This document shows positions 1 through 64,000 of a stretch of 64,000 nt of DNA, piece by piece (positions within the stretch are counted from its first letter, which is position 1; every line of letters starts with the position of its first letter). The DNA comes from Limnohabitans sp. G3-2 (GTDB lineage: Bacteria; Pseudomonadota; Gammaproteobacteria; Burkholderiales; Burkholderiaceae_C), in assembly GCF_002778275.1 (NCBI RefSeq), contig NZ_NESG01000006.1, forward strand, positions 248,001-312,000, given 5' to 3'. Below the pieces are notes generated by a model. That model was not told the origin of the DNA. It worked only from the letters and a program-made list of their open reading frames with translations, and ran no database searches. The position numbers were made by a program, and so were the translations under genes.

Positions 1-97
1 GATGTACCCCGTGGCCGAAACCGCCGAAGGCCGTTTGGACTCTTACACCCCCGACGCTTTCAAGTACACGATCACCGCCACCGAGATCAAGGCCTGA
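1..97 (+). CDS. C-terminal end of an unidentified protein (partial)
   Basis: The reading frame is open from the window edge (codons from base 2) to a TGA at 95-97 and gives about 31 residues ending in TEIKA. No motif can be recognised in so short a tail, so no function is assigned. It converges with the pseudouridine synthase gene, whose stop codon lies 25 bases downstream. Confidence 0.5.
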   Translation, partial: MYPVAETAEGRLDSYTPDAFKYTITATEIKA

Positions 98-122
98 TGG
101 GACGGGCTGACCTTCAAGCCTG

Positions 123-1031
123 TCACAGCTTGAGGCTCAGCTGACTTTCAAACACACGGGCTTGGCCCGTGTGGGGGTCGGTGAAGGCGATCGATTGCGC
201 CAGCAGTTGCAAGGGCCGGCTGAAGTCCTCGGGCGCATCCGGGCCGCGCAAAACGGTGGGGTAGAAGGGGTCGCCCTCAATCGGCAGCCCCAAGGCGCTC
301 ATGTGGACCCGCAGCTGGTGGCGTTTGCCGGTGACGGGTTCGAGTTGGTACAGCGCCCGCTCGCCTTGCGTCTTCAACACCCGGATGCGGGTTTCGCTGT
401 TGGCGGGGCCTGCCACTTCCTTCGTTCTGAAAAATGGCTCGCCGGGCACCAAGCGGCTGGCGTACACCGCGGGCAAGGCCGAGTCACGCGGCGCAGCGGC
501 GAGCGCGTGGTAAGTCTTGTGGATGTCTTTGTCGCGAAACAGCGCGTGGTAGGCATCGCGGTCGGGCAGGCGTTTGCCCAGCAGCACCAGACCTGCCGTT
601 TCGCGGTCAATGCGGTGCAGCGGCACCAGCTCGGCGCAGCCCGTCAGGCGCTTGAGCTGCACCAACAGGCTTTGCTGCAAATAACGGCCCGAGGGCGTGA
701 CGGGCATGAAATGCGGTTTGTCGGCCACCAGCAAATGCGCGTCTTCAAACAGGATGTGCGCCTGAAACGGCAGGGCCGGCTCATCGGCCAGATGGCGGTA
801 GTAATACAGGCGATGGCCGGGCGGGCAGCTGTGCTGGGGCAGGGCGGTTTGCCCGTCTTCGTGCAGCACCAGCCCATGGGCCAAGCGCTCGGCCCATTCG
901 CTGCGCGAGATGCCAGGCATGCGCTGGGCCAAAAAATCGAGCACGTTGGCGGCGCCCTGGGGCAAGGAGACCACGCTGGCGCTCACGCCATCGCGCATGG
1001 GCAAGGGGACGGCGTGCCCTGCTGCGCGCAT
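123..1031 (-). CDS. RluA-family pseudouridine synthase
   Basis: A 302-residue protein that should isomerise specific uridines in rRNA or tRNA to pseudouridine. The RluA catalytic motif reads HRIDRETAG, with the presumed nucleophilic Asp at residue 142. The usual RHQLRVH and GDPFYP segments follow near residues 238-258. The first 80 residues resemble an S4-like RNA-binding extension. The ATG at 1029-1031 lies one base from the trmB stop codon, so the two are probably co-transcribed. The target base cannot be told from sequence; RluA/TruC-like tRNA or 23S specificity are the alternatives. Confidence 0.85.
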   Translation of the reverse strand: MRAAGHAVPLPMRDGVSASVVSLPQGAANVLDFLAQRMPGISRSEWAERLAHGLVLHEDGQTALPQHSCPPGHRLYYYRHLADEPALPFQAHILFEDAHLLVADKPHFMPVTPSGRYLQQSLLVQLKRLTGCAELVPLHRIDRETAGLVLLGKRLPDRDAYHALFRDKDIHKTYHALAAAPRDSALPAVYASRLVPGEPFFRTKEVAGPANSETRIRVLKTQGERALYQLEPVTGKRHQLRVHMSALGLPIEGDPFYPTVLRGPDAPEDFSRPLQLLAQSIAFTDPHTGQARVFESQLSLKL

Positions 1032-1032
1032 C

Positions 1033-1773
1033 TCAGACGCGGCGGAACACCAGGTCCCACACGCCGTGGCCGAGTTTCAGGCCCCGGTTTTCAAATTTGG
1101 TCAGGGGGCGGTAGTCGGGCTTGGCGGCAAAGCCATCGACGGCGTCGCTGGTGTTGACCAGCAAGGGCTCGGCACGCAGCACGCCCATCATTTGTTCGGA
1201 ATAGGGCTGCCAGTCGGTGGCCAAGTGCAGGTAGCCGCCGGGTTGGATGTGTTGGGCCAAACGCTGGATGAAAGGGGACTGGATCAGGCGGCGTTTGTGG
1301 TGTCGGCTTTTGTGCCAAGGGTCCGGAAAGAAAATGTGCACGCCGTCCAGGCTGTTGGGGCCGAGCATGTGGTCCATGACCTCGATGGCATCGTGCTGGA
1401 CGATGCGGATGTTGCCAATGCTTTCCTCGCCGCAGCGCTTGAGCAAGGCGCCCACGCCCGGCTCATGCACTTCGCAACACAAAAAGTTGTCGCCCGGGCG
1501 CACGTGGGCGATCTTGGCGGTGGCATCGCCCATGCCAAAACCGATTTCCAGAATCAGGGGGGCGCTGCGCCCAAAGGCGGCCGGCACATCCAGACGCGCT
1601 GCGCTGTAGGGGACCAAAAACTTCGGGCCGAACTGCTCAAACGCCCGCACCTGGCCCGAGCCCATGCGACCCGCGCGCAGCACATAGGTTTTGATTTGCC
1701 GCATGAAGGGCGTGTCTTGGGCCTCTTGGCCAACAGGTGCCGGGGCGGTGGTGGTGTCTTCAGGCATCGTCAT
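1033..1773 (-). CDS. trmB: tRNA (guanine-N7)-methyltransferase TrmB
   Basis: The SAM-dependent enzyme that makes m7G46 in the variable loop of tRNAs. The SAM-binding motif EIGFGMG is at about residues 76-82, and the family [15 protein letters not shown] region follows. The ATG at 1773 (246 residues) is chosen; an in-frame TTG at 1797 would add 8 residues, and an ATG at 1767 is equally possible. None has a clear ribosome binding site. The gene sits between gluQ and an RluA-type synthase on the same strand, forming a small RNA-modification cluster. Confidence 0.93.
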
Positions 1774-1806
1774 GGGGGGAGCGGCTGGGTGGAGCAAAGA
1801 CTGTGA

Positions 1807-2700
1807 TTATCGGGGCGATCGGTCCTGTGTCGTCCAATTTTCGAGCGCTTGCGTGATGGCGGTGGATTCAGGCGCTGGCGGCAAACCCAGAACCCGCGCC
1901 GCGGCGTTGAGGGCGGTCAGGGCTGCGGCTGGCGTTTGCAAATCCAGCGCCAGCGCCCCGTTTTGTTTGCTGAGTTTTTCACCATTCGTGCCCAGCACCA
2001 GTGGCGTGTGCCAGTAATGCGGCGTGGGCAGGCCCAAGGCGGCTTGCAAAAGCATTTGCCGAGCGGTGTTGTCGGCCAGGTCTTCCCCGCGCACCACATG
2101 GGTGATGCCTTGGGCCGCGTCGTCCACCACCACGGCCAGTTGGTAAGCCCACAAGCCATCGGCGCGGCGAAGCACAAAGTCACCCACGTCCTGTTCTACG
2201 TTTTGCGCTTGCGGCCCCAATCTGCGGTCGAACCAAGGGGTCACGGCGGGCAAGCCCAAGGCGGTTTGAACGGCCAGTACATTCAGCCGCCAGGCGCGCG
2301 CCGTTTTGCCTGCCAGGCCATATCGGCAGGTGCCGGGGTAGATGGCCGCGCTGTGGCGGGCCACGGCTTGGGCCAATTCAATGTCTTTGCGCGAGCAGCC
2401 ACAGGGGTAGGCCCAGCCTTGGTCTACCAAAGTCTGCAGGGCCGCGGCATAGGCGTCGCCGCGCGGGTGTTGGTAAAGAACGGGCCCATCGGGCACCATG
2501 CCACAAGCGGCCAGCTGCTGCACGATGGCCAGGTCGGCGCCGGCCACGCAGCGGGGGGTGTCGACGTCCTCGATTCGCACGAGCCACCGCCCACCTTGCG
2601 CGCGGGCATCGAGCCAGCTGGCCAAGGCCGCCACCAGCGAGCCGGCATGCAAAAGGCCGGTTGGCGAAGGCGCAAACCGGCCTGTGTAAACCTCGCTCAT
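1807..2700 (-). CDS. gluQ: Glutamyl-Q tRNA(Asp) synthetase
   Basis: A 297-residue GluRS-like paralogue without an anticodon-binding domain. The family attaches glutamate to queuosine in tRNA(Asp). The HIGH-type signature appears as HAGS at residues 18-21, and the KMSKS-type loop as KLSKQN. A zinc-site pattern (a CxC in YPCGCS plus a later Cys in PGTCRYG) matches E. coli YadB. The ATG at 2698-2700 begins directly before the class I core (GRFAPSPTG), as expected for this family. It lies upstream of trmB on the same strand. Confidence 0.93.
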
Positions 2701-2720
2701 GCCGATTCAGCGCCGGGTGC

Positions 2721-3767
2721 TTATCGTTTTTTGAGCACCGCCAAAGCCAGCTCCAGGCCAGACACAAAAGCGTCTTCCACCCGGTGGCCCAAGCACCAGT
2801 CGCCGCACAGACCGATGCCTTGGTCTTTGGACCACAAGAAACTTTGGCCCAGAGGCTGTCCGGTTTTGGCGTACAGCCAGCGGTGCACTTCGGCATGTGC
2901 GGGCGTCACGCGGATGCCGGTGATTTCGGCAAAGGCCTTGATCAGCTTGCCTTTGACGCGCTCGGGCGTGTCGTTGATGTGCTCTGCTGACCAAGGGGCG
3001 CTGGCCTGCACGGTCCAGCGCTCGATGCGCTCACGCCCGGGCTTGGACGACTCACGCGCCATCCAGGCGATGCGGTGGTGTGTGCTGCGGGCCGCGTTCC
3101 ATTGCGGGCCCAAGGTGATCAGGCCCGGTTGCACCGCTTGCGGGTAGGCCAGCATGAGGGTCCAGCAAGGATCGACGGTCACTTTCCCCAAAGGCTGCGC
3201 CAAGGCGCTTTGCCCTGAGGCTTTGAGCAAAGCGGTGGCTTGCTCGGGTGGAATGGCCAAAATCACTTTGTCAAAGCCCGCGTAAATGTGTTGCCCGCCA
3301 TCTTCGGTTTCGGTTTGCAACTGCCAGCCGTTTTTCTTCAGGGGGTCGGCCATGATCTGCGTCACACGGGTGTGCAGTTGCACATTGCCGTCTTCGACCA
3401 AAGGCGTGGCCCAGGCTTTGACCAAAGCGTTCATGCCGGGTGCTGCCACCCAGTGGCGTTCGCCGCCGGGCAGGCCTGCCTCGATCACACGGCCATTGGG
3501 GTCGAGCACACGCACCGCGTTGGCGCTCCAGGGCTTGCACACGCCGGGCGCTGTGCCCATGGCCAGCTCAAAACGCGGATCGCGCACGGTGAAGTACTGG
3601 GCCCCGTGGTCAAAGCTGCCGAAAGCACTGGCGCGGGTGGACATGCGCCCGCCGAGGCCTCGGCTTTTTTCGAACAAGGTGACGTTGTGTCCGGCTTGGC
3701 GCAGGGTGCGTGCGCAAGTCACGCCGGCCATGCCGACTCCAATGATGGCGATGTGTTGTGTGGTCAT
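2721..3767 (-). CDS. FAD/NAD(P)-dependent amine oxidase-like protein (renalase-like)
   Basis: A 348-residue flavoprotein. A dinucleotide-binding GxGxxG fold occupies the N-terminus (IIGVGMAG, residues 9-16), followed by the FEKSRGLGGRMSTR stretch typical of bacterial renalase-like or amine-oxidase-family FAD proteins. There is no signal peptide, so it should be cytosolic. The substrate is unknown. It ends 20 bases upstream of gluQ on the same strand and may be read with it. Confidence 0.75.
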   Translation of the reverse strand: MTTQHIAIIGVGMAGVTCARTLRQAGHNVTLFEKSRGLGGRMSTRASAFGSFDHGAQYFTVRDPRFELAMGTAPGVCKPWSANAVRVLDPNGRVIEAGLPGGERHWVAAPGMNALVKAWATPLVEDGNVQLHTRVTQIMADPLKKNGWQLQTETEDGGQHIYAGFDKVILAIPPEQATALLKASGQSALAQPLGKVTVDPCWTLMLAYPQAVQPGLITLGPQWNAARSTHHRIAWMARESSKPGRERIERWTVQASAPWSAEHINDTPERVKGKLIKAFAEITGIRVTPAHAEVHRWLYAKTGQPLGQSFLWSKDQGIGLCGDWCLGHRVEDAFVSGLELALAVLKKR

Positions 3768-3835
3768 GCTGCCACTTTAGCCCAGAAATGCGCGTGTTGA
3801 TCGCTTGGGTGGGTTTGTCCCGATGCGGCTTGACC

Positions 3836-4768
3836 TCAGGGCTTGGATCCGAGCAGCGCCTCTCGCGTTCCTGCTTGTTGGAGCTGCGCGGTCCACCACA
3901 GCAGCGCGTGACCCGCGGGGCTCAGGCGGCTGTCGCGCCAAGCGGCGTGAACGCTGTTCAGCCTCGATTGTTCGGTGTTTTTGATCACCAACTCGCCTGT
4001 GGCCACGAAGGGTTGGGCCAAGCTCATGGGCAAGAACCCCGCGCCCAGGCCACGCAATTGCGCTTGCAGTTTGCTGGGCATGTCGGGCACCGTGAAAACG
4101 TCCTGTCCGCCTTGCAGGCCCACGGTGAGGCCGCTGCCGCGTTGGACCGAGTCGGCCACCGCCACCACCCGGTGCTGCATCAGCAGGGCATTGCTCAAAG
4201 GTTCTTGGGCCTGGGCCAAAGGGTGTTGCGGCGCGACGGCAAAGACAAATTGAACGTCGCCCAATGCAATGTGCTGGATGTCTGCGGTCAGGTGCTGGCC
4301 CAGCGCGACGCCCAAGGCCAAGTCGGCTTGCCCCGAGGTCAGCGCGGCCATGGTGCCCGACAACGCTTCGTGGCGAATCCGCAAACGGGTGGGGCTGTTC
4401 AGGGCCAAAAAGGCCTCGCACAAATCCATCACCACGTCGCGGGCCATGATGCTGTCCACCGCCACCGTGAGCACACCCTCCCAGCCGGTGGCCACACGTT
4501 TGACACGGTTGGCCACACTGTCGATGTCTTGCAGCAAACGCCCGGCCTCGCGCAGCAGTTCACGGCCAGCGGCCGTGGGACGGGCTTGCCGCGCACTGCG
4601 GTCAAACAGCAGCACATCCAGCGCGTCTTCGAGTTGTCTGACCCGGTAGGTCAGGGCGCTGGGCACCAGGCCTAACTGGCGTGCAGCGGCCGCAAAACTG
4701 CCTTGTTCGGCAATGGTTTGCAGCATGAACAGGGCGTCTGGCGTGAGCCAATCTTTGGGGCTTTGCAT
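3836..4768 (-). CDS. LysR-family transcriptional regulator
   Basis: A 310-residue LTTR. The winged helix-turn-helix covers about residues 10-67 (SFAAAARQLG, then a YRVRQLEDAL recognition region), and the periplasmic-binding-protein-like co-inducer domain makes up the rest. It is divergent from the pirin/flavoprotein pair. A perfect inverted repeat with T-N11-A form lies 17 bases from its start codon, so it probably represses itself and controls the pirin operon. The inducer is unknown; the target genes suggest an oxidant or quinone signal (inference). Confidence 0.88.
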   Translation of the reverse strand: MQSPKDWLTPDALFMLQTIAEQGSFAAAARQLGLVPSALTYRVRQLEDALDVLLFDRSARQARPTAAGRELLREAGRLLQDIDSVANRVKRVATGWEGVLTVAVDSIMARDVVMDLCEAFLALNSPTRLRIRHEALSGTMAALTSGQADLALGVALGQHLTADIQHIALGDVQFVFAVAPQHPLAQAQEPLSNALLMQHRVVAVADSVQRGSGLTVGLQGGQDVFTVPDMPSKLQAQLRGLGAGFLPMSLAQPFVATGELVIKNTEQSRLNSVHAAWRDSRLSPAGHALLWWTAQLQQAGTREALLGSKP

Positions 4769-4784
4769 GGTTTGGCTATTTTAT

Positions 4785-4799
4785 TTCAAATAATTTGAA
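4785..4799. promoter_or_regulatory. LysR-box inverted repeat in the divergent promoter region
   Basis: TTCAAA-TAA-TTTGAA is a perfect 6-bp inverted repeat that contains a T-N11-A core, the classic LTTR recognition form. Its centre (about 4792) is some 64 bases upstream of a transcription start inferred from a TACAGT -10-like hexamer at 4844-4849. That is the usual place for an LTTR recognition site. Confidence 0.6.
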
Positions 4800-4874
4800 T
4801 GATGACGGCAAAACCATTGCACCGCAGGCTGGCTCTTTTTCCCTACAGTTCAGCTCTGTTTTGAGGAATCACCC

Positions 4875-5588
4875 ATGTTGACCCTGCGCAAATCATCGGA
4901 ACGTGGTTACGCCGACCACGGCTGGCTCAAGTCCTTCCACAGCTTTTCTTTTGCCAACTACTTTGACCCCGCCCACATGGGCTTTGGCAACCTGCGCGTC
5001 ATCAACGAAGACCGGATCGACCCGGGCACCGGCTTTGGCACCCATGGCCACCGCGACATGGAAATCATCAGCTACGTGCTGTCGGGCAATTTGGCCCACC
5101 AAGACAGCATGGGCAATGTCAAAGGCATTCCGCCCGGCGACGTGCAGCGCATGAGCGCTGGCAGTGGGGTGCGCCACAGCGAGTTCAACCACGCCCAAGG
5201 CGAGCCCACCCACTTTTTGCAGATCTGGATCGAGCCGAATGTGACGGGCATCGACCCCGGCTACGAACAAAAAACCGTGCCTGAAAGTGCCAAGCGCGGT
5301 CAATTGGCCTTGGTGGCCGCACCCGCGGCCGACGCACAGTCGGCCCCGCACGCCGTGCAGATCCACGCCGATGCCCGCATGTTTGCCGGCCTCTTCCATG
5401 GTGCCGAGGCAGCCCAATTGCCGCTCGATCCCGCCCGCAAAGCCTATGTCTTTTTGGTGCGCGGCAGCTTGCAGGTCAACGGCCAAGCCTTGCGCGCAGG
5501 CGATGCCGCCATGCTGCAGGACGAATCGGCCCTGAGCTTGTCACAAGGCGAGAACGCCGAAGTGCTGGTGTTTGACTTGTCCGCTTGA
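4875..5588 (+). CDS. Pirin-family cupin protein (YhhW-like, putative quercetinase)
   Basis: A 237-residue bicupin. The four metal ligands of pirins are all present: H57 and H59 (GTHGHRDME), H101 and E103 (RHSEF). Bacterial pirins of this class (E. coli YhhW) can act as quercetin 2,3-dioxygenases; the physiological role is uncertain. A short run of C-terminal cupin strands ends the protein. It is 27 bases ahead of the WrbA-like gene and divergent from the LysR gene, the usual arrangement for a LysR-controlled redox-responsive pair. Confidence 0.88.
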   Translation: MLTLRKSSERGYADHGWLKSFHSFSFANYFDPAHMGFGNLRVINEDRIDPGTGFGTHGHRDMEIISYVLSGNLAHQDSMGNVKGIPPGDVQRMSAGSGVRHSEFNHAQGEPTHFLQIWIEPNVTGIDPGYEQKTVPESAKRGQLALVAAPAADAQSAPHAVQIHADARMFAGLFHGAEAAQLPLDPARKAYVFLVRGSLQVNGQALRAGDAAMLQDESALSLSQGENAEVLVFDLSA

Positions 5589-5615
5589 TTTTTTCTCAAC
5601 CCCTAGGAGTTTTTC

Positions 5616-6149
5616 ATGGCTAAAACAGTTGTTGTCTACCATTCCGGCTACGGCCATACCCAGCGCGTGGCGCAGTTCGTGGCCCAAGGCGCCAACGCGC
5701 AAGTGATCGCCATCGACGCCGACGGCAACATCACCGACGCCGATTGGACCGCATTGGACGCGGCCGACGCGATCATCTTTGGCTCGCCCACCTACATGGG
5801 CATGGCATCCTGGCAGTTCAAGAAGTTTGCCGACGCCTCGTCCAAGCGTTGGTTCACCGGCGCCTGGAAAGACAAAGTCGCAGGCGGTTTCACCATCTCG
5901 GCCAGCCCCAGCGGTGACAAACTGTCCACCCTCCAGTACTTCATCACCTTGTCGCAGCAGCAGGGCATGATTTGGGTGGGTCAGCCGGCCATGAACGACG
6001 GCACCATCAACCGCATCGGCTCCAACTCTGGCGTGATGGCCCAAGTGGGCCCAACCAGCCCTGCCGAAGACATCCCCCAGGGTGACCTCGACACCGCCAA
6101 AGCCTACGGCGAGCGCGTGGCAGCTGTCGCGGCCAAACTGCGCGGCTGA
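5616..6149 (+). CDS. WrbA-like flavodoxin-family NAD(P)H:quinone reductase
   Basis: A 177-residue FMN flavodoxin-fold protein. The phosphate-binding loop follows the first strand (VVYHSGYGHTQ, residues 6-16), and the second FMN loop SPTYMGMASWQFK is near residues 56-68. It probably reduces quinones by two electrons. A strong ribosome binding site (CCTAGGAG) lies 9 bases upstream of the ATG. It shares an operon with pirin; the stop is followed at once by the REP-like hairpins, which may act as the 3' end of the transcript. Confidence 0.82.
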   Translation: MAKTVVVYHSGYGHTQRVAQFVAQGANAQVIAIDADGNITDADWTALDAADAIIFGSPTYMGMASWQFKKFADASSKRWFTGAWKDKVAGGFTISASPSGDKLSTLQYFITLSQQQGMIWVGQPAMNDGTINRIGSNSGVMAQVGPTSPAEDIPQGDLDTAKAYGERVAAVAAKLRG

Positions 6150-6360
6150 TCCGCCTCCCTTGTGGGAGGCCGCCCCTGCGGCCGAAGGGGGTGGACCACC
6201 CCCCTTCATTCGCGAGCAGGGGCTCGCTCCCACTGGGGATCGCTCCCACAGGGGCAGTTGGTACAGGGGGAGTTGGTAGCGGGGCAATTGGTCTTGTGGG
6301 TGGTGGGTTCGATGGATCCGCCTTCCTTGTGGGAGGCCGCCCCTGCGGCCGAAGGGAGGC
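6148..6360. repeat. REP-like repeat cluster: two near-identical 41-base units around palindromic spacers
   Basis: Two units at 6148-6188 and 6315-6355, offset by 167 bases, differ at a single C/T position. Each folds as two adjoining hairpins, CCTCCC-ttgt-GGGAGG and GGCCGC-ccct-GCGGCC. Between them are GAGC-AGGG-GCTC and two GCTCCCAC boxes, reminiscent of extragenic palindromes (REP/BIME) described in Pseudomonas. This fills the 231-base gap between the flavoprotein and the DUF599 gene; no ORF in it looks real. Confidence 0.75.
6251..6295. repeat. Three tandem 15-base repeats inside the REP-like cluster
   Basis: Units at 6251-6265, 6266-6280 and 6281-6295 share the core GGGGCAGTTGGT with one or two changes and variable final three bases. 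They lie on one side of the cluster and are not part of the hairpins. The repeat number could vary between strains. Confidence 0.75.
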
Positions 6361-6380
6361 ATGTCGGTTAGCATCGCAGC

Positions 6381-7076
6381 ATGAAAATCATCACCATGCT
6401 GCCATGGGCCGATTGGCTGGCGCTGATCACTTTTTTTGCTTTGTGGGTCGGCTATGCATGGCTGGCCAAAGTGCGCGGTCTGCGTGACCAGAGTCTGATC
6501 GCCAACACCAACCGTTACCGCCAAATGTGGATGGTGCAGGCCACGCGGCGCGACCCGCGTGTGCTCGACGGTGTGATCACCCAAAACCTGTCGCAAACCC
6601 CGGCCTTTTTCTCCTCGACCAGCATCATCATCATCGGTGGTCTGTTCGCGCTTTTGGGCACCACCGACAAAGCCGCCGAGCTGGTGGGTGAAATTCCGTT
6701 TGCCGAGCCCACGCCTTTGTTGGTGTTTGAGCTCAAGATCCTGGTGATGGTGGGCATCTTTGTGTACGCCTTTTTCCGTTTCTCCTGGTCCATGCGCCAA
6801 TACACCTTTGTGGCGCTGGTCATCGGCGCCATGCCGCCCCCCGAAGACTTTGATGCCCAGTTGTTCGACCGCCAGCACTTTGCCGAGCGGGCGGGCAATT
6901 TGGTCAGTGCCGCCGCCGAAACCTTCAACGACGGCTTGCGGGCCTACTACTTTTCATTCGCCGCCATGGCCTGGTTTTTTTCGCCCATGGCCCTGGTGCT
7001 GGCCACGGCTTTGGTGGTGCTGATCTTGTACGGGCGCGAGTTCCGCTCCGAGGTCCTGCACGTCTTGCGTGACTGA
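6381..7076 (+). CDS. DUF599-family integral membrane protein
   Basis: A 231-residue protein with about four membrane segments: residues 9-28, about 72-95, about 112-130, and a long hydrophobic C-terminal stretch near 190-220. The N-terminal pattern (WLALITFF, then NRYRQMWM with basic residues) matches the uncharacterised DUF599 family. The function is unknown. It stands alone between the REP-like cluster and dnaE, 46 bases ahead of dnaE on the same strand. Confidence 0.8.
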   Translation: MKIITMLPWADWLALITFFALWVGYAWLAKVRGLRDQSLIANTNRYRQMWMVQATRRDPRVLDGVITQNLSQTPAFFSSTSIIIIGGLFALLGTTDKAAELVGEIPFAEPTPLLVFELKILVMVGIFVYAFFRFSWSMRQYTFVALVIGAMPPPEDFDAQLFDRQHFAERAGNLVSAAAETFNDGLRAYYFSFAAMAWFFSPMALVLATALVVLILYGREFRSEVLHVLRD

Positions 7077-7108
7077 AAACGCACACCTTTTGCCGCAGGT
7101 TGACCTCC

Positions 7109-7114
7109 TACAAT
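7109..7114 (+). promoter_or_regulatory. -10 element of dnaE, implying a leaderless or near-leaderless mRNA
   Basis: TACAAT lies eight bases before the dnaE ATG at 7123. Transcription starting 7-9 bases after the hexamer would begin at or next to that ATG. No good Shine-Dalgarno sequence is present (only CAGG), which fits. A -35 match is poor. Confidence 0.45.
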
Positions 7115-7122
7115 GACAGGCT

Positions 7123-10100
7123 ATGTTTGTTCACCTGCGCCTTCACTCCGAATTCTCTGTCGTTGACTCGACTTGCCGCATCGACGATGTGGTCAAGATC
7201 GCGGCCAAAGACGCTCAGCCCGCGCTGGCCATCACCGACCTGAACAACCTGTTCGGGACGGTCAAGTTCTACAAAGAAGGCCGCGGCAAAGGCGTCAAAC
7301 CCCTCATTGGCGCCGAGATCCATTTGGAAGGCCTGGGCGCCGATCTGAGCGCCACCAGCCGTGTGGTGCTCTTGGTGCAAAACCACCGGGGTTACCTGCA
7401 CATTTGTGAGTTGTTGGCCCGCGCTTGGACCCAAAACGTGGTCAAAGGCGTGGCCGCCGTGAAATTGGCCTGGCTGCATGAACTCTCTGAGGGCTTGATC
7501 TTGCTGTCCGGCGCACAAGCCGGGCCGGTCGGTCAAGCTTTGGTGCAGGGTGACCACGACAAAGCGGCCGATGTCGCTTTGCAGCTGGCGTCCATCTTCC
7601 CCCACCGCTTTTACCTGGAACTGCAACGCGCAGGCCGCCCCGAAGACGAGCCCCAAGTGGCCGGCGCCGTGGCTTTGGCGGCCCGTTTGCACCTGCCTGT
7701 GGTGGCCACGCACCCGGTGCAGTTTCATGGGCCCGACGATTACGAAGCCCACGAAGCACGGGTGTGCATCTCCGAAGGCGAAATCCTGGCCAACCAGCGC
7801 CGCGTGCGCCGCTTCACCCGAGAGCAGTATTTCAAGTCGGCTGCACAAATGTGCGAGCTGTTTGCCGATGTGCCCAGCGCCATTGCCAACACCCTCGAAA
7901 TTGCCAAACGCTGCAACCTGACCTTGGTGTTGGGCAAGCCCCAGTTGCCAGACTTCCCCATTCCACCCGTGAATGGCGTGGTCATGTCGGTGGAGGATTA
8001 TTTCCGTCACGTTTCCTTTGAGGGCTTGGAGGCACGTTTGGTGCATCTGTACCCTGACCCAGCCCAACGCAGCGAGGAGCGTGCGCGCTATGTGGAGCGC
8101 TTGGAGTTTGAGCTCAACACCATCTTGAAGATGGGTTTTCCGGGTTATTTCCTGATCGTGGGTGATTTCATCCAATGGGCCAAGGGCAACGGTTGCCCTG
8201 TGGGGCCGGGCCGAGGCTCGGGCGCAGGCTCGCTCGTGGCGTATGCGCTCAAGATCACCGACCTCGACCCCCTGCAGTACAACTTGCTGTTCGAGCGGTT
8301 TTTGAACCCCGAGCGGGTGTCCATGCCCGACTTTGACATTGACTTTTGCCAGGGCAACCGTGACCGGGTGATCGACTATGTGAAGGACAAATACGGTCGC
8401 GAGGCGGTCAGCCAGATCGTGACCTTCGGCACCATGGCGGCGCGCGCGGCCATCCGTGACGTGGGCCGCGTGCTGGACATGAGTTACACCTTTTGCGACG
8501 GCATCAGCAAGCTCATTCCCAACAAGCCGGGCATGTCGGTCACGCTGCAGTACCCGCCCGCCACGCCCAAAGAAGGCGACAAGAACAACTATGCGATTGC
8601 CATGGAGCCCATCCTGGCCGAGCGCATCGAGCGCGAAGAGGATGTGAAGACCCTGATCGAGCTGGCGCAAAAGCTCGAAGGCATGACCCGCAACGTGGGC
8701 ATGCACGCCGGAGGGGTGCTGATTGCACCGGGCAAACTGACCGACTTTTGCCCGCTCTACCAGCAGCCCGGCAGTGACTCGGCGGTGAGCCAGTACGACA
8801 AGGACGACGTGGAGGCGGCGGGCTTGGTGAAGTTCGACTTCTTGGGCCTGGCCACGCTGACCATTTTGGAGATCGCCCGCGAATTCATCATGAAGCGCCA
8901 CAAAGGCCAGGAGAACTTCGCCTTTGAGAACATCCCGCTCGACGATGCGCAGACCTACAAGCTGTTTTCGGACGGCAAGACCGAGGCCGTGTTCCAGTTT
9001 GAAAGCCGCGGCATGCAGGGCATGCTGCGCGATGCGCGCCCGAGCCGCCTGGAAGACCTGATCGCGCTCAACGCTTTGTACCGCCCAGGCCCCATGGACC
9101 TGATCCCCAGCTTTGTGGCCCGCAAACACGGGCGCGAAGAGGTGGAGTACCCGCACCCTGCGGTGGCGCAGATGCTGTCGGAGACCTACGGCATCATGGT
9201 CTACCAAGAGCAGGTGATGCAGACGGCCCAGATTCTGGGGGGCTACTCGCTGGGCGGCGCCGACCTGCTGCGCCGTGCCATGGGCAAGAAGAAGGCCGAA
9301 GAAATGGCCGAGCACCGCGAGAAGTTCCGTGCGGGCGCCTTGGCCACCCACGGCATTGCGCAGGACAAGGCCGACGAAGTCTTTGACCTGATGGAAAAGT
9401 TCGCAGGCTACGGCTTCAACAAGTCGCACGCCGCCGCTTATTCGCTGCTGGCCTACCACACGGGTTGGCTCAAGGTGCACTACACCGCCGAGTTCTTCTG
9501 CGCCAACATGACGGTGGAAATGGACGACACCGACAAGCTCAAGGTGCTGCACGAAGATGCCCTGAAGTTCGGCATTCGCTTTGACCCGCCCGACGTGAAC
9601 CGGGGCACGCACCGCTTTGAGCCTGTGACCGACAAAATCATCCGCTACGGTCTGGGTGCCATCAAGGGGACAGGTCAGCAGGCCATCGACGCCATCGTCG
9701 CCGCCCGCAACGAGGGGGGGCCTTTCAAGAGCTTGTTTGACTTTGCGGTGCGCGTGGACCGCACCAAAATCAACAAACGGACGGTGGACGCGCTGATCAA
9801 GGCCGGGGCTTTTGACTCGCTGCACATGAACCGCGCCGCCTTGTCGGCCAGCATTGAGCGCGCATTTGAATTCTCGAACGCCACCACCGCCAACGCCAAC
9901 CAAGGCGGCCTGTTTGACATGCTCGGCGACGACTCGCACGGCTCGAGCACGCAAGAGCCTGAGCTGGTCGAAGTCATGCCCTGGGGCATCAAGGAGCGGT
10001 TGCTGCTCGAGAAAACGGCGGTGGGTTTTTTCCTGTCGGGCCATTTGTTCGATGCGGTCGAGCGCGAAGTGCGCCAGTTTGCCCGCCGCAAAATCGACGA

Positions 10101-10650
10101 CCTGATCGACAGCCGCGAGTCCCTGGTGTTGGCCGGTATCGTGAGTGATTTGCGCATCATCAATGGTCAGCGTGGCAAGGTGGCGATTTTCAAGCTGGAC
10201 GACAAATCGGGCATGTTGGAAGCCACGGCCGATGAAGCCTTGATCAACTCGGCCAAGCATTTGCTCAAAGACGATGAGCTGATCATTGTGACGGCCAAGA
10301 TGCAGGCGGACCGTTTTTCGGGGGGCTTTCGCCTCAAGATCGAGCAGATCATGGACCTGGGCGCTGCCCGCTGCCGCTACGGCAAATACCTGCGCGTCGC
10401 TGTGAATGGCCGTGCGCCCGACATTGCCCGGATCGTCAAAGAGTTTCCCGCGCAGCGCGAGCAAACCGAGCACGGCGACCTGGTGCGCGGACTGCCCGTG
10501 CGCTTGGTGCTGGAGCGCAGCAACGCGCAACTGGCTGCCCGAGCCGAGCTGGCGCTGGGCGAAGCCGCCAAATTCTTCCCGACCGACGCGGCCCTGGCCA
10601 GCTGGATGGCCCAGGCCGATCAGGGGCAGGCGCGGATTGTTTACGACTGA
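7123..10650 (+). CDS. dnaE: DNA polymerase III alpha subunit
   Basis: A 1175-residue replicative polymerase of the DnaE1 type. The N-terminal PHP domain starts at once (FVHLRLHSEFSVVD). The palm catalytic motif PDFDIDF places the metal ligands at D403 and D405, equivalent to E. coli D401/D403. An internal beta-clamp-binding motif, QGGLF, is at about residues 927-931, followed by the OB-fold and tau-binding C-terminal region. Length and start match the betaproteobacterial family. It acts in the replisome. The long open frame on the opposite strand is a codon-bias shadow. Confidence 0.98.
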   Translation: MFVHLRLHSEFSVVDSTCRIDDVVKIAAKDAQPALAITDLNNLFGTVKFYKEGRGKGVKPLIGAEIHLEGLGADLSATSRVVLLVQNHRGYLHICELLARAWTQNVVKGVAAVKLAWLHELSEGLILLSGAQAGPVGQALVQGDHDKAADVALQLASIFPHRFYLELQRAGRPEDEPQVAGAVALAARLHLPVVATHPVQFHGPDDYEAHEARVCISEGEILANQRRVRRFTREQYFKSAAQMCELFADVPSAIANTLEIAKRCNLTLVLGKPQLPDFPIPPVNGVVMSVEDYFRHVSFEGLEARLVHLYPDPAQRSEERARYVERLEFELNTILKMGFPGYFLIVGDFIQWAKGNGCPVGPGRGSGAGSLVAYALKITDLDPLQYNLLFERFLNPERVSMPDFDIDFCQGNRDRVIDYVKDKYGREAVSQIVTFGTMAARAAIRDVGRVLDMSYTFCDGISKLIPNKPGMSVTLQYPPATPKEGDKNNYAIAMEPILAERIEREEDVKTLIELAQKLEGMTRNVGMHAGGVLIAPGKLTDFCPLYQQPGSDSAVSQYDKDDVEAAGLVKFDFLGLATLTILEIAREFIMKRHKGQENFAFENIPLDDAQTYKLFSDGKTEAVFQFESRGMQGMLRDARPSRLEDLIALNALYRPGPMDLIPSFVARKHGREEVEYPHPAVAQMLSETYGIMVYQEQVMQTAQILGGYSLGGADLLRRAMGKKKAEEMAEHREKFRAGALATHGIAQDKADEVFDLMEKFAGYGFNKSHAAAYSLLAYHTGWLKVHYTAEFFCANMTVEMDDTDKLKVLHEDALKFGIRFDPPDVNRGTHRFEPVTDKIIRYGLGAIKGTGQQAIDAIVAARNEGGPFKSLFDFAVRVDRTKINKRTVDALIKAGAFDSLHMNRAALSASIERAFEFSNATTANANQGGLFDMLGDDSHGSSTQEPELVEVMPWGIKERLLLEKTAVGFFLSGHLFDAVEREVRQFARRKIDDLIDSRESLVLAGIVSDLRIINGQRGKVAIFKLDDKSGMLEATADEALINSAKHLLKDDELIIVTAKMQADRFSGGFRLKIEQIMDLGAARCRYGKYLRVAVNGRAPDIARIVKEFPAQREQTEHGDLVRGLPVRLVLERSNAQLAARAELALGEAAKFFPTDAALASWMAQADQGQARIVYD

Positions 10651-10675
10651 TCCTTTCAACTTTGAGGACCTCCCC

Positions 10676-11662
10676 ATGAAAGCAGCCTGGTACACCCAAA
10701 ACGGCGAAGCCCAAGACGTGATGCAGGTGGGTGAGCTGCCCACACCCACGCCGCAGGCGGGCGAAGTGCTGGTGCGCTTGGCTTGCTCGGGCGTGAATCC
10801 TTCGGACGTGAAATCGCGCCGGGCGCGGCCGTTGACCGACCCCTTGGTCGTGCCGCACAGCGATGGTGCGGGGGTCATCGAAGCCGTGGGCGAGGGTGTC
10901 CCGGCATCGCGTGTGGGTCAGCGCGTTTGGGTGTGGAATGGCCAGTGGCAGCGCCCCATGGGCACCTGCGCCCAATTCATCGCCTTGCCCGAGGTGCAGG
11001 CGGTGGCCCTGCCAGACGGCACCGACTTTGCCGCTGGCGCGTGCATGGGCATTCCGGGGCTGACGGCCGTGCAGGCGGTCATTCTGGCGGAGCGCTTGGC
11101 GGGTGATTTGCGTGGACAAACCGTTTTGGTGAGCGGCGCCTCATCGGCTGTGGGCCACTACATCACACAGATGGTGTGCTTGGCCGGCGGCCGGGTGATC
11201 GGCACGGTGGGCTCCGAAGCCAAAGCCGTGCACGCGAAATCGGCGGGCATGCAGGACGCCATTTTTTACAAAACAGAATCGGTCCCTGAACGCGTGAAAG
11301 CGCTCACGCAAGGGCGGGGCGCCGACGTCATCATCGACATGGATTTCTCGACCACCGCGCGATGGGCTGCCGAAGGCGCTTTGGCCGCGCACGGTCAAGT
11401 GGTGTGCTACGGCTCCAACGCCTTGGACGTCAACCTGCCGTTTCGCCCCTGGTTGTTCCAGTCCATTGGCGTCAAATTTTTTCTGGTCTACGAGCTGACC
11501 CCTGCTGACCGGAAGACCGCCGTCTCACGTCTTTCCAGCATGTTGGCGAACCACCAACTCCAGCACAGCATCGGTGCGCGTTTTCCTTTGGAACAAGTGG
11601 CCCATGCCCACCGCACCGTCGAAGCGGGGCAGACGGTGGGCAATGTGGTCATCGATCTCTGA
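10676..11662 (+). CDS. MDR-superfamily zinc-independent quinone oxidoreductase
   Basis: A 328-residue medium-chain dehydrogenase/reductase starting at the ATG at 10676, with GAGG ten bases upstream. It has the GroES-like N-terminal half (LACSGVNPSDVKSR near residue 35) and a Rossmann half with SGASSAVGHY near residue 148. The catalytic-zinc ligands of alcohol dehydrogenases are not evident, so an NADPH:quinone reductase-like role is more likely than alcohol oxidation. It follows dnaE by 25 bases and converges with tolA. Confidence 0.82.
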   Translation: MKAAWYTQNGEAQDVMQVGELPTPTPQAGEVLVRLACSGVNPSDVKSRRARPLTDPLVVPHSDGAGVIEAVGEGVPASRVGQRVWVWNGQWQRPMGTCAQFIALPEVQAVALPDGTDFAAGACMGIPGLTAVQAVILAERLAGDLRGQTVLVSGASSAVGHYITQMVCLAGGRVIGTVGSEAKAVHAKSAGMQDAIFYKTESVPERVKALTQGRGADVIIDMDFSTTARWAAEGALAAHGQVVCYGSNALDVNLPFRPWLFQSIGVKFFLVYELTPADRKTAVSRLSSMLANHQLQHSIGARFPLEQVAHAHRTVEAGQTVGNVVIDL

Positions 11663-11689
11663 GGTCCCTGGCTTGGGCCTGGGTGGCCG

Positions 11690-12577
11690 TCAATCCGAGG
11701 GCCTGAAGCCCAGCACGATCACAGGCGGGACGCGGCCGTCGCTGTCTTTGGGGAAGACTTCGGTTTTGTCGATGGCCCGCAGCACGGCCTCGTCCCAAGC
11801 TTTGTTGCCGCTCGACTGGACAATGCGGCGGCTTTGGATGCTGCCGTCCGGGCCGACTTTGACTTCCACCTCTGCGCGCGGGTTGCCCACCACATCACCG
11901 GGGTAGGTGATGTTGGGTTTGATGCGAGCGACCAAGCGGCCCGCATAACTGGCCGATGGGCCAGATGATTTGAGGGCAGTGCCCGTGGCATTCTCGCCAC
12001 CCGAAGCGCCCGCCATGCCTTGCATGCGCTTGAGGTTCTCTTGGCGCATGGCATCGGCCCGGGCTGCATCGGCTTTTTCGGCCTTCTCTGCTTTTTCTGC
12101 CTTGGCTTTTTCAGCTGCTTTTTTCTTGTCGCGTTCTTTGTCTTCTTGCGCTTTTTTCTCTTTGTCCCGTTTTTCTTTTTCAGCTTTCAATGTCTCGGCT
12201 TTTTCGGCCTCTTTTTTCTTTTCCAGCTGTTTTTTCTTTTCCAGAGCAATCTGCGCATCGCGCGCCTCCAGTGCCGGATCGGGCGCGGGTGGGGGCGGTG
12301 GTACAGGTTTGGCTGGTGGCGTGGCTTGGGGCTCGGGCACCGGTTCGGGTTCTGGCTCGGGTGGCGGCTCTTGCAGGCGGGGCGCCGCCGCCGCAGGGAC
12401 GGCGGACCACAATTCGGCCTCGGCTTGCACGGTTTGTGGTTGTGTTTTCCAGGCGGTCGCCAAGCCCAGGGCCAAGAACAGCAAGGCGTGCGCCACGCCC
12501 GCCAACACCCAGGCGCGGCCCGCACCCGGCTGAGCCGGTGGGGCAAATTCGAGGTGGAGCGTCGACTTGGGGTTCAA
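11690..12577 (-). CDS. tolA: Cell-envelope integrity protein TolA
   Basis: A 295-residue protein anchored in the inner membrane by one segment (about residues 22-42). A Pro/Glu-rich linker (70-105) is followed by a long Lys/Glu/Ala helix (110-190) and a TonB_C-like domain (about 207-295) that should bind TolB and colicins. The start is TTG at 12575-12577, supported by GAGGGA eight bases upstream and by the lack of any other in-frame start. It is the last gene of the rib-nusB-tol operon. tolB and pal, which usually follow tolA, are absent; the next gene converges. Confidence 0.9.
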   Translation of the reverse strand: MNPKSTLHLEFAPPAQPGAGRAWVLAGVAHALLFLALGLATAWKTQPQTVQAEAELWSAVPAAAAPRLQEPPPEPEPEPVPEPQATPPAKPVPPPPPAPDPALEARDAQIALEKKKQLEKKKEAEKAETLKAEKEKRDKEKKAQEDKERDKKKAAEKAKAEKAEKAEKADAARADAMRQENLKRMQGMAGASGGENATGTALKSSGPSASYAGRLVARIKPNITYPGDVVGNPRAEVEVKVGPDGSIQSRRIVQSSGNKAWDEAVLRAIDKTEVFPKDSDGRVPPVIVLGFRPSD

Positions 12578-12589
12578 ACCTGGGTTCCC

Positions 12590-13009
12590 TCAAGGTGCCA
12601 GTTGCACCGACAAGCCCACGCGGGCAATGCCTGCGCGTTGCAGGCTGTCCATGACTTTGACCACGGTCTCGTATTTGACGGAGCGGTCGGCGCTGATGAC
12701 CACGGCGGTGTTGTCGCCGTCACCCACTGAAGCTTTGACGCTGGCGGCCACACTGCTGAGGGTGGCGCTGTCGGTTTTGCCATCGCTCACCAGCTCCAGC
12801 CGCTCGTCCTTTTGGATCACGATCTGAATGACTTTGTCGGGTTGCTTGGCCGCTTTGCCCACGCTGGGCAGGTCGACCACGCTGGGCGTGATCATGGGTG
12901 CGGTCACCATGAAGATGATCAGCAGCACCAACATCACGTCGATGAAGGGCACCATGTTGATTTCGGCAATGGTTCGGCGACCACGGCCACGGGATGACAC
13001 TGCGGGCAT
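12590..13009 (-). CDS. tolR: Tol-Pal system protein TolR (ExbD/TolR family)
   Basis: A 139-residue proton-channel partner of TolQ. It has one transmembrane helix (VPFIDVMLVLLIIFM) with the essential Asp at residue 24, equivalent to E. coli TolR D23, and a periplasmic domain. The ATG at 13007-13009 is chosen because the longer open frame upstream merely reads through tolQ out of frame. It is 10 bases after tolQ and 12 before tolA in one operon. Confidence 0.95.
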   Translation of the reverse strand: MPAVSSRGRGRRTIAEINMVPFIDVMLVLLIIFMVTAPMITPSVVDLPSVGKAAKQPDKVIQIVIQKDERLELVSDGKTDSATLSSVAASVKASVGDGDNTAVVISADRSVKYETVVKVMDSLQRAGIARVGLSVQLAP

Positions 13010-13019
13010 GGCGTTCCTT

Positions 13020-13718
13020 TCAGTAGCCTGAAGCCGAGTTGTTGGCCGCGCCCAAGCTGCGCTGCAGGATGTTGGAAAACTCTTCGATGAAGGTTTCGAG
13101 CTTGATGGCGATGCGGTCCACGTCGTGCGAGAAGCGGTTGTAAGCCAGCACGGCCGGGATGGCCGCAAACAAGCCAATGGCGGTGGCCACCAGGGCTTCG
13201 GCAATGCCCGGGGCCACGGTGGCCAGGGTCACTTGCTGCAAGCTCGCCAAGCCGGTGAAGGCGTGCATGATGCCCCAGACCGTGCCAAACAAACCGACAT
13301 AGGGCGAGATGGAGCCGACCGACGCGAGGAAGGCCAGCTGGGATTCGGCCACGTCCATCTCGCGCTGGAAGCTCGCTCGCATGGCGCGGCGTGCGCCGTC
13401 GAGCAGGGTGCCGGGGTCGCTGATTTGGCGCTCCCGCAGTTTTTGGTATTCGCGCATGCCGCTGGCAAAAATACGCTCCATGGGGCCGGACAGTTTGGCA
13501 TTCTGGCTGGCGGCATGGAAGAGCTCGTTCAGGCTGGTGCCCGACCAAAACACGCGTTCGAACTCTTCGTTGAGGTTTTTGATGCGCTTGATGGCCGTGA
13601 GCTTGCGCACAATGGCGGCCCAGCTGGCCACCGAGATGCTCAGCAAAATGAGCACCACCAGTTGCACGACGAAACTGGCGTGCAGCAGCAGCGAGACGAT
13701 GGACATGTCTTGGTTCAT
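13020..13718 (-). CDS. tolQ: Tol-Pal system protein TolQ (MotA/TolQ/ExbB family)
   Basis: A 232-residue proton channel component with three transmembrane helices: about residues 12-34, and two in the second half (near 130-155 and 168-190) including VGLFGTVWGIMHAF. It energises TolA from the proton motive force. The start overlaps the ybgC stop by four bases (ATGA), indicating translational coupling in the ybgC-tolQ-tolR-tolA operon. Confidence 0.96.
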   Translation of the reverse strand: MNQDMSIVSLLLHASFVVQLVVLILLSISVASWAAIVRKLTAIKRIKNLNEEFERVFWSGTSLNELFHAASQNAKLSGPMERIFASGMREYQKLRERQISDPGTLLDGARRAMRASFQREMDVAESQLAFLASVGSISPYVGLFGTVWGIMHAFTGLASLQQVTLATVAPGIAEALVATAIGLFAAIPAVLAYNRFSHDVDRIAIKLETFIEEFSNILQRSLGAANNSASGY

Positions 13719-14155
13719 TTCAGGGCTTCCAGAACAGGGGCCGGGATGCGGCCGGGTTTCAAGGTGGTGCTGTCGACCCAGCCCAGGCGGATGGTGCCTT
13801 CGGCCAAGAGTCGGTCGCTTGTTGGGGAGGGGCCCGGTGTGCGCAGGTAGGCGCGCTGGGCAATGGTCAGGCTGGCTTTGCCCCCGTGCTGCAGTTCGGC
13901 CGTCACGATCAGGGTGTCGTCCAGCCGGGCGGGCGAGTGGTACTTGACGGCGGTTTCGGACACGACAAACATGCCGCCCGAGGCATCACGCAGCACCTGC
14001 TGGCCAAAGCCGAGCGCGCGCAGCCATTCGGTGCGGGCACGCTCAAAAAACTTGAGGTAGTTGGCGTAAAAAACGATGCCGCCCGCATCGGTGTCTTCCC
14101 AATAGATGCGGATGGGGTGCTCAAAAACGCTGGGGCTGACATGGCTGCTGTTCAT
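13715..14155 (-). CDS. ybgC: Acyl-CoA thioesterase YbgC (tol-pal-associated)
   Basis: A 146-residue hotdog-fold thioesterase. The signature EDTDAGGIVFYANY lies at residues 20-33, and D23 matches the catalytic Asp18 of E. coli YbgC. It starts at the ATG at 14153-14155, which overlaps the aminotransferase stop (ATGA). Its own stop overlaps tolQ. The family hydrolyses short acyl-CoA or acyl-ACP and is tied to phospholipid metabolism at the envelope. Confidence 0.95.
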   Translation of the reverse strand: MNSSHVSPSVFEHPIRIYWEDTDAGGIVFYANYLKFFERARTEWLRALGFGQQVLRDASGGMFVVSETAVKYHSPARLDDTLIVTAELQHGGKASLTIAQRAYLRTPGPSPTSDRLLAEGTIRLGWVDSTTLKPGRIPAPVLEALK

Positions 14156-15339
14156 GGCTGCAACCAGGCTTTCAGGCGGGCGATGGCCGTTTGCAATTCG
14201 GCCATCGAGTTGGCCGTGGAAAAGCGCACAAAGCGGGCGGTTTGGTCGGTGCCAAAGTCCCGCCCCGGCGTGATGGCCACATGCGCGTTTTCCAGCGCGG
14301 CAAAGGCAAACTCCCAGCTGTCTTTGAGGCCCAGCTTTTGGCAAGCCGCCGAGCAGTCGGCCCAGGCGTAAAACGCGCCGTCGGGGGCCACGGGCACCGT
14401 CAGGCCCAATTCGTTCAGCGCCGGGATGAAGACGTCGCGCCGCGCTTTGAACTCGGCGCGGCGGCGTTCGTATTCGGCCAGGCTGTCGGGCTCGAAGCAG
14501 GCCAGGGCCGCCTGTTGCGCCACACTGCTTGCACAGATGAACAGGTTTTGCGCCAGGCGCTCCAAGACGGGCGTGAGTGACTCAGGCACCACCAGCCAGC
14601 CCAGACGCCAGCCGGTCATGTTGAAGTATTTGCTGAAGCTGTTGATGCTGATGACGTCGTCGCCCAAGGCCAGGGCGCTTTGGCCGAATTGTTCGTCGTG
14701 GCTCAAGCCGAGGTAAATTTCGTCGATCAAGGTGATGCCGCCATGCGCGCGAACCACTTGCACGATGCGCGCCAATTCGGCCGGGTCAATCGAGGTGCCT
14801 GTGGGGTTGGAGGGCGAGGCCAGCAACACGCCACGGGTTTGGGGGCCCCAAGCGCTGGCCACTTTGGCTGCGCTCAGTTGAAAGCGTTCCTCGGCGGTGG
14901 TGGGCACCAGCACGGCTGTGCCCTCTGCGGCACTCACAAAGTGGCGGTTGCAGGGGTAGCTCGGGTCGGGCATGAGGATTTCATCGCCCTTGTCGACCAA
15001 TGCCAAACACGCCAGTTGCAATGCTGCCGAGGCGCCCGCGGTGACCACAATGCGGCTGGCGGGCACCTGCACGCCAAAGCGCTGCGCGTACCAGCCGCTG
15101 ATGGCTTGGCGCAGGGCGTCCAGGCCCAAAGCCGAGGTGTATTGGGTTTGGCCGGATGCGATGACCGCTTGCGCTGCGGCTTGAACGCGAGGCGGTGCGG
15201 TGAAGTCGGGTTCGCCAATGTTCAGAAACACCACGGGCCGGTCGGTGTGAGCGACTTCGCGGGCTTTTTGCGCGGCGGCCTTGGCCACCTCCATGACCCA
15301 AAAGGGCTCGATCCGCTCGGCTCGCTCAGAGATGCGCAT
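14152..15339 (-). CDS. Class I/II PLP-dependent aminotransferase
   Basis: A 395-residue fold-type I aminotransferase. The PLP lysine is in SINSFSKYFNMTGWRLGW (near residue 235). The NPTGT segment and the YLGLSHDEQFG region are also typical of aspartate/aromatic-type enzymes. The amino acid substrate cannot be assigned. It lies between nusB (11-base gap) and ybgC (4-base overlap), so it is read with both the riboflavin genes and the tol genes. Confidence 0.88.
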   Translation of the reverse strand: MRISERAERIEPFWVMEVAKAAAQKAREVAHTDRPVVFLNIGEPDFTAPPRVQAAAQAVIASGQTQYTSALGLDALRQAISGWYAQRFGVQVPASRIVVTAGASAALQLACLALVDKGDEILMPDPSYPCNRHFVSAAEGTAVLVPTTAEERFQLSAAKVASAWGPQTRGVLLASPSNPTGTSIDPAELARIVQVVRAHGGITLIDEIYLGLSHDEQFGQSALALGDDVISINSFSKYFNMTGWRLGWLVVPESLTPVLERLAQNLFICASSVAQQAALACFEPDSLAEYERRRAEFKARRDVFIPALNELGLTVPVAPDGAFYAWADCSAACQKLGLKDSWEFAFAALENAHVAITPGRDFGTDQTARFVRFSTANSMAELQTAIARLKAWLQP

Positions 15340-15350
15340 GGCCTGGGCTT

Positions 15351-15875
15351 TTATTTGACGCGGCCGGACTGGCGGTCGGCCTGCACTTCTGCGCTGCGCA
15401 ACTCAGGCGCCAGGCCGCCGAGCACGGCGTTCACATACTTGTGGCCGTCGGTGCCGCCAAAGTCCTTGGCCAGCTCAATGCATTCATTGAGCACCACGCG
15501 CCATGGCACGTCCAGGCAGTGCTGCATTTCGTAGACGCCGATCCACATGATGGCCCGCTCGATGGGCGAGATTTCGGCAAAGCTGCGGTCCAGCTTGGGC
15601 CCGATCAGGGCGTCCAGCGTTGGGGATTGCTCGACACAGCCATACAACAAAGCGTCGTAGTGGGCCGAGTCGGCTTTGTGAAAGCCGGACAAATCGCGCG
15701 TGAAGAGGTCGATGTCGGCGGCTTCGTTGCGGCCCACGATGTGCTGATAAAGCGCCTGCAAAGCAAACTCACGCGAGCGGCTGCGGGCAGGCTTGGCCGA
15801 GGATTTGCGCGTGCCCGCTGCGGCAGGTGCGGCGGCTTCGCTGGCGGTCTCGGGTGTGCTGGTCGAATCGGTCAT
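15351..15875 (-). CDS. nusB: Transcription antitermination factor NusB
   Basis: A 174-residue RNA-binding helical protein that binds boxA RNA with S10 for rRNA antitermination. The core begins near residue 32 ([12 protein letters not shown]); the preceding Ala/Ser/Thr-rich 30 residues are an extra tail. The C-terminal family motif [13 protein letters not shown] is intact. Its ATG overlaps the ribH stop by one base (TGATG form), the classic ribH-nusB pairing. Confidence 0.96.
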
Positions 15876-16387
15876 CAGGCTGGATCTTCTTCGTCGAATT
15901 CGTCGGCCAGCTCAGCCATGTCGGCGGCCAGGTCATCCATGATGCAAGCCATCTCGACCGCCACGCGGGCCGCGTCGCGCCCTTTTTCGGTTTGGCGGGC
16001 CACGGCTTGCTCAAGGTTTTCGGTGGTCAAAATCGCATTGGCGATCGGCAGGTTGTAGTCCAGGGACACGCGGCTGACGCCTGCGCCCGACTCGTTGGCC
16101 ACCAATTCAAAGTGGTACGTCTCTCCGCGGATGATGCAGCCCAGGGCAATCAAGGCGTCGTATTCGGCCCGCTCAGCCATGGCCTGCAGGGCCACGGGCA
16201 CTTCCAGGGCGCCCGGCACCGAGACGTGATCGATGCTGGTGACGCCCAGCGCCTCGAGCTCTGCGATGCAGGCCTTGGCCAAGGCGTTGGTGATGTCTTC
16301 GTTGAAACGCGCCTGCACGATGCCGATATGCAGAAATTGGCCGTCAAGTTCTTCGGCCTGGCCTTTGTTGGCGTCTTGCATGTTCAT
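15875..16387 (-). CDS. ribH: 6,7-dimethyl-8-ribityllumazine synthase
   Basis: A 170-residue lumazine synthase that condenses the RibB product with the ribityl-aminopyrimidine. The catalytic region [14 protein letters not shown] carries the conserved His at residue 92, and VPGALEVP near 58-65 is typical. The C-terminus has an acidic tail ([14 protein letters not shown]) longer than in E. coli. The ATG at 16385-16387 overlaps the ribBX stop by four bases; a second ATG two codons on is possible. Confidence 0.96.
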
Positions 16388-17511
16388 TCCTTGGGGATGT
16401 AAGCGGTGATTTCGAGGCCGTAGCCGGTCATGCTGGGCATGCGGCGCGGCTTGCCCATGAGGCGCATTTTGTGCACGCCGCACTCGCGCAAAATTTGGGC
16501 ACCCACACCGTAAGTGCGCAGGTCCATCTTGCCGCGCTCGGGCGCTTGGGCCGAGCGGGCGCGCCCTTCAAACTGGGCCAGCAACTGGTCGGCCGACTCG
16601 CCGCAGTTGAGCAGCACAGCCACGCCGCACCCTTGGGCGTTGATGTAGCTCAGGCTCGCGTCCAGGCCCCAGGAGTGCATGGCGCGGTTGACTTCCAAAG
16701 CATCGAGCACGGACAGCGGCTCGTGCACACGCACGGCCACTTCCGTGTCGGCCGACCATTGGCCTTTGACCAAGGCCAGGTGCACGGTTTGACTGGGTTG
16801 GTCGCGGAAGGCGTGGGCGGTGAATTCGCCGTGCGCGGTTTGCAGCGTGCGGCTGCCAATGCGCTCGACCAGAGATTCGTTGCGGCTGCGGTACTCGATC
16901 AAGTCGGCAATCGTGCCGATTTTCAGGCCGTGCTCGGCTGCAAACAGTTGCAAGTCGGGCAGGCGGGCCATGGTGCCGTCGTCTTTCATGATCTCGCAGA
17001 TCACGGAGGAGGGGGCGCAACCGGCCATGGCGGCCAAGTCACACCCGGCTTCGGTGTGGCCCGCGCGCATGAGCACGCCGCCGTCCACGGCCTGCAAAGG
17101 GAAGATGTGACCCGGTTGCACCAGGTCGGTGGCTTGGCTGCTGCGCGCCACGGCCACTTGCACGGTTTTGGCGCGGTCGGCGGCCGAGATGCCGGTGGTC
17201 ACGCCTTCGGCCGCTTCAATCGAGACGGTGAAGGCCGTGCTGTAAACAGTGCCGTTGCGCGCGGCCATGGGCGGCAGCTTCAAGAATTCGCAGCGCTCGC
17301 GGGTGAGCGTCAGGCAAATCAGGCCCCGGCCAAAGCGGGCCATGAAGTTGATGGCTTCGGGGGTGACATGGTCAGACGCGAGCACCAAGTCGCCTTCGTT
17401 CTCGCGGTCCTCTTCATCGACCAGGATCACGATGCGGCCGGCTTTCATCTCGGCCACGATCTCTTCGACAGGCGAGATCGCCACGGGTGTCGCTTGTGCT
17501 GGGGCGTTCAT
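16384..17511 (-). CDS. ribBX: RibBX: dihydroxybutanone-phosphate synthase fused to a degenerate GTP cyclohydrolase II domain
   Basis: A 375-residue fusion. The RibB half (about 1-210) has the acidic [11 protein letters not shown] loop at residues 32-42 and GHTEAGCDL, so it should convert ribulose 5-phosphate to 3,4-dihydroxy-2-butanone 4-phosphate. The C-terminal half aligns with RibA but lacks the zinc cysteines: the segment aligned to E. coli CLTGDALFSLRCDCG reads [17 protein letters not shown]. Such RibBX proteins are known from many proteobacteria. A genuine ribA should therefore exist elsewhere. Both ends overlap neighbours by four bases. Confidence 0.92.
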
Positions 17512-18146
17512 GCAGGGTCTTTCTGGGTCAGGCCAGCGCTGAGCATGCGCTCGACGTAGCGGGCCACGGTGTCGATTTCGAGGTTGACCCGGCTGCCCGC
17601 TTTCAGGCTGCCAAGGGCCGTGTTGTCCACGGTGTGGGGGATCAGGTTGATGCTGATTTCGCAGCCATCGGCCAGGTCGGCCACGCGGTTGACAGTGAGG
17701 CTGACGCCATTGACGGTGATCGAGCCTTTGTAGGCCAGGTATTTGGCCAGCGCGTGCGGGGCCAGGATGCGCAACTCCCAGCTTTCACCGATCTGCTCGA
17801 AATGGCTGATTTGCCCCACGCCGTCGACATGGCCAGACACAATGTGCCCACCCAAACGGTCGTTGGCGCGCAGCGCTTTTTCGAGGTTGACAGTGCCTTG
17901 CTGGTCCAAACCGCTGGTTTTGTCCAGCGATTCGGCCGAGATGTCGATGGTGAATTGACGGCGCTCGGGGTTGAAGGTGGTGACGGTCATGCAAGCGCCG
18001 TTGAGGGCGATGCTGTCGCCCAAGCCCACATCGTCAAGGTACCCGGCGGGGGCCTCGAGGGTGAGGCGCTTGCCGTGGTGTAAAGAGCGACCCAGGTCGT
18101 GGATGGCGACGATTCGCCCCACGCCGGTGATGATTCCGGTGAACAT
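17508..18146 (-). CDS. ribE: Riboflavin synthase alpha chain
   Basis: A 212-residue enzyme that dismutates two lumazines to riboflavin. Two lumazine-binding barrels are visible, beginning [10 protein letters not shown] and, near residue 100, the [11 protein letters not shown] segment; the C-terminal helix is for trimerisation. The start is the ATG at 18144-18146; the longer upstream frame has no support. It heads the rib-nusB-tol operon and overlaps ribBX by ATGA. The leader shows no FMN riboswitch consensus. Confidence 0.95.
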
Positions 18147-18283
18147 AGCCGTGTATTTTCGCAGGTAAAGAGGGTGAATCGGCTGGCGGCGCAAGAAAAA
18201 TGCACGCATCCAGAGGGCAAAGCACAGGCCGGGCTCGCAAAAGCTCAGGGTTAACCAAGGCGACAAGGCCAGAAGTGTGTGCC

Positions 18284-18304
18284 TAGAATGTTGCATTGCA
18301 GCAG
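18284..18304 (+). promoter_or_regulatory. phaR core promoter with a TGC-rich possible PhaR operator
   Basis: A TAGAAT -10 hexamer at 18284-18289 is followed by TTGCATTGCAGCAG at 18291-18304, placing a TGC-rich semi-palindrome at the presumed transcription start. PhaR repressors are known to bind TGC/GCA-rich sites and to autoregulate in some species. The assignment here is inference. Confidence 0.4.
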
Positions 18305-18339
18305 ATTTTTCATGGGCTGCCTGTCACCAGGAGTTTTCT

Positions 18340-18942
18340 TTGCCTGCCAAGCCCTCAGCTCGGTCGAACACACCCGCCAAGACCGCCCGGTCCGTGAAGG
18401 TGCCCAGCCCGTCCGAAACCTCACCGTCGTCCGTTCGGACCATCAAAAAATACCCCAACCGGCGGCTGTATGACACGCAGACCTCGAGCTATGTGACTTT
18501 GTCCGAGCTCAAAAAGTTGGTCATGACTTCTTCGCCCTTGTTGGTGGTCGACGCCAAAACCGGTGAAGACCTGACGCGGTCCATCTTGTTGCAGATCATT
18601 TTGGAAGAGGAGTCGGCCGGGGTGCCCATGTTCAGTGAGGCCGTGCTGTCCAACATCATTCGCTTTTATGGACATGCCATGCAAGGCCACATGGGGTCTT
18701 ATTTGGAGACCCATGTGCAGTCCTTCATGGATTGGCAGAGCAAGCTGGGCGAGTCCAGTCCCGCTTTGAGCCCAGAGGTGTGGTCTCAGTTCATGCAGTG
18801 GCAAACCCCCTTGATGCACAACATGTTTTCGGGGCTGGCCAATCCCTCCCAAAACGTCATGGCGCAGATGCAGGAGCAGATGCAAGCTCAAATTCAAAAG
18901 AACACCGAACAGCTTCTGGGCGTCATGGGTTTGAGGACTTGA
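18340..18942 (+). CDS. phaR: Polyhydroxyalkanoate synthesis repressor PhaR
   Basis: A 200-residue regulator that senses PHA granules and represses phasin genes. The PHB/PHA accumulation regulator DNA-binding domain begins at about residue 33 (IKKYPNRRLYDT) and is followed by the ISSRTIL-like ILLQIILEEES region. The C-terminus is Met/Gln-rich (QMQEQMQAQ), probably for oligomers or granule binding. The start is TTG at 18340, with CAGGAG six bases upstream; an ATG further up lacks such a site. It is divergent from ribE and implies a PHA-storing organism. Confidence 0.9.
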   Translation: MPAKPSARSNTPAKTARSVKVPSPSETSPSSVRTIKKYPNRRLYDTQTSSYVTLSELKKLVMTSSPLLVVDAKTGEDLTRSILLQIILEEESAGVPMFSEAVLSNIIRFYGHAMQGHMGSYLETHVQSFMDWQSKLGESSPALSPEVWSQFMQWQTPLMHNMFSGLANPSQNVMAQMQEQMQAQIQKNTEQLLGVMGLRT

Positions 18943-18999
18943 TGGGCGCAACATGCCCCTTTGTCACAAGGCGGTCGTTTTTGCGGGGACAATGGGGGC

Positions 19000-20397
19000 A
19001 TGAGTGAAATGACCGCAACTGCCCCCCTCCCGACCCCCAAAGTGGGTTTTGTCAGCTTGGGCTGCCCCAAGGCGCTGACCGATTCCGAGCTGATCCTGAC
19101 GCAACTGAGCGCCGAGGGTTACCAGACTTCCAAAACTTTTGAGGGCGCTGACTTGGTCATCGTCAACACCTGCGGCTTCATTGATGAAGCCATCAAGGAA
19201 AGCCTGGACACGATTGCCGAGGCGCTCAATACCAATGGCAAAGTGATCGTGACCGGTTGTCTCGGTGCCAAAACAGGCGAGGGCGGGGGCAATATGGTCC
19301 TGGAAACGCACCCCAGCGTTTTGGCCGTGACGGGCCCGCACGCGACGCAAGAGGTGATGGACGCCGTGCACACCCATTTGCCCAAGCCCCACGACCCGTT
19401 TCTGGACTTGGTGCCTGGCGGTTTTGGCGAGGCGGGCCTCAAACTCACGCCCCGCCACTATGCTTATTTGAAGATCAGCGAAGGCTGCAACCACCGCTGC
19501 ACGTTTTGCATCATCCCGTCCATGCGCGGTGACTTGGTGTCGCGCCCCATCGGTGATGTGCTCAAAGAAGCCAAGGCCTTGTTTGAAGGCGGCGTGAAAG
19601 AGTTGCTGGTCATCAGCCAGGACACCTCGGCCTACGGTGTGGATGTGAAATACCGAACCGGGTTTTGGGATGGCAAACCGGTCAAGACCCGCATGCTGGA
19701 GTTGGTGCAAGCGCTGGGTGAGATGGCCCGCGAACACGACGCTTGGGTGCGGCTGCACTACGTCTACCCTTATCCGAGCGTGGACGACATCATTCCTCTC
19801 ATGGCGCAGGGCTTGGTCTTGCCCTATCTGGATGTGCCTTTTCAGCACAGCCACCCCGATGTGCTCAAGCGCATGAAGCGTCCTGCCAGCGGCGAGAAAA
19901 ACCTCGAGCGCATCCAGCGATGGCGCGAACTGTGCCCCGAGTTGGTGATTCGCAGCACCTTCATTGCTGGTTTTCCGGGAGAGACCGAAGAAGAGTTTGC
20001 GCACCTGCTGGACTTTTTGCGCGAAGCGCAAATCGACCGGGCCGGTTGCTTTGCCTACAGCCCCGTCCAAGGCGCCACGGCCAATGAGCTGCCGGGCATG
20101 TTGCCCGAGTCGCTGCGCGAAGAGCGCCGTGCCCGCTTCATGGCGGTGGCAGAAGAGGTCTCGATTGCCCGTTTGCAGCAGCGCGTGGGCATGACCATGC
20201 AGGTGTTGGTCGATTCTGCACCGGCGATGGGCCGGCGCGGTGGCGTGGGGCGTGGTTTTGGCGATGCCCCTGAGATCGATGGCGTGGTGCGCTTGTTGCC
20301 GCCCGAAAAGCTGAGCAAAACACTCAAGGTGGGGGAGTTCACCCGAGCCCGTATCGTGAGCGTGGAAGGTCACGACCTGGTGGGGGTGCCGGTTTGA
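19000..20397 (+). CDS. rimO: Ribosomal protein S12 methylthiotransferase RimO
   Basis: A 465-residue radical-SAM enzyme that methylthiolates the conserved Asp of S12. The N-terminal UPF0004 domain supplies three cysteines ([23 protein letters not shown]) for one cluster. The radical-SAM motif CNHRCTFC binds the second cluster, and a TRAM domain ends the protein. The ATG at 19000 follows a GGGGG run and lies six bases from a GACAAT hexamer, so its leader may be very short. It lies 57 bases after phaR. Confidence 0.96.
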
Positions 20398-20423
20398 TGC
20401 GGGTGCCCGGGCGTGCAGGCAAC

Positions 20424-20454
20424 AAAAAAGCCGTTGATCGGAAATCAACGGCTT
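20424..20454 (-). terminator. Rho-independent terminator of tRNA-Leu
   Basis: A perfect 11-bp stem (20428-20438 with 20444-20454, 5-base loop), followed on the minus strand by a run of T (complement of the A run at 20424-20429). It also lies just after rimO, where it may act weakly on the other strand. Confidence 0.85.
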
Positions 20455-20487
20455 GTGATGTTTTTAACTTATCGGGTTCGATAAGAT

Positions 20488-20572
<85 letters not shown>

Positions 20573-20589
20573 GCCTCAGGAATAAAAGG

Positions 20590-20595
20590 ATTGTA
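20590..20595 (-). promoter_or_regulatory. -10 element of tRNA-Leu overlapping the rnr start codon
   Basis: On the minus strand this reads TACAAT (preceded by TA, giving TATACAAT), 17 bases upstream of the tRNA 5' end, a normal distance for a tRNA leader. The same bases include the TTG start codon of rnr (20591-20593). Confidence 0.5.
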
Positions 20596-22867
20596 TATCA
20601 AAAAAGTAGCGCCACCCAGCGGCTTGCTGGAAGAAATCGAAGGCAGTGTCCAGGGACACCGTGACGGTCATGGCTTCTTGATCCGCGACAGCGGCGAGTC
20701 GGATATTTACCTCTCTCCCAATGAGATGCGTGCTGTTTTGCACAAGGACCGCGTGAAGGTTCGCATCGTGCGCCAGGACCGCAAAGGGCGACCCGAAGGC
20801 CGCATCGTTGAAATCGTGGAACGACCCGAGCAACCCATCATCGGGCGCTTGTTGCATGAAGGCGGCTTGTGGCTGGTCGCGCCCGAAGACAAACGTTACG
20901 GGCAAGATGTGATGATTCCCAAAGGGGCCATTGGCCCGGCCAAACCCGGTCAGGTGGTGGTGGTGGAGTTGACGGAGCCGCCGGCTTTGTTTGGCCAGCC
21001 TGTGGGCCGCGTCAAGGAAGTGCTGGGCGAGATTGACGACCCGGGCATGGAGATTGAAATCGCCGTGCGCAAGTACAGCGTCCCGCACGAGTTTTCTGCC
21101 GCCTGCGTCGATCAGGCCAAGGGCCTGCCCGACAAAGTGTTGGCCAAGGACCGCAAGGACCGGGTGGATTTGCGCGATGTGCCTTTGGTCACGATCGATG
21201 GCGAAGATGCCCGCGACTTTGACGATGCGGTGTATTGCGAGCCGGCCAAGGTGGGCCGTGGCAAGGGCTGGCGTTTGTTGGTCGCCATTGCCGACGTGAG
21301 CCACTATGTGCAAACCGGCAGCGCCATCGACATCGACGCTTATGACCGTGCCACCAGTGTGTATTTTCCGCGCCGTGTGATCCCCATGCTGCCCGAGAAA
21401 TTGTCCAACGGCCTTTGCTCGCTCAACCCCGATGTGGACCGTTTGTGCATGGTGTGCGACATGCTGGTCAATGCCAAGGGCGATGTGCACGCGTACCAGT
21501 TCTACCCGGCCGTGATGCACAGCCACGCCCGCTTCACCTACACCGAGGTGGCGGCCATTTTGGCCAACACCCGTGGACCCGAAGCGGCCAAACGCAAAGC
21601 CCGTGTCACCGATCTGATGAATTTGCAGGATGTGTACAAAGCTTTGCTGGCGTCCCGTGCGGTGCGCGGTGCGGTCGATTTTGAAACCACGGAAACACAG
21701 ATCGTTTGCGACGAGAGCGGCCGAATTGAAAAAATCGTGCCGCGCGTGCGCAATGAAGCCCACCGTTTGATCGAGGAGGCCATGCTGGCCGCCAACGTCT
21801 GCAGTGCTGACTTCATCCAGCAGGGCAAGCATCCCGGCTTGTTCCGCGTGCACGAAGGCCCGACGGCCGAGAAAAAAGACATCCTGCGCAATTACCTCAA
21901 GGCGCTGGGTCTGGGCATGGGCATCAGCGACGAGCCCCACACCAGCGAGTTCCAAAAAATTGCGCAAGCGACCAAAGACCGCCCGGATGCGCAGCAGATC
22001 CACACCATGCTGCTGCGCTCCATGCAGCAAGCCATTTACACCCCCGTCAACAGCGGGCACTTTGGTCTGGCCTACGAGGCCTACACCCACTTCACCAGCC
22101 CGATTCGTCGCTACCCGGACTTGCTGGTGCATCGGGTCATCAAATCGATTCTGCTTGGGCGCAAATACACCTTGCCCAGCTTGCCCGTGCCGGGCGAGGC
22201 CCATGCCAAACTCAGCAAGCGCCTGGAAAAAAGCCGCGCGGCCAAGGGCGATGCGCCCGAGTCGTCTGCGCCGCGGGTGCGCATGTCAGCCGCAGACCAA
22301 CGTGCTTGGGAAGCTGCGGGACTGCACTGCAGCGCCAATGAGCGCCGCGCCGACGAGGCCAGCCGCGATGTGGAAGCCTGGCTCAAGTGCAAATACATGC
22401 GCGAGCACCTGGGAGAGGAGTACAGCGGTGTGGTCTCAGCCGCCACCAGCTTCGGCATCTTTGTGACCTTGGACACTTTGTATGTGGAAGGTCTGGTGCA
22501 CATCACCGAGCTGGGGGGTGAATACTTCCGCTTTGACGAGTTGCGTCAGGAGTTGCGTGGCGAGCGCACAGGCATCCGCTATGCCATTGGCAGCCGTGTG
22601 CAGGTGCAGGTCAGTCGGGTGGATTTGGATGGACGCAAGATCGACTTCAGGCTGGTCAATGCGGCCGATGACTTGGTGCCTCGCGCCATGCGTGACAAAG
22701 GGGCCTCCATGCCCGCTGAGGGTGTGCGAGGGAAAAAGCAAGCCTCGAGCGATCGCAGGCAAGCCGATGCGGAACGCAACCGTTCACCGATTCAGGCGCT
22801 CAAAGCCTCGGTGAAAAAGGCGGCCAGTCAGAAAAAAGGGCCGCGAGGCACCAAGCCTCGGCGCTGA
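20591..22867 (+). CDS. rnr: Ribonuclease R (RNase II family)
   Basis: A 758-residue 3'-5' exoribonuclease for structured RNA. Cold-shock-like domains (from about residue 10, EGSVQGHRDGHGF) are followed by the RNB catalytic domain with the acidic cluster DGEDARDFDDAVY (near 205-218), an S1 domain (about 605-690) and a basic Lys/Arg tail. The start is a TTG at 20591 because an in-frame stop lies at 20543-20545 and no ATG precedes residue 40. An AGGA at 20577-20580 could serve as ribosome binding site. The N-terminus is slightly shorter than relatives. Confidence 0.93.
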   Translation: MYIKKVAPPSGLLEEIEGSVQGHRDGHGFLIRDSGESDIYLSPNEMRAVLHKDRVKVRIVRQDRKGRPEGRIVEIVERPEQPIIGRLLHEGGLWLVAPEDKRYGQDVMIPKGAIGPAKPGQVVVVELTEPPALFGQPVGRVKEVLGEIDDPGMEIEIAVRKYSVPHEFSAACVDQAKGLPDKVLAKDRKDRVDLRDVPLVTIDGEDARDFDDAVYCEPAKVGRGKGWRLLVAIADVSHYVQTGSAIDIDAYDRATSVYFPRRVIPMLPEKLSNGLCSLNPDVDRLCMVCDMLVNAKGDVHAYQFYPAVMHSHARFTYTEVAAILANTRGPEAAKRKARVTDLMNLQDVYKALLASRAVRGAVDFETTETQIVCDESGRIEKIVPRVRNEAHRLIEEAMLAANVCSADFIQQGKHPGLFRVHEGPTAEKKDILRNYLKALGLGMGISDEPHTSEFQKIAQATKDRPDAQQIHTMLLRSMQQAIYTPVNSGHFGLAYEAYTHFTSPIRRYPDLLVHRVIKSILLGRKYTLPSLPVPGEAHAKLSKRLEKSRAAKGDAPESSAPRVRMSAADQRAWEAAGLHCSANERRADEASRDVEAWLKCKYMREHLGEEYSGVVSAATSFGIFVTLDTLYVEGLVHITELGGEYFRFDELRQELRGERTGIRYAIGSRVQVQVSRVDLDGRKIDFRLVNAADDLVPRAMRDKGASMPAEGVRGKKQASSDRRQADAERNRSPIQALKASVKKAASQKKGPRGTKPRR

Positions 22868-22873
22868 TTCGCC

Positions 22874-24367
22874 TCAGCTCAGCCGCATGGCCAAGCCGCT
22901 GGCTGTCAGCGCTTGTCCAGCGGGCCACTGGTCGGCCACTTGGCCATGTTGTGCCACGGCCATGCATGCGGCCTCGAAAGCGGTGTAGCCCTGCGCCATG
23001 CGTGCACCGACCAGACCGGCCAGGACATCGCCCGTTCCACCCACGGCCAAACGGCCATTGCCCGTGGGGTTGATGCGCGGCGTTTGACCGGGTGAGGCGA
23101 TGACCGTGCCCGAGCCTTTCAAGATCACGGTGCATTGGAACAAGTCCATGAGGGTTTGGGCCGCGGCGAGGCGCTCGCTTTGGACCTCTTGGGTGGAGGT
23201 CTTCAGCAGTCGGGCCGCTTCCAAGGGGTGTGGGGTCAGCACCGTGGCTTGCGTTGGCGCGCGTTGGCGCAGCAAAGCTTGAAGTTGAGGGACTTGTGAC
23301 ACGGCATTGAGCCCATCAGCGTCCAGCACCAATTGCATGGAGCGCTGCAAGACCGCTGGCAAAACCTGTTGGACAGATTGACCGCCTCCACAGCCGCACA
23401 CCACATGCAGCTTTTCCAAATCCAAACTTTGCCAATCGCGTTGCATGAGGTCGGCTTGTGCTGAGTGGCTGGCTTGGCCTGACAGCAGACTCAAGATGAC
23501 CCGTCCAGCACCTGCATGCAAGGCCGAAGTGGCCGCCAGCACGGCGGCACCCGTCATGCCCATGCCCCGCACGTCGGCCTCACCGCCAATCACCGCGACA
23601 TCCCCGAAACTGCCTTTGTGACTGGCGTGGCTTTTGGCTGGGCGTGCTGACGCTGGGTTGAGCCAGGCAGCAGGTGCCGGGCCCAGAGCGGACGGTCTGA
23701 AGCCCAAATCGGCCAGCCAGAGATGCCCGCACACATCGCGCCCATGCCCCATGAACAATCCCGGTTTGGCGGCCATGAAGGTGAGGGTGTGTTGGGCTTT
23801 GATGCAGTGAGCGTCGTGGCGGGGCCCCAAAAACGCACCAGAGTCCGCGTCAAGTCCTGTCGGCGCATCAAGCGCCAGCACCATGGCCATGGAGGAGTTG
23901 ATGGCCTGAACCCAGGACAGCAGGGCGCCGTCAAGAGGCCGCTTGCCGCCAATGCCCAGCAGGGCGTCCATGATCAGGTCATGCGGCCCCAAGTCTTTCA
24001 ACCCGTCACTGGGCAGGCCGTGGGAGAGAGGAACCCCGGCCGTGTGCGCGCGTTGCCAAGCGGCACGGGCGTCTGTGGGCATCTCGTCGACTCGGCCCAA
24101 GAGCCCCACGGCCACATTTTTCCCCCATTGATGAAGGTGGACAGCGGCTTCAAGCCCGTCACCCCCGTTGTTGCCTGGGCCGGCTGCCACCCAAATGCGC
24201 TGTGCATGGGGCGCCACGGCCATGGCCAGCTGGGCCGCGGCCAACCCCGCTTGCTGCATCAGTGGCACTGGGTTTGGGGCTTGCAGCAAGGCTTCCAAAG
24301 CCCGTATGCCATCTCTGCCATAGATTGGCCATGCACGGTCAGAGGAGAGGCTTTGTAAAGTGCTCAT
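22874..24367 (-). CDS. nnrD: Bifunctional NAD(P)HX epimerase / ADP-dependent NAD(P)HX dehydratase
   Basis: A 497-residue repair enzyme for hydrated NAD(P)H. The N-terminal epimerase (YjeF_N) has AAGPGNNGGDGLEAA near residues 61-75; the C-terminal carbohydrate-kinase-like dehydratase has NGRLAVGGTGDVLAG near 430-445. The ATG at 24365-24367 overlaps the amidase stop by four bases, so translation is coupled. The fused form corresponds to E. coli Nnr. It converges with rnr with a gap of six bases. Confidence 0.93.
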   Translation of the reverse strand: MSTLQSLSSDRAWPIYGRDGIRALEALLQAPNPVPLMQQAGLAAAQLAMAVAPHAQRIWVAAGPGNNGGDGLEAAVHLHQWGKNVAVGLLGRVDEMPTDARAAWQRAHTAGVPLSHGLPSDGLKDLGPHDLIMDALLGIGGKRPLDGALLSWVQAINSSMAMVLALDAPTGLDADSGAFLGPRHDAHCIKAQHTLTFMAAKPGLFMGHGRDVCGHLWLADLGFRPSALGPAPAAWLNPASARPAKSHASHKGSFGDVAVIGGEADVRGMGMTGAAVLAATSALHAGAGRVILSLLSGQASHSAQADLMQRDWQSLDLEKLHVVCGCGGGQSVQQVLPAVLQRSMQLVLDADGLNAVSQVPQLQALLRQRAPTQATVLTPHPLEAARLLKTSTQEVQSERLAAAQTLMDLFQCTVILKGSGTVIASPGQTPRINPTGNGRLAVGGTGDVLAGLVGARMAQGYTAFEAACMAVAQHGQVADQWPAGQALTASGLAMRLS

Positions 24368-25716
24368 GCGGCTTTCAGCAAAGGCTCCAGCAACAAGGAG
24401 AGTTGCAAAATGGTGTCGTCGTGCATCGCGGTGTGCCAAGCCATCAATCCCACAGGCAGCTCGCCGGGCGCATGGCAGGGCAGCGATATGGCGCAGCCAT
24501 CGAGCGTGTTGATGGCGCTGGGGTTGCGCAGCAGCAGGGCATTGATTCTGAAAAATTCAGCATCGCGCTCAGAGCCGGGGGCAACTTGGCTGATCAAGGG
24601 CGCGGTGATGGGCGTGGTGGGGGACAACACCGCGTCAAAGCGCTGCAACTGCTTTTCCATGCGGGCCACCCAGTGGGCACGGGCTTGAACCAAATGGATG
24701 TATTCGTGCGCAGACATGGGTGCCCCCCGCAGGATCCGCTGTGCAACGCGTGGGTCGTATTGGTCGGCATATTGGGTGATCAAATCCCGATGCCATGCGT
24801 AACTTTCGGCAGGACTGAAGCCGCCCGTGGCCATCATGGGGGCGAGTTCCAGCAGTTCTGCCAAAGGGATTTCTTCAATGTGGGCGCCAGCGGCACGCAA
24901 ATTTTGCAAACTGCGCTCAAAAGCCCGAGCCACGCCGCTGTCCATGCCGTCTTGCATCAGGTTTTTTGCCACAGCGAGTCGGTAATCAGACAATGGCCTG
25001 TTGGAGACGGGCACCTTTCTGGCGGACAACACTTCATGGGCCAACACGGCATCTCTGACCGAGCGGGTCATAGCGCAAACGGTGTCCAAGGTCGTGGACA
25101 GGGGCAGTGCCCCTTGCGTGGGGACCCGTCGGGCGGTGTTTTTGAAGCCCACAATGCCATTGAGTGCAGCCGGTATGCGAATGGAGCCCCCCGTATCGGA
25201 GCCCAGACCGATGAAGGCCGCTCCCGTGGCCACCGAAACCGCGGCCCCCGAACTCGAGCCCCCTGGGGCGTGGGCATGGGCGGGCGATCCTGCCGGGGTG
25301 TCGGTCAAGGCGTCCCAAGCGGCGGGCGTGCCGTGGTGTGGGTTGACGCCTACACCAGAGAAGGCAAACTCGACCATGTGGGTGCGGCCAATGAAGCCTG
25401 CGCCTGCAGCGCGCAAACGGGCGATGGCCAAGGCATCAACTTGGGCCGGGGGCTGGTTTTGCAGGACGATGGAGCCCGCCGCCGTGGTTTGCCCCTGCAC
25501 GTCAAACAGGTCTTTCACCGACACCGCCAAGCCCGCAAGGGGCTGGGTGGCCGGGGTTTGGGTCGCTTCACTCTTGAAACTGTCGGCGGTGATTTGCCGA
25601 AAGACATGCTGGCAAGCCTGGCTTTGCGCCATCTCCAGGCAGCTTTCGGCCACTCCCAAGGCTTGTTGGTGGCCACTGAGCAGTGCTTGGCGTGTGGCGG
25701 TCAGATCTTGTTTCAT
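24364..25716 (-). CDS. Amidase-signature family protein
   Basis: A 450-residue hydrolase with the Ser-cisSer-Lys triad of the amidase signature: Lys near residue 68 (VSVKDLFD), the cis-Ser in GGSSSG near 153-156, and the nucleophile in DTGGSIR near 178. It is not GatA by context, since gatB and gatC are absent. The substrate is unknown. The ATG at 25714-25716 is preferred over a TTG five codons upstream, although neither has a good ribosome binding site. It is coupled to the NAD(P)HX repair gene. Confidence 0.85.
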   Translation of the reverse strand: MKQDLTATRQALLSGHQQALGVAESCLEMAQSQACQHVFRQITADSFKSEATQTPATQPLAGLAVSVKDLFDVQGQTTAAGSIVLQNQPPAQVDALAIARLRAAGAGFIGRTHMVEFAFSGVGVNPHHGTPAAWDALTDTPAGSPAHAHAPGGSSSGAAVSVATGAAFIGLGSDTGGSIRIPAALNGIVGFKNTARRVPTQGALPLSTTLDTVCAMTRSVRDAVLAHEVLSARKVPVSNRPLSDYRLAVAKNLMQDGMDSGVARAFERSLQNLRAAGAHIEEIPLAELLELAPMMATGGFSPAESYAWHRDLITQYADQYDPRVAQRILRGAPMSAHEYIHLVQARAHWVARMEKQLQRFDAVLSPTTPITAPLISQVAPGSERDAEFFRINALLLRNPSAINTLDGCAISLPCHAPGELPVGLMAWHTAMHDDTILQLSLLLEPLLKAA

Positions 25717-25749
25717 AGGAGGTCGCCTCAAAAAGGGGTGTCGGGATGC

Positions 25750-25755
25750 TACAAT
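25750..25755 (+). promoter_or_regulatory. -10 element of the rpsB operon with a long leader
   Basis: TACAAT sits 171 bases before the rpsB ATG; no convincing -35 is seen. The resulting leader of about 160 bases contains small hairpins such as GGTTT-ttc-AAACC near 25864 and no ORF worth calling. In E. coli the rpsB leader is an S2 autoregulatory target; whether this one is cannot be seen. Confidence 0.45.
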
Positions 25756-25925
25756 CCTAAGGCTTTGTGCAGAGCGATCTGTGTCTTTTGGGTGTCAAAT
25801 TCCAAATGCCGATGACCATCTGCCTAAGTCAACTCGCAAACCTGTCCCATCAAGGTGTTTGGCGCGGTTTTTCAAACCTGCTGAATCAGTGGACTGGTTT
25901 TAGACACAACCTTTGGAGTATCAAT

Positions 25926-26675
25926 ATGTCCGTTACCATGCGCGAAATGCTGGAAGCCGGTGTCCACTTCGGTCATCAAACCCGCTTCTGGAACCCCAAG
26001 ATGGCCCCCTTCATCTTCGGCCACCGCAACAAAATTCACATCATCAACCTGGAAAAATCGCTGCCGATGTTCCAGGACGCGATCAAGTTTGCCAAGCAGT
26101 TGTCTGCCAACCGCGGCACCATCCTGATGGTCGGCACCAAGCGTCAAGCCCGTGAGATGGTCGCTTCCGAAGCCCAGCGCGCTGGCGTGCCTTTCGTCGA
26201 CCAGCGTTGGTTGGGCGGCATGCTGACCAACTTCAAGACCGTCAAGACCTCCATCAAACGTCTCAAGGACATGAAGGCCCAGCAAGAAGTCGGCCTCGAC
26301 AGCCTGAGCAAAAAAGAACAGCTGATGTTCAAGCGCGAGATGGAAAAGCTCGAAAAAGACATCGGCGGTATCCAGGACATGGCGGCTTTGCCGGATGCGA
26401 TTTTCGTGATCGACGTCGGTTACCACAAAATTGCCATCTCGGAAGCCAAGAAATTGGGCATCCCATTGATCGGTGTGGTGGACTCCAACCACTCGCCTGA
26501 AGGCATCGACTACATCATCCCCGGCAACGACGACTCGGCCAAGGCCGTGGCTTTGTACGCCCGTGGTATCGCTGACGCGATCATCGAAGGCCGCGCCAAT
26601 GCGGTCAACGACGTGGTCAAAGCAGTGACCGAAGGCGCTGACGAATTCGTCGAAGAAGCCAACGCTTCTGCCTGA
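25926..26675 (+). CDS. rpsB: 30S ribosomal protein S2
   Basis: A 249-residue S2. The family start [14 protein letters not shown] and the [16 protein letters not shown] segment are both intact. The ATG at 25926 follows TTTGGAG by six bases; the longer frame upstream is leader sequence. It is first in the rpsB-tsf-pyrH-frr run and is separated from tsf by a strong terminator-like hairpin, which probably sets a higher S2 than EF-Ts transcript level. Confidence 0.98.
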
Positions 26676-26692
26676 GTTACCCAGACTCGATG

Positions 26693-26719
26693 AAAGGGGC
26701 TTTGTGGCCCCTTTTTTTT
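26693..26719 (+). terminator. Terminator or attenuator between rpsB and tsf
   Basis: AAAGGGGC (26693-26700), a six-base loop and GCCCCTTT (26707-26714) form a perfect stem, followed by T residues to 26719. Transcription into tsf must be partial read-through or come from a new start. Confidence 0.85.
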
Positions 26720-26753
26720 AATTTAACTTTTAGACTGAATACGGAGAAATCAA

Positions 26754-27647
26754 ATGGCTGCAATTACCGCAAGCATGGTCGCTGAACTGCGCGCAAAAAC
26801 CGACGCCCCCATGATGGAGTGCAAAAAAGCCCTGACCGAAGCCGAAGGCGACATGGCCAAAGCCGAAGAATTGCTGCGCGTCAAGCTGGGCACCAAGGCC
26901 GGTAAGGCCGCTTCCCGCGTGACCGCCGAAGGTGTGGTGACCAGTTTTGTCAATGGCACCACGGCCGCCATGATCGAAGTCAACTGCGAAACCGACTTTG
27001 TGACCAAGAACGACAGCTTCTTGGCTTTGGCCAACGCCGCAGCCAAATTGGTGGCCGAGCACAACCCCGCCGACATCGCTGCATTGGGTGCCTTGCCCTA
27101 CAGCCAAGACGGTTTTGGCCCCACCCTGGAAGAAGTGCGCAAAGGCCTGATTGGCAAAATCGGCGAGAACATGAGCTTCCGTCGCTTCAAGCGTGCGGCT
27201 GGCGGCGCCAAAATTGCGAATTACTTGCACGGCACCCGCATCGGCGTGTTGGTGGAGTTCGACGGTGACGAGACCGCCGCCAAAGATGTGGCCATGCATG
27301 TGGCCGCCATGAAGCCTGTGTCTTTGACCAGCGCCGAAGTGCCAGCCGAGTTGATCGAAAAGGAGCGCTCGGTCGCTGCCGCCAAGGCCGCCGAGTCGGG
27401 CAAGCCTGCGGACATCGTGACCAAGATGGTCGAAGGTTCTGTTCAGAAATACCTCAAGGAAGTGTCTCTGTTCAACCAATCTTTCGTTAAAAATGACAAG
27501 CAAACCGTCGAGCAAATGCTCAAGGCTGCTGGCACCACGGTGAAGGCATTCACTTTGTATGTGGTGGGTGAGGGCATTGAGAAGAAGGTTGACGACTTCG
27601 CCGCTGAAGTGGCTGCCCAAGTGGCTGCAGCTCAAGGCGCAGCCTGA
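26754..27647 (+). CDS. tsf: Translation elongation factor Ts
   Basis: A 297-residue guanine nucleotide exchange factor for EF-Tu. The N-terminal UBA-like domain has [20 protein letters not shown], and the TDFV motif ([13 protein letters not shown], near residue 80) contacts EF-Tu. The C-terminal core is complete. A GGAG ribosome binding site lies nine bases before the ATG. It follows rpsB across a terminator-like hairpin. Confidence 0.98.
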
Positions 27648-27706
27648 GTCCATTGCCCTGTTGAGTTGCCTTTCCACCATTCACATTGAACCTCAAGGAG
27701 CCCACC

Positions 27707-28429
27707 ATGTCCTCTGCTAAGCCAGCCTACAAGCGCATTTTGCTCAAGCTGTCCGGCGAGGCCTTGATGGGCGAGGATGCTTTTGGCATCAACCGAGCCA
27801 CCATCGTGCGCATGGCCGAAGAGATCGCTGAGATCAACCGGCTGGGCGTGCAGGTGGCGGTGGTCATTGGCGGCGGCAATATCTTCAGGGGTGTGGCGGG
27901 TGGCTCGGTCGGCATGGACCGCGCGACCGCCGACTACATGGGCATGCTGGCCACGGTCATGAACTCTTTGGCCTTGGCGGATGCTTTGGACAAGGCGGGT
28001 TTGACAGCCCGTGTGATGTCGGCCATCGGCATCGATCAAGTGGTGGAGCCTTACGTTCGACCCAAGGCTTTGCAGTACCTTGAAGAGGGCAAAGTGGTGG
28101 TGTTCGCGGCGGGCACGGGCAATCCTTTTTTCACCACCGACACCGCTGCTGCCTTGCGCGGCGCCGAAATCGGGGCGGAGATGGTGCTCAAAGCCACCAA
28201 GGTGGATGGTGTTTATTCCGCCGATCCGAAAAAAGACCCCCATGCCACGCGCTACAGTGAAATCAGCTTCGATGAAGCCATTTCACGCAACCTGGGCATC
28301 ATGGACGCCACAGCGTTTGCTTTGTGTCGCGACCAAAAATTGCCAATCAAAGTGTTTTCCATCATCAAAAACGGCGCTTTGAAGCGTGTGGTTTTGGGTG
28401 AGGACGAAGGCACTTTGGTGCATGCTTGA
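27707..28429 (+). CDS. pyrH: UMP kinase
   Basis: A 240-residue hexameric amino-acid-kinase-fold enzyme that phosphorylates UMP. The phosphate loop is KLSGEALMG (near residues 14-22), GGGNIFRG follows near 58-65, and the C-terminus is intact. The ATG at 27707 has AAGGAG at 27695-27700; an upstream in-frame start lacks support. It lies between tsf and frr. Confidence 0.98.
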
Positions 28430-28453
28430 GACTGTTCTGACGAGGAGAACCCG

Positions 28454-29014
28454 ATGACCATTCCAGAGATCAAGAAAACCTGCGAAGCCAAGATGGAGCA
28501 ATCCATCGCAGCGTTCAAAAACAACCTGACCCGTATCCGCACGGGCCGGGCCAATCCCGCGCTGCTCGACACCATCCACGTTGATTACTACGGCTCGCTG
28601 GTGCCTCTGTCCCAAGTTGCCAACGTGTCATTGATGGACGCGCGCACGATCAGCGTGCAGCCTTGGGAAAAAAGCATGGCCGCCAAAATCGAAAAAGCCA
28701 TCCGAGAGAGTGAGTTGGGCTTGAACCCCGCTTCTTTGGGTGAGTTGATCCGTGTGCCCATGCCCGCCATGAGCGAAGAGCGGCGCAAGGAAATGACCAA
28801 ATTGGCCCGCACCGAAGGTGAAAACGCCAAAATTGCGATCCGCAATTTGCGCCGTGATGCCAATGAATCGGTGAAAAAACTGGTCAAGGACAAAGAAGCT
28901 TCCGAAGACGATCAAAAGCGTGCCGAAGCCGATGTCCAAAAACTGACCGACAAGCGCATGACAGAGATTGACCAATTGGTGACTGCCAAAGAACAAGAGA
29001 TCATGGCCGTTTGA
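28454..29014 (+). CDS. frr: Ribosome recycling factor
   Basis: A 186-residue two-domain factor that splits post-termination ribosomes with EF-G. The three-helix bundle and the central domain ([21 protein letters not shown]) are present, with the [11 protein letters not shown] region near residue 135. GAGGAG lies 8 bases upstream of the ATG. In most relatives uppS follows; here the next gene is cdsA after a hairpin-rich spacer. Confidence 0.98.
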
Positions 29015-29027
29015 GTTTGAATCCCAT

Positions 29028-29076
29028 GCCGTGGCTTCCACGGCCTGACAGGCCGCCCCCTTGGCGGCCTTTTTTT
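29028..29076 (+). promoter_or_regulatory. Attenuator-like region with three mutually exclusive stems before cdsA
   Basis: Stem 1 pairs GCCGTGG (29028-29034) with CCACGGC (29038-29044). Stem 2 pairs CGGCCTG (29041-29047) with CAGGCCG (29049-29055). Stem 3 pairs AGGCCGCC (29050-29057) with GGCGGCCT (29063-29070) and runs into seven Ts, a terminator. Stem 2 shares arms with both others, the layout of an attenuator. The last T is only 11 bases from the cdsA start codon. Confidence 0.55.
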
Positions 29077-29087
29077 CTGGAGAAACC

Positions 29088-29936
29088 ATGCTCAAGCAAA
29101 GAGTGATCACCGCGCTGGTCTTGTTGGCCCTCTTGTTGCCAGCCTTGTTCGCCTCGAACCCTTGGCCTTTCATGGCCTTGACCATGGTCTTGATTGCGGC
29201 TGGCGCCTGGGAGTGGGGGCGTTTGAATGGCGTGCCTGCTGGGGTGTCTTGGGCCGGCGCCTTGTTGAGTTTGGGGGCTTGCGCCTTGGCCGAGCAAGTG
29301 GGCTGGGTGCAGCGCACGCCTCTTGCCGTGTGGTTGTTTGCGGGCGCTTTTTGGGTGTTGCTGGGTGGCTGGATGATCCAGCGGGGCGTGGCAGGCTGGG
29401 CCCTGTGGTCGCGCTCATGGCGCTGGTTGGTGGGTTTGGTGTTGCTGGTGTTGGCCTGGGTCGCCATGGCGCAAGCGCACCAGCGGGGGGTGAACTTTTT
29501 GCTGTCGGTGTTGGTGCTGGTGTGGGCGGCCGACGTGTTCGCCTATTTCGTGGGCAAGGCCGTCGGCGGTCGCTGGATCAAAACAAAGCTGGCGGCCAGC
29601 ATCAGCCCGGGCAAAAGCTGGGAGGGCGTTTTGGGCGGCATGCTCGGCGTCTTGTTGGTGGCCTGGATGTGGGTTGAAATCGACCGCAGATGGGCCTGGC
29701 CCGATCTGAGTTTTTACTCTTTGTTGTTTGCCAAAGGGTGGTGGTTGGCCTTGCCTGCTTTGCTGTTCATGTCCGCCATGAGTGTGGTGGGCGATTTGGT
29801 GGAGTCATTGGTCAAGCGCAGTGCGGGCATGAAAGACAGCTCGGGTTTGCTGCCAGGCCATGGCGGCGTACTTGACCGCGTCGACGCCTTGCTGCCAACC
29901 TTGCCTTTGGCGATGATGTTGGTTTTTTGGATTTGA
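29088..29936 (+). CDS. cdsA: Phosphatidate cytidylyltransferase
   Basis: A 282-residue inner-membrane enzyme that makes CDP-diacylglycerol from phosphatidate and CTP. About seven to eight hydrophobic helices are seen. The family signature near the C-terminus is complete: VKRSAGMKDSSGLLPGHGG then DRVD. The ATG at 29088 follows CTGGAG; the upstream in-frame ATG lies within the terminator hairpin and is rejected. It is 15 bases ahead of dxr. Confidence 0.96.
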   Translation: MLKQRVITALVLLALLLPALFASNPWPFMALTMVLIAAGAWEWGRLNGVPAGVSWAGALLSLGACALAEQVGWVQRTPLAVWLFAGAFWVLLGGWMIQRGVAGWALWSRSWRWLVGLVLLVLAWVAMAQAHQRGVNFLLSVLVLVWAADVFAYFVGKAVGGRWIKTKLAASISPGKSWEGVLGGMLGVLLVAWMWVEIDRRWAWPDLSFYSLLFAKGWWLALPALLFMSAMSVVGDLVESLVKRSAGMKDSSGLLPGHGGVLDRVDALLPTLPLAMMLVFWI

Positions 29937-29951
29937 TAGAAGGCGCTGAAC

Positions 29952-31145
29952 ATGCAAACTACCCAACGCATCACCATTCTGGGCTCCACGGGATCGATTG
30001 GCAAAAGCACCTTGGATGTCTTGCAACGTCACCCTGATCGTTTTTCCGTGTTCGCCCTGACGGCGTCCACCCAAGTCGACTTGATGCTGGCGCAATGCGC
30101 GCAATTCAAACCCGAAGTGGCGGTGATGGTCGACGAAGTCGCGGCCCGAACATTGGCCGACAAAATCAAGGCCGAAGGTTTGAAGACCCAGGTTCGGTGG
30201 GGTGCCGCGGCGCTGGATGAGGTCGCTTGTGCGCCCCAGGTGGACGCGGTCATGGCCGCGATTGTGGGGGCGGCGGGTTTGTCCCCCTGTTTGGCGGCTG
30301 CACGCGCAGGCAAAAGGCTGCTGCTGGCCAACAAAGAGGCTTTGGTTGTCGGTGGGGAGGTCTTTTTGGCGGCTGTGCGCGAGGGCGGGGCGGTGCTTTT
30401 GCCCATTGACAGCGAGCATTCCGCCATTTTTCAATCACTGCCCGAAGTTCCTGCCACCTGGGCGCGTCGGGTTGACAAAATCATATTGACCGCTTCCGGT
30501 GGGCCTTTTCGCAGCCGCGAGCCCTCCACATTGAAAGAGGTCACCCCCGAGCAGGCATGCGCTCACCCCAATTGGGTGATGGGGCGAAAAATTTCGGTGG
30601 ACTCGGCCACCATGATGAACAAAGCCTTGGAAGTGATTGAGGCGCGTTACCTTTTTGGCCTGGATCCGGACCAACTCACCGTGGTGATTCACCCCCAAAG
30701 CGTGATCCATTCGATGGTCCAATTCAAAGACAACTCGGTGCTGGCTCAACTGGGTACCCCCGATATGCGGGTGCCCATCGCTTATGGCCTGAGTTGGCCC
30801 GAGCGCATCGAGTCGGGCGCCGCCGCCCTGGACTTTCATACGCTGGCGGCCATGACCTTTGAAGCCATGGATGGCCATGGCCATCCTGAGCGATTTCCGG
30901 GTTTGAGACTGGCATGGGCGACCTTGAAAGCTGAACCGGGCAGTTGCGCTGTACTCAATGCCGCCAACGAGATCGCTGTCGAGGCCTTTCTGAATCGGCA
31001 AATCCGCTTTGACCAAATCCACCACGTCAACGATGCCACTTTGAACTCGGTGAGTGCTGTCCGCCCTGCAAATTTGGCCGACTTGTTGGACATTGACCGC
31101 CGCAGCCGAGAGGCTGCAAGGCTGTCTGTCGCCAAGTTCGGATAA
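29952..31145 (+). CDS. dxr: 1-deoxy-D-xylulose 5-phosphate reductoisomerase
   Basis: A 397-residue NADPH enzyme of the MEP isoprenoid pathway. The NADPH-binding start ITILGSTGSIGKSTLDV, the metal/substrate site LPIDSEHSAIFQ (near 155-166) and ASGGPFR (near 180) are present, as is the NWVMGRKISVDSATMMNK segment. Isoprenoid supply suits the envelope gene block. rseP, often next in related genomes, does not follow. Confidence 0.97.
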   Translation: MQTTQRITILGSTGSIGKSTLDVLQRHPDRFSVFALTASTQVDLMLAQCAQFKPEVAVMVDEVAARTLADKIKAEGLKTQVRWGAAALDEVACAPQVDAVMAAIVGAAGLSPCLAAARAGKRLLLANKEALVVGGEVFLAAVREGGAVLLPIDSEHSAIFQSLPEVPATWARRVDKIILTASGGPFRSREPSTLKEVTPEQACAHPNWVMGRKISVDSATMMNKALEVIEARYLFGLDPDQLTVVIHPQSVIHSMVQFKDNSVLAQLGTPDMRVPIAYGLSWPERIESGAAALDFHTLAAMTFEAMDGHGHPERFPGLRLAWATLKAEPGSCAVLNAANEIAVEAFLNRQIRFDQIHHVNDATLNSVSAVRPANLADLLDIDRRSREAARLSVAKFG

Positions 31146-31173
31146 GGCATTGGGCACAGGGCCAGCGCACAGT

Positions 31174-31277
31174 CGTCACGGTCATGGACCTGATGGTCAG
31201 GTGTATTATCGAGACTTCGCACCGGGCAACGTTTTGACCCGTTCATCCGGTGTGAACATGCCGAATTGACCGTGACG
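31174..31277. repeat. 11-bp perfect inverted repeat bracketing the dxr-bamA spacer
   Basis: CGTCACGGTCA at 31174-31184 is the exact inverse complement of TGACCGTGACG at 31267-31277. The 82 bases between hold two smaller hairpins, GACC-tgat-GGTC (31187-31198) and GTTCA-N7-TGAAC near 31241-31257. No ORF of note is present, and no target duplication flanks it. It may be a structured RNA leader or the scar of a small mobile element. Confidence 0.6.
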
Positions 31278-31294
31278 GTGCAGGCGTTTTGCTG

Positions 31295-31306
31295 TGTTTG
31301 CAAACA
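31295..31306. promoter_or_regulatory. 12-bp perfect palindrome upstream of bamA
   Basis: TGTTTGCAAACA is fully self-complementary and ends 58 bases before the bamA ATG. It could be an operator for a dimeric regulator; no known consensus is claimed. Confidence 0.4.
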
Positions 31307-31364
31307 GGGCAACAACGATGCTTTGTTTCGGTCCATTTGCCTCAGACCTTTGAATGGTTGTTCC

Positions 31365-33689
31365 ATGAATTTTTTGAACATTCGATCACGCCTTCAACCC
31401 GCTGCAGTCACTTTCGCAGCGACTTTGGTGGCGTGCCTGCCCGCTTGGGCTGTTGATCCTTTCACTGTTCGCGACATCCGGGTGGAGGGCTTGCAACGGA
31501 TTGAGTCTGGAACCGTGTTCGCTTCCTTGCCTTTGCGGGTCGGTGATCAGTATTCTGACGACAAGGGGGCTGCTGCCATTCGGGCCTTGTTTGCCTTGGG
31601 ACTGTTCAAAGATGTGCGCCTGGAAACCCAGGGCGATATCTTGGTGGTGGTGGTGGAAGAGCGCCCCTCGGTGGCCATGGTCGAGTTCATCGGCCTCAAA
31701 GAGTTCGACAAGGATGTGTTGGTCAAAGCGCTCAGAGAAGTCGGTTTGGCGGAAGGGCGTCCTTACGACAAAGCATTGGCTGACAAGGCAGAGCAAGAAC
31801 TCAAGCGGCAGTACATCAGCCGCAGTTTGTATGGTGCAGAGGTGGTCAGCACGGCCACGCCCGTGGACCGCAACCGTGTGAACTTGAGCTTCACCATCAC
31901 CGAAGGTGGACCCGCCAAAATCAAACAAATTCAGATCGTGGGCAACAAGGCTTTCACCGAATCCGATCTGCGTGACCAGTTCAATTTGGACACAGGCGGC
32001 TGGATGAGTTGGTACACCAAGTCGGACCGCTATGCCCGCACCAAACTCAATGCCGATCTGGAAGCGTTGCGCTCCTTCTATCTGTCTCGAGGCTTCTTGG
32101 AGTTTCGGATTGACTCGACCCAAGTGGCGATCTCTCCCGACAAGCAGGAAATGGCCATCACGATCAATGTGACCGAGGGCGAGCGCTTCGTCGTGTCGGG
32201 CGTCAAGTTGGAAGGCAATTACCTCAACAAGGACGATGAATTCAAAGCCCTGGTCAAGATTGATCTGGGAAAGCCGTACAACGCGGAGACTGTGGCCGAG
32301 ACGACCAAAGCTTTCACGGATTACTTTGGCACCTTCGGTTTCGCTTTTGCCCGAGTGGAGGTCAAACCTGAAATTGACCGAACAAACAACCGCGTGCAGT
32401 TTGTCCTTCAAGCAGAACCTTCGCGCCGTGCCTACGTTCGGCGCATTTTGATCGCTGGAAACAACCGCACCCGCGACGAAGTGATCCGCAGGGAGTTCCG
32501 TCAGTATGAGGCGGCTTGGTACGACGGCGACAAGATCCGTCTTTCGCGTGACCGTGTTGACCGTTTGGGCTTTTTCACCAGCGTCAATGTGGAGACCGTT
32601 GAAATACCCGGTACACCCGATCAGGTGGATCTGGCCTTCACGGTGACGGAAAAGCCAACCGGTAGCATTTCACTTGGCGCTGGTTTTTCCACGGCCGAAA
32701 AAGTCACTTTGAGCTTCGGCATTCGACAAGAGAATGCTTTTGGTTCGGGTAACTATTTGGCCATGGAGGTCAACACCAGCAAATACAACCGCAATTTGGT
32801 ATTGAGCACCACCGATCCTTATTTCACGCAGAACGGTATCTCGCGCACCATTGACCTGTTCCAACGCACGACGCGCCCCTATTTGGGTGATCTCGACTCT
32901 TACAGTTTGGTCAACTCGGGTGTGGGCCTGCGTTTTGGTTTGCCCGTGACCGAGACCGACACCGTTTTTGTGGGGGCCAATGTGGAGCAGACCCAAATCA
33001 AGGCAGGCACGGGTTTGCCTTACCCGTATCAAAAGTATGCAGATGACTTTGGTGCGACCAGTTCAGCTATTCCATTGACTTTGGGGTGGGCGAGAGATGG
33101 TCGAGACAGTGCCTTGGTGCCTTCCAAGGGTGTTTATCAGCGTTTGAACGCAGATCTCAGCCTCGCCGGTGATGTCCGTTATTTCCGCAGCAATTACCAG
33201 TACCAGCAGTATTTTCCATTGAGTAAAAAATACACGCTTGCACTCAATGCTGATTTTGGGGCGGGTAAGGGCTTGAATGGTCAGCAGTTTCCGCTGTTTA
33301 AAAACTTTTATGTCGGCGGTTTAGGTAGCGTTCGTGGATTTGAGCAATCCACACTCGGACCCGCGACTCAAAGCATTCAAAACAACAGCAGTTCGGCACT
33401 TGTTTATCTCGGTGGCTCCAAAAAAGTGGTTTTGAATGCCGAACTCATGATGCCATTCCCAGGCGCCGGCAACGACAAAACCCTTCGGCTTTATGGCTTT
33501 ACCGACGTTGGCAGCGCCTTTGGGGATTCGGAGAAGGTGTCTCTGAATGCATTGCGTGCGTCTGCCGGTATTGGTCTGAGCTGGATCTCTCCAATGGGCC
33601 CTTTGCGCTTTTCTTATGCGACGCCTGTACGCCAGTTGACAGGCGATAAAATACAGAGACTTCAATTCCAAATCGGAACCTCCTTCTAA
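31365..33689 (+). CDS. bamA: Outer-membrane assembly factor BamA
   Basis: A 774-residue Omp85 protein that inserts beta-barrels into the outer membrane. A signal peptide (about residues 1-26, ending AWA) precedes five POTRA domains (about 27-430) and a 16-strand barrel. The C-terminus ends with Phe (FQIGTSF), the usual barrel signal, and the VRGF-type loop occurs as GLGSVRGFEQS. The ATG at 31365 is chosen because the signal peptide starts there; the open frame from 31266 is leader. It overlaps skp by one base. Confidence 0.97.
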   Translation: MNFLNIRSRLQPAAVTFAATLVACLPAWAVDPFTVRDIRVEGLQRIESGTVFASLPLRVGDQYSDDKGAAAIRALFALGLFKDVRLETQGDILVVVVEERPSVAMVEFIGLKEFDKDVLVKALREVGLAEGRPYDKALADKAEQELKRQYISRSLYGAEVVSTATPVDRNRVNLSFTITEGGPAKIKQIQIVGNKAFTESDLRDQFNLDTGGWMSWYTKSDRYARTKLNADLEALRSFYLSRGFLEFRIDSTQVAISPDKQEMAITINVTEGERFVVSGVKLEGNYLNKDDEFKALVKIDLGKPYNAETVAETTKAFTDYFGTFGFAFARVEVKPEIDRTNNRVQFVLQAEPSRRAYVRRILIAGNNRTRDEVIRREFRQYEAAWYDGDKIRLSRDRVDRLGFFTSVNVETVEIPGTPDQVDLAFTVTEKPTGSISLGAGFSTAEKVTLSFGIRQENAFGSGNYLAMEVNTSKYNRNLVLSTTDPYFTQNGISRTIDLFQRTTRPYLGDLDSYSLVNSGVGLRFGLPVTETDTVFVGANVEQTQIKAGTGLPYPYQKYADDFGATSSAIPLTLGWARDGRDSALVPSKGVYQRLNADLSLAGDVRYFRSNYQYQQYFPLSKKYTLALNADFGAGKGLNGQQFPLFKNFYVGGLGSVRGFEQSTLGPATQSIQNNSSSALVYLGGSKKVVLNAELMMPFPGAGNDKTLRLYGFTDVGSAFGDSEKVSLNALRASAGIGLSWISPMGPLRFSYATPVRQLTGDKIQRLQFQIGTSF

Positions 33690-34207
33690 TGAAAACGATC
33701 CGCAAGAACCTTCTCGTCGCTTTGGTGGCTGTTGCATCGACATGGGCATGCATGGCGCAAGCGCAAGATTTCAAAATCGGTATCGTCAACACCGACCGCA
33801 TTTTGCGCGACTCCAATGTGGCCAAAAATGCCCAGGCCAAGCTGGAGTCTGAGTTTTTGAAGCGCGAAAAAGATTTGAACGAGGCCATCAGCGCATTCAA
33901 GACCGCGGCCGAAAAATTTGAGCGCGATGCGCCCACTTTGTCTGAGGCGCAGCGTTTGGCCAAGCAAAAACAATTGGTCGATCAAGACCGTGATTTGAAG
34001 CGTCGCCAGCGCGAATTCCAAGAAGACCTGGGTGCCCGTAAGAACGAAGAAAACCAGATGTTGTTCGAAAAAGCAGGCCGCGCCGTCAAGCAAGTGGCTG
34101 AGACTGAAAAATACGATTTGGTTTTGCAGGATGCTGCTTACTTCAACGCCAAGCACGACATCACTGAAAAAGTCATCAAAGTTCTCAACGCCTCGGTGGG
34201 CAAATAA
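33689..34207 (+). CDS. skp: Periplasmic chaperone Skp/OmpH
   Basis: A 172-residue periplasmic chaperone that holds unfolded outer-membrane proteins for BamA. A signal peptide (about 1-25, ending AQAQ) is followed by a short beta body ([15 protein letters not shown]) and two long coiled-coil tentacles rich in Lys/Glu/Gln (about 50-135). The start codon shares a base with the bamA stop (TAATG), so the two are coupled. Confidence 0.95.
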
Positions 34208-34223
34208 CAGGCCTTGGCCTGTT
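34206..34223 (+). other. Intercistronic stem-loop between skp and lpxD
   Basis: AACAGGCC-TT-GGCCTGTT is a perfect 8-bp inverted repeat overlapping the skp stop codon and ending seven bases before the lpxD GTG. There is no T run, so it is not a terminator. No Shine-Dalgarno sequence is seen for lpxD; the hairpin may affect its translation. Confidence 0.5.
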
Positions 34224-34230
34224 CGATACC

Positions 34231-35223
34231 GTGTCTTTGACGCTTGGCGCGATCGTTGAGGCTCTGGGCGGGCGCTTGTTGGGCGCACCTGACCAGGTCA
34301 TCACGGGTTTGGCGCCTTTGCGGAGTGCGCAGCACGGCCAGATCAGTTTTCTGAGCCAAGCGCGCTACCAAAGCCAGTTGGCGGACAGTCTGGCGAGCTG
34401 TGTGATCGTGAGCCCGGCTTTTGAGGTCCAGGTGGCCCAGCGTCCCGCGGCCATCATCACCGATGACCCGTATGGGTACTTTGCCCGATTGACCCAGTTG
34501 TGGAAGCGTTCGCTCCCGCGCTCTAAAGTTCCCAACATCCACCCCAGTGCGGTGATCGACCCCGAGGCCCTCATCGCCGCAGATGCCGTCATTGGTCCTT
34601 TGTGTGTGGTGGAGCGTGGCGCCGAAGTCGGTCCCGGAACCTGGCTGAAGTCTCGCGTGACGGTGGGTGAAGATTGCAAAATCGGAGCCCGTTGTCTGGT
34701 GCATTCTGGGGTTGTGATTGGTGCCGACGGGTTTGGGTTTGCGCCGCACCAAGGCCAGTGGGAAAAAATTGAGCAGCTGGGCGCGGTGCGCATCGGCAAC
34801 GATGTTGAAATCGGCGCCAACACCTGCATCGACCGAGGCGCCTTAGAGGACACGGTCATCGAGGACGGTGTCAAACTCGACAACCTGATTCAGATTGGCC
34901 ACAACGTGCAGGTGGGCAAGCACACGGCCATGGCCGGTTGCGTTGGCGTGGCAGGAAGTGCCAAGATTGGCGCCCATTGCACCGTGGGCGGCGGTGCTGT
35001 GGTGCTGGGGCACCTGAGCGTGGCGGACCATGTGCACATTTCTGCCGCCTCGGTGGTCACGCGATCCATCTCGCAGCCCGGGCACTACACCGGCATGTTT
35101 CCTCTGGACACCAATGCCCATTGGGAAAAAAACGCCGCCAGCCTCAAACAATTGTCCCGCTTGCGCGAACGCATCAAAGCCCTCGAGGCGGACATTCAAA
35201 ACAACAAGGAAAACCGACCATGA
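34231..35223 (+). CDS. lpxD: UDP-3-O-(3-hydroxyacyl)glucosamine N-acyltransferase LpxD
   Basis: A 330-residue hexapeptide-repeat acyltransferase that adds the second (N-linked) hydroxyacyl chain in lipid A synthesis. The uridine-binding N-terminal domain is followed by left-handed beta-helix repeats (about 105-290) and a C-terminal helix. The catalytic His lies in [10 protein letters not shown]. The start is GTG at 34231. It overlaps fabZ by four bases. If the gnnA/gnnB products feed LpxA, LpxD receives a 3-amide-linked substrate. Confidence 0.95.
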
Positions 35224-35660
35224 TGGACATTCACAAGATTCTCAAGCAGTTGCCGCACCGTTACCCCTTTTTGCTGGTGGACCGCGTGCTCGAGCTCGAA
35301 AAGGGCGTGCGCATCAAGGCTTTGAAGAATGTCACGATCAACGAACCCTTTTTTACGGGCCATTTCCCGCACCGGCCCGTCATGCCCGGTGTGCTGATGC
35401 TCGAAGCACTGGCCCAGGCGGCAGCTTTGCTTTCTTTCGACACCTTGGATGCGGCCCCGGACGAAAATACGGTTTATTACTTCGCGGGCATTGATGGGGC
35501 ACGCTTCAAGCGGCCCGTGGAGCCGGGTGATCAGTTGACCTTGGAAGTGCAACTGGACCGCATGAAGGCGGGTATTTTTAAATTCAAAGCCCAAGCCAAA
35601 GTGGGAGACGAATTGGCTTGTGAGGCGGAGTTGATGTGCACGATGCGCAAAATTGCGTGA
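35220..35660 (+). CDS. fabZ: 3-hydroxyacyl-[ACP] dehydratase FabZ
   Basis: A 146-residue hotdog dehydratase of fatty-acid elongation. The active-site His and Glu are in [11 protein letters not shown] and LMLEALAQA (near residues 47-66). The ATG at 35220 overlaps the lpxD stop (ATGATG, so a start one codon later is possible). Its place between lpxD and lpxA is conserved: FabZ competes with LpxA for 3-hydroxyacyl-ACP and so balances phospholipid and lipid A. Confidence 0.97.
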
Positions 35661-35666
35661 GGATTT

Positions 35667-36482
35667 ATGGCCACTATTCATTCAACCGCTTTGGTCGATC
35701 CGGCCGCCCAGCTCGATGCCTCCGTCACCGTCGGTCCCTACACCATCATTGGCCCCAACGTGGTGGTGGGCGCCGGCTCTTCGGTGGGTTCGCATTGCAC
35801 GATTGAGGGGCACACCACCATCGGGCAAAACAACCACATCCACAGTTACACATCCTTAGGCGCTGCGCCGCAGGACAAGAAATACGCGGGTGAACCGACC
35901 CGCTTGGTGATCGGCCATGGCAACACCATCCGTGAGTTTTGCACCTTCAACGCCGGCACCGTGAACGGTGGCGGTGTGACCCAAGTGGGTGACGACAACC
36001 TGTTCATGGCGTATGTCCATTTGGCGCACGATTGCCAGGTGGGCAGCCACACGATTTTTGCCAACAACTCCCAGCTGGCGGGACATGTCGTGGTGGGCGA
36101 CTGGGTCATTTTGGGCGGCTTCACGGTGGTGCGTCAGTTCTTGCGTCTGGGGGCGCACAGCTTCACGGCCATGTGCACTTTGTTGTTTGCCGACCTGCCG
36201 CCTTACATGACGTGCCAGGGCCAGCCCGCTGCTGCCCGAACTGTGAATGCCGAAGGTTTGCGTCGGCGCGGTTATTCGCCTGACCGAATCACGGCCGTTC
36301 GGGCCATGCACAAAGCCCTGTACCGAGAAAACCTCACATTCGAAGCGTCCAAAGAACGCATCTTGCAAATCGCCAAGTCCAAACCCGAGGTCCAGCCCGA
36401 TGTGGACATGATGCTGGACTTTTTGTCCGGTGTTTCTCCCAAAGTGGGCATCGTTCGTTCGCGTCGCCGTTCGGTCGATTGA
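35667..36482 (+). CDS. lpxA: UDP-N-acetylglucosamine (or amino analogue) acyltransferase LpxA
   Basis: A 271-residue beta-helix trimer that starts lipid A synthesis. The catalytic base is H121 (HLAHDC), equivalent to E. coli H125. The acyl ruler position, G173 in E. coli, is M169 here (HSFTAMC), as in Pseudomonas aeruginosa, where Met limits the chain to C10. The position of E. coli H160 is R156 (TVVRQF), while Q157 is kept. With gnnA and gnnB downstream, the acceptor may be UDP-GlcNAc3N and the acyl bond an amide (inference). Confidence 0.95.
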   Translation: MATIHSTALVDPAAQLDASVTVGPYTIIGPNVVVGAGSSVGSHCTIEGHTTIGQNNHIHSYTSLGAAPQDKKYAGEPTRLVIGHGNTIREFCTFNAGTVNGGGVTQVGDDNLFMAYVHLAHDCQVGSHTIFANNSQLAGHVVVGDWVILGGFTVVRQFLRLGAHSFTAMCTLLFADLPPYMTCQGQPAAARTVNAEGLRRRGYSPDRITAVRAMHKALYRENLTFEASKERILQIAKSKPEVQPDVDMMLDFLSGVSPKVGIVRSRRRSVD

Positions 36483-36532
36483 ACAAACCCAGGGCCAGCG
36501 TTTGCTTGGCCCGAGCATGAAAGGAGGGCCCT

Positions 36533-37474
36533 GTGGCCCTGTTGCGTTGCGCCGTGATCGGCGTTGGTTATCTGGGCAAATTCCATGCTCAAAAGTACGC
36601 CAAAATCCCCGAGTGTCAGCTCGTGGCGGTGGTGGACAGCCGTCAAGAACAGGCCGAAGCGGTTGCAGGTCCTTTGGGGTGTGCGGCGCTGACGGATTAC
36701 CGTGCTCTGATCGGTCAGGTCGACGCGGTTTCCATCGTGGTGCCCACACAGGGGCATTACGAGGTCTGTGCCGAATTTCTTCGGGCCGGTGTGCACGTTT
36801 TGGTCGAAAAGCCCATGACCACCACCTTGGAGCAGGCCGATGAACTGATCCGCTTGGCCAAAGAGAACAACTGCGTCTTGGCCGTGGGGCATTTGGAGCG
36901 CTTCAACCCTGCGGCTTTGGCCTTGGAGCCTTTGTTGTCGAACCCCCGCTTCATCGACAGTTCGCGCCTGGCCCCGTTCAAGCCACGCGCCACCGATGTG
37001 AGTGTGCTGCTCGATCTGATGATCCACGATGTGGATTTGATTTTGTCGCTGGTCGACAGCGAGCTGGAAAGTGTGGAGTGTTCGGGTGCCCGCGTGTTGA
37101 CCACCGACATTGACATTGCCAACGCCCGCATTCGTTTTGCCAATGGTTGTGTGGCCAACGTCACCGCCAGCCGCGTGAGCGCCAAAAGCGAGCGAAAAAT
37201 GCGTGTTTTTCAAGAGAAAGCCTGTCACTCTCTGGATTTTCAGGCCCGTACATTGACCACTTACAAAGGCGCCACCGCGCTCTTGGCCGATACCGAGTTG
37301 GCCATTGAGCGTCACGAGCAGTCGTTTGGCGAGGCCGATCCCTTGTTTTCTGAAATCCTCGACTTTGTCGAGAGCATTCGCGCTGGCCGCCCACCCAAGG
37401 TGAGTGGTGAGGCTGGGCGCCGTGCGCTGGAAGCTGTTCAGCGCATCACCGAAGCCACCCGTCTGATTTCCTAA
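36533..37474 (+). CDS. gnnA: GnnA-like UDP-GlcNAc 3-dehydrogenase (Gfo/Idh/MocA family)
   Basis: A 313-residue NAD(P)-dependent oxidoreductase. The Rossmann motif is GVGYLG (residues 10-15), EKP is at 92-94, and the C-terminal family motif DLMIHDVDL gives the catalytic-type His165. In Acidithiobacillus ferrooxidans GnnA oxidises the 3-hydroxyl of UDP-GlcNAc and its gene lies between lpxA and lpxB, as here. The start is GTG at 36533 with a strong AGGAGG five bases upstream. A hairpin GGGCCA/TGGCCC precedes it. Another sugar dehydrogenase role is possible, but context argues for GnnA. Confidence 0.75.
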   Translation: MALLRCAVIGVGYLGKFHAQKYAKIPECQLVAVVDSRQEQAEAVAGPLGCAALTDYRALIGQVDAVSIVVPTQGHYEVCAEFLRAGVHVLVEKPMTTTLEQADELIRLAKENNCVLAVGHLERFNPAALALEPLLSNPRFIDSSRLAPFKPRATDVSVLLDLMIHDVDLILSLVDSELESVECSGARVLTTDIDIANARIRFANGCVANVTASRVSAKSERKMRVFQEKACHSLDFQARTLTTYKGATALLADTELAIERHEQSFGEADPLFSEILDFVESIRAGRPPKVSGEAGRRALEAVQRITEATRLIS

Positions 37475-37501
37475 TGATTTTGCCTGTTTGAAAGGTACGC
37501 C

Positions 37502-38602
37502 ATGCCCATCCCAATGGTCGATCTGGTCGCGCAATACCGCGATCTCCAACCCCAGCTGGAACCTGCGTTGTTGAAAGCCTTGACGGCTGCGCAATTTATT
37601 TTGGGCCCCAATGTCCAAGCCTTTGAGAAAGAGGCGGCCGAGTACCTCGGTGTGGCCCATGCCATCACTTGTGCCAACGGCACCGATGCATTGCACCTGG
37701 CCTTGTTGGCTGCGGGTATTGGGCCTGGCGACGAGGTGATCACCACGCCTTTCACATTCATTGCGACCGCAGAGGCCATTGCCTATGTGGGGGCCAAAGC
37801 CGTGTTTGTTGACATCGATCCCTGCACCTTCAATATCGACGTGGCGCAGGCCCAGCGCGCCATCACCGCCAAGACCAAGGCCTTGTTGCCGGTGCATTTG
37901 TTTGGACAGCCCGCCAATTTGGCGCCTTTGATGGCCCTGGCCAAAGAACACGGGCTTCAATTGGTGGAGGACTGCGCCCAATCTTTTGGTGCCGATATCG
38001 GTGGCATCCAGACTGGCGCGATGGGGGATGTGGCCGCTTTCAGCTTTTTCCCCAGTAAAAATTTGGGCTGCTTTGGTGACGGCGGCATGGTCACAACGCA
38101 GTCGGACGAGATGGCGCAAACCCTGCGCATGCTTCGTAACCACGGCAGCAAGGTGCGTTATTACCACGACATCGTGGGTTACAACAGCCGACTGGATGAA
38201 TTGCAGGCCGTGGTGCTGCGGGCCAAGTTGCCCTTGATTGACCATTACAACCAAGAGCGTCGCCGTGTGGCTCACCGCTATAACGCTGGCTTGTGTTTGC
38301 TGAACTTGCAAACGCCCTGCGAAGATGGCGTGGGCTTGCATGTGTTTCACCAGTACACCTTGCTGACCGATGACCGTGCGGCCATCCAACAGGCTTTGAC
38401 CGAGCACAACATCGCCAGCGCTGTCTATTACCCCGTGCCTTTGCATCAGCAAAAGGTATTTGCCGACATTTCCGCAGGAGCCCATTTCCCGGTCACCGAG
38501 TCGGTTGCGCAGCGCTGTTTGTCGCTCCCCATCTATCCAGAGCTGAGCAACGAAGCCATCGACGAAGTGTGCGGCGTGATTCGCCAGGCTTTGAAGGCGT
38601 GA
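37502..38602 (+). CDS. gnnB: GnnB-like UDP-3-keto-GlcNAc aminotransferase (DegT/DnrJ/EryC1 family)
   Basis: A 366-residue PLP sugar aminotransferase. The PLP lysine is K186 (FFPSKNLGCFGDGG). CANGTDALHLAL (near 57-68) and the conserved EDCAQSFGA (near 156-164) complete the site. GnnB aminates the 3-keto sugar made by GnnA to UDP-GlcNAc3N. It lies 27 bases after gnnA and its stop overlaps the lpxB start (TGATG), tying it to lipid A synthesis. WbpE-like enzymes of O-antigen pathways are the closest alternative. Confidence 0.75.
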   Translation: MPIPMVDLVAQYRDLQPQLEPALLKALTAAQFILGPNVQAFEKEAAEYLGVAHAITCANGTDALHLALLAAGIGPGDEVITTPFTFIATAEAIAYVGAKAVFVDIDPCTFNIDVAQAQRAITAKTKALLPVHLFGQPANLAPLMALAKEHGLQLVEDCAQSFGADIGGIQTGAMGDVAAFSFFPSKNLGCFGDGGMVTTQSDEMAQTLRMLRNHGSKVRYYHDIVGYNSRLDELQAVVLRAKLPLIDHYNQERRRVAHRYNAGLCLLNLQTPCEDGVGLHVFHQYTLLTDDRAAIQQALTEHNIASAVYYPVPLHQQKVFADISAGAHFPVTESVAQRCLSLPIYPELSNEAIDEVCGVIRQALKA

Positions 38603-39774
38603 TGGCGGACGCAGGGCCAGCTTCGACCCGCGCCACTGCAGACTTGCGGGTGTGCATGGTGGCGGCCGAGCGTTCGGGCGACATGCTCGCGGCCTTGTTG
38701 TTGCAAGGCATGCAAAAAACCTGGCCGCTCATGCAAGCTTCGGGCATTGGCGGGCCGCGTATGGATGCGACGGGTTTCGCATCGCGCTGGTCGTGTGACG
38801 AGTTGTCGGTGCGCGGCTTGGTGGAGGCGCTTTGGCGCTACCGCCACATCAACGGCATCCGGCAGACCTTGATCCAGGATTTGCTGGCCGCCCCCCCCAG
38901 CCTCTATGTGGGCATCGATGCCTCCGACTTCAACTTGCCCGTGGAGCGTTTGCTGCGGCAAAAAGGTGTGCCGACGGTTCAGTTGGTGTGTCCCTCTATT
39001 TGGGCCTGGCGTCCTGAGCGGGTGCAAAAAATCCGCGAAAGCGTGGACCATGTGCTGTGTATTTACCCGTTCGAGCCGGATTTGTTGGCCCAGCATGGCA
39101 TCGATGGCACTTTTGTGGGCCATCCCGTCGCCGATGTCATTGCGCTGGAGCCTGACCGCTTGAAGGCAAGGGCCGCTCTGGGTTTGCCACCCGAGGCCCC
39201 CATCGTGGCTTTGTTGCCAGGCAGCCGGCCTTCTGAGGTGAAAGGTTTGGCCTTGCCGTTTTTGCAGGCGGCGCAGTGGATGCGTCAGCAAAGGCCTGAA
39301 TTGAAATTTGTGTTGCCCACGCTTGAGCTTTTGAAGCCCGTGATCGATGCCGCCATTGCCCAGACGGGTTTGCAGTCACATGTGCAGGTGGTGCTGGGCC
39401 AATCGCACGAGGTGCAGGCGGCTTGCGATGTGGCCCTGGTGGCCAGTGGTACGGCCACTTTGGAGACCGCTTTGCACAAGCGCCCCATGGTCATCGCTTA
39501 CAAAATGCAGTGGCTGTCTTGGCAGATCGCCAACCGTCAGCGCTTGCTTCCGTGGGTCGGCTTGCCCAATATTTTGTGCAACGACAGCTTGGTGCCCGAA
39601 TTTTTGCAAGAGCAAGTGCGGCCCAAAGCGCTGGCACAGGCGGTCCTGCGTTGGCTGGAAGATCCTGTCGCTGTGGCCCACCTTCAGGGGCGGTTCACAG
39701 ATTTGCACCATCAACTGCGTCAGGACATGCCGACGCTGGCGACCCATGCGATCCAAAAAGTCATTGCTGCTTGA
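38602..39774 (+). CDS. lpxB: Lipid-A-disaccharide synthase
   Basis: A 390-residue GT19 glycosyltransferase that joins UDP-diacylglucosamine and lipid X. The N-terminal start [12 protein letters not shown] is the family GEXSGD-type region, [12 protein letters not shown] (near 132-143) and [10 protein letters not shown] (near 203-212) are conserved, and the C-terminal SGTATLE segment is present. The ATG at 38602 overlaps the gnnB stop; the longer frame runs into gnnB and is rejected. It overlaps rnhB by 29 bases. Confidence 0.96.
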
Positions 39775-40363
39775 GCAAAAAACCTTGAATTGGGATACCG
39801 ATGGCCTGGTGGCCGGGGTAGACGAGGCTGGGAGAGGCCCATTGGCTGGCCCCGTGGTTGCCGCGGCGGTGATCTTGGACGATTTGAACCCCATTCGTGG
39901 ATTGAACGATTCCAAAAAACTCACCGCCAAGAGACGCGAGGCCTTATTTGACGAAATTCGGGCGCGCGCCCTGTGTTTCGCCATTGCCGAAGCCAGTGTG
40001 CAAGAAATTGACCAAATCAACATCTTGCAAGCCACATTGTTGGCCATGAAACGGGCCGTTGAAGCGTTGCGACTGCCCCCTAAATTGGTCTTGGTCGACG
40101 GCAACCGCTTGCCCACTTTGGCCATTCGGGCTGAAGCCATTGTGCAAGGCGATGCTTTGGTGCCGGCCATTTCAGCGGCTTCTATTTTGGCGAAGGTGCA
40201 CCGCGACCGCTTGTGTCAAGCGATGCACCTGCGCTACCCTGTGTATGGATTTGACCAACACAAAGGCTATGGCACGGCCCAACACTTGGCTGCCCTGCAA
40301 GCCCATGGCCCGGCAGATTGCCACAGATTGACATTTGCCCCGGTGGCCAGGAGCGTGCGGTGA
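39746..40363 (+). CDS. rnhB: Ribonuclease HII
   Basis: A 205-residue endonuclease that cuts RNA in RNA/DNA hybrids, including single ribonucleotides. The catalytic pair is in [14 protein letters not shown] (near 22-35), with further conserved residues in LVDGNRLP and [13 protein letters not shown]. The ATG at 39746 overlaps the end of lpxB by 29 bases; a TTG at 39764 is an alternative. The stop overlaps the next gene by GTGA. Confidence 0.94.
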
Positions 40364-41133
40364 AGCCGATCACGTCGCGAGACAACCCCCATGTGAAACT
40401 TTGGCGGCGTTTGGCCCAAGAGACCACGGCCTACCGCAAAGTGGAACAATTTTGGCTGGAAGGCGATCACCTCTGCCGCGCGGCTCTCGAGCGTGGTGTG
40501 CGACCCCTGCAGGTGGTGATGACCGAGACCTTTCAACGCGAACAGGGTGAAAAGTGGATGGGTTTGACCGATCAAGTCTTTGTCTTGCCCGATGCCTTGT
40601 TTGACAGCTTGAGTGGTTTGGAGTCACCGGCCCGCATGGGCTTTGTGGTGGCCTGGGGTGCTGAAACACAGGTTTTGCCCGATCAGCCGACCGTGGTGCT
40701 GGACCGCTTGCAAGATGCCGGCAATGTGGGGGCCATTTTGCGATGCGCTTCGGCTTTTGGATACCGACAGGTTTTGGCGGTCAAAGGCACCGCAGCCCTG
40801 TGGTCCCCCAAGGTCCTCAGAGCCGGTATGGGCGCGCATTTTGGTCTGAAATTGGTCGAATCGGTCAGCGAGGCGCACGTGGCGGCTTTGCAAGTGCCCA
40901 TTTTGACGACCAGTTCGCACGAAGGGCCTTTCTTGCATGACGTGCTTCGCCGAGGTGACTTGCCCAGTCCTTGCGCTTGGGTTTTTGGGCACGAAGGGCA
41001 GGGTGTGAGCGAGGCCCTGATGGCCATGGCTCGGCATTCCGTTCGCATCGCTCAGCCCGGTGGTGAAGAGTCCTTGAACGTGGCCACGGCTGCGGCCATT
41101 TGTTTGCATGCCAGTGCGACCGTGGCACTGTGA
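40360..41133 (+). CDS. TrmH/SpoU-family RNA 2'-O-methyltransferase
   Basis: A 257-residue SPOUT enzyme. The N-terminal substrate-binding domain is followed by the knotted motifs [14 protein letters not shown] (near 126-139), [13 protein letters not shown] and [11 protein letters not shown]. It probably 2'-O-methylates rRNA or tRNA; the exact site is unknown. The start is GTG at 40360 with CAGGAG six bases upstream, overlapping rnhB by four bases. It ends the lpx-rnhB transcript. Confidence 0.9.
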
Positions 41134-41198
41134 TACTTTTGCCCGTTGTGCGAGGGTTTTGAGGGCCGATTTGTCAGGGTTTTCAAGTAGTCCTCAGC

Positions 41199-41331
41199 TA
41201 TAATGGTGGGCTTTCCCGCATCAACCTGTACGCCACAGTCCATCCCAGGCCCAATCCTCGAACAAGCAGCCAAAAAGAGATCGCATCTCTGGTGAGTGCT
41301 GAGGCGTACCCGAACTATTCCGGAGAACCCA
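41199..41331 (+). promoter_or_regulatory. carA promoter -10 and 127-base leader with a hairpin
   Basis: A perfect TATAAT at 41199-41204 should start transcription near 41211, giving a leader of about 120 bases. It contains AGAGAT-CGC-ATCTCT (41276-41290) and ends with CGGAG before the GTG start. A leader this long before carA is compatible with pyrimidine- or arginine-related control, but no known riboswitch or PyrR motif is recognised. Confidence 0.5.
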
Positions 41332-42495
41332 GTGCTTTTGTCTCTTCAGGGAACCTTCCCGCCCGCCATCTTGGCGCTCGCAGACGGCACGGTCTTTATC
41401 GGCAACTCGATTGGAGCCACGGGCTCCACAGTCGGCGAAGTGGTGTTCAACACCTCGCTCACCGGCTACCAAGAAATCCTCACCGACCCCAGCTACTGCC
41501 AGCAGATCGTCACCTTGACGTACCCGCACATCGGTAACTATGGCGTCAACGTGGAAGACATCGAGGCTGACAAAGTCCATGCTGCTGGTTTGATCATCAA
41601 AGATTTGCCTTTGGTCGCCAGCAACTTTCGCTCGAGCCAAACCCTCTCTTCTTACCTTGTGGGTGCCGGCACCGTCGCCATCGCCAACATCGATACCCGT
41701 CAACTGACCCGTATTTTGCGCACCAAGGGCGCGCAAAACGGTGCCATTGTGGGCCTGGCCAAAGGCCAAGAAGTCACGCAAGCGTTGATCGACCAAGCCG
41801 TCTCTGCAGCCCAAGGCGCGCCCCATATGGCGGGCCTCGATTTGGCGCAAAAAGTCACCGTGTCCAAGCCGTATGAGTGGACACAAACCGAGTGGACATT
41901 GGGCGAAGGCTACGGCAACTTGACCGCACCGAAGTTCCATGTGGTCGCTTATGACTTTGGCGTGAAGAAAAACATTTTGCGCATGCTGGCCGAGCGCGGC
42001 TGCAAGGTGACCGTGGTCCCTGCCAAGACGCCAGCCGCTGAAGTGCTCAAGCACAAGCCTGACGGCATCTTCCTGTCCAACGGCCCTGGCGACCCCCAGC
42101 CTTGCGACTACGCGATCGCTGCGGCCGCTGAGTTGATCGAAACCGGTATCCCCACCTTTGGCATTTGCTTGGGCCACCAGATCATGGCCTTGGCCAGCGG
42201 TGCCAAGACTTTCAAGATGAAGTTTGGCCACCACGGCGCGAACCATCCTGTGAAAGACCTTGACTCAGGCCGTGTCTCCATCACCAGCCAAAACCACGGT
42301 TTTGCAGTGGATGAGAAGTCATTGCCCGCCAACTTGCGTGCCACGCATGTGTCTTTGTTTGACGGCACTTTGCAGGGCTTGGCCCGCACCGACAAGCCTG
42401 CTTTCTGCTTCCAAGGCCACCCTGAGGCCTCGCCCGGCCCGCACGACATTGCTTACCTCTTTGACCGCTTCATCCATTTGATGGAGGCGAAATAA
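41332..42495 (+). CDS. carA: Carbamoyl-phosphate synthase small subunit
   Basis: A 387-residue glutamine amidotransferase subunit that passes ammonia to CarB for arginine and pyrimidine synthesis. The CPSase small-chain domain is followed by the GATase1 domain with nucleophile C279 (GICLGHQ) and the C-terminal His/Glu of [13 protein letters not shown]. The start is GTG at 41332, six bases after GGAG; the ATG further up lies in the leader and has no site. It lies two bases before carB. Confidence 0.97.
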
Positions 42496-42497
42496 TC

Positions 42498-45400
42498 ATG
42501 CCCAAGCGCACCGACCTCAAAAGCATCCTCATCATTGGCGCAGGCCCGATCATCATTGGTCAGGCGTGCGAGTTCGATTACTCCGGCGTGCAAGCTTGTA
42601 AAGCTTTGCGTGAAGAGGGCTACAAAGTCATCCTGATCAACAGCAACCCTGCCACGATCATGACCGACCCCGCCACGGCAGATGTCACTTACATCGAGCC
42701 CATCACTTGGCAAACGGTTGAAAAGATCATTGCCAAAGAGCGCCCTGATGCGATCTTGCCCACCATGGGTGGACAGACCGCGCTGAACTGCGCTTTGGAC
42801 TTGTGGCACCAAGGCGTGCTTGACAAGTACAAGGTCGAGTTGATTGGCGCGACGCCTGAAGCCATCGACAAAGCCGAAGACCGCTTGAAGTTCAAAGACG
42901 CCATGACCAAGATTGGTCTGGGCTCTGCGCGCTCGGGGATTGCCCACAGCATGGAAGAAGCATGGGATGTACAAAAGACATTGGGTTTCCCCACCGTCAT
43001 TCGCCCCAGCTTCACTTTGGGTGGCACGGGCGGCGGCATTGCCTACAACCCTGAGGAGTTTGAAGTCATCTGCAAACGCGGTCTGGAGGCTTCGCCGACG
43101 ACCGAGTTGCTGATTGAAGAGTCTTTGCTCGGTTGGAAAGAGTACGAGATGGAAGTGGTGCGCGACAAAGCGGACAACTGCATCATCATTTGCTCGATCG
43201 AGAACTTGGACCCCATGGGCGTGCACACCGGTGACTCCATCACCGTGGCGCCCGCCCAAACCTTGACCGACAAGGAATACCAGATTCTGCGTAACGCCTC
43301 GTTGGCCGTGCTCCGCGAAATCGGGGTGGACACAGGCGGCTCCAACGTGCAGTTCTCGATCAACCCCAAAGACGGCCGCATGGTCGTGATCGAGATGAAC
43401 CCCCGCGTGTCGCGTTCGTCTGCCTTGGCGTCCAAAGCCACGGGTTTCCCGATTGCGAAAGTCGCGGCCAAGCTGGCGGTGGGTTACACCCTGGATGAGT
43501 TGCGCAACGAAATCACAGGCGGTGCCACACCGGCTTCGTTTGAGCCCTCGATCGACTACGTGGTCACCAAGATCCCACGTTTCGCATTTGAAAAATTCCC
43601 AACGGCAGACAGCCGCTTGACCACCCAAATGAAATCGGTGGGCGAGGTCATGGCCATGGGACGCACCTTCCAAGAGTCATTCCAGAAAGCCTTGCGCGGT
43701 CTGGAAGTGGGCGTGGACGGCATGAATGAAAAAACCCAGGACCGCGAAGTTCTGGAAAAAGAACTGGGCGAGCCCGGTCCCGAGCGCATTTGGTACGTCG
43801 GCGATGCCTTCGCCATGGGCTTGAGCGTGGACGAGGTTTTTGCCTTGACCAAGATTGATCCTTGGTTCCTGGTGCAAATTGAAGAGATCGTGAAGATCGA
43901 GCTGGAACTTGAAACCACCACACTCGAGGCCATCACCGCGGACGAGTTGCGTGCACTCAAGAAGAAAGGCTTCTCGGACCGTCGCCTGGCCAAATTGCTC
44001 AAAACCACCGAGCACGTGGTGCGCGCGCGCCGGCACGCCCTGAACATCCGGCCCGTTTACAAGCGTGTGGACACCTGCGCAGCCGAGTTCTCGACCGACA
44101 CCGCCTACATGTACTCGTGTTACGAAGGCCATGGCGACGGTGAGTGCGAAGCCGAGCCCACAGCCAACAAGAAAATCATGGTGCTGGGCGGTGGCCCCAA
44201 CCGCATCGGCCAAGGCATCGAATTTGACTATTGCTGCGTGCACGCCGCGCTCGCCATGCGTGAAGATGGTTACGAAACCATCATGGTCAACTGCAACCCT
44301 GAAACCGTGTCCACCGACTACGACACCTCGGACCGTTTGTACTTTGAACCCGTCACTTTGGAAGACGTGCTCGAAATCGTCGACAAAGAAAAACCCACCG
44401 GCGTCATTGTTCAGTACGGTGGCCAAACCCCTTTGAAATTGGCGCTTGACCTGGAAGCGGCTGGCGTGCCGATCATCGGCACCAGCCCTGACATGATCGA
44501 CGCGGCCGAAGACCGTGAGCGCTTCCAGAAACTGTTGCAAGACCTGGGTCTGCGCCAACCGCCCAATGCCACGGCGCGTACCGAGCCGGAAGCTTTGGAA
44601 AAAGCCGCTGCCTTGGGTTACCCCTTGGTGGTTCGCCCCAGCTATGTGCTGGGTGGTCGCGCCATGGAGATCGTGCACGAGCAGCGTGACCTAGAGCGCT
44701 ACATGCGCGAAGCGGTCAAGGTGTCGCACGATTCGCCGGTGTTGCTTGACCGTTTCTTGAACGATGCGATCGAGTGCGATGTGGACTGTTTGCGCGACCC
44801 CGAAGGCAAGACCTTCATCGGTGGCGTGATGGAGCACATCGAGCAAGCGGGCGTGCACAGCGGTGACTCGGCTTGCTCTTTGCCGCCGTACTCTTTGTCG
44901 GGCGCCACGGTGAACGAACTCAAACGCCAATCTGCCGCGATGGCAGGTGCTTTGAATGTGGTGGGTTTGATGAACGTGCAGTTCGCGATTCAAAACATCG
45001 ACGGCCAAGATGTGATCTACGTGCTGGAAGTCAATCCGCGCGCTTCACGCACGGTGCCTTATGTGTCCAAAGCCACAGGCATTCAGCTGGCCAAGGTGGC
45101 CGCGCGCTGCATGGCGGGCCAGAGCTTGGCCTCGCAAGGCATCACCAAAGAAGTCACGCCGCCGTATTTCAGCGTGAAAGAAGCGGTGTTCCCATTCGTG
45201 AAGTTCCCGGGCGTGGACACCATCCTCGGCCCTGAGATGAAGTCCACGGGTGAAGTCATGGGCGTGGGCAAGACCTTTGGCGAGGCTTTTGTGAAGAGCC
45301 AGTTGGGCGCCGGCACCAAACTGCCGCGCCCCCACAAAGCCGACGGCAAGCCTTCCGGCAAGGTGTTCATCTCGGTCAAGAACAACGACAAAGCGCGTGT

Positions 45401-45758
45401 CATTGAAGTGGCGCGTCAACTGGCCGCGCAGGGCTTTGCCTTGGTGGCCACCAAAGGCACGGCCAATGCCATCACCGAAGCTGGGGTGGCTTGTGCCCTT
45501 GTCAACAAAGTCACCGAGGGACGCCCGCACATTGTGGACATGATCAAGAACAACGAGATTGTCCTGGTCATCAACACGGTGGAAGAGCGGCGCAATGCGA
45601 TTGCCGATTCGCGCCACATTCGCACATCGGCCTTGCTCAACCGCGTGACCACCTTCACCACCATCGCTGGCGCCGAAGCGGCGGTGGAGGGCATGAAGTA
45701 CATGGACAAGTTGGATGTCATCTCTGTGCAGGAAATGCATGCACAGTTGCTGGCCTGA
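42498..45758 (+). CDS. carB: Carbamoyl-phosphate synthase large subunit
   Basis: A 1086-residue enzyme with two homologous ATP-grasp halves. The first begins [17 protein letters not shown]; the second, near residue 558, has [17 protein letters not shown]. Between them is an oligomerisation domain, and the C-terminal methylglyoxal-synthase-like allosteric domain (about 945-1086) binds UMP/ornithine in relatives. A GGAGG lies 11 bases before the ATG. Length is normal to slightly long. Confidence 0.98.
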
Positions 45759-45796
45759 CCCCTTGTCATTCGAATCACCCTGTCGATGGGGCAGGG

Positions 45797-45846
45797 CATA
45801 ATGCAGCGTATGACCGCCGAGTTTCAACACTCGGCGGTTTGTTTTT
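45797..45846 (+). promoter_or_regulatory. greA promoter and terminator-bearing leader (GraL-like)
   Basis: CATAAT (45797-45802) is a -10 candidate. Directly downstream, ACCGCCGAGT (45813-45822) and ACTCGGCGGT (45829-45838) form a perfect 10-bp stem with a six-base loop, followed by TTTGTTTTT. A transcript starting near 45808 would be a terminated RNA of about 40 bases, like the GraL RNAs from the E. coli greA leader. The hairpin can also end carB transcripts. Confidence 0.6.
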
Positions 45847-45858
45847 GGAGAACCTCAC

Positions 45859-46335
45859 ATGTCCACCATCCCGATCACCAAGCGCGGTGCAGAAAAACTC
45901 AAAGACGAGTTGCATCGCCTCAAAACCGTTGACCGTCCAGGTGTGATCCAAGCCATTGCCGAGGCGCGTGCGCAGGGCGATCTCAGTGAAAACGCTGAAT
46001 ACGACGCGGCCAAAGACCGCCAAGGCTTTGTGGAAGGCCGTATTCAGGAAATTGAGGGCAAGTTGTCCGCTGCGCAGATCATCGACCCCGCATCGGTGGA
46101 TGCCGGAGGCCGCGTGGTGTTTGGCAGCACCGTGGCGCTGGAAGATGAGGGCTCAGGTGAGTCGGTGACCTACCAAATCGTGGGTGAAGACGAGGCCGAT
46201 CTGAAGTTGGGCTTGATCAACATCAGCAGTCCGATTGCGCGGGCTTTGATTGGCAAAGAGGAGGGTGATGTGGCCGAGGTCCAGGCACCCGGTGGCGTTC
46301 GCCGCTATGAAATTGTGGGTGTTTCCTACATTTGA
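45859..46335 (+). CDS. greA: Transcription elongation factor GreA
   Basis: A 158-residue factor that rescues backtracked RNA polymerase. The N-terminal coiled coil carries the acidic tip ([14 protein letters not shown], near residues 38-51) with the catalytic acidic pair, and the C-terminal FKBP-like domain is complete. A TTGGAG site lies about ten bases upstream of the ATG. It follows carB after a leader with its own promoter and terminator. Confidence 0.97.
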
Positions 46336-46341
46336 GGCATG

Positions 46342-46369
46342 AAAAAAGGCCATTGAAACATGGCCTTTT
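46342..46369. terminator. Bidirectional terminator between greA and yhbY
   Basis: AAAAGGCCAT (46344-46353), a six-base loop and ATGGCCTTTT (46360-46369) form a perfect stem with T runs on both strands, between the converging stop codons. Confidence 0.8.
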
Positions 46370-46403
46370 GGCGCAGCGCAGACGCCTTGAAGGGGTGGTC
46401 CAC

Positions 46404-46877
46404 TCAGTCGTGGCGGCCCTTTTTCACCGATTTTTGTTTGGGCTTGGCCCGCTTGATCTGACCACCAGCGGCCAAACGTTGGTTGCCCAGCACGCGAACG
46501 GTTTTGACTTCAGGGCGTTGACCGCCGCGTGAGCTGTATTTCAAGATTTTGAAATCGCGAGGGCCTGCTTTGCGGTCTTCGTCGGTTTCCTTGATCTTCT
46601 CAGGCTGTGGCCGCCAGATGATCAGCAACTTGCCGATGTGCTGGATAGGCGCAGCACTGAGTTGGTCGGCGAGTTGGGCGAACATGGCTTCTCGAGCGGC
46701 ACGGTCATCGCCCAGCACACGGATTTTGATCAATCCATGGGCATTCAAGGCGGCTTCGGTTTCCTTGATGACGGCGGGGGTCAAACCATCACCGCCGATC
46801 ATGACGACCGGATCCAGGTGATGGGCATCGGCGCGAAAAACTTTGCGCTCGGCAGGTGTGAGTTGTATTTGGGGCAT
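46404..46877 (-). CDS. yhbY: YhbY-family RNA-binding protein (CRM domain)
   Basis: A 157-residue protein with one CRM domain (about 1-95; [23 protein letters not shown] and the GxxG-like GGDGL). The family binds pre-50S particles in ribosome assembly. A basic C-terminal tail of about 60 residues ([16 protein letters not shown] at the end) extends beyond E. coli YhbY. The ATG at 46875-46877 is only 31 bases from the divergent rlmE start, so both share a very compact promoter region. Confidence 0.9.
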
Positions 46878-46908
46878 CCCCGTATTATCCCCGCAAGGAC
46901 GCAGAAGA

Positions 46909-47571
46909 ATGAAAGTCAAAACCAAAAGTAAAAAAGTCAATAAAGCGTGGTTGAACGACCACGTCAACGACACCTACGTGAAACTGGCCTTGAAAGAGGG
47001 TTACCGGGCGAGGGCGGCGTACAAACTCAAAGAAATCGATGAAACCTTGGGCTTGATACGGCCAGGCGATTTGGTGGTGGACTTGGGCTCGGCGCCCGGG
47101 GCATGGAGCCAATACCTGCGCCGCCGTTTGTCACCCGATGGCGCGGCCGTGGGCGAACTCAATGGCAGCATCATCGCGCTGGACATTTTGCCCATGGCCC
47201 CGGTGGAGGGGGTTCACTTCATCCAGGGGGATTTCCGGGAAAACGAAGTGGCCGCTTTGCTGCAAGCTGCATTGCAAGGGCGTCAAGCCGACGTGGTGGT
47301 GTCAGACATGGCGCCCAACCTGTCGGGTATCGAGTCCTCCGACGCGGCCCGAATCCAGCATTTGATTGAATTGGCCGTGGAATTTGCGCAAAACCACATG
47401 AAACCGCAGGGGGCTTTGGTGGTCAAGGTTTTCCATGGCAGCGGCTACAGCCAGATTGTCAAGATGTTCAAAGAGACCTTCAAAGTCGTCAAACCCATCA
47501 AGCCCAAGTCCTCGCGCGACAAGTCCTCTGAGACATTTTTGGTGGGCATGGGTCTGATTCACGCCACTTGA
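46909..47571 (+). CDS. rlmE: 23S rRNA (uridine-2552 2'-O)-methyltransferase RlmE
   Basis: A 220-residue FtsJ-family enzyme. The SAM motif [15 protein letters not shown] is near residues 59-73; the K-D-K-E tetrad is recognisable (Lys in [10 protein letters not shown], Asp in [11 protein letters not shown], Lys in ALVVKVFHG, Glu in SSETFLVG). The ATG at 46909 is preferred; TATTAT at 46882-46887 could be its -10. The rlmE-ftsH order is conserved in proteobacteria. Confidence 0.96.
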
Positions 47572-47638
47572 GCCCTTAATTCCTCCCTTTTCGAGGGCCA
47601 AACTGTCATTTGTTGCCGCCAAGGGCTGGCTGCAGGCC

Positions 47639-47644
47639 TAAAAT
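47639..47644 (+). promoter_or_regulatory. -10-like element upstream of ftsH
   Basis: TAAAAT, 34 bases before the TTG start. TTGCCG at 47613-47618 is a possible but too distant -35 (20-base spacer). ftsH thus may have its own promoter besides read-through from rlmE. Confidence 0.35.
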
Positions 47645-47677
47645 AAGTTCAGTCATTTTTTTCGATTGGAGCCTCTC

Positions 47678-49594
47678 TTGAATAACCCTTGGTTTTCCAA
47701 AATTGCCGTTTGGATGGTGATTGCCATGGTGCTGTTCACCTTGTTCAAGCAATTTGACAACCGTGGTGTCGCAGGCGCGAATGCCATTGGTTATTCGGAT
47801 TTTCTCGAAGAGGTTCGCGGTAACCGGATCAAGAGTGCCACCATTTCCGAGAGCCCTGGAGGCACCGAGATCTTGGCCATCACCAACGATGACCGTCGCA
47901 TCAAGACCACCGCGACCTACCTGGATCGCGGCCTGGTGGGTGACCTGATCAACAGCGGCGTCAAGTTTGACGTCAAGCCCCGCGAAGAAGGCTCATTGCT
48001 CATGACCTTGCTGGTCAGCTGGGGCCCCATGCTGTTGCTGATTGGTGTTTGGGTGTATTTCATGCGCCAGATGCAAGGTGGTGGCAAGGGCGGCGCCTTC
48101 AGTTTTGGCAAGTCCAAGGCCCGCATGATGGACGAAAACAACAACAACACCACTTTTGCCGATGTGGCCGGTTGTGACGAAGCCAAAGAAGAAGTCAAAG
48201 AGGTGGTGGATTTCCTCAAGGACCCTCAACGCTTTCAAAAATTGGGCGGCCGCATTCCCCGCGGTTTGCTTTTGGTCGGGCCTCCTGGAACCGGCAAGAC
48301 CCTGTTGGCCAAAAGCATCGCTGGTGAGGCCAAAGTGCCGTTCTTCAGCATTTCTGGTTCTGATTTCGTCGAAATGTTTGTGGGTGTGGGTGCTTCCCGT
48401 GTTCGTGACATGTTCGAGAATGCCAAAAAGAACGCACCGTGCATCATTTTCATTGACGAAATCGACGCGGTCGGCCGCCAACGTGGCGCAGGCCTGGGCG
48501 GCGGCAACGACGAGCGCGAGCAAACCCTCAACCAGATGTTGGTCGAGATGGATGGCTTCGAAACCAATCTGGGTGTGATCGTTGTGGCGGCCACCAACCG
48601 CCCAGACATTCTGGACGCTGCTTTGTTGCGCCCCGGCCGTTTTGACCGTCAGGTGTATGTGACCTTGCCCGACATCCGTGGTCGCGAGCAAATCCTGAAT
48701 GTGCACATGCGCAAAGTGCCGATCGGCCAGGACGTGAATGCGGCGGTGATCGCCCGCGGCACACCTGGCATGAGCGGCGCGGATCTGGCCAACCTGTGCA
48801 ACGAAGCGGCTTTGATGGCCGCGCGTCGCAATGCCCGTGTGGTCGAGATGGTCGACTTTGAAAAAGCCAAGGACAAGATCCTGATGGGCCCCGAGCGCAA
48901 GAGCATGGTCATGCCCGAGGAAGAGCGCCGCAACACGGCCTACCACGAAGCAGGGCACGCCCTCATCGGCAATTTGCTGCCCAAGTGCGATCCGGTGCAC
49001 AAGGTCACCATCATTCCCCGTGGCCGCGCCCTGGGTGTGACCATGAGCCTGCCTGAGAAGGACCGCTACAGCTACGACAAGGAGTTCATGCTCAACCAGA
49101 TCAGCATGCTGTTTGGTGGGCGGATTGCCGAAGAGGTCTTCATGAACCAGATGACCACAGGGGCCAGCAACGACTTCGAGCGCGCCACCTCCATTGCCCG
49201 CGACATGGTCATGCGTTATGGCATGACCGATGCCCTGGGCCCGATGGTCTATGCCGAAAACGAAGGCGAAGTGTTCTTGGGCCGTTCGGTCACCAAGACC
49301 ACGAACATGAGCGAGTCCACCATGCAAAAGGTGGACATGGAAGTGCGCCGCATCATTGATGAGCAGTACAGCGAGGCTCGGCGTTTGATCGAGGAGCACA
49401 GCTCGCAGATGCACGCCATGGCCAAGGCTTTGCTCGAATGGGAAACCATCGACAAAGATCAGATTGCCGACATCATGGCGGGCCGTGATCCTTTGCCTCC
49501 CAAGGACTGGACGCCCCGCACGCCGCCCTCCGGTGGCAGCAGCGGTGGCGGCACACCGGACGTGCAGCCTGAACCAGCGGCCACTGCGGCTTGA
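47678..49594 (+). CDS. ftsH: ATP-dependent zinc metalloprotease FtsH
   Basis: A 638-residue membrane-bound AAA protease that, in enterobacteria, degrades LpxC and so sets lipid A levels. Two membrane helices (about 5-25 and 105-125) flank a periplasmic domain. Walker A GPPGTGKT is at 201-208, and the zinc motif HEAGH at 423-427. A Pro/Gly-rich tail ends the protein. The start is TTG at 47678 (residues NNPWFSK follow), with TTGGAG six bases upstream; an earlier in-frame TTG overlaps that site. Confidence 0.96.
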
Positions 49595-49612
49595 TTTTTA
49601 AGTTCGGTGTGC

Positions 49613-49640
49613 AAAAAGCGGGGCCTCTGGCCCCGTTTTT
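49613..49640 (+). terminator. Terminator between ftsH and folP
   Basis: CGGGGCC (49619-49625), loop TCT, GGCCCCG (49629-49635), with AAAAA before and TTTTT after. It overlaps the folP leader, whose start codon is 16 bases on. Confidence 0.8.
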
Positions 49641-49655
49641 CATGGAAAAACTTTG

Positions 49656-50543
49656 ATGCCTCCCTCTCTTTCCACAACACAAGCGGCCCCGTATTGGCAA
49701 ACCGCACGTTTTGAACTGGATTTGGCCAAGCCCCTGGTCATGGGCATTGTCAATGTCACGCCAGACTCCTTTTCCGATGGCGGACAGCATGCCGAAACTT
49801 CACAAGCCTTACGCCATGCCGAACAACTGCTGCGCGAGGGGGCGGACATCTTGGACATTGGTGCGGAGTCCACCCGGCCAGGGGCTGAGGTGGTGCCCCT
49901 GGCCAAGGAGTTGGCACGTCTAGAGCCTTTTGTGCGCGAAGCGGTCCGTTGGCAAGTGCCCCTGTCCGTCGATACGTACAAACCCGAAGTGATGCAGGCC
50001 TGCCTCGATTGGGGGGTCGACATCGTCAACGATGTTTGGGCACTGCGCCAAGCCGGTGCGGCGCAAGTGGTGGCGGGCCACCCCCGATGCGGGGTGTGTC
50101 TGATGCACATGCACCGTGACCCCCAAACCATGCAAATAGAGCCCATGACCGGGGATGTGTTGACCGAGGTGGCGGCCTTTTTGCAAGGTCGTGTGCACGC
50201 TTTGTTTGACAGCGGCGTATCGGCTTCCCGGGTGGTGCTGGATCCGGGGATTGGCTTTGGCAAAACCGTGGCGCAGAATTTTCAACTGCTGGCCCGTCAA
50301 ACCGACTTGCTGCAGCTGGGTTTTCCACTCTTGGCCGGTTGGTCTCGCAAATCGGCTCTGGGGGCTGCTCTGGCGCAAGACGGACAGGTGCCAGAACCCG
50401 CGCAAAGGCAATTCGCCAGTGTGGCAGCCGCTTTGATGGCGGTGGAGCGAGGGGCGTCAGTCCTGAGGGTGCACGACGTCAAGGGCACGGTCGATGCGCT
50501 CAAAGTGTGGCGAGCCGTGCAGCAGCAAGTCCCCATGGCTTGA
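49656..50543 (+). CDS. folP: Dihydropteroate synthase
   Basis: A 295-residue TIM-barrel enzyme that joins p-aminobenzoate to the pterin pyrophosphate, the sulfonamide target. [15 protein letters not shown] (near 28-42), [12 protein letters not shown] (near 67-78) and the later [11 protein letters not shown] loop are intact. The ATG at 49656 is preferred to the adjacent TTG at 49653. The order ftsH-folP-glmM is widely conserved. Confidence 0.96.
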
Positions 50544-50546
50544 CTC

Positions 50547-50569
50547 GCCCAGCCCATCGCTGGGCTTTT
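50547..50569 (+). terminator. Weak terminator-like hairpin after folP
   Basis: GCCCAGC (50547-50553), five-base loop, GCTGGGC (50559-50565) and only four Ts. TAAAAT at 50587-50592 is a -10 candidate for glmM just downstream. Confidence 0.5.
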
Positions 50570-50626
50570 GGCTGTCATGGGACGGCTAAAATTCTTTCAT
50601 TCATAACAAAAATCAGGATCGTTCAC

Positions 50627-51955
50627 ATGGCGCGACAATACTTTGGCACAGACGGCATTCGCGGCACTGTGGGACAAAGCCCCATCACACCCGACTTCAT
50701 CTTGCGCTTGGCGCATGCGGTGGGCCGCGTGTTGAAGGCCAAAGAAGCCCACCCGACGGTCTTGATTGGCAAGGACACACGCATATCGGGCTACATGCTG
50801 GAAAGTGCTTTGGAGTCGGGTTTCAATTCCGCAGGGGTCGATGTGGTGCTTCTGGGGCCTGTTCCGACGCCTGCTGTGGCTTACCTGACCCGCGCGCAAC
50901 GCGCCTCTCTGGGCGTTGTCATCAGCGCCAGCCACAACCCTTTTGCCGACAACGGCATCAAATTTTTCAGTGCCCAAGGCAAGAAGCTGTCGGACGCGTG
51001 GGAAGCGTCCGTGGAGGCTACCTTGCTGGAGGACCCGGTTTGGGCCGATTCTGCCGCTCTGGGCAAAACCCGCCGCCTGGACGATGCGGCTGGCCGCTAC
51101 ATTGAGTTTTGCAAGAGCACTTTCTCGAACGATTTGACCCTCAAGGGCCTGAAGATCGTGGTGGATGCTGCGCACGGCGCCGCCTACCAAATCGCCCCCA
51201 AAGTGTTTCATGAATTGGGTGCAGAGGTCATCGCCATGGGTTGTTCACCCGATGGACTCAACATCAACAAAGGCGTGGGCGCGACCCATCCTCAGGCCTT
51301 GGTCGAGGCGGTCAAGGACCACAAGGCCGATTACGGCATTGCTCTGGATGGTGATGCCGACCGCTTGCAGTTCGTGGACGCGGGTGGGCGTTTGTTCAAC
51401 GGTGATGAGCTTTTGTATCTGATGGTGGCGGACCGATTGGCCCGCGACGAAGCTGTGCCGGGTGCTGTGGGCACCTTGATGACCAATATGGCCATTGAGG
51501 TTGCACTCAAGCAGCGGGGCGTGCAATTTGTCCGTGCCAAAGTGGGTGACCGCTATGTGCTGGAGGTCCTGCACGAAAAAGGCTGGTTGTTGGGCGGGGA
51601 GGGTTCAGGCCATTTGTTGGCCCTGGACAAGCACACCACGGGCGATGGTCTGGTCAGTGCCTTGCAGGTGCTGCAGGCGTGTGTGGGCAGCGGCAAGACC
51701 ATGGCGCAATTGCTCGAGGGCATCACACTTTTCCCTCAAACCCTCATCAATGTGCGCTTGACCCCCGGATTTGACTGGCAAGGTCACCCAGCGCTGTGGG
51801 AGGCCACGCGCGCAGCCGAAGCGAAGCTGGGCGATGCCGGACGGGTCTTGATTCGCGCCAGTGGCACTGAGCCGCTGGTTCGGGTCATGGTCGAGGCGCG
51901 TGATGCGGGACAAGCACGCGCGTGTGCTGAAAGCATCGCTGCGACGCTGAGTTGA
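50627..51955 (+). CDS. glmM: Phosphoglucosamine mutase
   Basis: A 442-residue alpha-phosphohexomutase that makes glucosamine 1-phosphate, the precursor of UDP-GlcNAc for peptidoglycan and lipid A. The phosphoserine is S102 in ISASHNP, as in E. coli. The metal loop DGDADR (near 241-246) and the sugar-binding GEGSGH (near 325) are complete. The ATG at 50627 follows CAGGA; the upstream open frame belongs to the folP region. Confidence 0.97.
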
Positions 51956-51985
51956 AGATGGCTGGCAAATGCCGAGCCAGTCTTC
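51954..51985. other. Stem-loop spanning the converging stops of glmM and ppsR
   Basis: GAAGA/TCTTC and TGGCT/AGCCA enclose a GGCA-aa-TGCC tip, with single-base bulges. It covers both stop codons and lacks a T run. It may protect or end both mRNAs. Confidence 0.4.
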
Positions 51986-52805
51986 AGTAAATCAAGCGCT
52001 CTGGCTTGATTTCCTGAAGGATCGTGGTGGCGATTTCTTCGATCGATTTTGTGGTGGTGGACAGCCAGCGGATGCCAGAGCGGCGCATCATGGCTTCGGC
52101 TTCTGAGACCTCCATGCGGCAGTTCTCAATGCTGGCGTATCGCGAGTTGGGACGGCGTTCGGCGCGGATTTCGGCCAAGCGGTCCGGGTGAATGCTCAGC
52201 CCGAAGATTTTTTGACGGTGTGGCACCAGGGCTGGGGGCAATTGCCTGCGGTCGAAGTCCTCTGGAATGAGCGGGTAGTTGGCCGCCTTCAGACCGTGCT
52301 GCATGGCCAGGTACAAGCTGGTTGGCGTTTTTCCGCTGCGACTGACACCCACCAAAATCACATCCGACGATTCCAGATCCCGGTTGGATTGGCCATCGTC
52401 ATGGGCCAGTGAGAAGTTGATGGCTTCGATGCGGTCGTGGTATTCCTTGCTTTTGCTCACATCCGAAAAGCGCCCAACCCGGTGGTGGGACTTGATGCCC
52501 AGCTCGGCTTCCAGTGGGTTGACGAAGGTGCCGAACATGTCCAGCAGCATTCCTTTGCAGTGCTCTTGCAGCACCTTGAGCACGTCCATGTTCACCAAGG
52601 TGGTGAACACGATGGGCTTGTTGCCTTCGGTCTCGGCGCTGTGGTTGATCTGACGGACCGCTTGGTGGGCCTTGTCGATGGTGTCGGTGAAGGGCAAACG
52701 GACATGGCGCGATTTCATGTCGAACTGGGCCAGTATCGCGTTGCCAAAAGTCTCAGCCGTGATGCCCGTGCCATCCGATACAAAGAAAACGGTTCGTTTT
52801 GACAT
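51984..52805 (-). CDS. ppsR: PEP synthase regulatory protein PpsR (kinase/pyrophosphorylase, DUF299)
   Basis: A 273-residue bifunctional regulator that inactivates PEP synthase by ADP-dependent phosphorylation and reactivates it by Pi-dependent dephosphorylation. The N-terminus [16 protein letters not shown] is the family start. The P-loop-like [16 protein letters not shown] lies near residues 152-167. It is divergent from ppsA, its expected target, with 145 bases between. Confidence 0.95.
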
Positions 52806-52845
52806 GCTTGTAATTTATTTCAAAGGCCGAGGTCAACAAGACCCC

Positions 52846-52851
52846 TAAAAT
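52846..52851 (+). promoter_or_regulatory. Possible -10 of ppsA
   Basis: TAAAAT in the ppsR-ppsA spacer, 99 bases before the ppsA start. The leader holds a short hairpin (GTTCT-atgcca-AGAAC near 52882-52897) flanked by GGGG and CCCCC tracts that could pair. No -35 match is convincing. Confidence 0.3.
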
Positions 52852-52950
52852 CAGTCGATTATCCATCGCAGTCGGCTTGGGGTTCTATGCCAAGAACAAG
52901 AAAAACCCCCAGCTGTGCACTGGAGCCAGGTTTTAACTTTGGAGCTTTGC

Positions 52951-55341
52951 ATGTCTGATCTTTTCAGTGAGACCGCTTTGGTCGTTCCCTTCGAGCTTTT
53001 GCGCATGACCGATGTCGAGTCGGTCGGCGGTAAAAACGCCAGCCTAGGGGAGATGATTTCCCAGCTGCCTTCGGGGGTTCGTGTGCCCACGGGTTTTGCC
53101 ACCACGGCCCACGCGTTCCGTCAGTTTTTGGCGTTTGGCGGCTTGACTGAGCGCATCAACGCCCGATTGGATGCCTTGGACACCGAAGATGTGCGTGCCT
53201 TGGCGGCGGCGGGGGCAGAAATTCGGGCCATGGTTGAGGCCCAGCCATTCCCTGAGGATTTGGCCCAAGCCATTCGTGAGGCGTTTTTGCGCCTGCAGGG
53301 CGGCCATCCGGAGGCCTCTTTTGCGGTCCGCTCTTCGGCCACAGCCGAAGACCTGCCAGACGCTTCTTTTGCCGGTCAGCAGGAAACCTTTCTCAACGTG
53401 GTGGGCATCGAGGACGTGCTGCACAAGATGAAAGAGGTGTTTGCCTCCTTGTACAACGACCGCGCCATCAGCTACCGAGTGCACAAGGGTTTTGCCCATG
53501 CCGACGTGGCCTTGTCAGCGGGTGTGCAGCGCATGGTGCGCTCCGATCTGGGTGCGGCGGGCGTCATGTTCACCATCGACACCGAGTCGGGTTTTGAAGA
53601 TGTGGTGTTCATCACCTCCAGTTATGGCTTGGGCGAGACGGTGGTTCAGGGGGCCGTGAACCCCGACGAGTTCTATGTCCACAAACCCATGTTGGCCGCT
53701 GGCCACCGCAGCGTGATACGCCGCAACCTGGGCTCCAAGCTGATCGAGATGGTGTTTGCCACCCCCGAAGAGAAAGCCTCTTCGGGCAAGCTGGTCAAAA
53801 CCACCGATGTGCCCACCGAACTGCGCAACCGCTACAGCCTGACCGATGACGAGGTCGAGCAATTGGCCCGCTACGCGGTGGTGATCGAGCAGCACTATGG
53901 CCGCCCGATGGACATCGAGTGGGGCAAAGACGGCTCCGATGGTTTGCTGTACATCTTGCAGGCTCGCCCCGAGACCGTGAAAAGCCAGGCCAAAGGCACG
54001 CCCGAGCTGCGTTACAAGCTCAAAGGAAAAAGCACCATCCTGGCCGAAGGCCGCGCCATTGGGCAAAAGATTGGCACGGGTCCGGTGCGCTTGGTGCACA
54101 ACATCAGCGAGATGGACAAGGTCCAGCCCGGTGATGTGCTGGTGACCGACATGACCGACCCGAACTGGGAGCCGGTGATGAAGCGTGCCAGCGCCATCGT
54201 CACCAACCGAGGCGGTCGCACCTGCCATGCGGCCATCATCGCCCGTGAATTGGGCATTCCAGCGGTGGTGGGTTGCGGCAACGCCACCGAGCAACTGAGC
54301 GAAGGCACGTTGGTCACCGTCAGCTGCGCCGAGGGCGATACCGGCCACATTTACGATGGTTTGCTGGAGACGGAGGTCAGTGAGATCCAACGCGGCGTGC
54401 TGCCTGAGATCAAAACCAAAATCATGATGAACGTGGGCAACCCTCAGCTGGCTTTTGACTTCGCCCAGTTGCCCAACGCCGGTGTCGGCTTGGCGCGTTT
54501 GGAGTTCATCATCAACAACAACATCGGCGTGCACCCCAAGGCCATACTCGATTACCCCGCCATCGACGCTGACTTGAAGAAAGCCGTGGAATCTGTGGCC
54601 CGGGGCCACGCCTCCCCCCGCGCTTTTTATGTCGACAAGGTCGCCGAGGGCGTGGCCAGCATCGCCGCCGCTTTCTGGCCCAAGCCGGTCATCGTGCGTT
54701 TGTCCGATTTCAAGAGCAACGAATACCGCAAACTGATCGGTGGCAGCCGTTATGAACCCGAAGAAGAAAACCCCATGCTGGGTTTTCGGGGCGCTGCGCG
54801 TTACCTCAGTGAAGACTTTGGCGAAGCCTTCGCCATGGAGTGTGAAGCCCTCAAACGGGTGCGCGGTGAGATGGGCCTGACCAATGTGCAGATCATGGTG
54901 CCTTTTGTGCGCACCTTGGGGCAAGCCGAGAAGGTCACCCAACTGCTGGCGAGCCAAGGCTTGCGCCGTGGTGAAAACGACCTCAAGGTCATCATGATGT
55001 GTGAGGTTCCCAGCAATGCCATTTTGGCTGAGCAGTTCCTTGAGTTCTTTGACGGTTTTTCGATCGGCTCCAACGATTTGACCCAACTCACCTTGGGTTT
55101 GGACCGTGACTCGGGCATGACCTTGTTGGCGGCTGATTTTGACGAGCGTGACCCGGCCGTCACGGCCTTGATCTCGCAAGCCATTCGGGCTTGTTTGGCC
55201 CAGGGCAAGTACATTGGCATTTGCGGACAAGGCCCTTCTGATCACCCTGACTTCGCCCATTGGTTGATGGCGCAGGGCATCAGTTCGATCTCCCTGAACC
55301 CGGACACCGTCATCGAAACCTGGACCAATCTGGGCAGCTGA
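52951..55341 (+). CDS. ppsA: Phosphoenolpyruvate synthase
   Basis: A 796-residue gluconeogenic enzyme that makes PEP from pyruvate with ATP giving AMP and Pi. The N-terminal ATP-grasp domain ([11 protein letters not shown] near residue 30) is followed by the phosphohistidine domain with H426 in GGRTCHAA, next to the Thr that PpsR modifies. The C-terminal TIM barrel carries [14 protein letters not shown] and the catalytic Cys of GICGQGPSD. The ATG at 52951 has TTTGGAG six bases upstream. It is divergent from ppsR. Confidence 0.97.
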
Positions 55342-55363
55342 TGCTGGCGTTGAAGGCCTTGCG

Positions 55364-57484
55364 ATGAAACCGGCAGCAACCACCTCTTCGTCCTACCACT
55401 GGCGGATTCATCGCAATGTGCTGATTTACATGGCCATCCTCGTCTGTTTGATGGGGGCCATGGCCTCGGCTGAGCGATGGGGTTTGTCGCGCAACCTCAT
55501 CGGTCCGATCTTCTTGTTCAGCACGGTGATGATTTATGCCTTGATCGGCATTTCCAGTCGCACCACCGATGAAGACGAGTATTACGTGGCCGGACGGCGC
55601 ATCCCGGCCATGTACAACGGGATGGCCACGGCCGCCGATTGGATGAGTGCGGCCTCCTTCATCAGTTTGGCGGGGGCCCTGTACTTGCAAGGCTTTTCTG
55701 GCAGCGGGCAGCAGCCCGGTGGATTGGCCTACGTGATGGGCTGGACGGGCGGTTTTTGCTTGGTGGCTTTGCTGATTGCGCCCCAGTTGCGGGCCATGAA
55801 GCTCTACACCTTGCCAGACTATTTTGACCAGCGTTACGGGGGCCGCTGGCCGCGCATCATTGCCGCTTTGGCATCGGTGTTGTGCTCGTTCACCTATGTG
55901 GTGGCGCAGATTTATGGCATTGGCTTGATTGCCTCGCGTCTGACCGGCGTGCAGTTTGAAATTGGCATTTTGCTGGGCTTGGGCGGTGTCTTGCTGTGTT
56001 CTTTTTTGGGCGGCATGCGGGCCATCACCTGGACCCAAGTGGCGCAATACATCATGTTGTTGATGGCCTTCATGATTCCTGTGTCATGGCTGGCCTACAA
56101 ACAACTGGGAACGCCCCTGGCGCCTTTGGCCTATGGGCAGCAATTGTCCCAAATTGAGGCGATTGAAAAGAGGTTGATGAACGACCCCGCTGAAATTGAA
56201 GTTCGGCAAGCTTTTGCTCGGCGGGCCCAGGTCTATGAAGAACGTCTTCAAAATGTGGATGGCGCCATGGTGGCCTTGCGCCAAGAGTTGGAAGAGAAAA
56301 TCCGCCTGCTCAAATCACAATCGGCCGATTTCGCCGCCATTGCGCAAGTCCGGCGCGAACTTTTGGCCGTGCCGCGTGATGCCACCGAGGCACGCGAGCA
56401 GTGGACGCGGGCCATGCTCGACAACCGAGAACGCGCCAAGCCCTTGGGCGGTATGCCCCCGCACGCCCAGGCTTTTGCGGGCAAGCCCGATGGCACCCCG
56501 GAAGAGGCGAAATTGTTTGGCGAGTCGCGTTTGAATTTCTTGGCCTTGGTTTTTTGCCTCATGGTCGGGACCGCGGGTTTGCCGCATTTGTTGACCCGCT
56601 TTTACACGGTGCCCTCGGTGGCCGAGGCCCGCACTTCGGTCGCTTGGTCCCTGTTTTTCATCGGCTTGATTTATGTGAGCGTTCCTGCGCTGGCCGTGAT
56701 GGTCAAGTTCGAAGTGCTCAACAATTTGGTGGGGAGCAGTTTTGAGGACTTGCCCAGTTGGATGGCCCAGTGGGCCCGATTGGATTCGGGGCTTTTGGCC
56801 TTCTCAGACGTCAATGGCGACCGAATTTTGCAGTTGGGGGAATTGAAGTTGGGGGCCGACATGGTCATGTTGGCCACGCCCGAGATGGGTGGCATGCCTT
56901 TCGTGGTGTCAGGTTTGGTGGCGGCAGGGGGCTTGGCGGCGGCCTTGTCAACAGCCGATGGTTTGTTGTTGACCATCAGCAACGCGCTGGTGCACGACAT
57001 TGGCCCCGGTCGCGATCGAAAACCCAAGTCAGCCGAAGGCCGTGTCATTTTGTCCAAGTTTGCGCTGTTGGCGGTGGCCATGTTGGCCGCCGTTGTCGCC
57101 GCTTTCAAACCGGCCGAAATTTTGGCTTTGGTGTCCACGTCATTTTCCTTGGCCGCGGCGGCATTTTTCCCCGGCATGGTCTTGGGCATGGTCTGGCCCA
57201 AAGTCCATCGCCCGGCGGTCGTGGCGGGCATGCTGGCGGGTTTGGGTGTCACGCTGTACTACATGGTGGTCAACGCCCCTGGTTTCCGTCACCTCTTGGG
57301 GCTGACCCCCGGTGAGGGCTTGTGGTACGGCATCCAGCCTCTGTCGGCAGGCGTTTTTGGTGTTCCAGTTGGTTTTTTGGTGATGGTGGTCTTGACCTGG
57401 GTCTTGCCCAACTCTTGGGTGGTGCGCCGTGTGCCTCCCGCAATCCCGGTTGCCAGGGTTCAAAGCGAGTATCCAGGGCTCTGA
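55364..57484 (+). CDS. Sodium:solute symporter (VC_2705/ActP-like) with a coiled-coil insertion and EF-hand-like loop
   Basis: A 706-residue secondary transporter of the SSS family with about 12-14 membrane segments. DYFDQRYGGR (near 158-167) and TRFYTVPSVAEARTS (near 408-422) are family-type segments. Between membrane segments a hydrophilic, helical Glu/Gln/Arg-rich insertion runs from about 255 to 375. Near 482-493 the loop DVNGDRILQLGE has Asp, Asn, Asp and Glu at EF-hand positions 1, 3, 5 and 12. The substrate is unknown; acetate or another short acid is plausible beside ppsA. It starts 22 bases after ppsA. Confidence 0.85.
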   Translation: MKPAATTSSSYHWRIHRNVLIYMAILVCLMGAMASAERWGLSRNLIGPIFLFSTVMIYALIGISSRTTDEDEYYVAGRRIPAMYNGMATAADWMSAASFISLAGALYLQGFSGSGQQPGGLAYVMGWTGGFCLVALLIAPQLRAMKLYTLPDYFDQRYGGRWPRIIAALASVLCSFTYVVAQIYGIGLIASRLTGVQFEIGILLGLGGVLLCSFLGGMRAITWTQVAQYIMLLMAFMIPVSWLAYKQLGTPLAPLAYGQQLSQIEAIEKRLMNDPAEIEVRQAFARRAQVYEERLQNVDGAMVALRQELEEKIRLLKSQSADFAAIAQVRRELLAVPRDATEAREQWTRAMLDNRERAKPLGGMPPHAQAFAGKPDGTPEEAKLFGESRLNFLALVFCLMVGTAGLPHLLTRFYTVPSVAEARTSVAWSLFFIGLIYVSVPALAVMVKFEVLNNLVGSSFEDLPSWMAQWARLDSGLLAFSDVNGDRILQLGELKLGADMVMLATPEMGGMPFVVSGLVAAGGLAAALSTADGLLLTISNALVHDIGPGRDRKPKSAEGRVILSKFALLAVAMLAAVVAAFKPAEILALVSTSFSLAAAAFFPGMVLGMVWPKVHRPAVVAGMLAGLGVTLYYMVVNAPGFRHLLGLTPGEGLWYGIQPLSAGVFGVPVGFLVMVVLTWVLPNSWVVRRVPPAIPVARVQSEYPGL

Positions 57485-57492
57485 AATCGAGC

Positions 57493-57498
57493 TATAAT
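57493..57498 (+). promoter_or_regulatory. -10 element of the rpsF operon
   Basis: A perfect TATAAT, just after the symporter stop and 81 bases before the rpsF ATG. The -35 region lies inside the symporter and is poor. Confidence 0.6.
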
Positions 57499-57513
57499 CT
57501 GAGGCTTCGCCTT

Positions 57514-57542
57514 GCCGCACCCCGACAGACGCTGGGGGCGGC
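57514..57542 (+). promoter_or_regulatory. rpsF leader hairpin, candidate S6:S18 autoregulatory element
   Basis: GCCGC (57514-57518) pairs with GCGGC (57538-57542); after a bulged A, CCCC (57520-57523) pairs with GGGG (57534-57537); the loop is ten bases and follows a CCG. A leader hairpin of this sort with a CCG near the tip binds the S6:S18 complex in several bacteria. The match here is by shape and place only. Confidence 0.5.
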
Positions 57543-57578
57543 TTTTCCAACCTTTTGGGTTAACCGCAAGGAGTCTCA

Positions 57579-57944
57579 ATGCGTCATTACGAAATCATTT
57601 TGCTGATCCATCCCGATCAGTCCGAACAAGTTCCAGCCATGCTGGAGCGTTACAAAGGCATGATCGTTGCCGGCGGTGGTGCTATCCACCGTGTTGAAGA
57701 CTGGGGCCGCCGCCAGCTGGCATACCAGATCAACAAGTTGGGCAAAGCCCACTACCTGTGCGTGAACATCGAAGCCGATCAGGCTGTGATGGCCGAACTC
57801 GAGCACGCGTTCAAGTTCAACGACGCTGTTCTGCGTCACCTGACGGTGCTGAAGAAAAAAGCCGACACCGGTCCTTCGTCCATGATGAAGACGGTCGAGC
57901 GCGAAGAAGCCCGCAAGTCACAACAAGCCGAATTCGCCGCTTGA
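57579..57944 (+). CDS. rpsF: 30S ribosomal protein S6
   Basis: A 121-residue S6. The start [17 protein letters not shown] and the [20 protein letters not shown] segment are diagnostic. GCAAGGAG lies seven bases upstream of the ATG. It heads the rpsF-priB-rpsR-rplI operon. Confidence 0.98.
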
Positions 57945-57961
57945 CACGTGTCTGTTGAGGA

Positions 57962-58249
57962 GTGAACCGTACCGAACTGAGTGCCTGTATTGCCGAGCAA
58001 GCCGCTTTGCGATATACCCCCGCTGGTTTGCCAGCTCTGGATTTGATTCTGGAGCACGCCTCTGAAATGGAAGAGGCAGGGCAAATTCGCAAAGTCCAGT
58101 TGAAGCTTCGTGCCTTGGCCTTCGGGTCGCTGGCCGAAAGACTGGTCAAGCAAGCGGTTGGCAGTGTTTGGACGTTCAAAGGCTTTTTGGCCACCCCTCG
58201 ACAAGGCAAAAGTGTCGTGTTGCACATTCAAGAGTTTCAGCAAGATTAA
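57962..58249 (+). CDS. priB: Primosomal replication protein PriB
   Basis: A 95-residue single OB-fold protein of the PriA-PriB-DnaT replication restart path. [16 protein letters not shown] and a final VVLHIQEF are typical. The start is GTG at 57962; the AGGAG site (57958-57962) overlaps that codon, so initiation probably depends on ribosomes finishing rpsF 17 bases earlier. It is small and nested between S6 and S18 as in other betaproteobacteria. Confidence 0.93.
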
Positions 58250-58263
58250 TTTCAGGAGGCCCC

Positions 58264-58545
58264 ATGGCCACGTTCAAAAAATTCAACAAAGACAAGCGCC
58301 CAAAGCGCAACACCCAGTCACTGCTGTTCAAGCGCAAGCGTTTCTGCCGCTTCACAGTCACTGGCGTCGAAGAAATCGACTACAAAGATGTGGACACCTT
58401 GCGTGACTTCATCGCCGAAAACGGCAAGATCATCCCTGCACGCTTGACTGGCACCCGTGCCATTTTCCAGCGTCAGCTCAACACCGCCATCAAGCGCGCC
58501 CGCTTCTTGGCCATGTTGCCCTACACCGACCAGCACAAAGTCTAA
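58264..58545 (+). CDS. rpsR: 30S ribosomal protein S18
   Basis: A 93-residue S18 with a basic N-terminus ([15 protein letters not shown]). The core [13 protein letters not shown] and [19 protein letters not shown] is intact. The ATG at 58264 has AGGAGG six bases upstream; the upstream open frame reads priB out of frame. Confidence 0.98.
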
Positions 58546-58556
58546 GGAGTCCAACC

Positions 58557-59009
58557 ATGCAAATCATTCTGCTCGAAAAGGTTGTGAACCTGGGTAATCT
58601 GGGCGATATCGTCAAAGTCAAAGACGGTTATGCCCGTAACTTCCTGATCCCTCAAGGCCGCGCACGCCGCGCCACAGAAACCAACAAGGCCGAGTTCGAA
58701 GCTCGCCGCGTTGAACTGGAAAAAGCCGCAGCTGCCAAATTGGCCGAAGCCCAAGCCCAAGGCGAAAAGCTGTCCGGCACGGTGGTCAAGTTGTCGCAAA
58801 AAGCCGGTGTGGATGGCCGCTTGTTTGGTTCCGTGACCAACAACGACATTGCCGAAGCGCTGAACAAGCAAGGCTACAAACTGCTCAAGTCCCAGATCCG
58901 CATGCCTTTGGGCCCGATCAAGACGGTCAGCGAGTCCACCGTGGCTGTGGCATTGCACACCGACGTGGTGGTTGATGTGACCGTGACCGTGCTGGGCGAA
59001 ACAGCCTGA
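58557..59009 (+). CDS. rplI: 50S ribosomal protein L9
   Basis: A 150-residue L9. The N-terminal domain [17 protein letters not shown], the long connecting helix (about 40-75, Ala/Glu/Lys-rich) and the C-terminal domain with [14 protein letters not shown] are all visible. TAAGGAG precedes the ATG. It is last in the rpsF operon and ends at a strong terminator. Confidence 0.98.
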
Positions 59010-59036
59010 TACGGCCTGACCTCGTCAGACACTTCG

Positions 59037-59071
59037 AAAAACCGCAGGGCCAACACCCTGCGGTTTTTTTT
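59037..59071 (+). terminator. Terminator of the rpsF operon
   Basis: A perfect 13-bp A/T-extended stem (59037-59049 with 59056-59068; core CCGCAGGG/CCCTGCGG), six-base loop, then Ts to 59071. It may also stop the converging HerA-like gene because A residues precede the stem. Confidence 0.9.
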
Positions 59072-59080
59072 CGTCTGCCA

Positions 59081-60613
59081 TCAGCGACGGCGGCTCGAAC
59101 CCAGCAGGCCACCCAGCACGCCGCGCACGATTTCACGGCCAATGGCCGAACCCACGGTGCGTACGGCGCTTTTGACCACCATCTGGGCCACACCATCGCG
59201 TTGACCACCTCGAGGCCCGGAACTGCCAAATAACAGGTCTGACAGACCACCCATCAAGCCGCTGCTCGCGGTCTCTGTTGGGGCAGTCGCTTGGCCCGGC
59301 AAACCGGCACCACTTGCAGCGGTGGCTGTGTTGCCTGCGTTTGAAGCTCGGATTTTTTCAAACGCTGACTCGCGGTCTTGGCTTTGTTCGTACACCCCGG
59401 CCACCAAAGAGCCTTGAAGCAGTGTTTGGCGTTGCGCTGGGGTGATCGGACCCAGTTGGCTGCCGGGTGGCAGCACAAACACCCGCTCGGTTTCACAGGG
59501 TCGGCCTTTGGCATCTAAAAAGCTGACCAAGGCCTCGCCCACGGCCAACTCGGTGATGGCCGCCTCGATGTTCAGCCCCGCCTTGGGGCGCATGGTTTGT
59601 GCCGTTGACGCCACCGCTTTTTGGTCGCGCGGTGTGAAGGCCCTCAAGGCATGCTGCACCCGGTGACCCAACTGGCCCAGCACACTGTCGGGAATGTCCA
59701 GCGGGTTTTGGGTCACGAAATAAACGCCCACCCCTTTGGAGCGCACCAATCGGACCACCAACTCGATGCGCTCGACCAACACAGTGGGCGCGTCTTTGAA
59801 GAGCAAGTGGGCTTCATCAAAGAAAAACACCAGCTTGGGTTGTTCAGGGTCGCCGATTTCGGGCAGCACCTCGAACAACTCGGACAGCATCCACAGCAAA
59901 AAGGTGGCGTACAGGCGCGGCGAGTTCATGAGTTTGTCGGCGGCCAGGATGTTCACCACCCCCTGGCCCTGCGCATCGGTTTGCATGAAATCTTCGATGT
60001 TGAGCATCGGCTCGCCAAAGAATTGGTCACCCCCTTGGCTGTCGATCTGCAGCAAACCACGCTGGATGGCGCCAATGCTGGCAGCGCTGATGTTGCCGTA
60101 CTCGGTGGTGAACTGTTTGGCATGGTCCCCCACGAACTGCAGCATGGCCCGCAGGTCTTTCATGTCCAGCAGCAGCAAACCGTTGTCGTCGGCGATCTTG
60201 AACACCAGGTTCAACACCCCCGCCTGTGTCTCGTTCAGGCCCAGCATGCGTGTCAGCAGCAAAGGCCCCATGTCGGAGATGGTGGCCCGCACCGGGTGGC
60301 CTTGCTCGCCAAAGACGTCCCACAAGGTCGTGGGGCAGGCCCGTGGTTCGGGCATGTCCATGCCGCGTTCTTTCAGCACCGCCGCGAGTTTTTCGCCGAT
60401 TTTCCCGCGCTGGCTGATGCCGGTGAGGTCACCTTTCACGTCGGCCATGAAAACCGGGACACCCAGCCGGGAAAAGTTTTCAGCCAAGGTTTGCAAGGTC
60501 ACCGTTTTGCCGGTCCCGGTCGCGCCCGTGATCAAGCCGTGTCGGTTGGCCAAGTTCGGCAGCAGGTGACATTGCGCCTGTGAGTTGCGTGCAATCAGCA
60601 TCGGATCGGCCAT
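59081..60613 (-). CDS. HerA-like ATPase, DUF853 family (YjgR-like)
   Basis: A 510-residue P-loop protein. Walker A is GATGTGKT at residues 30-37 and Walker B in [13 protein letters not shown] (near 247-258). The family is related to HerA/FtsK-type DNA translocases, but its role in bacteria is not established. A Gly/Ala/Ser-rich linker (about 425-460) precedes a short basic tail ending SSRRR. It is alone on the minus strand between rplI and yebC. Confidence 0.85.
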
Positions 60614-60684
60614 GTTGCTTTTTCTCCTGTCGGTGAAAAGTAAAATCCAGGCTCTAGGTTAAATCAACATTCAAGGAATTCCCG

Positions 60685-61410
60685 ATGGCTGGCCACAGTA
60701 AATGGGCAAATATTCAGCACCGCAAGGGGCGGCAGGACGAAAAACGCCAGCGCATCTGGACCCGGGTGGTGCGTGAAATCATGGTCGCGGCCCGCACAGG
60801 GGGGGGTGATGTCAGCGCCAACCCGCGCTTGCGCCTGGCCATCGAAAAAGCCAAAGCGGCGAACATGCCGGCCGACACCATCAAGCGCAACGTTGACAAG
60901 GCCACTGGCAACCTGGAGGGGGTGAGCTACGAAGAAATCCGATACGAAGGCTATGGCATCGGTGGCGCGGCCATCATCTTGGACACCATGACCGACAACC
61001 GGGTGCGCACGGTGGCCGAAGTGCGGCATGCTTTGAGCAAGCATGGGGGCAATTTGGGCACTGAGGGATCGGTCGCGTTCCAGTTCAAGCACTGCGGACA
61101 ATTGGTCTTCGCGCCAGGCACCGATGAAGACCAGCTCATGACCGTGGCGCTCGAAGCGGGCGCGGAGGATGTGATCACGGACGCTGACGGCGCCATCGAG
61201 GTGCTCACCGCGTACACGGATTTTGAGGCGGTCAAAAATGCCTTGGAAGCGGCCGGCTTGGTGGCCGAGGTGGCCGAAGTGACCATGCGCCCAGAGAACA
61301 GTGTGACTTTGTCCGGTGATGATGCTGCCAAAATGCAAAAATTGCTGGATGTGTTGGAAGATCTGGATGACGTTCAAAACGTGTTCCACAACGCCGAATT
61401 TGAAGATTAA
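60685..61410 (+). CDS. yebC: YebC/PmpR-family regulator
   Basis: A 241-residue three-domain protein that starts [18 protein letters not shown], the family hallmark. The acidic C-terminal domain ([21 protein letters not shown]) is complete. YebC proteins act as DNA-binding regulators or in translation; recent work links some to easing ribosome stalling at proline runs. TAAAAT about 40 bases upstream is a -10 candidate, and CAAGGAA is the ribosome binding site. It lies 9 bases before purD. Confidence 0.95.
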
Positions 61411-61419
61411 GGAAGTTGG

Positions 61420-62700
61420 ATGAAAGTATTGGTCGTCGGCAGTGGGGGGCGTGAACATGCCATGGCGTGGAAACTGGCGCAGTCGCTCAAAGTGCAGCAG
61501 GTGTATGTGGCACCCGGCAACGGTGGCACGGCCCAAGACAAAAACCTGGTCAATGTACCGATCACCGATGGGGCCGCTTTGCGCCAGTGGGCAATGGACA
61601 ATGGCATTGGCCTGACCCTGGTCGGCCCAGAAGCCCCATTGGCTGCGGGCATCGTCGACGATTTTCGGGCGCATGGCCTGCGCATCTTCGGCCCTACGCA
61701 AGCGGCTGCGCAGTTGGAGAGCTCCAAGGCTTTTTCCAAGGCTTTCATGCAACGCCATGGCATTCCGACGGCCGAGTTTGAGACCTTCACCGACGCAGCG
61801 CTTGCCCACGCTTACGTGGACCGCAAGGGTGCGCCCATCGTGGTCAAGGCCGACGGCTTGGCTGCGGGTAAAGGCGTGGTGGTGGCCATGACGCTGGTGG
61901 AGGCCCACGCGGCGATCGACTTCATGCTGCTGGACAACACCCTGGGTGTGTCGCATAACGCGGGTGGCGCGCGGGTGGTGATTGAAGAATTTTTGCAAGG
62001 CGAAGAAGCCAGCTTCATGGTGCTGTGCGATGGCAAGCATGTGGCCGCCTTGGCCACCAGCCAAGATCACAAACGGCTGTTGGACGGCGATGAAGGCCCC
62101 AATACCGGCGGCATGGGGGCGTATTCGCCCGCACCCGTGGTCTCGGCCGAGGTGCATGCCCGCGCGATGCGCGAGGTCATCTTGCCCACCATCCGCGGCA
62201 TGGACAAAGACGGCATCAACTACACCGGGTTTTTGTACGCGGGTTTGATGATCGATCCACAAGGCCGCATCAAGACCCTGGAATTCAACTGCCGCATGGG
62301 CGATCCTGAAACCCAGCCCATCCTGATGCGGCTCAAGTCAGACCTGTTGGATGTGTTGTTGGCCGCGACCTCAGAGGGTTTGGACACCTTCGAGATGGAA
62401 TGGGACCGCCGCGTGGCCTTGGGTGTGGTCATGGCTGCGGCCGGTTACCCGATGAACCCCCGCAAAGGCGATGCCATCACCCACTTGCCCAAGGACCAGG
62501 ACGATGCCATGGTGTTCCATGCAGGCACCTGTGAAAAAGACGGTCAAATTTTGACTTCGGGCGGGCGCGTGCTGTGCGTCACGGCGCTGGCCGACTCGGT
62601 CAAGCAGGCCCAACAAAAGGCCTACCAAACTGCAGGCCCGATTGCCTTTGACGGCATGCAAATGCGCACGGACATTGGTTACCGCGCCATCAAAAATTGA
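61420..62700 (+). CDS. purD: Phosphoribosylamine-glycine ligase
   Basis: A 426-residue ATP-grasp enzyme, second step of purine synthesis. MKVLVVGSGGREHAMAWKL is the family start; VKADGLAAGKGVVVA (near 144-158) is the ATP-grasp segment, and NCRMGDPETQ (near 290) binds metal. TAAGGAA is the ribosome binding site. It follows yebC closely and precedes an acyltransferase by 16 bases. Confidence 0.97.
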   Translation: MKVLVVGSGGREHAMAWKLAQSLKVQQVYVAPGNGGTAQDKNLVNVPITDGAALRQWAMDNGIGLTLVGPEAPLAAGIVDDFRAHGLRIFGPTQAAAQLESSKAFSKAFMQRHGIPTAEFETFTDAALAHAYVDRKGAPIVVKADGLAAGKGVVVAMTLVEAHAAIDFMLLDNTLGVSHNAGGARVVIEEFLQGEEASFMVLCDGKHVAALATSQDHKRLLDGDEGPNTGGMGAYSPAPVVSAEVHARAMREVILPTIRGMDKDGINYTGFLYAGLMIDPQGRIKTLEFNCRMGDPETQPILMRLKSDLLDVLLAATSEGLDTFEMEWDRRVALGVVMAAAGYPMNPRKGDAITHLPKDQDDAMVFHAGTCEKDGQILTSGGRVLCVTALADSVKQAQQKAYQTAGPIAFDGMQMRTDIGYRAIKN

Positions 62701-62716
62701 AGTGCCGCCAGCCCTC

Positions 62717-63370
62717 ATGCGCACCCCAATCTCCCATCCCGTGACCTTCAAGGGCTCCCGTTTGGCCCGTTGGATTTTGAAAATGCTGGGATGGCGCTTG
62801 GACTTCGACGGTTTTCCAAGCCGGCAGGGGGTGGCCATTGTGTACCCCCACACCAGCAATTGGGATTTCCCCATCGGCATGCTGGCCAAATGGGCGCTGG
62901 GGATTCCGGCCCACTTTTGGGGCAAGGATGCCTTGTTCAAGTTTCCTTTGGTCGGTGCCTGGATGCGCTGGGTCGGTGGCATCCCGATTGACCGCAGTTC
63001 CTCGCGCGGTGTGGTCGGGCAGATGGTCCATGTGTTCGAGCAGCACAAGCAAAACGACCAGTTGCTCTGGTTGGGCTTGGCGCCAGAGGGCACCCGAAGT
63101 CTCACACCCGGATGGCGCAGCGGTTTTTACCAGTTGGCCTTGGGGGCGAAAGTGCCCTTGGCGCTCGTCAAGCTCGACTGGGGGCAACGCCGCTTCAGCG
63201 TGGTTGATTTTTACGATCTCTCAGGTCAAATCGAGCAGGATTACGCCCACATGGCCCACGTTTTTGAAGGCGTGCAGGGTTTTCATGCACACCAGATGGG
63301 CCCGATTCTTCCGTGGAGTCCGGGCCAGCCAAGGCCATCGACCGCTTCAGAAACCAAGACCCCTTCCTGA
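62717..63370 (+). CDS. PlsC-like lysophospholipid acyltransferase family protein
   Basis: A 217-residue protein with the acyltransferase HX4D motif (HTSNWD, near residues 46-51) and the PEGTRS motif near 126. It is related to 1-acylglycerol-3-phosphate acyltransferases and other glycerolipid acyltransferases; the acceptor is unknown. The ATG at 62717 is chosen because the longer frame runs into purD. It lies between purD and hemF in one run. Confidence 0.85.
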   Translation: MRTPISHPVTFKGSRLARWILKMLGWRLDFDGFPSRQGVAIVYPHTSNWDFPIGMLAKWALGIPAHFWGKDALFKFPLVGAWMRWVGGIPIDRSSSRGVVGQMVHVFEQHKQNDQLLWLGLAPEGTRSLTPGWRSGFYQLALGAKVPLALVKLDWGQRRFSVVDFYDLSGQIEQDYAHMAHVFEGVQGFHAHQMGPILPWSPGQPRPSTASETKTPS

Positions 63371-63394
63371 AACCTTTCAACGTCCCTACCCACC

Positions 63395-64000
63395 ATGAGC
63401 AACAGCTTCGAACTCGGCACGGTCAAACAATATCTGGTGGGCCTGCAGTCCCGCATCACGGGGGCCTTGACCGACCTCGATGGCACACCTTTCCTGACCG
63501 ATGTCTGGCAGAAAGACCCGGGGGACAAACTCCAGGGCAATGGCATCACCCAGATTCTGGAAGGGGGGCCGATTTTTGAACGTGCTGGTTGCGGGTTTTC
63601 TCACGTGAGCGGGCCGCAATTGCCTCCCTCGGCCACCCAACACCGCCCCGAACTGGCGGGGTCGGCCTTTGAGGCCATGGGCGTGTCGCTGGTGTTTCAC
63701 CCGCGCAATCCTTATGTGCCGACGGTGCACATGAACGTGCGCATGATCGCCGCCAAGCCCGAGGGCAGGGCGCCAGTGGCCTGGTTTGGCGGCGGCATGG
63801 ACCTGACGCCCTATTACGGTTTTGACGAAGACGCGGTGCATTTTCACCAGACCTGCAAAGATGCGCTGACCCCCTTTGGTGAGGGCTTGCACCCGCGCTT
63901 TAAAGCCTGGTGTGACGATTATTTCTGCAACAAACACCGCCACGAACAACGCGGTGTGGGTGGCATTTTCTTTGACGATTTTTCCGAATTGGGCATGGAC
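63395..64000 (+). CDS. hemF: Oxygen-dependent coproporphyrinogen III oxidase (5' part)
   Basis: The first 202 residues are in the window; the frame is open to the edge. [13 protein letters not shown] (near 62-74), [15 protein letters not shown] (near 102-116) and [15 protein letters not shown] (near 129-143) are the family core for the oxidative decarboxylation of coproporphyrinogen III in heme synthesis. E. coli HemF has 299 residues, so about a third is cut off. Presence of HemF points to aerobic growth. Confidence 0.95.

Follow-up and report, generated by a model that had tools for sequence, protein, structure and literature searches.

Limnohabitans is an abundant freshwater genus, and the backbone type of lipid A is commonly taken as a stable chemotaxonomic trait. 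The GnnA/GnnB pathway itself is already known, having reportedly been described for Acidithiobacillus ferrooxidans by Sweet in 2004, and we take gnnA and gnnB to lie between lpxA and lpxB in that organism. The dehydrogenase WbpB presumably belongs to a family related to GnnA. Available excerpts of published accounts state that the diamino sugar of A. ferrooxidans is made by GnnA and GnnB (PMC8036547, PMC5644692), that Campylobacter jejuni also has gnnA and gnnB and, when these are lost, activates TLR4 more strongly and is more sensitive to antimicrobial peptides (PMC8036547), and that Capnocytophaga canimorsus carries gnnA and gnnB together with two lpxA genes and has a hybrid GlcN3N-GlcN backbone (PMC3342949). 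A literature search covering titles and abstract openings, with few subscription journals, gave no paper among the matches listed on GnnA/GnnB or on the type of lipid A backbone in Limnohabitans or the Comamonadaceae.

The window, which is the whole 64,000-nucleotide stretch of Limnohabitans DNA that was analysed, carries the following features at the corresponding site.

34231..35223, + strand: lpxD, upstream flank, outside the module
35223..35660, + strand: fabZ, travelling with the module within Limnohabitans but apparently not in a second genus
35667..36482, + strand: lpxA, carrier allele (TIGR01852, 297 bits, cut-off 231), predicted to N-acylate UDP-GlcNAc3N
36520..36528, + strand: ribosome-binding site of gnnA, AAAGGAGGG, read directly, 5' of the GTG start
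36533..37474, + strand: gnnA, Gfo/Idh/MocA family (PF01408, 117 bits), GTG start, predicted NAD-dependent UDP-GlcNAc 3-dehydrogenase
37502..38602, + strand: gnnB, DegT/DnrJ/EryC1 family (PF01041, 408 bits), predicted PLP aminotransferase yielding UDP-GlcNAc3N
38600..38604, + strand: TGATG stop/start overlap, read directly, coupling gnnB to lpxB
38602..39774, + strand: lpxB, carrier allele (TIGR00215, 296 bits, cut-off 190)
39761..40363, + strand: rnhB, downstream flank, outside the module, start estimated

An earlier note on this DNA had described a dehydrogenase and an aminotransferase gene between lpxA and lpxB of a Comamonadaceae-like genome, with a strong ribosome-binding site and a TGATG overlap. 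Reading frames and family matches confirm the gene pair, both signals are present when the sequence is read directly, and Limnohabitans does belong to the Comamonadaceae. The interval holds gnnA and gnnB alone, with no acetyltransferase or epimerase gene. No foreign base composition was seen in the module, the GC content of its four genes being 57–60% and that of the window 59.6%. A 737-codon antisense frame at 36272–38485 was discarded, as it is interrupted by a stop over gnnA or gnnB in 22 of 25 related loci. The promoter search of 34000–41400 was uninformative (0 found against 1.9 in shuffled sequence).

All the motifs of its family are found in GnnA (VGYLG of the Rossmann fold, the lysine of EKP, and DLMIHD, corresponding to DxxxHD), and E92, K93, P94, D161, H165 and D166 are invariant across 32 sequences. 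Among the 60 of 86 matches to solved structures listed, 7bvj alone is a strong relative (235 bits, E 1.2e-68; next best 80), and none of those listed bears the name WbpB; the literature search found no paper on 7BVJ. Against NF040723, a curated NCBIfam equivalog model for the archaeal UDP-GlcNAc 3-dehydrogenase, GnnA scores 208.6 bits and does not reach the cut-off of 450, but this is still the top-scoring family of the library, and a lipid-A-linked homologue from the Halothiobacillaceae likewise falls below the cut-off (213 bits). In a GnnA tree of 110 rows, which includes no WbpB sequence, the window's protein lies among GnnAs, many of them lpx-linked, and the fork adjoining the Comamonadaceae clade has a support of 83. 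Linked and unlinked rows are intermixed in this tree (19 changes). One of lpxA, lpxB, fabZ or lpxD lies within 4.5 kb of gnnA in 51 of the 80 named GnnA loci kept, and no lpx gene was seen within that distance in the other 29, some of which are ended by contig ends. One scan for viral carriage of gnnA gave four pattern matches with no relative among them; an excerpt of one published study of lake sediment counts a gnnA among the auxiliary genes of viruses (PMC12783922).

GnnB contains a PSKNLG motif with the presumed PLP lysine K186, and its family includes WbpE (match of 312 bits). The GnnB tree (73 rows, with the root placed by choice on WbpE and its relative 8e75) has a clade of eight lpx-linked rows (support 98) that includes L215, a GnnB encoded beside lpxB in a Halothiobacillaceae genome, and the window's GnnB is sister to L215 (support 98). 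Grouping with O-antigen enzymes had been proposed as a test in the earlier note; the aminotransferase does not group with WbpE, which is split from it by strongly supported branches. The structure 7b0d has a long branch that arises among the GnnBs, and elsewhere lpx-linked and unlinked GnnBs are intermixed (17 changes). As this mixing is seen in both the GnnA and GnnB trees, homologues may serve other sugars. Because both the relatives of the two proteins and the surrounding genes indicate GnnA and GnnB, the product best predicted for this locus is a lipid A with 2,3-diamino-glucose, and the same reading in the earlier note is supported, as a prediction, by the GnnB tree, 7bvj and the lpx context.

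The LpxA and LpxB alleles of the pair, and its spread in the genus, were matters on which the earlier note was silent. We found gnnA in 23 of 90 Limnohabitans genomes, about a quarter of the genus sampled; strains Hippo3 and T6-20 are among the carriers. When 15 operon genes were searched, the order lpxA-gnnA-gnnB-lpxB was seen in all 22 Limnohabitans carrier loci fetched and in all three loci from a second genus, and lpxB followed lpxA in all 34 non-carriers fetched. The module genes are intact frames under purifying selection, with no internal stops in the matched parts of lpxA, gnnA, gnnB and lpxB in 25 carrier loci, and with codon differences mostly at third positions.

Each of the 88 genomes with an LpxA match has one such match (2 genomes have none). 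Identity to the window's LpxA is 84–100% in the 23 carriers and 63–71% in the 65 other genomes, and the genomes with at least 84% are exactly the 23 with gnnA; in the fetched loci the values are 83–96% in 22 carriers and 63–70% in 34 non-carriers. At the E. coli positions 64, 65, 160, 163 and 197, all 26 carriers examined have Ser, Tyr, Arg, Leu and Val, which are absent from 61 non-carriers of the family; Arg thus replaces His160 of E. coli in 26/26 carriers and 0/61 family non-carriers. This replacement was rejected as a general mark of gnn-linked LpxAs, since, of 30 LpxAs taken from other loci with gnnA, 28 have His (one has Thr and one Ile), and no paper on LpxA with His160 was found in the literature search. 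Position 173, the acyl ruler, was also dismissed as a carrier difference, being Met in 23/23 carriers and 33/34 non-carriers of the genus. His122, His125 and His144, which we take to have a catalytic role, are kept in both alleles. In the LpxA tree the Limnohabitans non-carriers join the other genera of the family, outside the carrier clade (support 99 for the carrier clade, 84 for the other side). An origin of LpxA outside the family found no support, as the carrier form branches on a long stem as sister to the LpxAs of the family's other genera. We infer that the carrier LpxA prefers UDP-GlcNAc3N.

LpxB behaves similarly, with 73–89% identity to the window in 21 carriers against 53–59% in 34 non-carriers; the carrier form has a stem of 0.6 and is placed inside the family (support of the placing forks 85–86), which likewise gives no support to an import from elsewhere. 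FabZ identity is 94–99% in 22 carriers, 84–91% in 34 non-carriers and 79–80% in the three loci of the second genus, whose fabZ sits elsewhere in a weakly resolved tree, so that fabZ was not retained as part of a cross-genus module. The ranges of carriers and non-carriers overlap for lpxD (78–89% in 22, 70–81% in 34) and rnhB (81–94% in 20, 73–93% in 34), as well as for bamA, carA and the unlinked lpxC. LpxC was rejected as a co-travelling partner because no carrier-specific form was seen, though it must accept the new intermediate. In five carrier/non-carrier DNA pairs, identity is 48–60% in the last full lpxB bin, and 75–80% and then 78–92% in the two bins that follow.

Carriers are scattered in the rpoB tree, with 5 changes of state, and a single carrier clade is rejected (p-AU 0.0002). 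In contrast, the lpxA+lpxB tree places them in one clade that includes the second genus, with 1 change of state, against 5 in the upstream and 9 in the downstream flank tree (second-genus carriers being scored as carriers in the lpxA+lpxB and flank trees). Three scattered carriers (L065, L068 and L074), chosen for pairwise comparison after the trees had been seen, share 87–94% identity with near non-carriers in BamA but 66–69% in LpxA, whereas the values against main-group carriers are 75–79% and 88–97%. The module keeps its gene content and order, is accompanied by LpxA and LpxB alleles of its own and conflicts with the rpoB and flank trees, and it appears to be an exchangeable allele block in some Limnohabitans species.

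We consider it highly probable that lpxA-gnnA-gnnB-lpxB is one functional diamino-lipid A module, moved between Limnohabitans lineages by allelic replacement; its substrates, product and recombination route are inferred. GnnA would oxidise the 3-hydroxyl of UDP-GlcNAc with NAD+, GnnB would transaminate the keto sugar to UDP-GlcNAc3N, and the module's own LpxA would transfer the first 3-hydroxyacyl chain to the new 3-amino group; once LpxC and LpxD have acted, the LpxB of the module would condense the amide-linked precursors. Since no LpxA other than the carrier allele was found in the genome, 2,3-diamino-glucose is predicted for both sugars of the lipid A and amide linkage for all four primary chains, an anchor predicted to be chemically tougher. 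The block sits where other genomes have the ordinary lpxA-lpxB pair and would have moved by replacement of allelic segments, for which homologous recombination in the flanks would be the simplest route. It also seems fairly likely that each Limnohabitans species has, at one operon site, either of two lipid A head modules that can replace each other, the ester-type pair or the amide-type block, that these are swapped whole between species by recombination in the flanks, and that native-type LpxA and LpxB were remodelled after import of gnnAB, LpxA by His160Arg, a change absent from the 30 LpxAs of other gnnA-bearing loci.

The module's LpxA might instead accept both UDP-GlcNAc and UDP-GlcNAc3N, giving a blend or the GlcN3N-GlcN backbone that an excerpt of one report gives for C. 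jejuni (PMC7956469). LpxA specificity is unreadable from sequence, and the three histidines are common to both alleles; however, a single LpxA match per genome differs from the two lpxA genes of the hybrid-backbone C. canimorsus, and the presence of gnnAB goes with distinct alleles of both LpxA and LpxB, which suggests specialisation, so that we regard a mixed lipid A as unlikely. It seems extremely improbable that the 2,3-diamino sugar of the two enzymes is destined for O-antigen or capsule and that their position is incidental: WbpE is in the aminotransferase family and 16 gnnA loci of other Burkholderiales have no lpxA upstream within the stretch examined, but the placement of GnnB, the co-travel of gnnAB with distinct LpxA and LpxB alleles, and an interval free of acetyltransferase and epimerase genes all point away from it.

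Counts of changes on a tree cannot separate gain from loss, and the module is also present in a second genus, as might be expected had it been ancestral in Limnohabitans and lost many times without transfer, LpxA and LpxB reverting to the ordinary form. Such a history is nevertheless very improbable, given that the LpxAs of the genus's non-carriers group with those of the family's other genera and that carrier LpxAs are 88–97% alike within flanks only 75–79% alike (BamA), whereas about a third of LpxA differs between a carrier and its near non-carriers. Transfer of the module by allelic replacement remains our preferred reading. If close relatives differ by module exchange, backbone chemistry would be an evolvable surface trait, and if whole modules are swapped, the chemistry of the membrane anchor would be a horizontally exchanged, possibly selected polymorphism, like O-antigen cassettes. 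Speculatively, amide-linked lipid A might protect against esterases, cationic peptides, predators or phages; matched carrier and non-carrier species would offer a natural experiment on its effects, and the fixed LpxA differences single out a few residues that may determine which sugar is selected.

Limnohabitans shares with A. ferrooxidans both enzyme families and the predicted conversion of UDP-GlcNAc to UDP-GlcNAc3N, a likeness drawn from published descriptions; it differs in that this member of the Comamonadaceae has LpxA and LpxB of its family's type, in a module carried by 23 of 90 genomes and apparently exchanged among them. C. canimorsus and C. jejuni have gnnA, gnnB and 2,3-diamino-glucose lipid A, the sugar being a prediction in Limnohabitans; their backbones are hybrid, and C. 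canimorsus has two lpxA genes in contrast to one LpxA match per Limnohabitans genome. The WbpB/WbpE O-antigen pathway uses related dehydrogenase and aminotransferase families, whereas the gene context in Limnohabitans is different and GnnB does not group with WbpE. Four Geobacteraceae loci (L217, L222, L239 and L240) have the order lpxD-fabZ-lpxA-gnnA-gnnB-lpxB, as in Limnohabitans, and a fifth (L248), which begins inside fabZ, agrees with it; their LpxAs are 42–47% identical to that of the window and, unlike those of Limnohabitans carriers, keep His160.

The operon in the window, which comes from a 3.25 Mb genome of Limnohabitans, a genus of the Comamonadaceae, runs in the order pyrH-frr-cdsA-dxr-bamA-ompH-lpxD-fabZ-lpxA-[gnnA-gnnB]-lpxB-rnhB-rRNA methylase-like gene-carA, where the flank-gene names, lpxD excepted, are presumptive and assigned from their sequences. 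The earlier note had described two genes inserted between lpxA and lpxB, with a ribosome-binding site and a TGATG overlap, and all of these were seen in the window sequence. The features concerned are:

36533-37474, gnnA
37502-38602, gnnB
36272-38485 (-), antisense frame, open for 737 codons, spanning gnnA and gnnB
20488-20572 (-), tRNA-Leu, anticodon cag, the sole RNA-family match in the window

The antisense frame was rejected as a gene because a stop is present in that frame in 22 of 25 related loci, and it therefore appears to be a side effect of GC-rich codons.

Of 90 Limnohabitans genomes, 88 gave an LpxA match, whose identity to the window protein is 84-100% in the 23 genomes that carry gnnA (carriers) versus 63-71% in the other 65 (non-carriers, two of whose matches are partial). 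Loci were fetched from the 22 other carriers and from 34 of the 65 non-carriers, picked for long contigs. Among 15 genes searched, the order lpxA-gnnA-gnnB-lpxB (the module) was present in 22/22 carriers and lpxA was followed by lpxB in 34/34 non-carriers. Identities across seven operon genes, with lpxB taken from 21 of the 22 carriers and flank genes from 19-22, are tabulated below; the ranges are disjoint only for fabZ, lpxA and lpxB. For lpxC, which is unlinked and was matched in 85 of 90 genomes (carriers account for two of the five without a match), no such gap appeared: full-length non-carriers reach 91% and several carriers lie at 90-92%.

Table. Identity to the window in fetched loci.
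lpxD: carriers 78-89%, non-carriers 70-81%
fabZ: carriers 94-99%, non-carriers 84-91%
lpxA: carriers 83-96%, non-carriers 63-70%
lpxB: carriers 73-89%, non-carriers 53-59%
rnhB: carriers 81-94%, non-carriers 73-93%
bamA: carriers 75-92%, non-carriers 72-83%
carA: carriers 89-98%, non-carriers 88-97%

A tree of lpxA and lpxB (59 rows) has a single change of carrier state, on a branch of 0.67, with a small second genus of the family on the carrier side. When that genus is scored as a carrier, the upstream (55 rows) and downstream (58 rows) flank trees need 5 and 9 changes, with a minimum of 4 in each when only strongly supported branches are counted. The unlinked rpoB tree of 40 genomes (all 15 carriers with an rpoB match and 25 of 38 such non-carriers) needs 5, of which 2 are forced by supported branches, and a single carrier clade is rejected (p-AU 0.0002, with the bootstrap unsettled and two carrier rows partial). 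The clearest case of exchange is that of three carrier loci lying inside a non-carrier group (L065, L068 and L074, chosen after the trees were seen). Against four near non-carriers their BamA is 87-94% identical, LpxA 66-69% and LpxB 53-56%; against eleven main-group carriers the flanking BamA is 75-79% and the module 88-97% (LpxA), 88-96% (GnnA), 87-98% (GnnB) and 81-92% (LpxB). Between carrier L064 and non-carrier L093, DNA identity is 52% in the last full lpxB bin, then 79%, then 92%.

Within Limnohabitans gnnA occurs in 23 of 90 genomes (15 of 56 of good quality). In the family it was found at E <= 1e-40 in 8 of 299 sampled genomes and 3 of 141 genera: the window's genus, the second genus (3/3 genomes) and a single genome whose more remote homologue adjoins a gene resembling lpxA (identities 46% and 36%). 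The order gave matches at E <= 1e-60 in 18/349 genomes and the class in 127/369. Of the 16 order loci outside Limnohabitans, none had lpxA within the 1.5 kb or less examined upstream of gnnA; in one, a gene resembling lpxA follows gnnB. In another Burkholderiales locus, L129 (350-3391, minus strand), gnnA-gnnB adjoin a lysophospholipid/lauroyl acyltransferase-like gene that passes NF006487, which suggests that the order has a further lipid A link, distinct and with its own gene arrangement.

Of 585 GnnA relatives in named genomes, 80 loci were kept. In 51 of these, three of them of the present type, lpxA, lpxB, fabZ or lpxD lies within 4.5 kb (lpxB in 46, lpxA in 32), and in five Geobacteraceae loci the genes follow the window's order up to the contig ends. 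The Ectothiorhodospiraceae locus L238 holds two lpxA genes (4231-4926, plus strand; 8972-9736, minus strand), both passing LpxA models, one beside gnnA-gnnB and the other beside fabZ and lpxB; this could be a hybrid arrangement or one split between ester and amide types. In the Rhodocyclales loci L276 (7066-7824, passing LpxA models) and L278 (7063-7848) an lpxA-family gene directly follows gnnA-gnnB, and no lpxB was seen in the stretch examined.

The single strong solved-structure relative of GnnA is 7bvj (235 bits; next, 80 bits), annotated only as an NAD-binding oxidoreductase and presumably a GnnA structure. The best curated family, archaeal UDP-GlcNAc 3-dehydrogenase, scores 208.6 bits, under the model cut-off of 450, as does a lipid-A-linked Halothiobacillaceae homologue (213 bits). 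GnnB retains the presumed PLP lysine and, in a 73-row tree rooted by our choice on WbpE, is set apart from WbpE as sister to a Halothiobacillaceae GnnB adjoining lpxB. In the 110-row GnnA tree the Comamonadaceae sequences are united in one clade, separate from the homologues of other Burkholderiales. Since lpx-linked and unlinked homologues are intermixed in both trees, the trees alone are no proof of a lipid A role, for which gene context is the stronger evidence.

Carrier LpxAs retain His122, His125 and His144. Ser64, Tyr65, Arg160, Leu163 and Val197 (E. coli numbering; E. coli itself also has Val at 197), together with one more position close to the C-terminus, are invariant in 26/26 carriers, second genus included, and these residues are absent from 61 family non-carriers. 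Arg160 was rejected as a feature common to gnnA-linked LpxAs, 30 from other gnnA-bearing loci having 28 His, 1 Thr and 1 Ile. Met173, which we take to be a short-chain (about C10) ruler, is found in 23/23 carriers and 33/34 non-carriers of the genus.

In a 93-row tree, carrier LpxA sits on a long stem as sister to the LpxAs from other family genera (carrier clade 99*, sister side 84). The 27 family rows of this tree were the top-ranking ones among 99 matches, which biases the sample to near kin. Carrier LpxB falls inside the family on a stem of 0.6, a weakly supported placement. The second genus has lpxA, gnnA, gnnB and lpxB all of this type, and its fabZ is placed elsewhere in a weakly resolved tree. 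The GnnB tree points to a putative Halothiobacillaceae-like source of gnnA-gnnB; the GnnA tree is without that sister. The simplest history would be that gnnA-gnnB were imported from a proteobacterium outside the family, that the native LpxA and LpxB then changed fast, and that the whole block was afterwards exchanged.

Among the papers listed in the literature searches, none dealt with Limnohabitans lipid A chemistry. It is possible that carriers make a mixed product. Passages of PMC8036547 and PMC5644692 describe conversion of UDP-GlcNAc to the 3-amino sugar by GnnA and GnnB in A. ferrooxidans. The C. canimorsus system, as described in part of PMC3342949, has a hybrid backbone and two LpxAs, whereas each of the 88 Limnohabitans genomes with an LpxA match gave one; for this reason a fully diamino backbone is predicted from the genomes as more likely than a two-LpxA hybrid of the C. 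canimorsus type.
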